From an uncultured Gordonibacter sp. (GTDB taxonomy: Bacteria; Actinomycetota; Coriobacteriia; Coriobacteriales; Eggerthellaceae): a DNA stretch of 40,162 bases. The stretch's first letter is position 1, and every line of letters starts with the position of its first letter. Below, piece by piece: positions 1 to 40,162 of the stretch. The position numbers were made by a program, and so were the translations under genes. The notes under the pieces are model-generated. The model saw only the letters and a list, made by a program, of their open reading frames with translations, was not told the DNA's origin and made no database searches. The stretch covers positions 1-40,162 of the forward strand of contig CAJFVW010000193.1 of the NCBI GenBank assembly GCA_904420575.1. The letters run 5' to 3'.

Positions 1-1
1 C

Positions 2-235
2 AACTGGAAGTCCAACGTCAACATGCTGATGCCCAACAGCGTGAACGGCAAGCTGGGCTTCGGCAACACCTTCAAGCAGATGATGGTGAGCATCAGGAAG
101 GTGGACGACCTGGGCGGCCCCAACGATCCCGATGCCAACGGCATCGTCCTGGAGCCGAGCCGCCAGGCGGAGTTCACCGTCCAGCAGAAGTGGCGCCCGG
201 CCGACGAGCCCACCGACAAGTACCTGCAGAAATAG
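2..235 (+). CDS. Molybdopterin-dependent oxidoreductase, catalytic subunit, C-terminal end (partial)
   Basis: The reading frame is open from the window edge and encodes the last 77 residues of a protein. It contains a Met-Pro-Asn-Ser segment followed by Asn-Gly, Gly-Phe-Gly-Asn and a conserved-looking tail ending Thr-Asp-Lys-Tyr-Leu-Gln-Lys. The body of the protein lies outside the window, so the call rests mainly on context: 16 bp downstream starts a small two-cluster ferredoxin of the kind paired with DMSO-reductase-family enzymes, and then an anion transporter. The tail resembles the cofactor-binding end of DMSO-reductase-type enzymes (respiratory reductases, catechol dehydroxylases, transhydroxylases). 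The substrate cannot be inferred from this fragment. Confidence 0.55.
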   Translation, partial: NWKSNVNMLMPNSVNGKLGFGNTFKQMMVSIRKVDDLGGPNDPDANGIVLEPSRQAEFTVQQKWRPADEPTDKYLQK

Positions 236-251
236 AAAGGGGATGATCGTC

Positions 252-587
252 ATGTCGCACGGCGCTCTCTACATCGACTTCGAGTTCTGTTCGGGCTGCC
301 ACAGCTGCGAGGTCGCGTGCCGCACGCATCTGGGGCTCGCCCCAAGCGAAAACGGGATCAAGGTCCTGGAGGACCGTCCCTACCAGCACGGAGACGGCAC
401 GTGGCACTGGGATTACCTCGCGTACCCTACCGAACTCTGCGATCTGTGCGAAAGCCGCATCGCTGAGGGCAAGCTGCCTTCCTGCGTGCAGTGCTGTCAG
501 GCAAAGGTGCTGGAGTACGGCACCATCGAGGAATGCGCCGCGAAGCTTGCGGCCAAGCCCCGGAAGGCGGCGGTGTTCGTTCCCTAG
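252..587 (+). CDS. Small 4Fe-4S dicluster ferredoxin, electron-transfer partner of the upstream molybdoenzyme
   Basis: 111 residues with nine cysteines. The first group is Cys-x2-Cys-x2-Cys-x3-Cys near residues 14-24. The second group comprises a Cys-x2-Cys pair and, further on, Cys-x2-Cys-Cys around residues 63-84. This is enough for two [4Fe-4S] clusters. Beta subunits of DMSO-reductase-family enzymes are usually about 180-200 residues with four clusters, so this is a reduced version. It probably passes electrons to or from the molybdopterin subunit. The start at 252 is preferred over the in-frame ATG at 243 because the purine-rich AAAGGGG at 236-242 lies at proper spacing only for 252. It has no signal peptide of its own; if exported, it would be carried by a Tat signal on its partner. 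Confidence 0.8.
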   Translation: MSHGALYIDFEFCSGCHSCEVACRTHLGLAPSENGIKVLEDRPYQHGDGTWHWDYLAYPTELCDLCESRIAEGKLPSCVQCCQAKVLEYGTIEECAAKLAAKPRKAAVFVP

Positions 588-720
588 CCAAGCGCGCCTT
601 GTGGCCGGCGTCCCGCACGTGTTCCGCGTGGACGCCGGCCTTGGGGAAGGCGCCTTGCCGCTGCGAACCTGCGGCGCGGTCAGTGGACTTCGCGCCGAAA
701 CGAGAAGAGGGGGAAACAAA

Positions 721-2235
721 GTGGCTCATGTCGAGGCGGCTGCTTCCGGCCGCGAAATGAGTGCAAATGAAACGAAAGCCCATGAGAAGTCTCGCAAACG
801 TCTGATCGCGATAGCCGTTGCGGCTGCCGTGTTCCTGTTCTTCCAGTTCGTGTGTCCCGTTCCGGAAGGCCTTTCGCGCACGGCCATGTCGGCAGTCGGC
901 ATCCTGGCCTGCTGCATCATCCTGTGGGTGAGCGAGGCGTTTCCGTTCATCGTCACCGTCGTGCTCATCTACCTGCTGCTTCCGATCACCGATGTCTTGC
1001 CGTTCGCGACGACGGCCTTGGCCGATGGGACGGTCGTGCAGTCGGTGTTCAACCAATCGAGCCTGATGGTGCCCATCTACTGCCTGTTCATCTTTGCCGT
1101 GACCGCCGCGGTCATGACCACGCCGATCCCATACCGCGTTGCGAACTTCGTCTTGAAGTGGTCCAAGGGCAACAGCGCGAAGATCGTGATCGGCCTCATG
1201 ATGGCGACGGGCATATTCTCCATGTTCATCGCCGACCTTGCGGCAAGCGCCATCTTCGTGGGCATCAGCCTGTCCATCGTGGAGGCGAACGGAGGCACCA
1301 AGAAGCTTTCCGGCTTGGGGAAGGCGCTCGTGCTGGGCATTCCTGCAGCCGCGCTCATCGGCGGCATCGGCACGCCGTTGGGCAATTCGTCCAACATGCT
1401 GTGCATCGGCATGCTGGAGGCGGCCATGCCCGTTCGCGTGACGTTCTTGGGGTGGTGCATCGTCAACATTCCTCTGGCGCTGGCCGTCACGTTCCTTTCC
1501 AGCCTGTTCATCGTGAAGGTGTTCAAGCTGGAAGACGTCAACCCGGAAGCCTATGCCAATGTGGAAGGCCAGCTTGCGGGCTTCGAGAGGATCACGACGA
1601 GGGAGATCAAGCTTTTGGTCTGGTACGTGATCGCCTTTGGCCTGATGATCGCCAGCACCTGGATTCCCGAGATCAACTCCATCCTGGTCGCCTTGGCGTT
1701 CACCGTCATCGCGTTCGTTCCGGGCGTCAACCTCCTTACCAAGGAGGAGTTCTACAAGAACATCCCCTGGGAGATTATCATGATGGTCATCGGCATCCAG
1801 GTGCTAGCTTCCGGCCTCATGGGAACCGGCGTGGCCACGTGGCTGGTCAATTCGGTGTTCGTGGGCGTGGAGATGTGGCCGGTCTTTCTGGTGGTGTTCG
1901 CCATGTGCCTCATCACCCTGGTCCTGCACATGTTCATCCCCATCGGCCCCCCGGTCATTTCCGTGGTGGTCCCCATCATGGTGGCCGTGGTGGCCGCGGT
2001 GAACGCGAGTGCCGGCGGCGTGGCCATCAATCCCGCCATCATCGCCTGCATCGGCGGCGGCCTGGGCGTCGTGTCCACCTTCTTCCCCTTGGACTCCATC
2101 GTGCTGATCGGCTACGACAAGGGTTGGATTTCCATGGGCGAATGGCTGGCGAGAGGCTGGGCGCCGACGCTCATCCTGTTCGTTCTGAGCGTCCTCTGGC
2201 TGCCCTTCGCCTGCGGGTTCGCCTTCCCCGTCTGA
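721..2235 (+). CDS. SLC13/DASS family anion (dicarboxylate-type) sodium symporter
   Basis: 504 residues from a GTG start with AGAGGGGG nine bases upstream; the ATG at 757 lacks such a site. The N-terminus is a short charged cytoplasmic segment followed by many hydrophobic helices. A Gly-Thr-Pro-Leu-Gly-Asn-Ser-Ser-Asn segment and a later Pro-Ile-Gly-Pro-Pro segment correspond to the two substrate- and sodium-binding hairpin motifs of divalent anion symporters. Known members carry succinate, citrate, sulfate or related anions with sodium. It lies 133 bp behind the ferredoxin in the same direction, so it may import the substrate, or export the product, of the molybdoenzyme. That pairing is inference. 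Confidence 0.85.
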   Translation: MAHVEAAASGREMSANETKAHEKSRKRLIAIAVAAAVFLFFQFVCPVPEGLSRTAMSAVGILACCIILWVSEAFPFIVTVVLIYLLLPITDVLPFATTALADGTVVQSVFNQSSLMVPIYCLFIFAVTAAVMTTPIPYRVANFVLKWSKGNSAKIVIGLMMATGIFSMFIADLAASAIFVGISLSIVEANGGTKKLSGLGKALVLGIPAAALIGGIGTPLGNSSNMLCIGMLEAAMPVRVTFLGWCIVNIPLALAVTFLSSLFIVKVFKLEDVNPEAYANVEGQLAGFERITTREIKLLVWYVIAFGLMIASTWIPEINSILVALAFTVIAFVPGVNLLTKEEFYKNIPWEIIMMVIGIQVLASGLMGTGVATWLVNSVFVGVEMWPVFLVVFAMCLITLVLHMFIPIGPPVISVVVPIMVAVVAAVNASAGGVAINPAIIACIGGGLGVVSTFFPLDSIVLIGYDKGWISMGEWLARGWAPTLILFVLSVLWLPFACGFAFPV

Positions 2236-2288
2236 AGCGGAGGTCCGGCGGCTTGACCCGTTGGGGCCTTGCGTGGGTAAGGGAGTGC

Positions 2289-2318
2289 GTCGCGGGAAGG
2301 CTGTGGCCTTCCCGCGAC
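2289..2318 (+). terminator. 12-bp perfect hairpin downstream of the anion transporter
   Basis: Arms 2289-2300 and 2307-2318 are perfectly complementary (GTCGCGGGAAGG and its reverse complement) with a six-base loop. It lies 54 bp after the transporter stop codon, a normal terminator position, but no U-tract follows. The right arm is partly repeated just after (CTTCCCGCGAC again at about 2322-2332). The next 130 bp carry three degenerate copies of a GTGACAGGG-like motif (about 2412, 2436 and 2452). Confidence 0.45.
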
Positions 2319-2500
2319 GGCCCTTCCCGCGACAGTCCGAGCCGTCGTGGGGATGACCTTGCGGCATGGGGCGGGGCAGGGCGGTTCCTCGTGGCGTGAG
2401 GGCAAGGCCCTCGTGACAGGGGGGGAGACCCGCGCGACAGGGTAAGACCCTTGTGACAGGGGATAGTGGCTTTGTCGTCTTATGAAAGAGGTGGTGGAGC

Positions 2501-2668
2501 ATGCAACCGGTACCTTGGGATGGGATTTGCCTGGTCTTGGCGGGAATCGCGATTCTGCTCCTTGGCGTAAAGATGGCAAAGGCCAAGGTTGGCGGGAAGA
2601 ACAGGGAACAGCTGCGCAAGGAATACTACGCAGGATATGTCGAAAGCGTGCGCCGGCACCGGAAATGA
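2501..2668 (+). CDS. 55-residue small single-pass membrane protein
   Basis: This short open frame starts at an ATG preceded by GAAAGAGGTGGTGGAGC, a strong purine-rich ribosome site. It encodes Met-Gln-Pro-Val-Pro-Trp, then one hydrophobic helix (about residues 8-24, Ile, Leu, Val, Ala, Gly), then a basic tail rich in Lys and Arg ending Arg-Arg-His-Arg-Lys. The composition (N-terminal helix, positive cytoplasmic tail with a Glu-Tyr-Tyr-Ala-Gly-Tyr patch) looks like a genuine small membrane protein rather than chance. Function unknown. It could be an accessory peptide of a neighbouring transporter, but nothing in the sequence shows this. Confidence 0.55.
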   Translation: MQPVPWDGICLVLAGIAILLLGVKMAKAKVGGKNREQLRKEYYAGYVESVRRHRK

Positions 2669-2769
2669 GCCTCTGGCGCTGTTGTTGGCCGCGCCGTGCC
2701 AGTCATGGCGTGGCGGGTGCGAGGGGTTTGTCGCGGCTGCGTGCGCTCTTTGTGTGAAAGGATCGTGTC

Positions 2770-3033
2770 ATGTGCTTTAGACCTGCTGCAATCGAAATGA
2801 AATGCCCTGAATGCGGCGCATCCGTCGGCCCGCTGGACCAGACGTGCGCCGAATGCGGGGCCGAGCTGAACGCCGGCGTACCGGGAATGCCCGCAGGCGC
2901 GCCGGGCGCACCCGGAGCCCCGAGCGCCCCTGGAGCCCCCGGAGCCCCGAGCGCCCCGGCGGCTCCGGGCGCGCCAGGCAGACCTGCTGCGCCTGCAGCC
3001 CCAGGAGCCCCAGGAGCGCCGGGGGCAAAGTAG
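2770..3033 (+). CDS. Zinc-ribbon protein with collagen-like Gly-Ala-Pro tail
   Basis: 87 residues. GAAAGGA lies eight bases upstream of the ATG. Residues 12-32 hold two Cys-x2-Cys-Gly pairs (Cys-Pro-Glu-Cys-Gly and Cys-Ala-Glu-Cys-Gly), a typical zinc ribbon. The remainder is Gly-Ala-Pro repeats with Ser and Arg variants, resembling a flexible linker. In many bacteria a zinc ribbon and Ala/Pro/Gly linker head a membrane or DUF domain; here a TAG stop ends the protein in the repeat. The same frame continues after the stop with more Gly-Ala-Pro-type codons (see 3034-3235), so this may be a prematurely ended version of a longer protein. Function unknown. Confidence 0.55.
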   Translation: MCFRPAAIEMKCPECGASVGPLDQTCAECGAELNAGVPGMPAGAPGAPGAPSAPGAPGAPSAPAAPGAPGRPAAPAAPGAPGAPGAK

Positions 3034-3235
3034 CCTTCGATAGCCCAAGGAGCGCGAGGGACGAAGGAGGCTTCGGGAGCGCCAGGGGCGCCGGGGGGCG
3101 AAGCAGGTTCCGGGAACCCCGGAAGCGCGAGGGCCGAAGGAGGCTTCGGGCCGGCGACGGCCCCTCGCCACCTGGCCCGGAGTCGCGGTCAGGCGCCCTC
3201 TCGCAGAAGCTCGGCACGAAACGTCGGCGCTTGGG
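3034..3235 (+). other. In-frame continuation of the Gly-Ala-Pro repeat beyond a TAG stop
   Basis: Read in the same frame as the zinc-ribbon gene, the bases after the TAG at 3031-3033 still encode Gly-, Ala- and Pro-rich sequence (for example Ser-Gly-Ala-Pro-Gly-Ala-Pro-Gly-Gly). The DNA holds a direct repeat, GCGAGGGMCGAAGGAGGCTTCGGG, near 3053 and 3127. The frame stays open into the acetyltransferase gene. This could be the remnant of a longer tail cut by a nonsense change, or repeat DNA that drifted beyond the gene. Confidence 0.35.
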
Positions 3236-3268
3236 TGGCCGGCGTTTCCTTTGTTCGAAGGAGCTGTC

Positions 3269-4129
3269 ATGTTCGAAGACCTGTATGCCCCGCTTCCCCA
3301 GGTGGACGCCTATCTGGCCCGCATAGGCTACGAGGGGCCGATTGGGCTCACCGAAGCATGCCTGGACCAGCTGGTCCTCCGGCATCAGCTGTCCGTCCCC
3401 TTCGAGAACCTGGACATCCGCATACGGAAAACCCCGGTGTCCCTGGGCATCCCCCAGCTGTTCGACAAGGTGGTGACGCGCGGGCGCGGCGGATTCTGCT
3501 ACGAGCTGAACGGGCTGTTCCGCGCCTTGCTCGAGGCCCTGGGCTTTCGCGCGTGGTGCTGCAGCTGCAAGGTGCTGAAGGGGGAAGGCCCTGGGCATCC
3601 CGCGCTGCACCGGGGCGTCGTGGTGGACCTGGGTGGGCGGCTGCGGTACTGCGATGTGGGATTCGGCGGGCCCATGCCGGCAGGCGCCTTGCCGATCGAA
3701 GCCGGGGATGAGCAATGCATCGGCGGCGACCGGTATCTGCTGGAGGCAGAGCCTGGGGTCGAGTGCGGCCCGTGGCTCCGCCTGTCCCGCAGAGGGCGGG
3801 AAGGTGGCTTGGTCCCGCTGGTGTCCTTGGACCCCAGGCCCGTCGATCCGGTGGACTTTCTGGCAGGCTGCCATTTCTGCTGCTGCCACCACCAGGACGA
3901 ATACACCGACTTCACCCACAAGCTGCTGCTGAACATCAGAACGGCCGACGGCTACGCAAGCTTGAAGGACAACGTCTATCGGCAGCGTGAAGGAGATGCC
4001 GCTTCCTCGACGACGTTGACCTCGGTTGCGGAGATGAGGGGCCTTATGGAATCGGTGTTCCTTGTGCCCGCGGACTTTTTCGACGCCAGGCTGCTGGACG
4101 GCCTGCACCGGGAGGTCTTTGTCGCGTGA
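3269..4129 (+). CDS. Arylamine N-acetyltransferase
   Basis: 286 residues, the normal size for the family. The enzyme transfers an acetyl group from acetyl-CoA to arylamines, hydrazines or hydroxylamines through an acetyl-cysteine intermediate in the cytoplasm. The catalytic triad is visible: Cys77 in Arg-Gly-Gly-Phe-Cys-Tyr-Glu-Leu-Asn, His114 within a Leu-His-Arg-Gly-Val-Val-Val stretch, and Asp129 in Cys-Asp-Val-Gly-Phe-Gly-Gly. AAGGAG six bases before the ATG at 3269 fixes the start; an upstream in-frame TTG at 3251 has no site. The C-terminus is complete. In gut bacteria such enzymes modify aromatic amine drugs and dyes, but the natural substrate is unknown. Confidence 0.92.
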   Translation: MFEDLYAPLPQVDAYLARIGYEGPIGLTEACLDQLVLRHQLSVPFENLDIRIRKTPVSLGIPQLFDKVVTRGRGGFCYELNGLFRALLEALGFRAWCCSCKVLKGEGPGHPALHRGVVVDLGGRLRYCDVGFGGPMPAGALPIEAGDEQCIGGDRYLLEAEPGVECGPWLRLSRRGREGGLVPLVSLDPRPVDPVDFLAGCHFCCCHHQDEYTDFTHKLLLNIRTADGYASLKDNVYRQREGDAASSTTLTSVAEMRGLMESVFLVPADFFDARLLDGLHREVFVA

Positions 4130-4264
4130 GGCTGCCTTCGAGGCTGCCGACCGAAGCCGCCCCCATCGGGGACTGCCTCGGCAAACTTCCCGTAGCAAGG
4201 CCACCTTCGCAAGCCGCGCTCCGGCCGTTCCTTCCTTCTTTTCTTGGGCGGTGGGTGAAAAACG

Positions 4265-4320
4265 GTTGCGCAGACGCAACGCAGAACTGCTTCCGGTGGG
4301 CGCGGCGGTGGCCTTATGAT
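4265..4320 (+). promoter_or_regulatory. Candidate promoter with upstream dyad for the Tat flavoprotein
   Basis: TTCCGG (4291-4296) and TATGAT (4315-4320), 18 bp apart, form a plausible promoter. A perfect dyad, GTTGCG-CAGA-CGCAAC (4265-4280), lies just upstream of the -35 box, a position typical for an activator. The rest of the 459-bp gap between the acetyltransferase and the flavoprotein (4130-4588) shows no gene; it has only loose GACCGTGCG repeats around 4415-4490. Confidence 0.35.
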
Positions 4321-4588
4321 GCAAGGGTCCGCGAGGGAGCGGACGCAGGCGACGGGAGGGAAAGCCCGAGGATGCGGAATCCGCGTCCGGGTGGTTCCGT
4401 CTTGCGGGCCGGCAAGGACCGTGCGCGCTGCCTGGCGGACCGACGGGGAACCGTGCAGGTTGCCAGGGGGGCCACAAGGACCGTGCGGGCCGCTTGGTTG
4501 CCGCCCTGCCTGCGCCGACGGTCGAGGACCGTCCGCCGGCTGCCCCTGCTGAAGGCGGGGGGAGGGAACGCGAAACAAGGAGGAAAGA

Positions 4589-6340
4589 ATGAACAAGGGA
4601 TTCTCGCGTCGTGACTTTCTGAAGTTCGGCGCCGTCGGTGCGGCGGGTGCTGCTGCGGCGGGCCTGGCCGGCTGCGCGCCGGCAGCGGAAAAGCAGGGCG
4701 GCGCCGCAGACAACGCGGCCGCAGCCCCGGCCGGCGGTGCCATCAACTCGTCCGACGCGGTGCTCAAGCTGACCGACGGCATGCCCAAGTGGTCGTTCAT
4801 GATCCCGCCGGATCCCGTTGCCGAAGACCAGATCGGCGAGACGGTGGAAAACGACATCATCGTCGTGGGCGGCGGCATGTCGGGCTTCACCACGGCCGTG
4901 TCCGCGGCCGAACAGGGCGCGAAGGTGACGCTGTTCTCCGCATCGAGCGCCCCCATCTCGCGCGGCGGCTCGAACTACGCCAAGAACTCAAAGGTCATGA
5001 AGGAGCTGGGCATCGAGCCGTTCGACCCCGTCCCGTTCTACTACCACGAGATGCGTGCCGCCTCGTTCGCCGTCGACCAGCAGAAGTGGATGCGCGGCTA
5101 CAACAACTCCGAAGAGGCCATGGACTGGATGATCGACATCGCCCGCGAGAACGGCCTCGAGGTCATCATGGAGCGCGACAACACGTTCGACCTGGGCCCG
5201 AACTACGCGCATGCGTTCTCCACGCTGGGCAACAGCACCATGGTGTCCACCGGCCAGCAGGGTGCCGTGGAGGCGCTTGAGGCGAAGGCCAAGGAGTACG
5301 GCGTCGAGATCATCTACGACACGAAGGCCGAATACCTGGAGCGCGAAGGCGACCAGAGCGGCCGCGTGACGGGCGTGGTGGCCTCCAAGATGGACGGCAG
5401 CGGCTACGTGCGCTTCAAGGCGAACCAGGCCGTCGTGCTGGCCACGGGCGACTTCTCCAACAACAAGGAGATGCTGGCCGCGTACTGCCCCATGGTGCTG
5501 CCGTTGGTGGGCTACGAGCAGAACGAGATCGACTACAACACCAGTTTCAACCTCACCGGCATCTACGGCGGCGACGGTCAGAAGATGGGCCTGTGGGCCG
5601 GTGCCGCGTGGCAGCACGCGTATCCCGCGGCACCCATGATGCAGGGCGCCTGGGGCGGCAGCCACGAACCGTGCGGCTTCCACATGGGCCTCAACGTGAA
5701 CATGAACACAGAGCGCTACCAGCGCGAAGACATTTCGGCGCCGTACAGCTCGAACCATCTGCTCTCACAGCCGGGGCATGTCGCCTTCGGCATCTGGACG
5801 GCCAACTATCCGCAGGCCATCCTTGAAAAGGGTCATGAGTGGTACACGTTCGGCATGGACTACACGCTGCCCCCGCTCACGACCGAGGAACTGGTTGCCA
5901 TGTGGGACGCCGGCGTGGAGAACGGCTCGTACTACAAGGCCGACACGCTGGACGACCTGGCCAAGCAGACGGGCCTGGACGCCGAGAAGCTCAAGGCCGT
6001 GGTGGCGCGTTACAACGAGCTGTGCGACAAGGGCGAGGACGAAGACTTCCACAAGAACCCCGACTTCATGGTGAAGATCGACGAGAACGGCCCGTTCTAT
6101 GCCGCTCAGAACTACGCCATGTTCATGACCGTCATGGGCGGCCTGCGCACCAGCCCGAACATGGAAGTGTGCGACGAGAACGACCAGCCCATCCCCGGCC
6201 TGTTCAACGTGGGCGCCATGATCGGCGACATGTACGCCAACACGTACAACTTCGCCATCCCGGGCAACAGCTACGGCATCAACTGCCTGACGTTCGGCTA
6301 CCTGCTGGGACGCGAACTGGCTGCCGGCAAGTACGCGTAG
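4589..6340 (+). CDS. Tat-exported FAD-dependent reductase of the fumarate reductase flavoprotein family
   Basis: 583 residues with a strong AAGGAGGAA ribosome site. The N-terminus has a twin-arginine motif (Ser-Arg-Arg-Asp-Phe-Leu-Lys, residues 6-12), an Ala/Gly hydrophobic stretch and a lipobox ending at Cys29, so the protein is probably exported folded and lipid-anchored. The FAD dinucleotide-binding Gly-Gly-Gly-Met-Ser-Gly lies near residue 95. The Ala-Thr-Gly-Asp-Phe segment and the C-terminal Ile-Pro-Gly-Asn-Ser-Tyr-Gly-Ile-Asn segment are characteristic of FAD_binding_2 fumarate/urocanate-type reductases. There is no heme-c or FMN-binding domain, so electrons must come from a separate carrier. 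In Eggerthellaceae many paralogs reduce alternative acceptors (steroids, cinnamates, cardiac glycosides); the substrate here is unknown. Confidence 0.88.
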   Translation: MNKGFSRRDFLKFGAVGAAGAAAAGLAGCAPAAEKQGGAADNAAAAPAGGAINSSDAVLKLTDGMPKWSFMIPPDPVAEDQIGETVENDIIVVGGGMSGFTTAVSAAEQGAKVTLFSASSAPISRGGSNYAKNSKVMKELGIEPFDPVPFYYHEMRAASFAVDQQKWMRGYNNSEEAMDWMIDIARENGLEVIMERDNTFDLGPNYAHAFSTLGNSTMVSTGQQGAVEALEAKAKEYGVEIIYDTKAEYLEREGDQSGRVTGVVASKMDGSGYVRFKANQAVVLATGDFSNNKEMLAAYCPMVLPLVGYEQNEIDYNTSFNLTGIYGGDGQKMGLWAGAAWQHAYPAAPMMQGAWGGSHEPCGFHMGLNVNMNTERYQREDISAPYSSNHLLSQPGHVAFGIWTANYPQAILEKGHEWYTFGMDYTLPPLTTEELVAMWDAGVENGSYYKADTLDDLAKQTGLDAEKLKAVVARYNELCDKGEDEDFHKNPDFMVKIDENGPFYAAQNYAMFMTVMGGLRTSPNMEVCDENDQPIPGLFNVGAMIGDMYANTYNFAIPGNSYGINCLTFGYLLGRELAAGKYA

Positions 6341-6356
6341 GCTAAGAAGCAGGCGA

Positions 6357-6389
6357 AAGCGCCTGGCGCCGAAAGGCTGCCGGGCGCTT
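6357..6389 (+). terminator. Hairpin terminator after the flavoprotein
   Basis: AAGCGCCTGGC (6357-6367) pairs with GCCGGGCGCTT (6379-6389) over 11 positions including one U-G wobble. It starts 17 bp after the stop codon. The following bases are TGTCTG, so the U-tract is weak. Confidence 0.5.
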
Positions 6390-6502
6390 GTCTGAAACAA
6401 CTCCCGAGTCTGGCACGGCGCGTGCTGCATGCAGGCGTCGTGCCACGAACCCCCTCCCTTGGCCGTTCCCCTCGCATCGAAGGGGGACGGCTTTTGCGTG
6501 TT

Positions 6503-6549
6503 GCGTGTTGCATGCTGCGTGTTGTGCGCTGCGTGTTGCATGCTGCGTG
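6503..6549 (+). repeat. 19-bp direct repeat, period 28, in an intergenic region
   Basis: GCGTGTTGCATGCTGCGTG occurs at 6503-6521 and again at 6531-6549, with shorter GTTGCGTGTTG copies before it. The flanking gap, 6341-6801, holds the terminator of the flavoprotein and a TACAAT box at 6680-6685 that may serve the ZIP gene. No other gene is visible in it. Confidence 0.5.
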
Positions 6550-6801
6550 CGGCTTGCGCTGGGGAAGGGCTGCCGGACGAAAGCGCGGCGAACGTGACGG
6601 CGGGGCAACGCATGGCAACAGATGGGACGGTTCGCCCGGGCAAGTCCCCGAACAGGGTCGGCGGTTTCGGGAAAAGAGGTACAATGCCGAGTGTCTGGGT
6701 GGGCGTGTGCGGCAGTGCGCGGCCACGCCAGGCGTGAAGGCTTCTCAAGACAAGACTACGCCATGCCGCGGCGGACGATGCGGCGCAAGCTAGGAGGGCG
6801 C

Positions 6802-7596
6802 ATGCAGACGGCGCTTTTATGGGCGGCGGCAGGCACCGGGTTCACGTTCCTCATGACGACGCTGGGCGCTGCGTCGGTGTTCCTGTTCCGCAAGCGTAAC
6901 AGCATGCTGCTCCAGCGCGTGTTCTTGGGCTTCGCCGCAGGCGTCATGATCGCGGCTTCCGTGTGGTCGCTGCTCATTCCCGCCATCGAGCGCGCCGAAG
7001 AGGCCGGCCAGATCGGCTGGATCCCGGCGGCGGGCGGGTTCGCCATCGGCGTGGCGTTCCTCATGGTGCTGCACCAGCTGCTGCCGCACCTGCATCCGGG
7101 CGAGGACCAGCCCGAAGGCCTCCCCAGCAAGTGGGATCGCCCGACGCTTCTGTTCACGGCCGTGACGCTGCACAACATTCCCGAGGGCATGAGCGTGGGC
7201 CTGCTGTTCGCCATGGCCGCCCAGGACGGCGGCGACCCGGCCATGTTCGGCATGGCGGTGGCGCTGGCCATCGGCATCGGCATCCAGAACGTGCCCGAAG
7301 GCGCCGCTGTGGCGCTCCCCCTGTTGCAGGAGGGCATGAGCGCCCCGAAGGCGTTCGGCCTGGGAGCGCTTTCGGGGTTGGCGGAGCCGGTGTTCGGCAT
7401 CCTGGTGGTGCTGTTCGCGGCCGTCATCGCGCCCTACATGCCCTGGATGCTGGCATTTTCTGCCGGCGCCATGATGTACGTGGTGGTGGAGGAACTCATT
7501 CCCGAGGCGCATCTGGGCGAGCATTCGAATGCCGGCACCCTGGGCGTCATGGCGGGATTTCTGGTGATGATGATCCTGGACGTGGCGCTGGGCTAG
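6802..7596 (+). CDS. ZIP family divalent metal transporter (GufA/ZupT-like)
   Basis: 264 residues, eight predicted helices. The metal-site motifs His-Asn-Ile-Pro-Glu-Gly (about residue 122) and Gln-Asn-Val-Pro-Glu-Gly (about residue 161) lie in two successive helices. A later Glu-Glu-Leu-Ile-Pro-Glu-Ala-His is also typical. A His-rich loop (His-Gln-Leu-Leu-Pro-His-Leu-His-Pro) sits before the first motif. Such proteins move zinc, iron or manganese into the cytoplasm. TAGGAGG four bases before the ATG at 6802 supports this start; an upstream in-frame ATG at 6763 is possible. Its stop is only nine bases from that of the convergent gene at 7606, with no terminator between them. Confidence 0.9.
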   Translation: MQTALLWAAAGTGFTFLMTTLGAASVFLFRKRNSMLLQRVFLGFAAGVMIAASVWSLLIPAIERAEEAGQIGWIPAAGGFAIGVAFLMVLHQLLPHLHPGEDQPEGLPSKWDRPTLLFTAVTLHNIPEGMSVGLLFAMAAQDGGDPAMFGMAVALAIGIGIQNVPEGAAVALPLLQEGMSAPKAFGLGALSGLAEPVFGILVVLFAAVIAPYMPWMLAFSAGAMMYVVVEELIPEAHLGEHSNAGTLGVMAGFLVMMILDVALG

Positions 7597-7605
7597 AACG
7601 TTCGG

Positions 7606-8187
7606 CTAGTAGGTCTTCGGGCGCCCGTTCTCGTCGTACTGAACCGGCGGCTGTCCGTATCCCGGCGTCTGCTGTCCGTATCCGTTGGCTCCGTATTGGC
7701 CGTAGGGGTTGTAGGGCTGCCCGTAAGGGACGGTGGGGTACTTGCGCATCTTGTTGAGGTAGACGGCTGATACGATGAGCAGCGCCATGGTGATGAGGCG
7801 GCCGGTCAGAAACGACATCACGGCGCCGGCAATGGCCCATCCGAACGCGGTGCCCAGCTTCTCCTGCTTGGAGCTGTTGCGTATGCCGACGATGCCGGCG
7901 ACCAGCGCGAGGGCCGAGCAGATCGCGCTCCACACGAGGGCCGCGAGGATGGTGCCGATGCCGAGCGAGACGAGCATGGTCACGTCGTTCGCCGTTATGC
8001 CGCGCACGCTGCTGCCTTGGCTGTAGGCTTCGTCGATGACGCGCTGGACGAAGGCGGGGTCGTTCATGTAGCTGCCAAGCACGGCAAGCAGCACGGCCAC
8101 TGCCAGCACGGCCAGGATGGCCAGAACGGATATGACGACGGTCGCGATGCTGAGTCCCCGCACGATACGGGCATTCGAGTCAGGCAT
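7606..8187 (-). CDS. Four-helix membrane protein with Tyr/Gly/Gln/Pro-rich C-terminal tail
   Basis: 193 residues, start preceded by AAAGGAA. Hydrophobic segments lie at about residues 13-38, 70-100 (two close helices) and 115-142. An extracytoplasmic segment follows the first helix (Tyr-Met-Asn-Asp-Pro through Thr-Ala-Asn-Asp). The last 45 residues are a repeat of Tyr-Gly-Gln, Pro-Tyr and Gly-Tyr units, a low-complexity tail seen in DUF4064/DUF4190-like small membrane proteins of Gram-positive bacteria. The function is unknown. A TATACT box on the minus strand at about 8229-8234 may be its promoter, and it is divergent from the alcohol dehydrogenase. Confidence 0.75.
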   Translation of the reverse strand: MPDSNARIVRGLSIATVVISVLAILAVLAVAVLLAVLGSYMNDPAFVQRVIDEAYSQGSSVRGITANDVTMLVSLGIGTILAALVWSAICSALALVAGIVGIRNSSKQEKLGTAFGWAIAGAVMSFLTGRLITMALLIVSAVYLNKMRKYPTVPYGQPYNPYGQYGANGYGQQTPGYGQPPVQYDENGRPKTY

Positions 8188-8333
8188 GGTGTTCCTTTCA
8201 TGGGCGCCCAGGGTTGTTCATGGGAACAAGTATACTGTATCCGTCAACATAACGAGCCTCGTGCAGAGCGTCCCCATCTTTTCGTTGCTGTGCGGGAAGG
8301 CCGGGGGAACAAGCGACGGAAAGGGCGGAGACC

Positions 8334-9506
8334 ATGGAGAACTTCGAATTCGTGTCGCCGACGCACTTCGTGTTCGGGCGCGGCGTGGAAAAGCAGGTGG
8401 GCGCGAAACTGGCCGAGCGCGGTGCGCGGCGCGTGCTGCTGCACTATGGCGGGCAGAGCGCCATCGCAAGCGGGCTCATCGACCGCGTGAAAGCATCGCT
8501 CGACGCGGCGGGCGTCGAGCACGCCGAGTTGGGCGGCGTGCGTCCGAACCCCGAGATCGGCCTGGTGCGGAAGGGCGTCGCGCTGTGCAAGGAACAGGAC
8601 GTCGACTGGGTTTTGGCCGTGGGCGGCGGCTCGGTCATCGACTCGGCAAAGGCCATCGCCGTGGGCGCGCACTACGAAGGCGACGTGTGGGACTTCTTCG
8701 AGACGAAGCGCCAGACCAACGACGTGCTGCCCATCGCCGTGGTGCTCACCATCCCGGCCGCCGGCAGCGAGGCGTCGAAGAACACCGTGGTGAGCAACGA
8801 CGAGCTGGGCCTGAAGTCGGGTTATCCCAACAATGCGCAGCGTCCGAAGCTCGCGTTCATGAACCCGGAGCTCACTTTCACGCTTCCCGCGTACCAGACG
8901 GCGGCGGGTCTGACCGACATGTTCTGTCACCTGCTGGAGCGCTTCTTCGACGACGTGGGCGCCGTGCCGGTGACGGACAACCTCAACCTGTCGCTCATGA
9001 AGACCGTGCGGGCCGAGGCGCCGCGCGTCATGGCGGAGCCGGACAACTACGATGCCCGCGCGAACGTCATGTGGGCGGGAATGCTCTGCCACCAGGGCCT
9101 TGCCGGCGTCGGTCGCCACGAGGACTGGGCGACGCACGGGTTGGAGCACGAGCTGTCGGCGCTGAACCCCGCCATCACGCACGGCGCGGGTCTGGCGGTC
9201 ATGTTTCCTGCCTGGATGGAGTACGTCTACGATGCCGATCCGGCGCGCTTCGCCCACTATGGCCGCGAGGTGTTCGGACTTGCGCCCACCGGCGACGTGC
9301 GCGCCGACGCGCTGTCGGCCATCGACGAGACGCGCAGCTTTTTCGCTTCGCTCGGCATGCCCACAACCCTGGAAGAGCTGGACGTGCACGAAGAGGACAT
9401 CGAGAAGATGATTCCCACGCTCAAGGCGAACAAGGGCAAGCCCTTCGGCAGCTTCAAGAAACTCGCCATGGACGACGCGCGCGAAATCTACAGGATTGCG
9501 CTCTAG
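8334..9506 (+). CDS. Iron-containing alcohol dehydrogenase (YqhD/butanol dehydrogenase-like)
   Basis: 390 residues. Reduces aldehydes, or oxidises alcohols, with NAD(P)H and a divalent metal in the cytoplasm. The nucleotide site is Gly-Gly-Gly-Ser-Val-Ile-Asp-Ser near residue 100. By analogy with YqhD the metal ligands are Asp195, His199, His268 and His283; the last spacing is 15 rather than the usual 14 residues, so one extra residue is present. A GGGCGGAGACC purine-rich site precedes the ATG. It stands alone between a divergent membrane gene and a hairpin, and nothing in the neighbourhood names the substrate. Confidence 0.9.
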   Translation: MENFEFVSPTHFVFGRGVEKQVGAKLAERGARRVLLHYGGQSAIASGLIDRVKASLDAAGVEHAELGGVRPNPEIGLVRKGVALCKEQDVDWVLAVGGGSVIDSAKAIAVGAHYEGDVWDFFETKRQTNDVLPIAVVLTIPAAGSEASKNTVVSNDELGLKSGYPNNAQRPKLAFMNPELTFTLPAYQTAAGLTDMFCHLLERFFDDVGAVPVTDNLNLSLMKTVRAEAPRVMAEPDNYDARANVMWAGMLCHQGLAGVGRHEDWATHGLEHELSALNPAITHGAGLAVMFPAWMEYVYDADPARFAHYGREVFGLAPTGDVRADALSAIDETRSFFASLGMPTTLEELDVHEEDIEKMIPTLKANKGKPFGSFKKLAMDDAREIYRIAL

Positions 9507-9508
9507 CG

Positions 9509-9534
9509 TTCCGGCAGCTTGCCAGCTGCCGGAA
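9509..9534 (+). terminator. 11-bp perfect hairpin after the alcohol dehydrogenase
   Basis: TTCCGGCAGCT (9509-9519) and AGCTGCCGGAA (9524-9534) pair perfectly around a four-base loop, three bases after the stop codon. The U-tract is absent. Confidence 0.6.
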
Positions 9535-9548
9535 TCTGCCGACGCTGC

Positions 9549-9648
9549 GGGAGGCCGTGGCGCCCGATCTCGCGGCGATCCCGGGGGCTCGCGTACGCAG
9601 TACGCGTCGCTCCCGCGATCCCCACGATCTCGGGAGCCACGGCCTCCC
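9549..9648. repeat. 100-nt long imperfect hairpin between convergent genes
   Basis: The left arm 9549-9596 and right arm 9600-9648 are complementary over most of their length, with only a three-base loop (GCA at 9597-9599). The outer 13 bp (GGGAGGCCGTGGC) and the inner 6 bp (GCGTAC) pair perfectly; in between are about eight mismatches and one bulge. It lies between the alcohol dehydrogenase and the convergent YvlD-like gene. It could be a palindromic repetitive element, a miniature transposon relic or a structured transcript end. Confidence 0.7.
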
Positions 9649-9721
9649 TCGCTGACTGACTACGCCAACCTATGAGGCAGTTGTTCCGGGCTTCGCCGGA
9701 AAACTCGCACGCCACAACGAC

Positions 9722-9753
9722 GAAGGCCTGCGAGCTCAACCTCGCAGGCCTTC
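9722..9753 (-). terminator. 13-bp perfect hairpin terminator of the YvlD-like gene
   Basis: GAAGGCCTGCGAG (9722-9734) and its reverse complement (9741-9753) flank a six-base loop. It lies 23 bp beyond the stop of the minus-strand gene at 9777. Read on the minus strand it is followed by GTCGTTGTGG, only weakly U-rich. Another small hairpin (TTCCGG...CCGGAAAA) lies at about 9684-9701. Confidence 0.55.
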
Positions 9754-9776
9754 CGGCTTTCGGGCGCGAAGCGCTT

Positions 9777-10145
9777 CTAGTCTTTCCCCACCAGGGCGTT
9801 CATAAGGGACGACACGATGCTGATGACGATGGACGCCACGAAGGCGCTGCCGAAGGAAACGATGTCGAAGCCCACCTGGAAGATGCCGTTGGCCAGCCAG
9901 GCGGCGATGTAGAGCATGAGCGTGTTCACCACCAGGTAGAAAATGCCCAGCGTGAGTACCGTCACGGGGAGGCTGAGCACCTGCATGATGGGACGGATGC
10001 TGATGTTCACCAGCGAAAGGATGAGGGCGAACAGCGCTATGCCGGCCCAGGCGCTCGTGCCGCCGATGAGGTCGATGCCCGGCACCAGCCATACGGCCAC
10101 GCCTACGGCGACGGCGGTGACCAGCCAGCGGATGATGAAGTTCAT
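9777..10145 (-). CDS. YvlD-like four-helix membrane protein (phage holin family 4, PF04020 type)
   Basis: 122 residues from the Met in Met-Asn-Phe-Ile-Ile-Arg-Trp; GAGAGGA lies upstream, whereas a longer upstream open frame has no hydrophobic or conserved content. Four hydrophobic segments cover almost the whole protein. The Leu-Val-Asn-Ile-Ser-Ile-Arg-Pro segment followed by Leu-Pro-Val-Thr-Val-Leu-Thr-Leu-Gly is the family hallmark. These chromosomal proteins resemble holins by family name but are not phage lysis proteins; in Bacillus, yvlD lies in an envelope-stress operon. Here it stands alone. A TATAGT box on the minus strand (10347-10352 region) may drive it. Confidence 0.85.
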   Translation of the reverse strand: MNFIIRWLVTAVAVGVAVWLVPGIDLIGGTSAWAGIALFALILSLVNISIRPIMQVLSLPVTVLTLGIFYLVVNTLMLYIAAWLANGIFQVGFDIVSFGSAFVASIVISIVSSLMNALVGKD

Positions 10146-10606
10146 GTGTCCGTCCTCTCGTGCGATCGATGTGCGCCGGGGGCCGGATTGCGTCCCGCCT
10201 GTCCCGCCGGTCGCGACGTGCGATCGGCGTGCGTTCGGAATGCGGTCTGGCGTTCCCCGTCGCAGGGGGGGTGCGTGCCCGCAGGTCCGGCGCGCGGCGG
10301 GGGCACCGGCTGCGGCCGGTCGCGACACCCCATGACTGATCGGCCACTATAGCAAATCCGATGCGATATCGTCATAAAAGTCATGCAAACGTTACGATGC
10401 CGTTTCGTTCGGCGAGCCCATCCGCGACTGGTCTGGTCGGCGGACGTGGCACCCGAGCGCTCCCGGCACGGGCGTGCCGGGCCTCAGGCGCGAAACGATC
10501 CGACAGGAACGGCGCTTTGGGAGAAAAGGGGATCTCGAAGGAAAAAACAGGAGGGGGGATACCCGTTCGTGATCGTATTCTTCGTGCATAAGGCGACCTT
10601 TTATGC

Positions 10607-10612
10607 AACAAT
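10607..10612 (+). promoter_or_regulatory. Candidate -10 box for a leaderless methyltransferase transcript
   Basis: AACAAT ends eight bases before the ATG at 10620, and there is no Shine-Dalgarno site. The spacing is the same as at the maf and hpt leader promoters. Just upstream, GCATAAGG and CCTTTTATGC (about 10586-10606) form a small imperfect dyad. The rest of the gap 10146-10619 holds no gene I can support. Confidence 0.35.
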
Positions 10613-10619
10613 AGGCGCC

Positions 10620-12272
10620 ATGAATCGCAAAGCCCACAACAGCAAGAAGCCGACGAAGAAGCCCGCCCTGCACGGTGCCCGACCGAGCGCGCCCCGGTCT
10701 GGGCGCGGCAGCCGCGCCCAGGCGCCCGCGCCTGCACGGGAGACGCGTGAGCGCGATTCCCGAGGTCAGGGCTCGCCCGCGTCCAAGCGGACGCCGGCGG
10801 CTGCGGGCACGGTGCATGAGCACGCACCGTCAGCGCGCACGGCGGCTGCGGGCACGGGCGCGTCGTGTCCGGTGGAGGCGCAGTGCGGGGCATGCGAGCA
10901 CGTGAGCATGCCCTACGGCGACCAGCTGGCGCTCAAGCAGCGCAGCATGGAGGACCTGTTTGCCGATTGGGCCCCCCAAGGGGCGGTCCGTCCCATTCTG
11001 GGAATGGACGACCCCTTTCATTACCGCAACAAGGTCACTTCGCCCTTTGCGCCGGGCCGCAGGATCGACCCTGCCGAAAGTCGCGGACGTAGCTGCCGGG
11101 CCTACGGAAGGGACGGCCGCACGGCAGGCAAGGGCAAGGCGGCCCGCGCTGCCGCGCCACGCCACGAGATCCTTACGGGCATGTACGCGGCGCATTCGCA
11201 CCGTCTGGTTCCCACCGACGCGTGCCTGTTGGAAAACCAGCAGGCGAAGGCCGTCATCGCAGCGGTGCGCGATCTCATGCCGCGTTTCGGCCTTCTGCCC
11301 TATCGCGAAGACGCGCACGCGGGCTTTGTGCGCCATGCCGTGGTGCGCGTGGGGCATGAGAGCGGCGAGGTGCTGGTCACGCTGGTGACCAACGGTAAGG
11401 AATTTCCCGGTTCGCGGGCGTTCTGCCGCGAACTCGTGCGCCGCTGTCCCTTCGTGACCACGGTGGTGCAGAACGTGAACCTGCGTCAGACGAACGTCAT
11501 CCTGGGCGAGGAAGAGCGCACGCTGTACGGGCCGGGCTTCATCCTGGACACGCTGTGCGGCCTGAGCTTCCGCATCTCGTCCCATTCGTTCTACCAGGTG
11601 AATGCCGTGCAGACCGAGGTGTTGTATCGCCAGGCCATGGAGCTTGCGGGGCTCGCCGGCACGCAGACGGTCGTGGACGCGTACTGCGGCACGGGCACCA
11701 TCGGCCTGGTGGCCGCGAAGAGCGGCGCCGCGCGGGTGATCGGCGTGGACAACGTGGCATCGGCCGTGCGCGACGCGCGCCAGAACGCCCGTCACAACGG
11801 CGTGGCGAACGCGGAGTTCGTCGCTGCCGACGCTGGCGACTTCATGTGCGCCCTGGCCGCCCAAAAAAGCGGCTGCACGCCCGCCGCCGACGCCAGGGAC
11901 GTCCCCGCGTCCGCCCTCACGCCCGCCGCCGACGCTGAGAGCGCGACAGCCCTCGCCCCTGCCGTCGACATCGCGGGCACGCCAGTGCCTGCCCCTGATG
12001 TACCCACGCCCGCCGGCGACCTGGTGCTCTTCATGGACCCGCCGCGTGCCGGCGCGAGCGAGGCGTTCCTGGACGCCGCGTGCGCCTTGGCGCCCGAGCG
12101 CATCGTCTACATATCCTGCAATCCCGAAACGCAGGTGCGCGACGTGGCGCGTCTGGCCCGGGCGGGGTACGAGGTGCGTGCCGTGCAGCCCGTGGACATG
12201 TTCCCCCATACGTCCCACATCGAATCTATCGCGCTTATTGTGCGAGGCAAGTCGAAGGAGGCCTCCTCATGA
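10620..12272 (+). CDS. TrmA/RumA-family RNA (uracil-C5-)-methyltransferase, RlmD/RlmCD-like
   Basis: 550 residues, larger than the usual 430-460. It methylates C5 of a uridine in 23S rRNA (or tRNA) using S-adenosylmethionine. An iron-sulfur site is indicated by Cys83, Cys89, Cys92 and probably Cys202. The SAM motif is Asp-Ala-Tyr-Cys-Gly-Thr-Gly-Thr-Ile-Gly-Leu, the nucleophile Cys500 lies in Ser-Cys-Asn-Pro-Glu, and the base is in His-Thr-Ser-His-Ile-Glu near the C-terminus. The excess length comes from a basic, Ala-rich N-terminal tail of about 80 residues, a basic insert at about residues 150-180 and an Ala/Pro-rich insert at about 414-463. No TRAM domain is evident. The stop overlaps the next start (ATGA). 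Confidence 0.85.
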   Translation: MNRKAHNSKKPTKKPALHGARPSAPRSGRGSRAQAPAPARETRERDSRGQGSPASKRTPAAAGTVHEHAPSARTAAAGTGASCPVEAQCGACEHVSMPYGDQLALKQRSMEDLFADWAPQGAVRPILGMDDPFHYRNKVTSPFAPGRRIDPAESRGRSCRAYGRDGRTAGKGKAARAAAPRHEILTGMYAAHSHRLVPTDACLLENQQAKAVIAAVRDLMPRFGLLPYREDAHAGFVRHAVVRVGHESGEVLVTLVTNGKEFPGSRAFCRELVRRCPFVTTVVQNVNLRQTNVILGEEERTLYGPGFILDTLCGLSFRISSHSFYQVNAVQTEVLYRQAMELAGLAGTQTVVDAYCGTGTIGLVAAKSGAARVIGVDNVASAVRDARQNARHNGVANAEFVAADAGDFMCALAAQKSGCTPAADARDVPASALTPAADAESATALAPAVDIAGTPVPAPDVPTPAGDLVLFMDPPRAGASEAFLDAACALAPERIVYISCNPETQVRDVARLARAGYEVRAVQPVDMFPHTSHIESIALIVRGKSKEASS

Positions 12273-14965
12273 GCAACAACGACGAGCGGGACAACGAGGG
12301 CGGCGAAGAGCGGCACGACGAACGCCCGGAAACCTTCCGCGAAGAACCCGCATACATCCTTCGCTCTGCGAGCGAGCTGTCCGACGTGAACCAGCTGGTG
12401 CTCGATGCCGTTCTCGACAGTATGCACGCGAACCTGTACGTGACGGACCCGCAGACGGACAAGATCCTGTTCATGAACCGCGCCATGAAGGAGGAATACG
12501 GCCTGGAGAGCCCCGAAGGCAGCGTCTGCTGGCGCGTGCTGCAGAACGGCCTGGCCGAGCGGTGTTCCTTCTGCCCCATCGACGTCCTCAGCCAAAGCGG
12601 CCAGCAGTCCATGGTCATGCAGTGGGAGGAAGACAGCCCGGTGACCGGTCGGCTGTACCGCAACTACGACAGCCTGGTCACATGGCTAGACGGCTCCACC
12701 GTGCATCTGCAGCAGTCGGTGGACATCACCGAGCTCAAGACGGCGCGCATCGACGAGCTGACGGGTCTGTTCACCCGCCGCTTCGGAAAGGACCGGCTGC
12801 GAGAGGCCATGGACCGCGCGACGGCCAAGGGCGAATCGATCAGCGTCTGCCTGTTCGACATCAACGACCTGAAATGCGTGAACGACGCCTACGGCCACGC
12901 AGAAGGCGACCGGTTCATCCGCGCGGTGGCGCTTGCCGTCCGTCGCGAGTTCGCGGTTTCCGATTTCGGCTTCCGGCTGAGCGGCGACGAACTGGTGGCG
13001 GTGTTCCACCGCGACGCCGGCCAGGTGAACGAGGCCATGGACCGCGTCTCGGAATCGCTCGCGCAGGAAGACAAGGGCTTCGACCATCCCTACGACCGCG
13101 CATTCAGCTTCGGCATCGTGGAAGTGGTTCCGGGCTGCGGATCCGACGCGCGCGACGTGCTGGACCTGGCCGACGTGCGCATGTACGACCAGAAGCGGTC
13201 CTACCACATCGCGCGCAACGAACAGCGCAGTCACGGCATCGCGGCGGGCGCGGCGGACGCTGCCGCTGGCCGCAACGCCATCGTGCCCCGCTCGACCTTC
13301 GATTACGACAAGGACCGCCTGTACGACGCGCTGGTGGAAAGCACCGACGACTACCTGTACGTCTGCAACATGAAGACGGGCGTGTTCCGCTATCCGACGG
13401 CGATGGTGGAAGAGTTCGGCCTGCCGGGCGAGGTGATCGAGAACGCGGCCGCCGTCTGGGGCGCCCATGTGCACGAAGACGACCGTGCCGCGTTCCTGGA
13501 ATCGAACCAGGAGATCACCGACGGGCGCACGACGCGCCACTGCATCGAGTACCGCGCGCTCAACCGGCGTGGCGAATGGGTGTGGCTGCGTTGCCGCGGC
13601 CGTCTCGTCCAGGACGCCGTGGGGGAACCCAGCCTGTTCGCGGGCTTCATCACCAATCTGGGCAAGAAGAACAACGTGGATCGCGCGACCGGCCTGTTCA
13701 ACAAGTTCGAGTTCAAGGACACGGCCGTCCATGCGCTGGAGACGCACCCGGACGACGAGGCCACGTTCATGATCCTGGGCATCGACGACTTCCGCCACGT
13801 GAACGACCGCTACGACCGCGTGTTCGGCGACGCCGTGATACGCCTGGTCGCCCAACGCATCCAGGCGGCGCTTCCTTCCTGCGCGAGCGCCTACCGCCTG
13901 GACGGCGACGAGTTCGCCGTGTTCTTGCGCGGCGCCGGCGCGGAAGAGATCCACGACATGTACAAAAGGCTGCACGCCACGTTCTCCCACCAGCAGGAAT
14001 ACGACGGGCGCAAGTTCTATTGCACCTTGTCGGCGGGCTTCGCGCGGTACCCCGAGAATGCGACCACCTACGAAGACCTGGTCAAGCGGGCAACCTATGC
14101 GCTCGAGCACGCGAAGGCGCATGGCAAAAACCGCTGCGTGGCGTTCTCGGACGACATCATGAAGGGCCGGACCCGCGCGCTCGAGCTCATGGAGCTGCTG
14201 CGCGACAGCGTGGAGCATGGGTTCGAGGGGTTCAGCCTGGCGTACCAGCCGCAGATCGATGCGGCGACCGGGCGTGTGGGCGGTGCGGAGGCGCTGGCGC
14301 GGTGGACCTGCCCGGAATACGGAAACGTGCCGCCCGACGAGTTCATCCCGCTGCTCGAGAGCAGCGGCCTTATCGTGCCCGTGGGCGTATGGGTGCTGAA
14401 CCAGGCCGTGCAGACCTGCAAGCGGTGGAGTGCGGTGCTGCCCGGCTTCGTCATGGACGTGAATCTGTCGTACCGCCAGGTGGAGGAAGGGACGTTCGTC
14501 GATTGCGTGCGAGCTGCCTTGCACGCCGCCGACCTGTCGCCCAAGAACCTGGTCATCGAGATGACGGAAAGCTACTTCTCCCTCGACGACCAGGAAACCA
14601 GCAGCCTGTTCTCCGACCTGCGGGCCCTGGGCGTGCGGGTGGCCATGGACGACTTCGGGACCGGCTACTCCACGCTGGGCATCCTGAAGAACGTGCCGGC
14701 CGACATCGTGAAGATCGACCGGACCTTCGTGCGCGACGTGCACGCGAGCACCTTCGACGCCACGTTCATCCGCTTCATCGTGGCGCTGTGCCACGACGTG
14801 AACATCAACGTGTGCCTGGAGGGCGTGGAGACCGACGAGGAGTACGCGGCGGTGAGCGACATGGGAATCGACTCCATCCAGGGATTCCTGTTCGGCAGGC
14901 CTCAGACGGCCGAAGGCTTCGAGCGGCTGTACCTGTCCAAGGGTGGGGAAGGAGCCGTGCAGTGA
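12269..14965 (+). CDS. PAS-GGDEF-PAS-GGDEF-EAL cyclic-di-GMP signalling protein
   Basis: 898 residues, AAGGAG eight bases upstream, start overlapping the methyltransferase stop. Domains in order: a PAS-like sensor (about 35-155) with a Cys-x11-Cys-x2-Cys cluster; a GGDEF-like domain (about 160-320) whose signature is Ser-Gly-Asp-Glu-Leu; a second PAS (about 350-470); a second GGDEF domain with Asp-Gly-Asp-Glu-Phe; and an EAL domain (about 635-890). The EAL domain keeps the catalytic set: Glu-Ala-Leu-Ala-Arg-Trp at 674, Asn-Leu-Ser, Glu-Met-Thr-Glu-Ser, Asp-Asp-Phe-Gly-Thr-Gly-Tyr-Ser, Lys-Ile-Asp and Glu-Gly-Val-Glu-Thr. It is probably an active phosphodiesterase; cyclase activity is doubtful for the first GGDEF and possible for the second. 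There is no membrane segment, so it should be cytoplasmic. Confidence 0.9.
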   Translation: MSNNDERDNEGGEERHDERPETFREEPAYILRSASELSDVNQLVLDAVLDSMHANLYVTDPQTDKILFMNRAMKEEYGLESPEGSVCWRVLQNGLAERCSFCPIDVLSQSGQQSMVMQWEEDSPVTGRLYRNYDSLVTWLDGSTVHLQQSVDITELKTARIDELTGLFTRRFGKDRLREAMDRATAKGESISVCLFDINDLKCVNDAYGHAEGDRFIRAVALAVRREFAVSDFGFRLSGDELVAVFHRDAGQVNEAMDRVSESLAQEDKGFDHPYDRAFSFGIVEVVPGCGSDARDVLDLADVRMYDQKRSYHIARNEQRSHGIAAGAADAAAGRNAIVPRSTFDYDKDRLYDALVESTDDYLYVCNMKTGVFRYPTAMVEEFGLPGEVIENAAAVWGAHVHEDDRAAFLESNQEITDGRTTRHCIEYRALNRRGEWVWLRCRGRLVQDAVGEPSLFAGFITNLGKKNNVDRATGLFNKFEFKDTAVHALETHPDDEATFMILGIDDFRHVNDRYDRVFGDAVIRLVAQRIQAALPSCASAYRLDGDEFAVFLRGAGAEEIHDMYKRLHATFSHQQEYDGRKFYCTLSAGFARYPENATTYEDLVKRATYALEHAKAHGKNRCVAFSDDIMKGRTRALELMELLRDSVEHGFEGFSLAYQPQIDAATGRVGGAEALARWTCPEYGNVPPDEFIPLLESSGLIVPVGVWVLNQAVQTCKRWSAVLPGFVMDVNLSYRQVEEGTFVDCVRAALHAADLSPKNLVIEMTESYFSLDDQETSSLFSDLRALGVRVAMDDFGTGYSTLGILKNVPADIVKIDRTFVRDVHASTFDATFIRFIVALCHDVNINVCLEGVETDEEYAAVSDMGIDSIQGFLFGRPQTAEGFERLYLSKGGEGAVQ

Positions 14966-16203
14966 CGCGGAAGGCGGAGGGGCTTTCCCCGGTCGCCCGG
15001 CGTGCCGTGGATGCCGTGCACGGACGGAGGCTGGCGACCGGCGAATCGCCCGTGCTGCTCATGGTGTCGGGCGGGTCGGACTCCACGGCGTTGGCCTACG
15101 TGGCCTGCGAGCTGCGCGCGGCGGGCCTGGTGGGCCCGCTGGCCATGCTGCACGTGAACCATCGGCTGCGTGGCGAAGACGCCGATGCCGACGCGCGCTT
15201 CGTGGCGGGCTTGGCCGAGCTTCTGGACATTCCGCTGTTCCTGTGCGAGATCGACGTGGCGGCCGAGGCGAAGCGCACGGGCGGCAACGTGGAGGCGGTG
15301 GCCCGCCGCGAGCGCTACCTTGCCGCCAACGAGGCCTTGCGCAGCCTGTGCCGGCACGAGGCCGTACCCGTCGCCGACGGACGCATCTTCACGGCGCATA
15401 CGGCCGACGACCGCGTGGAGAGCTTCTACATGCGCTCCATCGTGGGCACCGGCCCCGGGGGCTTCAGGTCCATGCGCTATGTCAACGGCCCGGTCGTGCG
15501 GCCCCTCATGGACGCGAGCCGCGAGGAGCTGCGCGCCTACGTGGAGGAGCGAGAGCGCAGCGGCAAGCCTGTTGCGTGCGACGCGGAGGGGGGCCTCTGG
15601 CGAGAAGACGCCACCAACGCCCACACGGACCGCTTCCGCGCCTACGTGCGCCACGAGATCGTGCCTCGCGCCAAGGAGCGCAACCCGCAGCTGCTCGACG
15701 TGCTGGGCCGCACGATGAACCTCATCGCCGACGAGGACGACTTCATGGAAAGCCTGGCCGAAGACGTGGCCGAACGTTGCGTGGCGTGGCTTGCGGGCGA
15801 CGGGGCGCAGGGGACCGACTTCGGTGCCGGCTTCGTCCTTGCCCCTTCGTTCGGGATGGAGCCCCTGCCGCTGCGACGCCGCGTCTGCCTGCGCGCCCTG
15901 CAGAGCATGCTGGGTCCGGATGCCCGGGTCGAGACGGCGTCGGTCGAGGCCGTCCTGGCCGCGTTCTCCGGAGGAACGGAAGAGGGGTCGGGCGAGGAAG
16001 GCGCGCCCGCGGCGGGACCTGCCACTGCAGGAGGGGAGCCCGCCGGCGCGCGCGGCGTGGCGCGTGCAGGCAAGGCCGCAGCCGGCAAGCCCCTTGGCGG
16101 ATACGTCGCGAACATCCAAGGGGACCTGGCCGTGAGCGCGAACAAGCACGGCGTGCGCGTGGAGCCCATGGCCGCCTTCCGCGCACGCAGGAAGCGGGCA
16201 TAG
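14962..16203 (+). CDS. tilS: tRNA(Ile)-lysidine synthase
   Basis: 413 residues from a GTG that overlaps the upstream stop (GTGA), with AAGGAG seven bases before it. The enzyme adds lysine to C34 of the CAU-anticodon isoleucine tRNA, changing decoding to AUA, and is essential. The PP-loop Ser-Gly-Gly-Ser-Asp-Ser (residues 36-41) binds ATP. The His-Val-Asn-His-Arg-Leu-Arg-Gly motif and the later Asp-Ala-Thr-Asn segment are family signatures. Near the C-terminus (about 335-378) is a Gly/Ala/Glu-rich low-complexity insert. Its position behind a c-di-GMP gene in one overlapping operon is unusual; the link to translation is the upstream rRNA methyltransferase. Confidence 0.9.
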   Translation: MTRKAEGLSPVARRAVDAVHGRRLATGESPVLLMVSGGSDSTALAYVACELRAAGLVGPLAMLHVNHRLRGEDADADARFVAGLAELLDIPLFLCEIDVAAEAKRTGGNVEAVARRERYLAANEALRSLCRHEAVPVADGRIFTAHTADDRVESFYMRSIVGTGPGGFRSMRYVNGPVVRPLMDASREELRAYVEERERSGKPVACDAEGGLWREDATNAHTDRFRAYVRHEIVPRAKERNPQLLDVLGRTMNLIADEDDFMESLAEDVAERCVAWLAGDGAQGTDFGAGFVLAPSFGMEPLPLRRRVCLRALQSMLGPDARVETASVEAVLAAFSGGTEEGSGEEGAPAAGPATAGGEPAGARGVARAGKAAAGKPLGGYVANIQGDLAVSANKHGVRVEPMAAFRARRKRA

Positions 16204-16221
16204 GCGGTCGCGTCCAGGTCC

Positions 16222-17481
16222 ATGAAGGGGAAGGCGCTCATAGTCGCACGGGATCATCCGGTGCTGTGCATCGCCGCGTTGGCGGCGCTGGCCACGGTCG
16301 TCTTCGTGCCGCCTGATGCCGCCTACCTGGGCTATGTGGACGCCAAAACGCTCGCGTGCCTGTTCGGCATCCTGGCCGTGGCGGGCGCCATGCGCAACGC
16401 AGGCATGCTCGATGCGGCGGCGCTGGCGCTCTCGTCGCGGTTGGCGACGCGTCGTGCGGCGGTGTTTTCCCTGACGGGAGCGACGCTGGCGCTCTCCCTG
16501 TTCGCTACCAACGACATGGCGCTCGTGGTGATGCTGCCGCTTTCGGCCGCAGCGCTCCTGCGGGCGCGCTGGGACGACCTGATCCCGTTCACGTTCGTGA
16601 TGCAGAGCCTGGCGGCGAACCTGGGCGGCATGGTGCTGCCGTTCGGCAACCCCCAGAACCTGTATCTCTTCGAACGCTACGAAATCCCGCTGCAAGACTT
16701 CCTGGCCGTGATGGCGCTGCCCTTCGCCCTTTCGGTGGTGCTGATAGCGCTGTGCTGCGTGGCGTTCGTGCGCGGCGACGGCCCTGAGAAGGCTCGCGGT
16801 CTGCAGGAGCATGCTTCGGGCCGCGAAAGCGCGCATGCCCAGAGCGTGGAAGACGAGCGTGGGGAAGGCGCGGGCGGAGAACGTGGGAAAGGCGCGGCAG
16901 GTAGTCTCGCACCCGGGGCGGCAGCGGCGAGAGCGGTGGCGCCTGCCGTGTACGTGGCGCTGTTCTTGCTGGTGGTGGGGTCGGTGCTGCGCCTGGTGCC
17001 CTGGTGGGCATCGACCGCCGTGGTGGTCGGCGTGCTGGCCGTCCTGGATCGAAAGGCCCTGCGCCAGGTGGACTGGGGATTGCTGCTCACCTTCGCCTGC
17101 TTCTTCGTGTTCGCGGGCAACATGGCGCGCATCCCTGCGGTCGAAGGACTGCTTGCACAGGGCATGGAGGGATCGGCCCTGATGGTGAGCGCGGCAACCA
17201 GCCAGGTCATCAGCAACGTTCCTGCCGCCGTGCTGCTGTCGCACTTCACGGGGTCGTGGCAGGCCCTGCTCATCGGCGTGAACGTGGGCGGCGCGGGCAC
17301 GCTGGTGGCGTCGCTGGCAAGCCTCATCACCTTCAGCCGCTTCTGCGTCGTCAGGAAGGGCTTCCCGCGCCGCGCGGGTCTGGCGGCCTGCACGCCTGCG
17401 AAGTTCGTCGCGCTCTTCTCTGCCTTCAACTTCGCATTCCTGGCCGTCCTGCTGGCGGCAAGCGCCGTTTTCCTCGGGTGA
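16222..17481 (+). CDS. ArsB/NhaD-SLC13 superfamily anion permease
   Basis: 419 residues with about ten hydrophobic helices. The motifs Ala-Thr-Asn-Asp-Met-Ala-Leu-Val (near 95), Phe-Gly-Asn-Pro-Gln-Asn (near 140) and Ser-Asn-Val-Pro-Ala-Ala (near 330) are the paired hairpin signatures of this ion-transporter superfamily. A hydrophilic central loop (about 185-235) is rich in Gly, Ala, Glu and Arg. It lies 18 bp behind tilS and is probably in the same operon, with only a weak ribosome site. The transported ion is unknown: citrate, other carboxylates, arsenite and sodium are all carried by relatives. Confidence 0.8.
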   Translation: MKGKALIVARDHPVLCIAALAALATVVFVPPDAAYLGYVDAKTLACLFGILAVAGAMRNAGMLDAAALALSSRLATRRAAVFSLTGATLALSLFATNDMALVVMLPLSAAALLRARWDDLIPFTFVMQSLAANLGGMVLPFGNPQNLYLFERYEIPLQDFLAVMALPFALSVVLIALCCVAFVRGDGPEKARGLQEHASGRESAHAQSVEDERGEGAGGERGKGAAGSLAPGAAAARAVAPAVYVALFLLVVGSVLRLVPWWASTAVVVGVLAVLDRKALRQVDWGLLLTFACFFVFAGNMARIPAVEGLLAQGMEGSALMVSAATSQVISNVPAAVLLSHFTGSWQALLIGVNVGGAGTLVASLASLITFSRFCVVRKGFPRRAGLAACTPAKFVALFSAFNFAFLAVLLAASAVFLG

Positions 17482-17492
17482 CCGGCCCAGGA

Positions 17493-17618
17493 GGCGTGCC
17501 GGGGATGCGGGGCACGCCGACCGGCAGGAGGTGCGCCGAGGGGCGCAGGGCGCACCCGGCGGCGGAGGCGCGCGCCGGCCGGCAGGAGGTGCGCCGAGGG
17601 GCGCAAGGCGCACCCGGC
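17493..17618. repeat. Three successive hairpins including a 40-bp tandem repeat (period 58)
   Basis: A first hairpin pairs GGCGTGCC (17493-17500) with GGCACGCC (17511-17518). Then a 40-bp unit occurs twice, 17521-17560 and 17579-17618, differing at one base. Each unit holds GGTGCGCC pairing with GGCGCACC. Lying just after the permease stop, they could act as a terminator array. The tandem copy shows recent duplication. Confidence 0.6.
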
Positions 17619-17673
17619 TGCGTGTCCAAGCCAGACGCCAGGTTGCCGGTACGGCTTGCGGCGCGAGAAAGAT

Positions 17674-17775
17674 CGCAAATCGGTCATTTTTTGCCATGCG
17701 CATGACCTGGCATGATAGCGCATTTCACCTGTTCAATGAGGCTGTTTGAACATGGCAGAAAATGACCGATTTGCG
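17674..17775. repeat. 25-bp interrupted inverted repeat with nested dyad upstream of maf
   Basis: CGCAAATCGGTCATTTT followed by (T)TGCCATG at 17674-17698 is repeated inverted at 17751-17775, 24 of 25 bases matching, with 52 bp between. Inside the spacer lies a second dyad, TGTTCAA...TTGAACA (about 17730-17752), which abuts the right arm. The arms are AT-richer than the surroundings. It could be a small repeated or mobile element, or a regulatory cruciform; the right arm overlaps the maf -35 region. Confidence 0.65.
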
Positions 17776-17797
17776 GCAATTCCAACTCTGCTACAAT
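17771..17797 (+). promoter_or_regulatory. maf promoter giving a leaderless transcript
   Basis: TACAAT at 17792-17797 is a good -10 box; TTGCGG at 17771-17776 is a weak -35. The -10 box ends eight bases before the maf ATG at 17805 and there is no Shine-Dalgarno site, so transcription probably starts at or one base before the start codon. Confidence 0.5.
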
Positions 17798-17804
17798 ACC
17801 TGCC

Positions 17805-18596
17805 ATGGAAAACGAAGATAACACATCGAGGGACGGCGTGCAGCGCGAGGTGCGCCCGCCTGATGCGCTCGGCGCCGATGTCGCACCTGCTGGTGCTCCT
17901 GCGGCCTCTGACGCGTCTCCTGTCCCCGGCGCCGAAGGCGCTCCTGCGGCCCCCGGCGCCGCCCCCACTCCTGCGTTCCAGGTCGTCCTTGCGAGCGGCA
18001 GCCCCCGCCGCAGGCAGCTGCTGCAGGACGCCGGCATCGCCTTCACCGTGCGCGTGCCCGACGTGGACGAGACGCTGGAGCCCGACCTGATGGCCGACCC
18101 TCCCGAGGCGGCCAAGAAGCTGGCCGAGCGCAAGGCCGGAGCCGTGGTGCAGGAAGTCCTGGCCGACGCCGGATTCACCGGCATGGCCATCGTGCTGGGC
18201 GCCGACACCATGGTGGTGAAGGACGGCCAGATATTCGGCAAGCCGAAGAACCTTTCCGACGCCACGCACATGCTGCGCCAGCTTTCCGGGGCTACGCACC
18301 AGGTGGTCACGGCGGTTTCCGTATGGATGATCTCCGTTCCGGAACCGGAGAAGGTCTCGCTCGGGTTCCGCACGTTCGCCGACACGAGCCGCGTGACCTT
18401 CCACGAGCTTGTCGACGACCAGATCGCCGACTACCTGCGCAAAGGCGAATCGTTCGACAAGGCTGGCGCCTACGCCATCCAGGGAGAGGGCGCGAAGCTG
18501 GTCAAGCAGGTCGAAGGATCGCTCGACACCGTCATCGGCCTGCCGGTGGAGCGCCTTCTGCGAGAGTTCCCCGACCTGGCTCCGCAAACCGCCTGA
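17805..18596 (+). CDS. maf: Maf-family nucleoside triphosphate pyrophosphatase
   Basis: 263 residues; typical Maf proteins are about 190-200. The excess is an Ala/Pro/Gly-rich N-terminal extension of about 57 residues. The core has Ala-Ser-Gly-Ser-Pro-Arg-Arg at 63-69, then Ala-Asp-Thr-Met-Val, Gly-Lys-Pro and Gly-Ala-Tyr-Ala-Ile-Gln-Gly, the catalytic and base-recognition motifs. Family members hydrolyse dTTP, UTP or modified nucleotides, cleaning the pool and affecting septum formation. A second insertion-like stretch occurs at Ser-Val-Pro-Glu-Pro-Glu. No start codon nearer the conserved core has a ribosome site, and the leaderless promoter supports 17805. Confidence 0.88.
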   Translation: MENEDNTSRDGVQREVRPPDALGADVAPAGAPAASDASPVPGAEGAPAAPGAAPTPAFQVVLASGSPRRRQLLQDAGIAFTVRVPDVDETLEPDLMADPPEAAKKLAERKAGAVVQEVLADAGFTGMAIVLGADTMVVKDGQIFGKPKNLSDATHMLRQLSGATHQVVTAVSVWMISVPEPEKVSLGFRTFADTSRVTFHELVDDQIADYLRKGESFDKAGAYAIQGEGAKLVKQVEGSLDTVIGLPVERLLREFPDLAPQTA

Positions 18597-19185
18597 GTTC
18601 GCCTGCCTTCGGCACTGCCCCTGCGCCTGGCAACGTGCTCCATCCTGCGTTCCATGTCCGCGAGCAGCCGCAGGCCCGGCGTCCATCAGCCGCACGCCCG
18701 CCGCCTTCCGCTTCGCGCGTTATGTCATGTTGCGCGAGACGCAGGCCGCCGCCTCCGACTTCCCTCGCCTCACGCCCCGTCTCTTCCGCCGTCCCTCGCC
18801 TCCACCCTCTGCCTCATCCCGCGCCTCCCATGCCCCCGCCCCCTGCCGCCTCGCGCGTTTCCGCCCCCGCCCTTTAATCCACCGCCTCCCGCGTCTCGCA
18901 TGCCCTCCCCGTCTCCCGTCTCCTTTCGCTCTTCCTCCCGCGCGGCGGCGCGGCCTGCATGCCCGTCCGCGCGGCTTGCCTGCGCGCGTGCACGGCCTGC
19001 CGGACGCATTCGTGGCCGCGCTCTGCGCCTCATCGGCGGCCTGCCTGCGCGCGAGCGCGCCCTGCCTGACTCCGCTGCCCGACCGGCTGCATGAGGCTAA
19101 AGTGCCTGTTCCCGTGCAAAATGTAAAAATCGTGGCACTTGGGCTGGCGTTACCGTATCGTCTCTTTTTCACAGGGGCGCAATGG
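18597..19185. other. Noncoding 600-bp gap with a pyrimidine-rich tract
   Basis: Between maf and the hpt leader no convincing gene is visible on either strand. About 18750-18945 is strongly pyrimidine-biased on the plus strand; in 18781-18840 I count 49 of 60 bases as C or T. GCGCGGCGGCGCGGC-type alternation and TGCATGC follow at 18940-19010. Long open frames on the minus strand here are composition artefacts. Confidence 0.6.
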
Positions 19186-19191
19186 TACACT
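19186..19191 (+). promoter_or_regulatory. hpt operon -10 box, leaderless position
   Basis: TACACT at 19186-19191 ends eight bases before the ATG at 19199. No ribosome site precedes that ATG. A T-rich CTCTTTTTC stretch at 19162-19170 occupies the -35 area but is not close to consensus. Confidence 0.4.
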
Positions 19192-19198
19192 AGCCCCC

Positions 19199-19297
19199 AT
19201 GCAAGATAAGCGTGAGGAACACGCTCAGTGTTGCGCGCCCAGGCGCCGATGCGTGCGTGCTGCCTGCAGAAACAACGAAGAGGACAGCCGTGCATGA
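19199..19297 (+). CDS. Putative 32-residue leader peptide overlapping hpt
   Basis: An ATG at the predicted transcription start opens a 32-codon frame: Met-Gln-Asp-Lys-Arg-Glu-Glu-His, then a Cys/Arg-rich middle and an acidic end. Its TGA at 19295-19297 overlaps the hpt GTG at 19290, so ribosomes finishing it would be placed to start hpt. It may be a coupling leader or have no function as a peptide. The four cysteines and six arginines are unusual for chance but prove nothing. Confidence 0.35.
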   Translation: MQDKREEHAQCCAPRRRCVRAACRNNEEDSRA

Positions 19298-19835
19298 CGA
19301 TATAGCGGAAGTGTTGTTCACCGAGCAGGAAATCGCGGACCGCGTCCGCGAAATGGGCGGTGCCATCACACGCGACTATGCGGACGCCGCACGCGACGGC
19401 GGCATCGTGCTGGTGTCGGTACTGCGCGGAGCGGCCATCTTCATGGCCGACCTCGCCCGCAAGATCGAGTTGCCGCTGGAAATGGACTACATGGCCATCT
19501 CTTCGTACGGCAACGGCGCCAAGAGTTCCGGCGTCGTGCGCATCCTGAAGGACCTCAGCTCCGAAATCGAGGGCCGCCACGTCATCGTGGCCGAAGACAT
19601 CCTCGATTCGGGTCTGACGTTGAAGTACCTGTTGAAAAACCTGAGCTCGCGCAATCCCGCGTCGCTCGAAGTGGCAACGCTTTTGCGCAAGCAGACGCTT
19701 GCGCAGGCGAAGATCGACTGCAGATACGTCGGCTTCGAATGCCCCGACGAGTTCATCGTCGGGTACGGCCTGGACTTTGCGGAACGCTACCGCAACCTGC
19801 CTTACATTGGCATCCTGAAGCCCGAGCTGTACTAG
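19290..19835 (+). CDS. hpt: Hypoxanthine phosphoribosyltransferase
   Basis: 181 residues from GTG with GAAGAGGA six bases upstream. It makes IMP or GMP from hypoxanthine or guanine and PRPP, salvaging purines. The PRPP loop is Val-Ala-Glu-Asp-Ile-Leu-Asp-Ser-Gly-Leu-Thr, and the Leu-Arg-Gly-Ala substrate-loop motif precedes it. The C-terminal Phe-Ile-Val-Gly-Tyr-Gly-Leu-Asp segment is the base-binding hallmark. A longer in-frame upstream start at 19212 has no ribosome site. hpt directly before ftsH is a common arrangement in Gram-positive bacteria. Confidence 0.93.
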   Translation: MHDDIAEVLFTEQEIADRVREMGGAITRDYADAARDGGIVLVSVLRGAAIFMADLARKIELPLEMDYMAISSYGNGAKSSGVVRILKDLSSEIEGRHVIVAEDILDSGLTLKYLLKNLSSRNPASLEVATLLRKQTLAQAKIDCRYVGFECPDEFIVGYGLDFAERYRNLPYIGILKPELY

Positions 19836-19976
19836 AGGCGCCGCCCGGCATCGGTGGGAGCCTGCGAGGCCTCCATCTGGACGATGAGCGGCGCGCAACG
19901 CGATCCGCGCGCATCCCCGCCGACAGGCGAGCGATGGCAAGCGGCAAGGTTTCGGAAAAGAAAAGGCACATACGCT

Positions 19977-22390
<2,414 letters not shown>

Positions 22391-22394
<4 letters not shown>

Positions 22395-23704
22395 TCTGGC
22401 GCTGTTCCCGCTTCGAGTTCGACACCAAGATGCCCATTGTCATGGGCATCTTGAACGTTACCCCCGATTCGTTCTCCGACGGCGGCACGCATGCCGACCA
22501 TGACGAGGCGGTCGCCCATGCCTTGTGCATGGTGGAGGAAGGCGCCCAGATCGTGGACGTGGGGGGCGAGTCCACCCGCTCCGGCGCCGAGCCCGTCTCG
22601 GTTGAGGAAGAGAAGGCCCGCACGATCGACGTGGTGCGCGCGCTGGCCGAGCGCGGCCTGTGCGTGAGCATCGACACGCGGCATGCGGAAGTCGCGCGCG
22701 CGGCCGTGGAGGCGGGCGCGAGCATCGTGAACGACGTCTCCGGATTCCGCGATCCTGCCATGGTGGACGTGGCGCGCTCGTGCGATGCGGGGCTCGTGGT
22801 CGTGCACATGCAGGGAGAGCCCGGCACCATGCAGGAGAACCCGACGTACGACGACGTGGTCGTGGAGGTGCGCGACTACCTGGTCGGGCAGGCCGCGCTG
22901 CTGGAGCAGGCGGGCGTCGCGCGCGACCGCATCTGCCTCGATCCCGGCCCGGGATTCGGCAAGACGCCGAAGCAGACGCTGGAGCTGGTGCGCAACCTGC
23001 ACGAGCTCGTGCGCACGGGCTACCCGGTCATGGCGGCGCTGTCGCGCAAGAGCTACATCGGCTACGCGTACCACATCGACGACCCGGCGGAGCGCGACCG
23101 CGCGTCGGCGGCCGAAGCGCTCATGGCGTGCGAGCTGGGGGCGAGCGTCGTGCGCACGCACAATGTGGCCGCGACCGTGCAGGCGCTCAAGGACCTGCGG
23201 CCTTTCGTGCTGTTGGGGTTGGGCTGCAACGTGGCCTTGGTCGCTGGCGAGGGAGAAGAGCAGGAAGCAAAGAAGGCGCAGCTGAACCATGCCATCGGGC
23301 AGCTGTGCGCGCTTCCCGACTCGCAGATAGTGGACATCTCGTCGTTCTACGAAAGCGAGCCGGCGTACTACGTGGACCAGGAGCCCTTCGTCAACGCCGT
23401 CGTGCTCATGCGCTGCGGCGTGCCGCCCAAGGAGCTGCTGGGGTATTTGCATGCCATCGAGAACAGCCTTGGCCGCGTGCGCGAGATCGAGAACGGCCCG
23501 CGCACCTGCGACGTGGACATCCTGGACTACCAGATGTACGTCTGCGCGTCGGAGGAACTCACGTTGCCCCATCCGCGCGTCTGCGAGCGCGACTTCGTGG
23601 TGAAGCCGCTGTTGGAGCTGCTGCCCGGCCATGTGCTGGCCGACGGCATGCCAGTGGACTGCGTGCCGGAGTCCCAACGCGTCGGCAAGGCCGTCAGGCT
23701 GTAG
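22391..23704 (+). CDS. folP-folK: Bifunctional dihydropteroate synthase / HPPK (folP-folK fusion)
   Basis: 437 residues. The N-terminal 275 are dihydropteroate synthase: Gly-Ile-Leu-Asn-Val-Thr-Pro-Asp-Ser-Phe-Ser-Asp-Gly, Gly-Gly-Glu-Ser-Thr-Arg and Asp-Pro-Gly-Pro-Gly-Phe-Gly-Lys motifs bind pABA and pterin pyrophosphate. The C-terminal 160 are 6-hydroxymethyl-dihydropterin pyrophosphokinase, with the Glu-Asn-Gly-Pro-Arg-Thr-Cys-Asp-Val-Asp-Ile-Leu core. The fusion joins consecutive folate steps in reverse chemical order. No dihydroneopterin aldolase (folB) separates them, as it often does elsewhere. The start overlaps the ftsH stop, so the two genes are translationally coupled. Confidence 0.93.
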
Positions 23705-23840
23705 GCCGCGCTCAATTTCCAGTGCCGGGCGGTCTGTTGTCCTGGCGGTGGCGCGAAGCGATGCCGATGTGCGGGGCGTCGCCTGCGACGCGGCCCGTTG
23801 TTCGGCTGGCGGGCAAGACGAGTGGGCAAAGGAGGGCCGT

Positions 23841-24842
23841 ATGCCCGAGGACTGCATTTCCAACGTTGACGGGCCATCGTTTCGCCTGCGCGAACTGGCC
23901 GAGGTGTCGTCCACGAACGACGTGGTCAAGCGTGCGCTCGAGGCAGGGGAGCCCGAGGGCTTGGCCGTGCGTGCCTGCAGACAGACCGGCGGCTACGGAC
24001 GCCAAGGGCGCACGTGGGCAAGTCCCGAGGGCGGCCTGTACCTGTCACTGCTGCTGCGCCCTCGGGTGCCGTCTGCGCAGCTTCCCACGTTGAGCCTGGT
24101 GACGGGCTTGGCAGTGCGAGAGGCGGTCGCGGCGGTAGCCGACGGGTCCGCTGCCGAATCCGTGCTCATCAAATGGCCCAACGACGTCGTCGTGCGTCAG
24201 AGCTGCGCGGGAGGGCTTTGCGGCCACAAAACCGCCGAATCCAGACATTTTCAAGGCGCGCCGAACGGCGTCCCTGCCTTTCCGCAAGACCGGCGTGCTT
24301 CCGATCAGGCTCTTTCGTCTGGTGGCTCGGAAGACTCTCGGCATGAAAGCGCTTCGGGGTCAGTAATCGGTGATTCTGTGCCAGATTCGCGCTCCGAACG
24401 TGCTTCGTTTGCGAAGCTGTGCGGCATCTCGTTGGAGGCGCATGCCGGGGGCGTGTGCGTGGGCATTGGCATAAACGTGGTGCCGCCCGACGAGTCCGTC
24501 GACGTGGGAGGCAAGAACCGCCCCGCCTATCTGGCCGACGTGGCGGGCTGGGCGCGCGTCGACGCGCTTGAGGCGATCGGCTCCGTGGCGCGTGCCGTGC
24601 TGGGCGCCTTTGCGCCGCTGTACGCCGTGTGGTGCAGGCAAGGTTTCGCCCCGCTGCTTGAAGAATACGAGGCCCATGCGAGCCTCACGGGAAAGCAGGT
24701 GCGTATCGCCGACCAAGCGGGTTCCGTCCTTTGCGAAGGCACCGTGCGCGGCATCGACGTCCACGGCCGCCTGCTCGTGGAAACCGACCAAGGCGCCATC
24801 GTCCCCGTCTCGTCCGGCGAGGCGCACATTCTGAACAGGTGA
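23841..24842 (+). CDS. birA: Biotin-[acetyl-CoA-carboxylase] ligase without HTH domain, with internal insertion
   Basis: 333 residues from an ATG with AAAGGAGGG. It makes biotinyl-AMP and attaches biotin to carboxyl carrier protein. The biotin loop is Gly-Tyr-Gly-Arg-Gln-Gly-Arg-Thr-Trp, and Lys111-Trp-Pro-Asn-Asp is the active-site segment. The usual next step, a short turn into Gly-Ile-Ser/Leu-Leu-Glu, is broken by 73 extra residues (119-191), after which Leu-Cys-Gly-Ile-Ser-Leu-Glu resumes. There is no N-terminal winged helix, so it is not a repressor of biotin genes. A C-terminal SH3-like domain is present. bioY lies two genes downstream. Confidence 0.88.
   Translation: MPEDCISNVDGPSFRLRELAEVSSTNDVVKRALEAGEPEGLAVRACRQTGGYGRQGRTWASPEGGLYLSLLLRPRVPSAQLPTLSLVTGLAVREAVAAVADGSAAESVLIKWPNDVVVRQSCAGGLCGHKTAESRHFQGAPNGVPAFPQDRRASDQALSSGGSEDSRHESASGSVIGDSVPDSRSERASFAKLCGISLEAHAGGVCVGIGINVVPPDESVDVGGKNRPAYLADVAGWARVDALEAIGSVARAVLGAFAPLYAVWCRQGFAPLLEEYEAHASLTGKQVRIADQAGSVLCEGTVRGIDVHGRLLVETDQGAIVPVSSGEAHILNR
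24195..24413. other. 219-bp lower-GC in-frame insertion within birA
   Basis: Exactly 73 codons separate Asn-Asp-Val-Val-Val from the conserved Lys-Leu-Cys-Gly-Ile-Ser-Leu-Glu. The inserted DNA is poorer in GC (about half in 24361-24420, against about two thirds in the gene flanks). It uses codons such as TCT, AAA, TTT and GTA that are rare in the neighbours, and encodes a polar, Ser/Arg/Gly-rich segment with no predicted fold. It looks like an element or intergenic repeat captured in frame. Confidence 0.55.
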
Positions 24843-24978
24843 GGCCGCGCCACCCGCCCGGCCGATGCCTCTTGTCTCGATGGGACTATTTCTTCCGCTT
24901 GCCGTGCGGGGTTGTCCATTCGCCGCCCAGCGGCTCTTGCGGCAAGCGCGCCGCTTCCGGCTGCCCTACTTCCGGGGG

Positions 24979-24984
24979 TAGAAT
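24979..24984 (+). promoter_or_regulatory. Candidate -10 box for the MATE gene
   Basis: TAGAAT lies 31 bp before the ATG, with a good ribosome site (AAGGGAAGG) between. Upstream, CGCTTGCCG (24896-24904) and CGGCAAGCG (24940-24948) form a nine-bp stem around a smaller GCCG/CGGC hairpin, possibly the end of the birA transcript. Confidence 0.4.
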
Positions 24985-25015
24985 GTCTTGTTCTCTAAGG
25001 GAAGGCACATGACGT

Positions 25016-26524
25016 ATGGCAGCGGCAGCAGCGAAGATACCCCTCAACCTCAACGAAGACAGCACGGGCGCACCTTTGGGGAAGGACCCGAAGCATCCGG
25101 AACGCGACGCGAAGGTCAGCCGGATGGGCACGGCGTCCATCCCCATGCTCATCACCGAGTTCGCCATCCCGGCCATTCTGGGCATGCTGGTCAATGGCGC
25201 CTACAACGTCATCGACTCCATCTTCTTGGGGCAGGCCATGGGCGAGATCGGCCTTTCGGCCGCCACCGTGGCCAATCCCATCATGATCGTGTTCATGGCG
25301 CTGGCCATGCTGGTGGGCAACGGCGGCAACGCTTTGGCCGCGCTGCGCCTGGGCGAGGGAAAGCGCGTGGACGCCGAGGTCAGCTTGGGGAATACCGTAT
25401 TCTTGAGCCTGGTGTTCTCCGTCATCGTGGGCTTTGCCGCCGCGAACCCCGCCATTCTGGACGGGCTGCTCACGCTTTCCAGCGCAACCGACGACGTGCG
25501 TCCTTATGCGCGGGCGTTCCTGCAGATCATCTGCTTCGGTTTCGTGTTCCAGTGCATCGGCATGGGCGTGAACAACTTCATCCGTACCGCCGGCGCGCCG
25601 AACCGCGCGTTGGTGACCATGCTCATAGGCGCCGTGAGCTGCACGGCGTTCAACTACCTGTTCGTTCTGAAGCTGGGTTGGGGCGTGGAGGGAAGCGCTC
25701 TGGCCACCGTCTGTGGCCAGGCGGTGTCCTGCGTGGCGGTGGTGTGGTACTTCGTCTTCACGAAGAACGTGCCGCTCAAGCTGCACCTGCGGTACATGCG
25801 GCCGCATCTGCGCACGCTCGGGACCATCCTGTCGCTGGGCCTGGCCAGCTTCGCCGTCCAGGCGGGCGCGGCCGTGGTGAACTTCGCCATCAACCACTTG
25901 CTGGTCATCTATGGCGCGGCCAGCCCTATTGGGGCCGACGACGCGCTGGCATCCATTGGCGTGGTGCAGCGCGTGGGCATGTTCACCATGCTGCCGCTCG
26001 TGGGCGTGTCCATTGCCATTCAGCCGCTGCTCGGGTTCAACTACGGGGCGAAGCTCATCGGACGCGTGCGCAAGACGCTGTGGTACGGCATTGCCGGCGC
26101 CACCGTCATCGGCACGTTCATGTGGGGCGTCGTGCACCTGTGGCCCGATGCCATCGTGAGCGTGTTCGGCATCACGCATCCCGGGCTGGTGGACTTCACC
26201 GTGTTTGCGCTCAAGGTGCAGCTCATCATGCTGCCGCTCATCGGGTTCCAGATAGTGGGGGCGAACTACTTCCAGGCGACGGGCCAGCCGCTCAAGTCCA
26301 TCATCCTTTCGCTTTCGCGCCAGATCATCTTCCTGCTGCCGCTGCTGTTCGTGCTGCCCGAAGTGCTGCCGCACATCCTTCCGCAGTTCGTGGGGCTGGA
26401 CGCGCTGTACTTCGCCATGCCGATGGCCGACTTCCTGTCCGTCTTCACCACCCTGGTGTTCATCATCGTGGAAATGCGGCGGCTGAGGAAGCTGGAGCGC
26501 GGAGAGATCACGGCCAAGTTCTAG
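25016..26524 (+). CDS. MATE family multidrug/cation efflux transporter
   Basis: 502 residues with twelve predicted helices in two repeated halves of about 220 residues. The Asn-Val-Ile-Asp-Ser-Ile-Phe-Leu-Gly segment in the first half and Phe-Asn-Tyr-Gly-Ala-Lys in the second are typical. A roughly 40-residue charged N-terminal tail precedes the first helix. Family members export drugs, dyes or metabolites in exchange for sodium or protons. AAGGGAAGG nine bases upstream supports the ATG at 25016; a slightly earlier ATG at 25009 is out of frame. It separates birA from bioY but has no known part in biotin use. Confidence 0.92.
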   Translation: MAAAAAKIPLNLNEDSTGAPLGKDPKHPERDAKVSRMGTASIPMLITEFAIPAILGMLVNGAYNVIDSIFLGQAMGEIGLSAATVANPIMIVFMALAMLVGNGGNALAALRLGEGKRVDAEVSLGNTVFLSLVFSVIVGFAAANPAILDGLLTLSSATDDVRPYARAFLQIICFGFVFQCIGMGVNNFIRTAGAPNRALVTMLIGAVSCTAFNYLFVLKLGWGVEGSALATVCGQAVSCVAVVWYFVFTKNVPLKLHLRYMRPHLRTLGTILSLGLASFAVQAGAAVVNFAINHLLVIYGAASPIGADDALASIGVVQRVGMFTMLPLVGVSIAIQPLLGFNYGAKLIGRVRKTLWYGIAGATVIGTFMWGVVHLWPDAIVSVFGITHPGLVDFTVFALKVQLIMLPLIGFQIVGANYFQATGQPLKSIILSLSRQIIFLLPLLFVLPEVLPHILPQFVGLDALYFAMPMADFLSVFTTLVFIIVEMRRLRKLERGEITAKF

Positions 26525-26695
26525 CCGGGTCGGGGTCTAGGCCGGTGGGGAAGCGGGGTTTGCGGCCGCGGTTGGTGCGCAGGCGCTCCTGCTGCTTCGT
26601 TGCGTTTCATGCCGCGCGCACGAGACGTGCGGTATCATGGTTCCTTCATGTCCTGCCCCGCAGGTAGAAGGACTGTTCGTGAAAGGAAGACTGTC

Positions 26696-27382
26696 ATGGA
26701 AGAAGTCAAGGCGCGCAAGGGCGCGGCGGCGCGCACGCGCTCGCTCGCGTTCGTGGGACTCTCCATCGCCATCATGGCCGTGTCGGCGTGGGTGACGGTG
26801 CCTTTGGGTCCGGTCCCGTTCACGCTGCAGATGTTCGCGCTCGTGTTCGCCATCGTGGTCCTGACGCCACGCGAATGCATCGCTGCGGTGACGGGGTATC
26901 TGCTGCTCGGCGCCGTGGGGTTGCCGGTCTTCTCTGGAATGAGGGGCGGCATCGGCGTGCTGGCCGGTCCGACAGGCGGCTTTCTATGGGGTTACCTGTT
27001 GGGTGCGGCTGCGGCCGCACTGCTTCTGTGGGTCGTGCGGCAGCGCGTGGCTGCGAACGCGGGTGCGCGCGGGGCTTCCTCGGCCGCTGGCGGCCGCGGC
27101 GTCCCGCAGGCTGCCGGCGCTTCCGCGCGCCAGGCGGCTTCGGCGTCGAGTGCCGGCACGAAAGCGGGCGGGTTTTTGCGCGTCGCCGGATTCGAGCTGC
27201 TGGCAGGGCTTCTGTTCACCGCCGTGTCCTACCTGTGCGGCTGGGCGCAGTTCATGGCTGTGGCCGGTGTGGGCCCGGAAGCCGCCTTCGTCACCGCCAT
27301 CGCGCCGTTCGTCGTGATCGACGTGCTCAAGGTGGTCGCTGCCGTTCTGTGTGCACGCGCCGTCCGGGCGGCCGTGCGGTAG
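26696..27382 (+). CDS. bioY: Biotin transporter BioY (ECF S component)
   Basis: 228 residues, against about 190 normally. The N-terminal half has Pro-Leu-Gly-Pro-Val-Pro-Phe-Thr-Leu-Gln, Gly-Ala-Val-Gly-Leu-Pro-Val-Phe and Gly-Pro-Thr-Gly-Gly-Phe-Leu-Trp-Gly-Tyr, the signature series of BioY. It binds biotin in the membrane and works alone or with an energy-coupling module. A central loop of about 45 residues (about 117-160) is Ala/Ser/Gly-rich and absent in typical BioY. GAAAGGAAGA upstream favours 26696; an in-frame ATG at 26648, ten bases after a TATCAT box, would give a 16-residue longer leaderless product. No biotin operator was recognised. Confidence 0.92.
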   Translation: MEEVKARKGAAARTRSLAFVGLSIAIMAVSAWVTVPLGPVPFTLQMFALVFAIVVLTPRECIAAVTGYLLLGAVGLPVFSGMRGGIGVLAGPTGGFLWGYLLGAAAAALLLWVVRQRVAANAGARGASSAAGGRGVPQAAGASARQAASASSAGTKAGGFLRVAGFELLAGLLFTAVSYLCGWAQFMAVAGVGPEAAFVTAIAPFVVIDVLKVVAAVLCARAVRAAVR

Positions 27383-27475
27383 GACGCACGGCCCCTTGCC
27401 CTGTCTGCATCTGGATCGGCGCGGCCGCTTTTGGAATTGAAGGCACGCTCTTGCCGCGGGAACGGCATGCGGCGG

Positions 27476-27481
27476 TATAAT
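27476..27481 (+). promoter_or_regulatory. Strong -10 box (TATAAT) upstream of the amidase gene
   Basis: A consensus TATAAT at 27476-27481, with TTGCCG at 27451-27456 as a possible -35 (19-bp spacing). A leader of about 85 nt follows. It contains TTCTCAGGCGAAACAAGGA, reminiscent of one glycine riboswitch segment, but the rest of that aptamer is not visible. Confidence 0.5.
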
Positions 27482-27575
27482 AGCGCCAACTGATTCGACA
27501 CGGGGTGGACGGTTGCGACCATGACCAGCTATGCCATGTCAACGGAATTCTCAGGCGAAACAAGGAGGCAGGGGT

Positions 27576-28481
27576 ATGAAGGTCATCGATAGTCAGGTGT
27601 ACGCGTTCTCGAAGGACAACGAGCCGTGCTGCACGGCGCAGCCGGGCGAAGTGCTCGTGTTCAAGACGCTTGACTGCTTTTCCAACCGCATCTCGGACGA
27701 AGGCACCACCATGGCCGACCTCGACTATACGTACGGCTTCGCGAATCCGGCGGCAGGCCCCGTGTACATCGAAGGCGCAGAGCCTGGCGACGTGCTGGTG
27801 GTGGACGTCTACGAGGTGGACGTCGCGGACGAGGGCACCATAGCCACCGACGACCACTGCGGCCCGCTGTTCGAGACAACGGGTTACCGCACGAAGAAGA
27901 TCCCCATACGCGATGGCATGGCAGACTTCAACGGCGTGAAGTTTCCCATCGACCCGATGATCGGCGTCATCGGCACCGCGCCCGATGGCGAGGACGTCAT
28001 CGACGGCTTCGTGGGCGCACATGGCGGCAACCTGGACAACAAGCTGATCACGAAGGGCACCCGCATGTACTTTCCCGTGCGCGTGCCTGGAGCGCTGCTG
28101 CAGATGGGCGACGTGCACGCCGCCATGGGCGACGCGGAGCTGTGCGGCACGGGCATCGAGATACCTGCCGAAATCACGGTGAAGGTGTCTCTCGTCAAGG
28201 GCTTCGAGTTGCATTGGCCCGTGCTGGAGACGTTCGGCGCTGCAGGCAAGTGGTACGTGAACGCGAGCGCGCAGGAATTCGACGAGGCTCTGATGAACGC
28301 TTCGAAGGAGCTGCAGCGCCTGCTCATGCGCATCACCGGCTGGGACGCCGTGGAAACGTACATGTATATGTCCGTGCAGAGCGACGTGGAGCTCAACCAG
28401 GCCTGCAAGCCCTGCGAGGTGCAGCTGAGCCTGCGCATAGGAACTCCGAAGCTGCCCGGGTTCCCGCCGTTGGTGGGCTAG
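27576..28481 (+). CDS. Acetamidase/formamidase family amidohydrolase
   Basis: 301 residues. CAAGGAGGCAGGGG gives a strong ribosome site. The family hydrolyses short amides to acid plus ammonia with metal help. Visible family features are Gly-Pro-Val-Tyr-Ile-Glu-Gly-Ala-Glu-Pro-Gly-Asp near residue 60, Gly-Ala-His-Gly-Gly-Asn-Leu-Asp-Asn near 147, and Gly-Asp-Val-His-Ala-Ala-Met-Gly-Asp near 170. No signal peptide, so it is cytoplasmic. It is followed 198 bp later by an APC permease in the same direction, which may supply an amide or amine. Substrate not determined by sequence. Confidence 0.88.
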   Translation: MKVIDSQVYAFSKDNEPCCTAQPGEVLVFKTLDCFSNRISDEGTTMADLDYTYGFANPAAGPVYIEGAEPGDVLVVDVYEVDVADEGTIATDDHCGPLFETTGYRTKKIPIRDGMADFNGVKFPIDPMIGVIGTAPDGEDVIDGFVGAHGGNLDNKLITKGTRMYFPVRVPGALLQMGDVHAAMGDAELCGTGIEIPAEITVKVSLVKGFELHWPVLETFGAAGKWYVNASAQEFDEALMNASKELQRLLMRITGWDAVETYMYMSVQSDVELNQACKPCEVQLSLRIGTPKLPGFPPLVG

Positions 28482-28585
28482 CACGCGAAACGTAGACTGC
28501 GGGCCGCGCGGGGCGTCGCTGCAAGGGGCGCCGTACGCGATATGTTCACGAGGATCGTCCGGCGTGAGAGGCGCCGTTCACGATA

Positions 28586-28625
28586 CCGTGCCTGTCGCTT
28601 TACCTGGGTAAAGCGACAGGCACGG
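28586..28625. repeat. 40-bp near-perfect palindrome in the permease leader
   Basis: Arms 28586-28604 and 28607-28625 are perfect 19-bp reverse complements (CCGTGCCTGTCGCTTTACC) with only TG between. It lies 54 bp before the GTG of the APC permease. It could be an operator, an attenuator hairpin or a palindromic repeat element. A related TGTCGC-core hairpin lies after the permease (30128-30163). Confidence 0.7.
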
Positions 28626-28679
28626 AGCTGGCGAGGCGCGACGGGGTTCGCGCGAAGAAACGAGAGAAGGGGTGTTGCG

Positions 28680-30080
28680 GTGACAAAGGAAGCGGAAGCT
28701 CCGGCCAAAGCGTCCGGAGAGAACATCGAGCAGTTCGGCTACAAGCAGGAACTGCGGAGGGGCATGGGGCTGTGGGACGTGGTGCTGTACGGCGTCTTGT
28801 TCATGGTGATCATCGCCCCGCAATCCATTTTCGGCACCATCCAGCAGAACAGCCATGGCATGACGCCGCTCGTGTACATCATCGGCTTCGTGGCCATCCT
28901 GTTCACGGCCATGAGCTACATGCGCATGAGCAAGAAGTTCCCCATCGCGGGCTCCGTGTACTCCTACGTGCAGCGCGGCATCAACCCGCACGTGGGCTTC
29001 ATGGCGGGATGGCTCATCCTGCTCGACTACATCCTGGTGCCCTCCCTGCTCATCGTCATGGTGATGAACTGGGGCATCGCGCTGGTTCCGGGCAGCCCGG
29101 CATGGCTGTGGGCCATCGCGTTCATCGCGTTCAACACGTTCGTGAACATCCGCGGCATCCAGATGAGCCGCGGGGTCGACTGGGTCATCTTCATCGTCGA
29201 GATCGTGGCCGTGGTCGCGTTCATTGCCTTGGGCACGAACTTCGTGCTGGGCGGTGGCGGCGCGGGCGGGTTCGTGCTCGACCCGATCTACCAGCCGGGA
29301 CAGGTGGACGCGCACTTCGTGGCGGCCGGCATCTCCATCGCCGCGCTGTCGTTTTTGGGCTTCGACGGCATGTCGACGCTGGCAGAAGAGACGCGCGAAC
29401 CGGAAAAGAACATCGGCCGCGGCATCATCATCGCCCTGTCCATCATCATCGTCGTGTTCGTGGCGCAGACCTACATCGCCGCCATCGTGCAGCCCGACTG
29501 GGCGGCCACCGACCCCGACATGGGCTTCTTCGATTCCGTCTACCTGGTGGGCGGCCCGGTGTTCTACAAGATCATGCTGCTGGTCAACATCGTGGCCGTG
29601 GGCATCGCGAACATCATCAACGCGCAGATGGCCTCGTCCCGCCTGCTGTACTCCATGGGCCGCGACGGCGTGATCCCGCGCGTGTTCGGCAAGGTGCATC
29701 CGAAGTATCAGACGCCGTGGGTCGCGTCCATCTTCCTGGGCGTGGTCACGCTGTGCCTGGCGCTGCCGCTGCAGGACTACATGGGAACGCTGGCGGGCTT
29801 CGTGAACTTCGGCGCGCTGTCGTCGTTCATCCTGCTGAACTTCGCCGTGTTCTGGTACTTCTTCGTCAAGAACAAGAAGCGCACGTCGGTGAAGGAAGTC
29901 CTCATGTATCTGATCTGCCCCTTCATCGGCATCGTCATCCTGGGGTACGTGTTCACCGGCTTCGAGGTGGCCACGTATGCCGTGGGCGTCGCCTGGCTGG
30001 TCATCGGCCTGGTCATCGGAGCGGTGAAGTCCAAGGGCTACAAGGAAGTGCCCGAGGCGTTCAAGCATCTGGAAGTGTAG
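28680..30080 (+). CDS. APC superfamily amino acid/amine permease
   Basis: 466 residues from GTG, with GAGAAGGGG seven bases upstream; the longer upstream open frame runs through the palindrome and is not protein-like. Twelve helices follow a 35-residue polar N-terminus. The Ala-Gly-Ser-Val-Tyr-Ser-Tyr-Val segment in the second helix region and Gly-Phe-Asp-Gly-Met-Ser-Thr-Leu-Ala-Glu-Glu-Thr (about residues 225-236) are APC signatures. It is closest in style to YhdG/PuuP-like importers. Placement after the amidase suggests joint use of an amide, amine or amino acid. Confidence 0.88.
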   Translation: MTKEAEAPAKASGENIEQFGYKQELRRGMGLWDVVLYGVLFMVIIAPQSIFGTIQQNSHGMTPLVYIIGFVAILFTAMSYMRMSKKFPIAGSVYSYVQRGINPHVGFMAGWLILLDYILVPSLLIVMVMNWGIALVPGSPAWLWAIAFIAFNTFVNIRGIQMSRGVDWVIFIVEIVAVVAFIALGTNFVLGGGGAGGFVLDPIYQPGQVDAHFVAAGISIAALSFLGFDGMSTLAEETREPEKNIGRGIIIALSIIIVVFVAQTYIAAIVQPDWAATDPDMGFFDSVYLVGGPVFYKIMLLVNIVAVGIANIINAQMASSRLLYSMGRDGVIPRVFGKVHPKYQTPWVASIFLGVVTLCLALPLQDYMGTLAGFVNFGALSSFILLNFAVFWYFFVKNKKRTSVKEVLMYLICPFIGIVILGYVFTGFEVATYAVGVAWLVIGLVIGAVKSKGYKEVPEAFKHLEV

Positions 30081-30127
30081 AGGGACCAAGGTCAGACGCC
30101 CGGTGCAGCCGGGTGCCCGCCGCCTGT

Positions 30128-30163
30128 CGTCTGTCGCCTGCCGCAAAGCGCAGGCGACAGACG
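30128..30163 (+). terminator. 14-bp perfect hairpin after the APC permease
   Basis: CGTCTGTCGCCTGC (30128-30141) and GCAGGCGACAGACG (30150-30163) around an eight-base loop, extended by outer GCCCGC/GCGGGC pairing at about 30115 and 30168. Its TGTCGC/GCGACA core matches that of the palindrome before the gene. Confidence 0.6.
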
Positions 30164-30211
30164 GGGAGCGGGCGGCGTGGGGCGGACGTCCCGAAAGCAG
30201 GTTCTGAAACG

Positions 30212-30243
30212 AGGAGCGGCGGCCTGTTCGGGCCGCCGCTCCT
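30212..30243 (-). terminator. 13-bp perfect hairpin between convergent permease and fabH
   Basis: AGGAGCGGCGGCC (30212-30224) pairs with its complement at 30231-30243 around TGTTCG. On the minus strand it is followed by CGTTTC, fitting termination of fabH. It may serve both directions. Confidence 0.6.
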
Positions 30244-30340
30244 GCGTTGTGGGGAAGGGACTTGCTCGGCAAGGCGTGTCGCCGGCAATGTTCGGGAAGT
30301 CCGGCTTGCCCGCTCGTGCCGGGCGAGGACGCGCCGCCTG

Positions 30341-31465
30341 CTACGCTTCGAACAGGACGGCGCCCGAGGTGAATCCGCCGCCGAAGGCGACGACGATCAC
30401 CTTGTCGCCGCGTTTGATGCGGCCGCCCGCATAGGCGTCGGCCAGCGCCATGGGGACGCTGGCGGCCGAGGTGTTGCCCACGTTGGCGATGGAGAGCTGG
30501 AACAGGTCCATGGGGCGCCCCAGCTTCTTGGCGGCGTACTTGATGATGCGCTCGTTGGCCTGATGAGGCACGATGCAGGCAACGTCGTCCAGGGCGACGC
30601 CGCTGCGGGCGAGCACCTGGTGGATGGCCTCGGTCATGGCCTCGGCGGCGAACTTGAACACCTTCTGGCCATCCATGTAGATGGCTTGGAGGGGAGAAGC
30701 TTCCAGAGCCTCCGTCGAGCCCTCGCTCGCATGGCTGGCTGCCGGCGTGGTGATGTACGGCGCCCGGTCGGCGGCCGTCAGGGCGGACGGGACGACGCCT
30801 TCCGCGTCGAACGGCACGTGGGCGTCGAATGCGTGAGGGCAGCTGAGCGCTCCGGTGTCGTCGGTGGTGTTCAGCACGAAGCTGGACAGGATGCCAGGGC
30901 GCTTCTCGTCCCATTCCACCACGGCCGCGCCTGCGCCGTCGCCGAACAGCACGCAGGTGCTGCGGTCGGCCCAGTCGGTGATGTGCGTCAGCCGCTCGTC
31001 GCCCACCACCAGGGCGCGGCGCACAGGGTTGCGGCCTGGTGCGCCGGGGAAGCCGGGAGCGCAGGCGGCCATCATGCTTTCGGCCACCGTCAGGCCGTAG
31101 ATGAACCCGGTGCAGGCGGCGTTCAGGTCGAAGGCGATGGCGTGTTCGAGCCCCAGCCGCTCGCGCAGCAGCCCGGCGGCCGAGGGCACCAGTGCGTCGG
31201 GCGTGATGGTGGCGACGATGACCAGGTCGATGTCCTCCGGCGCTAGGCTGCGTTCACACCAGCCTTCCTGCGACCAGCCCAGAGCGGCCCGCGCGGCCGT
31301 CTCGGCCAGGTCGGTTCCCGTTTCGCCGACGGCGACATGGCGGCTGGAAATGCCCGTGCGCGTGACGATCCACTCGTCGTTCGTGTCGACCAGCTTGGCC
31401 AATTCGTCGTTTTCCACTTCCAGCGCAGGAAGGGCCTTTCCACATCCGATGATCGTGCAACCCAT
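30341..31465 (-). CDS. fabH: Beta-ketoacyl-ACP synthase III
   Basis: 374 residues; usual length about 320. It condenses an acyl-CoA with malonyl-ACP to start fatty acid synthesis. The triad is Cys118 in Ala-Ala-Cys-Thr-Gly-Phe, His301 in Pro-His-Gln-Ala-Asn, and Asn331 in Val-Gly-Asn-Thr-Ser. The extra length lies between about residues 225 and 275, an Ala/Ser/Glu-rich segment before Ile-Tyr-Met-Asp-Gly-Gln-Lys-Val-Phe. The start is the Met of Met-Gly-Cys-Thr, with GAGGAG upstream; longer in-frame starts lie across the operator. No other fab genes are next to it. A palindromic operator overlaps the promoter. Confidence 0.93.
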   Translation of the reverse strand: MGCTIIGCGKALPALEVENDELAKLVDTNDEWIVTRTGISSRHVAVGETGTDLAETAARAALGWSQEGWCERSLAPEDIDLVIVATITPDALVPSAAGLLRERLGLEHAIAFDLNAACTGFIYGLTVAESMMAACAPGFPGAPGRNPVRRALVVGDERLTHITDWADRSTCVLFGDGAGAAVVEWDEKRPGILSSFVLNTTDDTGALSCPHAFDAHVPFDAEGVVPSALTAADRAPYITTPAASHASEGSTEALEASPLQAIYMDGQKVFKFAAEAMTEAIHQVLARSGVALDDVACIVPHQANERIIKYAAKKLGRPMDLFQLSIANVGNTSAASVPMALADAYAGGRIKRGDKVIVVAFGGGFTSGAVLFEA

Positions 31466-31479
31466 GACGTCTCCTCGAA

Positions 31480-31509
31480 ATACTTCGATAATCAAACTAT
31501 TGAAGTATA
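31480..31509 (-). promoter_or_regulatory. FabT-like palindromic operator and -10 box of fabH
   Basis: On the minus strand, TATACT (31509-31504) is a -10 box. A 29-bp imperfect palindrome (31480-31508) with perfect 7-bp outer arms (ATACTTC/GAAGTAT) overlaps it and the start of transcription. Its core, AGTTTGATTATCGAAGT, matches 15 of 17 positions of the FabT operator described for lactic acid bacteria (ANTTTGATTATCAAATT), counting N as a match. Binding here would block fabH transcription. Confidence 0.65.
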
Positions 31510-31614
31510 CCACCGCGTGCCGCAGCGTTCCCGATCCCGACGAGTTCCCTACATGAAGCCGCAAAGTCAGGGAATGCCCCCTCTGCTTTAAGGACGGAGG
31601 GGGCAAAGAAGCAA

Positions 31615-31647
31615 AGGAAAGGGCTCCGGAAGCCGGAGCCCTTTCCT
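31615..31647 (-). terminator. Rho-independent terminator of the second flavoprotein
   Basis: Perfect 15-bp arms AGGAAAGGGCTCCGG (31615-31629) and their complement (31633-31647) with a three-base loop. On the minus strand the stem is followed by TTGCTTCTTTG, a fair U-tract, 47 bp beyond the stop codon. Confidence 0.75.
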
Positions 31648-31693
31648 GGGGAGGGGAGGAATCGTTGCAGAAAGCTTGTGCGGACGAGGGGGC

Positions 31694-33391
31694 CTAGCGC
31701 GCAGCCAGGGTCTTGCCCAGCAGGTAGCCCCAGGTGAGGCACCGGCCGTTGGAGTTGCCCGGCATGTTGATGGGATAGTCCACGGCGTACAGGTCGCCCG
31801 AGGTGTTGCCGGTGGCGAACAGGCCGTCGATGGGCGTGCCGTCTTCCTTCACCACGGCCAGGTCGGTGTTCACCTTCAGGCCGCCCACGCACACCAGGAT
31901 GACCGCTTCCACCTTCGTGGCGTAGAACGGCGGCTCCTTGATGGGATACAGGAACACGGGCTCCTTTTCGAACTGCGTGTCTTCGCCGGCCTCGCACATC
32001 TTGTTGTAGTTCTCCACTTCGGCCAGGAAGTTCTCCTTGTCTACGCCGATGAGGTCGGCCAGCTCTTCCAGCGTGTCGGCCTTCCACGCCGTGTTGCCCT
32101 GCTCCACTTCGCCTTCAACGGTGGCAAGGATCTCGGCGGGGTCGAATTCCTGCGTGACGCTGCGGCTCATGGTGTCCCAGAACATGCCGCCGCCATGGTT
32201 GAGGCTGTCCTTGTTGTCGGTGGGGAAGTTCTTGTCGAAGATGGAGAAGCCCACGTGGTCGGTCTGCTTCATGGTCTGGATGGACTTGGCCTGTACCCAG
32301 TTCGCCTCGTTGAAGTAACGCTTGCCTTCCTTGTTCACGAACATGAACGGCCCGTGGAACATGGAGCCGCCCTGCGGATGCAGCGCATTGGGCAGCGGCC
32401 CGTCCTGCATGACGCCGCCGGCCCACATTCCCATCTTGTGGCCGTCGCCGGTATTGGCGCCCTGCGGCATGTAGTCGCTGCGCATGTCCACGAACAGCGG
32501 CTCCAGGTACGCCTCGCGCATCTCCTGGTCGCCCGCGATGTCGCCCGTGGCCAGCACGACGCCCTTGGAGGCGTTGAACTGCTGGTAGGTGCCGTCGGCA
32601 GCCTTGACCACCACGCCGGTGACTTTGCCGCTCTCGTCCTGCACCAGCTGTTCGGCCGTGTGCCCGAACAGGAACTCGACGCCTTGGTCGAGGCACGACT
32701 GGTACAGCAGTGCCGTCGGGACGAAGTAGCCCGCTTCTTTCGGGATGGCGAACGATCCTGCCTGGAACGTGTGGAAGTCGGGCTCTTCGGGCAGGATGGC
32801 GCTGCGCGAATAGCCGGCGTACAGCGTGTAGGTGGCGCCGTACTGGTCGGCCTTGTCCAGCAGCCAGTCCATGGCCGGGCCGGAGTTCTTGAACCACTTG
32901 GTCACCAACGCCTCGCTGTTGCGGTTGCCGCAGGTGCGGTTCCAGCGGTACTGCGCGGCGATGGGTTCGATCTCGAAGCCCAGCTCCTTGTTCAGGCGCG
33001 AGTTGCAGGCGCCCACGCCGCCGCCGCGCCCGTTGACCGTCTCGGTCTTTTCGATGACCGTCACCTTGAGGCCTTCTTCCACGGCCGAGCAGGCGGCGGC
33101 GACGCCCGCGTTGCCCGCGCCGATGACGACCACGTCCACGTCGGTGGTGCCGGCGATGTCGCTTTCGGGAATGGGATCGGGCTTGACGTCCCACGTATGG
33201 CTGCCCGCGGCGGAAGACGCGCCGCCTTCGCCCGCACCGGCGGCACCCGCGTTGCCCGCCTCCGTCTTGCCGTCTGCGGCCTGCTGCGGCGCGCAGCCCA
33301 TCAACCCGGCAGCTGCGGCCAGTGCGCCCGTCGCGGCGGCTCCTGTGAGGAAGCTCCTGCGCGAGATGCCCGTCTTCGCTTGTTCTTTCAT
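31694..33391 (-). CDS. Tat-exported FAD-dependent reductase (second fumarate reductase-like flavoprotein)
   Basis: 565 residues with GGAGGG before the ATG. The signal has Ser-Arg-Arg-Ser-Phe-Leu (residues 10-15), an Ala-rich core and a lipobox ending at Cys33. An Ala/Gly linker leads to the FAD site Ile-Gly-Ala-Gly-Asn-Ala-Gly near residue 90. The C-terminal Gly-Leu-Phe-Ala-Thr-Gly-Asn-Thr-Ser-Gly-Asp and Met-Pro-Gly-Asn-Ser-Asn-Gly-Arg-Cys segments are family hallmarks, and a Gly-Asp-Gly-His-Lys-Met-Gly-Met-Trp-Ala-Gly motif is shared with the protein at 4589. There is no heme or FMN domain. It lies downstream of a membrane LuxR regulator in the same direction, a layout common for respiratory reductases of this family of bacteria. 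Substrate unknown. Confidence 0.88.
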   Translation of the reverse strand: MKEQAKTGISRRSFLTGAAATGALAAAAGLMGCAPQQAADGKTEAGNAGAAGAGEGGASSAAGSHTWDVKPDPIPESDIAGTTDVDVVVIGAGNAGVAAACSAVEEGLKVTVIEKTETVNGRGGGVGACNSRLNKELGFEIEPIAAQYRWNRTCGNRNSEALVTKWFKNSGPAMDWLLDKADQYGATYTLYAGYSRSAILPEEPDFHTFQAGSFAIPKEAGYFVPTALLYQSCLDQGVEFLFGHTAEQLVQDESGKVTGVVVKAADGTYQQFNASKGVVLATGDIAGDQEMREAYLEPLFVDMRSDYMPQGANTGDGHKMGMWAGGVMQDGPLPNALHPQGGSMFHGPFMFVNKEGKRYFNEANWVQAKSIQTMKQTDHVGFSIFDKNFPTDNKDSLNHGGGMFWDTMSRSVTQEFDPAEILATVEGEVEQGNTAWKADTLEELADLIGVDKENFLAEVENYNKMCEAGEDTQFEKEPVFLYPIKEPPFYATKVEAVILVCVGGLKVNTDLAVVKEDGTPIDGLFATGNTSGDLYAVDYPINMPGNSNGRCLTWGYLLGKTLAAR

Positions 33392-33711
33392 GTGAACCCT
33401 CCGTTGGTTGCAGGTGGCAGCGTCGCGTTGCGCGCCTTTCGCTGCCGGCGGGATTCCCTCGTCCCGCTGCAGGGCACCATACCATCGTAGAAGGTGCGCG
33501 CGCATGAGCCGTTTCGTCACGAATTGGGGAAAAGCCTCTAGCACGAAAGGTCATGGTAGCCTGTGAACAGGGGTTTCTTTGCCTGATGTTCCTGTGGGTG
33601 CGCGTTGCGGCAACGCCTGCCGCAGGGAAGGCCGCGGCGGGCCGGGTAGCGGGCGCCGCCGTGTTCGTCGCGTCCGTTGAGTACCCGCCACGCCCGTCGT
33701 GGTCCAGGCGC

Positions 33712-33766
33712 ATTGTCGCCCCGAAAGTGCGCCTCGGAAATTGAGGCGCACTTTCGGGGCGACAAT
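33712..33766. repeat. 24-bp perfect hairpin between LuxR gene and flavoprotein
   Basis: ATTGTCGCCCCGAAAG and eight further bases (33712-33735) are repeated perfectly inverted at 33743-33766 around the loop GGAAATT. It lies 14 bp beyond the stop of the minus-strand LuxR gene and could terminate it, but no U-tract follows on either strand. The rest of the 388-bp gap (33392-33779) holds no gene; minus-strand TACGAT and TATGGT boxes near 33478-33490 may be the flavoprotein promoter. Confidence 0.7.
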
Positions 33767-33779
33767 CGCGTTGTTTGCG

Positions 33780-35180
33780 CTACCGGAGGGATTCGCGCTC
33801 GATCATGTTGTGGAGGCTCTGGCGGTCGCGCACGCCCACCTTGCGGTAGATGCTGCTGACGTGGTTCTTGGCGGTGCCCAGAGCGATGCACAGTTCGTCG
33901 GCGATGAAGGGCGCGCTGCGCCCGCGCGCCAACAGGCCGAGCACTTCCAGCTCGCGTGCCGTCAGGCCGCAGGCGGCGGCGATGGCTGCGCACTTCTCTT
34001 CGTACAGGCTGTCGGCCGAAGGCTCCACGTGCACGCGGTACATGCGGTCGAGCTCGGAACTGGAGAACAGGAGCGTGCCGGCCACCACCAGGCATGCGAT
34101 GCAGGCGAACGCCACCCCGACCGTGCTCGCCTGCATGTTCGCCAGCGCTTCGCCGGCGAGCGTCCCCAGAAGCGACCCGGCGCGCGCCACGAACAGTGCC
34201 GTGCCGAACACGAGCACCACGGGCTTGCGCGCCCGGAACGCCACGTCGGAAGAGACCAGCATGATGAACATGTCCAGAGAGTAGCCGCCGAAGATCATGA
34301 TGCCCTCGCCTAGGAACAGGTCTTCCGGCGGCAGCACGAACACGAGCGCGAAGCCGCAGGCGAGCGCAGGCAGTATGGGGCGGTAGAGCGCAGTGGGCTC
34401 GTCGGTGGGAGCGGCCACGAACAGGTAGGCGGTGAAAGCCAGCAAGCACAGGCCGCCGAACGCGAAGGCCAGGTCAACCGAGGCGCTCGTCCCGGTGAGC
34501 ACCTTCTGCGACACGCCCCACACGGCATTCGCCACGAACAGCGCGACGAGAGCCTTGGCCACGGGCACGGCGTCCCAGGTGGCATGCTGGTGCACCGGCG
34601 CGCGCCGGGGGGCGCGCTGGGCGAAGCTGTAGCCCACGAGCGAGGCCAGCGGCAAGAGCGCGCTTGCGGCGATGGCCGCCGACAGCGGCAGGGCGCGCAC
34701 GAAGAAGAACAGGACGAAGGCGGCCGTGTACGACACGCATAGCAGCCGGCCTACGTAGCCGGTGGCAAGCGTGCTCCACAGCGTGCCCCAGGAAACCAGC
34801 AGCAGGGCGTTTCCCAGCGAGAACGCCGCTACGGCGATCACGAACAGCGCGCCGCCGCCCACGGTCAGAAGCCCGGTATGTGCCACGACGCCCATGCCCA
34901 CCGATCCCGCCACCGACAGCACGCCCGTGAGCGCCTGTACGCCGCCGAAGCCGATGCGTCCCTTGAGGTCGAGCCGCCCCAGCAGCACGACCACGGCATA
35001 GCCCAGGCAGCTTGCTATGAGCAGCAACGCGGAAAGGCTCAGGTGGAAGGGGGTGGACGCAGGGTTGGGAAGCAGCACGTCGGTGCACATGGCGACCATC
35101 CACCATGTCTGCCAGAAGCCCAGGCCGACGAAGCTCAGAAGCTTCCCGCCGCCCTTGGGCTCGCTTGACGCGTTCGCCAT
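33780..35180 (-). CDS. Membrane-bound LuxR-family regulator (12-helix sensor plus HTH)
   Basis: 466 residues with GGGAGGGG before the ATG. About twelve hydrophobic helices fill residues 12-385, resembling an MFS-like sensor. The last 65 residues form a LuxR-type helix-turn-helix: Leu-Thr-Ala-Arg-Glu-Leu-Glu-Val-Leu-Gly-Leu-Leu-Ala-Arg-Gly, then Ala-Leu-Gly-Thr-Ala-Lys-Asn-His-Val-Ser-Ser-Ile-Tyr-Arg-Lys. This architecture is a hallmark of Eggerthellaceae and usually sits next to the reductase or transporter it controls, so the flavoprotein at 31694 is the likely target. A minus-strand TATGAT box lies at 35223-35228. Confidence 0.88.
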   Translation of the reverse strand: MANASSEPKGGGKLLSFVGLGFWQTWWMVAMCTDVLLPNPASTPFHLSLSALLLIASCLGYAVVVLLGRLDLKGRIGFGGVQALTGVLSVAGSVGMGVVAHTGLLTVGGGALFVIAVAAFSLGNALLLVSWGTLWSTLATGYVGRLLCVSYTAAFVLFFFVRALPLSAAIAASALLPLASLVGYSFAQRAPRRAPVHQHATWDAVPVAKALVALFVANAVWGVSQKVLTGTSASVDLAFAFGGLCLLAFTAYLFVAAPTDEPTALYRPILPALACGFALVFVLPPEDLFLGEGIMIFGGYSLDMFIMLVSSDVAFRARKPVVLVFGTALFVARAGSLLGTLAGEALANMQASTVGVAFACIACLVVAGTLLFSSSELDRMYRVHVEPSADSLYEEKCAAIAAACGLTARELEVLGLLARGRSAPFIADELCIALGTAKNHVSSIYRKVGVRDRQSLHNMIERESLR

Positions 35181-35338
35181 GAGTCCCCTCCCGCACTGCC
35201 TCTATCCGCCCGAGCGAATGTGATCATACCATAGGTGGGGGAAGGGCTGCAGCCCGCAGTCTGCTCGCCGGCGACAGCGCAGCCCGCATGCGCAGCCACC
35301 GCGCCCGCGCGTCCGCCGTTCCCGCAAGGTTGGCGCGC

Positions 35339-36373
35339 TCACGCTGCGGCGTCGCCGGGGATGGAGGGGATGGCCACGATGAAGCAGGCGCCGCCTTCGG
35401 GCAGGTTGATGGCCTCCACGGTGCCGTCGTGCGCCTCCACCACCGACTTCACGATGGCAAGTCCCAGGCCCGTGCCGCCCGTGCCGCGGCTGCGCGAGGA
35501 ATCGGTGCGGTAGAAGCGGTCGAACAGAAGCGCCGGGTCGGCGTCGCCGAACCCGCAGCCGTCGTCCTTCACGGCGACGATGGAGTTGCCGCGCAGGCCG
35601 AACAGCTCTATGACGATGTGGCCGCCGGGTTCGATGAACCGGCTGGCGTTCTCCACCAGGTTCGACACCACCTGCTTCAGACGATCGGGGCTGCCCAGCA
35701 CGTCGGGTGCCTCGCCGACCACTTCGGCGTGCGCCTCGCAATCGCGCAGGATGGGCTCCAGCATGTCGAGCACCTCGTTGCACACCTTGGTCAGGTTCAC
35801 GCGCGAAAGCTCGAAGGGCATGATGTCGTTCTCGATGCGCTTGAGCGTCAGGAGGTCGTTCGTCAGGCGGCTCAGCCGCTCGCTTTCGCCGATGATGATG
35901 GAGAGGAACTTCTCGTGCATCTCCGGTGGCAGGTCGGGATCCAGAAGCATCTCGGCGTTGCCGCGGATGGCCGTCAGCGGCGTGCGCAGCTCGTGCGCCA
36001 CGTCGCTGACGAACGCGGCCTGCCGGCGCTCCTTGAGCGCGAGGTCCTTCTGCTGGGCTTTCGCGGTGCGAGCGAGCTGGTTGAAGCTGCGTGCCAGCTC
36101 GTCGGCCTCGTACAGCCGTCCGTCGGGTGTGAACGCCGCCTCGTCGCCCACATGGAACGCCTTGGCGCGCTTGACCAACAGCAACAGCGGCTCGGCCAGG
36201 AAATGCCCGATCAGAAGGCTGAGCGTGAATGTGACGGCCGCGCCGGGCGCCAGAAGCAGAAACGCCTTCGGCGGTATGCCGAAGGCGAAGAAGCAGGCGA
36301 GCAGGACGACCGAACCGAAGAGAAGGGCAAGCAGCGTTGCCAGAAGCGAGAAGTATGTCTGCAGTCTTTTTAT
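35339..36373 (-). CDS. Sensor histidine kinase with non-canonical start codon
   Basis: The kinase core is clear: phosphoacceptor His in Val-Ala-His-Glu-Leu-Arg-Thr-Pro-Leu, an N-box with Glu-Asn-Ala, Asp-Asp-Gly-Cys-Gly-Phe-Gly, and Gly-Thr-Gly-Gly-Thr-Gly-Leu-Gly-Leu-Ala. The first ATG/GTG/TTG in frame is the TTG at 36184, but the frame stays open upstream and encodes two good membrane helices (plus-strand positions about 36200-36355), as this family needs. No canonical start lies between the upstream in-frame stop and 36184. I place the start at an ATA (36373) overlapping the regulator's TAA (ATAA, like an ATGA coupling), giving 344 residues with His127. A CTG at 36364 is the alternative. 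It forms a two-component pair with the preceding gene. Confidence 0.8.
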   Translation of the reverse strand: MKRLQTYFSLLATLLALLFGSVVLLACFFAFGIPPKAFLLLAPGAAVTFTLSLLIGHFLAEPLLLLVKRAKAFHVGDEAAFTPDGRLYEADELARSFNQLARTAKAQQKDLALKERRQAAFVSDVAHELRTPLTAIRGNAEMLLDPDLPPEMHEKFLSIIIGESERLSRLTNDLLTLKRIENDIMPFELSRVNLTKVCNEVLDMLEPILRDCEAHAEVVGEAPDVLGSPDRLKQVVSNLVENASRFIEPGGHIVIELFGLRGNSIVAVKDDGCGFGDADPALLFDRFYRTDSSRSRGTGGTGLGLAIVKSVVEAHDGTVEAINLPEGGACFIVAIPSIPGDAAA

Positions 36374-37065
36374 TGTTTGAACCTGTATCCATACCCGCGA
36401 ACCGTCTCCACCAAACCGGGGTCGTACCCGGCCGACTCAATCTTATCACGGAGTCGCTTGATATGGGTGTCGACGGTCTTCGTCTCCGTCAAGTATTCCC
36501 AACCCCAGGCATCGCGCAACAGGTCCTCGCGCGAAACCACCTTGCCCGCGCTCTTCATGAGGCTGGCCAACAGCTCGAACTCGCGCGGCGTGAGGTCGAT
36601 CTCGCCCTTGCTGCCCGATGCCGTGTGGGCGTCCTCGTCGAGCGTGATGCCGCTGGCCGTGATGGCGTGGTTGGCGCCGGGGAAGTCGCCGCCGGAGCCG
36701 CGGCGCAAAAGGGCGCGCACGCGGGCGATGAGCTCGCGCACCCCGAAGGGCTTGGCCAGGTAGTCGTCCCCGCCGATCTCCAGCCCGACCACCTTGTCCA
36801 GCTCGGTGTCGCGCGCGGACAGGAACAGCACGGGGGCGGTCGTCTTGGACCGCAGGCGGCGGCAGAGCTCGTAGCCGTCCATGCCGGGCAGCATGATGTC
36901 GAGCACGAACAGGTCGTAGGAGTTCTTCGTGGCGAGTGCCAGCGCGTCCTCGCCGTTGTCGACGACGTCGGTGTAGAATCCTTCCTTCTTGAGCGCATAA
37001 CTGACGAATTCCGTGATGGAAGGCTCGTCGTCAACGACGAGAATGCGATTCGGCGTTTCGTTCAT
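36370..37065 (-). CDS. OmpR/PhoB-family response regulator
   Basis: 231 residues starting at Met-Asn-Glu-Thr, GAAAGG upstream. The receiver domain (residues 7-120) has the Val-Asp-Asp-Glu acidic pair, phosphoacceptor Asp56 in Val-Leu-Asp-Ile-Met-Leu-Pro, and Lys in Ala-Lys-Pro-Phe. The C-terminal winged helix (about 135-231) contains Leu-Thr-Pro-Arg-Glu-Phe-Glu-Leu-Leu and ends Val-Arg-Gly-Tyr-Gly-Tyr-Arg-Phe. It is partnered with the kinase immediately after it and divergent from coaX. The regulon is not evident. Confidence 0.93.
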   Translation of the reverse strand: MNETPNRILVVDDEPSITEFVSYALKKEGFYTDVVDNGEDALALATKNSYDLFVLDIMLPGMDGYELCRRLRSKTTAPVLFLSARDTELDKVVGLEIGGDDYLAKPFGVRELIARVRALLRRGSGGDFPGANHAITASGITLDEDAHTASGSKGEIDLTPREFELLASLMKSAGKVVSREDLLRDAWGWEYLTETKTVDTHIKRLRDKIESAGYDPGLVETVRGYGYRFKQ

Positions 37066-37132
37066 AAGAGGCCTTTCTGTGCACGTTGCTGACAACGGAA
37101 AGCTTGAGGGGAAGTGCGCGTTGCTCGGTTGT

Positions 37133-37140
37133 TATAATAG
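37133..37140. promoter_or_regulatory. Shared -10 region of coaX and the two-component operon
   Basis: TATAAT at 37133-37138 reads toward coaX, and TATTAT on the minus strand (37140-37135) reads toward the response regulator. The -35 boxes on both sides are poor. The coaX leader then has AAGGAG about 12 bases before its ATG. Confidence 0.4.
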
Positions 37141-37193
37141 CCAAGAGGAAACTATAGACATTTCGCCCGTTCGCGAAGGAGTTTGTCAAGAAC

Positions 37194-37967
37194 ATGTTAC
37201 TTGCTATCGACGTGGGCAACACGCAGACCGTCATCGGCGTGTACCGCGAGGCGGCCCTGGTAGGCATGTGGCGTGTGGCCACGAACAAGAGCCATACGGC
37301 GGACGAGGTACGCATCAAGCTTCTGCCGCTGTTCGAATCGGCAGGGCTGTCGTTTGCGGAGGTGCGCGGCGCGGCGCTGGCTTCGGTCGTGCCGCAGTTG
37401 ACGCAGGCATGGACGCAGGCGCTGCACGACCTGACCGGCGCAGAGGCGCTCGTGTGCTCGGCCGAGACGGCGGCGGCAGGGGGGCTGTTCCGGACAGACT
37501 ATCCGGCACCGCACGAAATCGGTGCCGACCGCATTGCGGATGCGGTGGCCGCGAAGGAGCGCTACGGCGCGCCGGTGGTGGTGGTGGACTTCGGAACGGC
37601 CACGAACATCGAGGTGACCGACCGGGACGGGAACTTCGTTGGCGGCGTCATCGCCCCAGGAGTGGAGACCTCGGCCGCGGCCCTGTTCTCGCATGCCACG
37701 CGTCTGGCCGCCATCGAGCTGGCCGATCCGCACCAGGCCATCGGCACCAGCACGGAAACCGCCATCCAGGCCGGCATCGTCTATGGGGAGGCCGACCGCG
37801 TGGACGGGCTCGTGCGGCGCATCTTCGCGCAGCTGGGCTACGAGGCGCCGGTCGTGGCCACGGGCGGCCTGGCGACGTGCGTGGCCGAGCTTTCGGCCAC
37901 CATCACGCACGTCGATCCCGAACTGACGCTGGAGGGCCTGAGGCTCATCGCCGCCGCTCAGGACTGA
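37194..37967 (+). CDS. coaX: Type III pantothenate kinase
   Basis: 257 residues. Phosphorylates pantothenate, the first step of coenzyme A synthesis. The ASKHA-fold motifs are Ile-Asp-Val-Gly-Asn-Thr (residues 5-10), Glu-Ile-Gly-Ala-Asp-Arg near 108, and Val-Asp-Phe-Gly-Thr-Ala near 126, with Ala-Thr-Gly-Gly-Leu near 222. The C-terminus overlaps the convergent diguanylate cyclase by ten bases. Confidence 0.94.
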   Translation: MLLAIDVGNTQTVIGVYREAALVGMWRVATNKSHTADEVRIKLLPLFESAGLSFAEVRGAALASVVPQLTQAWTQALHDLTGAEALVCSAETAAAGGLFRTDYPAPHEIGADRIADAVAAKERYGAPVVVVDFGTATNIEVTDRDGNFVGGVIAPGVETSAAALFSHATRLAAIELADPHQAIGTSTETAIQAGIVYGEADRVDGLVRRIFAQLGYEAPVVATGGLATCVAELSATITHVDPELTLEGLRLIAAAQD

Positions 37968-38905
37968 ACGGCACCATACACGCAGATGCGGTTCTTCCCG
38001 CGGTGCTTCGCCTCGTAGAGCGCCTTGTCCGCCTTGTCGATGACGGCGTCGTACGTGAGGTCGTCCAGGCCCGTCGCGTACACGCCGATGCTCACGGTGG
38101 GCGTGCAGGGACTGGCGGCCGTGCTGCCTTTGATGAGGGCCACCATCGCGTCCAGGCGCCGCAACGCCTCCGGCAGCCCGATGCGTTCGAGCAGCAGGAC
38201 GAACTCGTCGCCTCCCATGCGGCTGGCCACGTCGGTGGCACGGCAGTTGTCGCGCAGGATGACCCCGATCTCGCGCAGCAGCGCGTCCCCTTCGATATGG
38301 CCCCTGCTGTCGTTCACCTGCTTGAAGTCGTCGATGTCGATGATGGCGCACACGCTGCTGCGCCGCACCTCGGGGTCGGCGAGCGCATGGTTGACCAGAC
38401 GCTCGGCAGTGGCATGGTTGACCAGCCCCGTCATGGAGTCGTGCTCGGCTTTCCAACGCAAGGCACGTTCGTCCTGGATGTTGTCCACGTACCCGACGAC
38501 GTGCCGCACGCCGTCCTGGTCGCTTGCCGCGCGCAGATGAGCGCGGTGCCATTCGAACGCGCCGGTTCCGTAGTTCGCCAGGTATTCGAACAGCGCCTCG
38601 CTGCCCGCATCCGCCGCCGCCAGGGCGTTTTTCACGGTTGCGGCGCTGTCCGCGCACACGACGTTCGCCCGTGCTTCGTCGAACGACGCGAGATAGGCGG
38701 GTATCCGGCTGGGCTGCGCCGGGCATGCGGGATCCTGGAGGCCAGGCTGTAGTTCCATGAGGTCTTCGGAGGGCAGGTAGTCGAAGGTGAAGGCGTGGGC
38801 CATCATGCACAGCAGACGGTCCCGGCATGCCTGCCAGGCCTCGGCGGGCGGCGTGGCCTCGTGGAAGGGAGGGGTGCTGTCGGTTGTGGGAGAGGTCTGC
38901 TCCAA
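37958..38905 (-). CDS. Diguanylate cyclase with N-terminal PAS-like domain
   Basis: About 315 residues. The GGDEF domain (last 165 residues) has Asp-Ile-Asp-Asp-Phe-Lys-Gln-Val-Asn-Asp, an intact Met-Gly-Gly-Asp-Glu-Phe, and Ala-Asp-Lys-Ala-Leu-Tyr, so it should make cyclic-di-GMP. I see no full Arg-x-x-Asp inhibitory site. The N-terminal part ending Val-Val-Gly-Tyr-Val-Asp-Asn-Ile-Gln-Asp-Glu resembles a PAS fold leading into the cyclase. No membrane helix. No ATG or GTG start fits; TTG at 38905 with GGGAAGAAAG upstream is preferred, TTG at 38944 is possible. Divergent from an XRE regulator. Confidence 0.85.
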   Translation of the reverse strand: MEQTSPTTDSTPPFHEATPPAEAWQACRDRLLCMMAHAFTFDYLPSEDLMELQPGLQDPACPAQPSRIPAYLASFDEARANVVCADSAATVKNALAAADAGSEALFEYLANYGTGAFEWHRAHLRAASDQDGVRHVVGYVDNIQDERALRWKAEHDSMTGLVNHATAERLVNHALADPEVRRSSVCAIIDIDDFKQVNDSRGHIEGDALLREIGVILRDNCRATDVASRMGGDEFVLLLERIGLPEALRRLDAMVALIKGSTAASPCTPTVSIGVYATGLDDLTYDAVIDKADKALYEAKHRGKNRICVYGAVQS

Positions 38906-38942
38906 CGTTCGTCTTTCTTCCCGTCGACGGTTTCGGATCGAC

Positions 38943-38980
38943 AAGTCATCAAGTCAGTGATGACTTACTATAGAAAGTCA
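38943..38980. promoter_or_regulatory. Dyad operator between diguanylate cyclase and XRE regulator
   Basis: AAGTCATCA (38943-38951) and TGATGACTT (38958-38966) are a perfect nine-bp inverted repeat around AGTCAG. A third AAGTCA half-site lies at 38975-38980. A minus-strand TATAGT box (about 38968-38974) for the cyclase lies between these sites. The third half-site is where the xre -35 box should be, relative to CATAAT at 38998-39003. Binding by the XRE product would control both genes. Confidence 0.55.
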
Positions 38981-39012
38981 TAGCCGGTATTGTACCGCAT
39001 AATCTGTGATCC

Positions 39013-39225
39013 ATGGACAAAGATCGGAGATACATGCTCGGTTCGAAGATTCGCGCCCTGCGAGAGCAGCAGCACCTGTCGCAACGTAGGTTCGCCCTCA
39101 TGGCCGGGACCAGCCAGTCGTATCTTTGGGAGATAGAGACGGGCCGGGCGAGCGTGGGGCTCGACGTGCTGTGCTCCATGGCCGATGCCCTGGGGGTTCC
39201 CGTCAAGGACCTGATCGATTTCTGA
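39013..39225 (+). CDS. Small XRE-family helix-turn-helix regulator
   Basis: 70 residues, almost entirely one HTH_3 domain: Leu-Gly-Ser-Lys-Ile-Arg-Ala-Leu-Arg, then Leu-Ser-Gln-Arg-Arg-Phe-Ala, Thr-Ser-Gln-Ser-Tyr-Leu-Trp-Glu-Ile-Glu-Thr-Gly and Leu-Cys-Ser-Met-Ala-Asp-Ala-Leu. No effector domain. The ATG at 39013 is ten bases after CATAAT, near leaderless; the ATG at 39034 has GGAG and would trim seven residues. It is likely to repress its own promoter and the divergent cyclase. Confidence 0.85.
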   Translation: MDKDRRYMLGSKIRALREQQHLSQRRFALMAGTSQSYLWEIETGRASVGLDVLCSMADALGVPVKDLIDF

Positions 39226-39592
39226 CGGCAGCTTTGGGCGCCGGCGGCCTTGGGAAGGGGACGCGGGCGGGCTGCCGTGCTGCCGCAGGTTGCCGCCGTA
39301 GGCGCGGGCGGGCATGCCGCCGCAGGTTGCCTGCAGGCGCAAACGGGCGAATGCTGCAGGTTGCCGCCGCGCCGCAGGAGGGCCGCTGTGCCGCTGCGGG
39401 ATGTCGCCGCAGGCAGGCGCCGTCGACACGATTCCGGTTAATGGTATTCTGCCGCCCTTGGAGGAAGGGACGTTCTCGTTTATTCGCAAAGCCGCTAGAA
39501 TGCTATCTGTTCCGCAAAGCCTTTCCTGAACGCGCGATGCAGCGGGGTGCAGCGTTCTACTTCCACGGCAGACCGACGAGAAAGAGGCCTCT
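39226..39592. other. Leader region of fhs with degenerate repeats
   Basis: No gene is seen in these 367 bp. A CCGCAGGTTGCC-like motif recurs at about 39283, 39320 and 39354 (period about 37). TAGAAT at 39496-39501 is a probable -10 box for the ligase gene, giving a leader of roughly 85 nt. I do not recognise a tetrahydrofolate or other riboswitch. Confidence 0.5.
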
Positions 39593-40162
39593 ATGTTGAG
39601 CGACATCGAAATTGCCCAAGCGACGCAGCCCGAGCACATACGCGCCATCGCCGAAAAGGCGGGCGTCGCCGAGGAACATCTCGAGCTGTACGGCAACTAC
39701 AAGGCGAAGGTCGACTACAACCTGCTGGTGGAAGATCGGCACGAACCGGGCAAGTTGGTCCTGGTGACGGCCATCAACCCCACGCCTGCGGGAGAAGGCA
39801 AGACCACCACCACCGTCGGCTTGGCCGACGCGTTGGCGCGCCAAGGCAGAAATGTGGTCGTGGCGCTGCGCGAGCCTTCGCTCGGCCCCGTGTTCGGCAT
39901 CAAAGGCGGCGCGGCTGGCGGCGGGTACGCCCAGGTCATTCCCATGGAGGACATCAACCTGCACTTCACGGGCGACTTCCACGCCATCGGGGCCGCCAAC
40001 AACCTTCTGGCCGCCATGCTGGACAACCACATCCAGCAGGGCAACGAACTGGGCATCGACGTGCGCAAGATCACCTGGAAGCGCGTGGTGGACATGAACG
40101 ACCGCCAGCTGCGCAACGTGGTGGACGGCCTGGGCGGCAAGGCCCACGGCATGCCGCGCGAG
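39593..40162 (+). CDS. fhs: Formate-tetrahydrofolate ligase, N-terminal part (runs off the window)
   Basis: 190 codons seen of about 555. The ligase makes 10-formyl-tetrahydrofolate from formate, ATP and THF, feeding purine synthesis and one-carbon metabolism. The N-terminus Gln-Pro-Glu-His-Ile, the Asn-Tyr-Lys-Ala-Lys-Val segment, the P-loop Thr-Pro-Ala-Gly-Glu-Gly-Lys-Thr-Thr, the Arg-Glu-Pro-Ser-Leu-Gly-Pro and the Asn-Leu-His-Phe-Thr-Gly-Asp motifs are all diagnostic. AAAGAGG precedes the ATG. Confidence 0.95.

Follow-up and report, generated by a model that had tools for sequence, protein, structure and literature searches.

The biotin ligase gene (birA) in the window, by which we mean the whole 40,162-nucleotide stretch of DNA analysed here, contains an in-frame copy of an interspersed repeat specific to its genus. 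Our reading, to which we attach a probability of roughly 0.88, is that this MITE-like repeat was captured in frame by the birA of the ancestor of two species and is translated as a disordered tether.

An expanded loop in the biotin ligase

The gene (23841..24842, plus strand) lies on G000:C193, a contig from a fragmented assembly of an Eggerthellaceae genome, and encodes a biotin--[carboxylase] ligase of 333 aa without an HTH domain, as recognised by Pfam/NCBIfam. The domains Pfam BPL_LplA_LipB and BPL_C and the family TIGR00121 are all matched above their cut-offs, and the protein belongs to the biotin protein ligases by BPL_LplA_LipB with KWPND and the invariant lysine, by BPL_C and by fold. 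It is the only ligase match in its own assembly (E<=0.001). The gene order is folP/K, ligase, MATE-type exporter and bioY, where folP/K and the exporter are identified from their translations only, and bioY lies 1.8 kb downstream of the ligase.

The KWPND motif (24171..24185, plus strand; invariant alignment columns K111-D115) is the last part of the conserved core ahead of a loop that our loop survey finds expanded to 76 aa (24186..24413, plus strand). The first residue past the loop in the alignment of ligases is the invariant Lys192, the K of KLCGIS (24414..24416, plus strand), which aligns with the lysine of the P. horikoshii KIAG motif (phmmer alignment to 1wnl). A preliminary description of this DNA had placed a 219-bp insertion after KWPNDV; the segment is real, but the core resumes at K192 and not, as it had proposed, at GISLE. 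Its statement that the segment is in frame also holds, the loop being stop-free inside a complete ligase ORF, and the unusual composition that it had noticed is borne out: GC is 0.61 in the loop vs 0.67 in the ORF, and at third codon positions the loop has a GC of 0.54 vs 0.82 for the core (0.50 for the repeat element described below).

Outside the Eggerthellaceae this loop is mostly 6 aa, and 6-13 aa in all ligases parsed; none of these distant orthologs carries the segment, whose presence there the preliminary description had named as refuting its proposal. Within the family the loop ranges from 6 to 79 aa, with 152 aa, including masked bases, in Gordonibacter pamelaeae. The loop of the sister species of the same genus, G001, is 79 aa long and clearly related to that of the window. 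Relatives with no detected repeat have loops of 6-49 aa, and one of 73 aa; the long loops without an identifiable repeat are those of G005 (73 aa), L015 (46 aa) and L036 (49 aa). Before the insertion the loop was probably already about 20 aa long. Separately, the ligase ortholog L016 (G011:C31) has an Ala/Gly-rich insertion of ~95 aa on the other side, ahead of KWPND.

A paired-box repeat within the loop

Matches to a box model, R1, together with a pair scan, locate the captured repeat element at 24223..24382 (plus strand). It is 160 bp long, shorter than the 219 bp first delimited, and consists of a variable core between two inverted boxes of ~26 bp: a left box GCCACAAAACCGCCGAATCCAGACATT (24223..24249, plus strand; 13.8 bits, E 0.003, window rank 1) and an inverted right box GGCACAGAATCACCGATTACTGAC, read on the minus strand (24359..24382; 10.2 bits, E 0.043, window rank 2). 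R1 is a sequence-only model of 25 boxes, from which both birA copies were left out. The window copy is degraded and its single-box E-values are modest, and the case for it rests on the pairing of the boxes and on the stronger copy in the sister species. The oriented pair in the window birA scores 46.5 vs a maximum of 21.2 over 200 Markov-simulated windows, and the pair scan found no comparable pair in 13 ligase loci of other genera. The sister species also has a 160-bp copy at the same position in birA, where R1 detects the two boxes with genome-wide E-values of 1.7e-4 and 0.003.

Given how widely the Eggerthellaceae loop varies in length and sequence, and that several long loops have no identifiable repeat, one might regard it as a hypervariable low-complexity coding expansion whose resemblance to a repeat is coincidental. 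We consider this very unlikely, as the boxes of both species match an independent model in the correct inverted orientation and at the spacing of the family, with a pair score that the simulated windows never reach.

The preliminary description had proposed BLASTN as a way to look for copies of the segment. The whole 219 bp finds only itself in its own genome at E<=0.001, the cores having diverged from copy to copy. Against 138 family genomes the whole segment returns itself or short weak matches only, and a literal 31-bp pattern matches nothing except itself. The own-genome search does give weak matches of 24219-24256, which are the recurring box, present once per strand within the segment. 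The idea of a single-copy segment, which BLASTN had suggested, was dropped once the box was recognised.

A repeat family restricted to one genus

With R1, 66 boxes are detected in G001; G000, the assembly of the window, has 21, and six other genomes give 1-5 weak matches apiece. A search pattern written for one of the box types occurs 10 times in G001, 3 times in G000 and once in the other 136 family genomes, with 0 matches for a reversed-pattern control; a pattern for the second box type is similarly distributed, its matches in the G001 birA being partly circular, in that it was written after viewing them. Among the 138 Eggerthellaceae genomes, the family is restricted to this genus. G000 and G001 together hold at least 36 complete elements besides those in birA, of 129-172 bp and nearly all intergenic. 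Element interiors are related within size classes, some in reverse orientation, as expected of copied elements. The proposal of the preliminary description that an intergenic or mobile repeat had been captured inside an essential gene is supported, with oriented box pairs at 36 other places, nearly all non-coding; copies do exist in related genomes, contrary to the outcome by which it was to have been refuted. It is to be qualified in that the element is shorter than it had stated and the insertion in birA is old, the sister species having it at the same place.

Capture within genes was assessed by extending the flanks of each element up to the next stop, with both birA copies as positive controls. 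Only these two passed, the other elements falling outside genes; one further locus, L206, was added after a domain check, and L222, which was borderline, is not counted. L206 (G001:C133:6800-8850, minus strand) is a second in-frame capture: a 129-bp element in the stop-free ORF of a RimI-TsaD fusion, forming residues 300-342 in the linker between the RimI-like GNAT domain and TsaD. Among the frames of the other elements 134/216 are stop-free, from which it follows that in-frame entry is easy. Seven G000 elements or pairs, birA included, match element-bearing loci of G001, so the family is not moving rapidly, and present-day mobility is not evident.

At L238 (G001:C40:4200-13000; with L192, L200 and L211), a stretch of ~8.3 kb bounded by two copies of the element in direct orientation contains an LlaJI-type restriction-modification system, made up of two C5 methylases, an AAA protein, the LlaJI endonuclease and an ORF6N protein. 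The matching place in G000 has a single element. The elements may act as recombination sites.

A helically stepped ladder of element lengths

The outer lengths of the elements fall into classes of 129, 138-140, 149-151, 159-161 and 170-172 bp, the means of which fit a step of 10.55 bp. With 20 representatives of related groups, the groups having been made by hand from a comparison of interiors, the ladder gives R 0.93 (approximate Rayleigh p 3e-8), and 0/5000 random sets were as good. Seven further pairs are arranged back to back at a constant 58-59 bp. The ladder suggests a DNA-bound protein that would pair both boxes on one face of the helix.

Such a ladder, along with the constant distance between back-to-back pairs and the retention of the element in both species at several loci, also raises the alternative that the two boxes together serve to bind a protein, as a looping operator or nucleoid-protein site, selected wherever it occurs, birA included, and that the peptide is a by-product. 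We think this unlikely. The boxes in the window are degraded compared with most copies, the homologous cores within size classes point to the copying of an element, and no binding protein is known. Capture of a copied repeat remains the reading that we prefer.

Elsewhere in the window, at 17672-17777 and just upstream of a Maf-like gene, is an inverted pair of the GCCGCAAATCGGTCATTTTCTGCCATG type, 106 bp long, which matches the box model weakly and whose length is near the ~107.7-bp step of the ladder.

Repeats in the ligase loop of other lineages

In Rubneribacter badeniensis and Gordonibacter sp. An230, the ligase loop contains a 114-bp (38-codon) inverted-box element, the box pattern of which has 14 genomic matches in the former and 7 in the latter. 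The ligase loop of G004, a one-contig genome, contains a TGTCATCCTGAGCG repeat with 90 genomic copies, and that of Eggerthella sinensis contains TGTTTCACGTGAAACA, with 109 genomic copies. Four Eggerthellaceae lineages thus have four different genomic repeats in one ligase loop, a coincidence seen for one gene, in a loop chosen for survey because of the birA finding. G000 and G001 are fragmented MAGs; this kind of loop insertion occurs also in isolates and in the one-contig genome. A single ancestral insertion for the Rubneribacter/Gordonibacter element and that of this genus is not favoured, since the two differ in box sequence, length (114 vs 160), position and frame of the left box. The total loop of the Rubneribacter/Gordonibacter ligases is 76 aa, equal to that of the window.

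The palindrome TGTTTCACGTGAAACA is parS-like and present in 48-126 copies in several Eggerthellaceae genomes (G032, G004, G005 and G028). In this genus there are 7 and 3 copies, each set on a single contig (L250, G000:C145; L249, G001:C21). It represents either multiplied ParB sites or a repeat that resembles parS.

Returning to the paired-box family, we can go a step further, though tentatively: the boxes could be bound by a DNA-pairing protein not yet described, either a transposase or a looping factor, that imposes the helical ladder, and the ligase loop could be a repeated landing site for such elements, either as the place in the enzyme where insertions are most easily tolerated or because an insert there is of some use. 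This is possible, and we would not put it higher.

Age, constraint and structure of the insert

The proteins of the two species align with no gap across 54 element codons, and the element is about 56-74% identical between them, depending on codon position. With the element aligned at one position in both species, the insert predates their split and its frame has been kept. The element has a pN/pS of 0.75 (bootstrap 0.48-1.18) vs 0.46 (0.36-0.59) for the core; the intervals overlap, and the weaker constraint that they suggest for the element sequence is a tendency.

That birA might be a pseudogene or an assembly artefact is a suspicion to which the 86% completeness of its own MAG lends something, as does the greater divergence of birA between species (73% nt, L002 vs L003) than of its neighbours (84-87% nt). 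We give it almost no credence, for the frame is open in two independently assembled species, with no indel in those 54 codons, the core pN/pS is 0.46, and the gene encodes the sole ligase found in the assembly, close to bioY.

The preliminary description had proposed structure prediction to see whether the segment loops out, and the AlphaFold2 model (mabce8aea6c41) predicts it to be disordered, with the core intact. Residues 124-182 (24210..24386, plus strand), which coincide with the element, are predicted to be disordered with pLDDT < 50, while the ligase core is mostly above 90 and matches solved biotin ligases in a fold comparison. In the model the loop connects strands 115-119 and 190-201. 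The insert is probably a floppy loop, and catalysis should be unaffected by it.

Proposed origin

We propose that a 160-bp member of the family would have entered birA in the ancestor that this species shares with its sister, perhaps by transposition or recombination, at a hairpin on the enzyme surface whose loop joins the KWPND strand to the one bearing the invariant lysine. Being stop-free in the birA frame, the element would have left the gene open and would be translated as a disordered tether. With the enzyme core unaffected, the insert would have been tolerated and would have drifted under weak constraint. We expect, then, that the insert is translated and that the enzyme works normally.

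Inspection of the flanks of all copies revealed no consistent target-site duplication. The Y1/RAYT transposase (PF01797) had no match in G000 or G001, which are 84-86% complete, while control genomes were matched, and no autonomous parent element was seen with PF01797 as the transposase sought; an origin from a RAYT/REP system was rejected on the absence of the Y1 transposase from both genomes. A structured RNA was likewise set aside, with 0 Rfam matches at the gathering threshold for five loci and unremarkable folding z-scores for the loop DNAs, as was a phage or plasmid origin, there being no match for the one element tested per collection.

Discussion

Rickettsia palindromic elements (RPEs) are repeats of ~105-150 bp with terminal inverted repeats that have been inserted into conserved protein-coding genes without breaking the frame and are translated; they are found in frame in 19 genes, and one of the enzymes that carry an RPE, Gmk, is active (PMC2229807, PMC10969869). 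The birA element is likewise a repeat in frame in an intact conserved ORF with other copies in the genome, and RPEs are the closest known case by mode and description, our sequence comparison having been with Eggerthellaceae genomes only. RPEs, however, are alphaproteobacterial and occupy many genes, whereas here the repeats are in few genes of an actinobacterial family, and four different repeats share one loop of one enzyme. Nor do we know of a helically stepped length ladder described for RPEs.

The bacterial MITEs ERIC/RU-1, RU-2 and Neisseria Correia/NEMIS span 100-200 bp, end in inverted repeats, lie for the most part between genes and have open frames that are fused to genes (PMC2229807). 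Our element resembles MITEs as a short repeat with inverted ends and several copies per genome, but it lacks a target-site duplication, TA ends were not seen, and its boxes are longer than those of the named families and spaced in ~10.5-bp steps. In size, inverted ends and copy number it answers to what is generally called a MITE, but we withhold filing it as a proven one.

REP/BIME sequences consist of short boxes arranged as inverted pairs, occur in either of two orientations and lie between genes in high copy number. The pairing of inverted boxes is a likeness to REP/BIME with RAYT (PMC3733652), but GTAG/CGTC tags are not apparent here, a RAYT (Y1_Tnp) gene is missing from G000 and G001, and the cores are homologous within size classes. 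A literature search, to which subscription papers were mostly inaccessible, found nothing relevant on Eggerthella repeats.

This is an ordinary enzyme with an unusual insert, the product of an old in-frame capture, and the same loop in sister lineages took unrelated repeats. In-frame capture of selfish or intergenic repeats by conserved genes, known mainly from Rickettsia, is now seen in gut Actinobacteria (Eggerthellaceae), and the 10.55-bp ladder is a handle on the machinery behind these repeats. Four lineages with four repeats in one loop are natural replicates, and with paired enzymes that have and lack the insert, the entry of new peptide segments into essential enzymes becomes testable.
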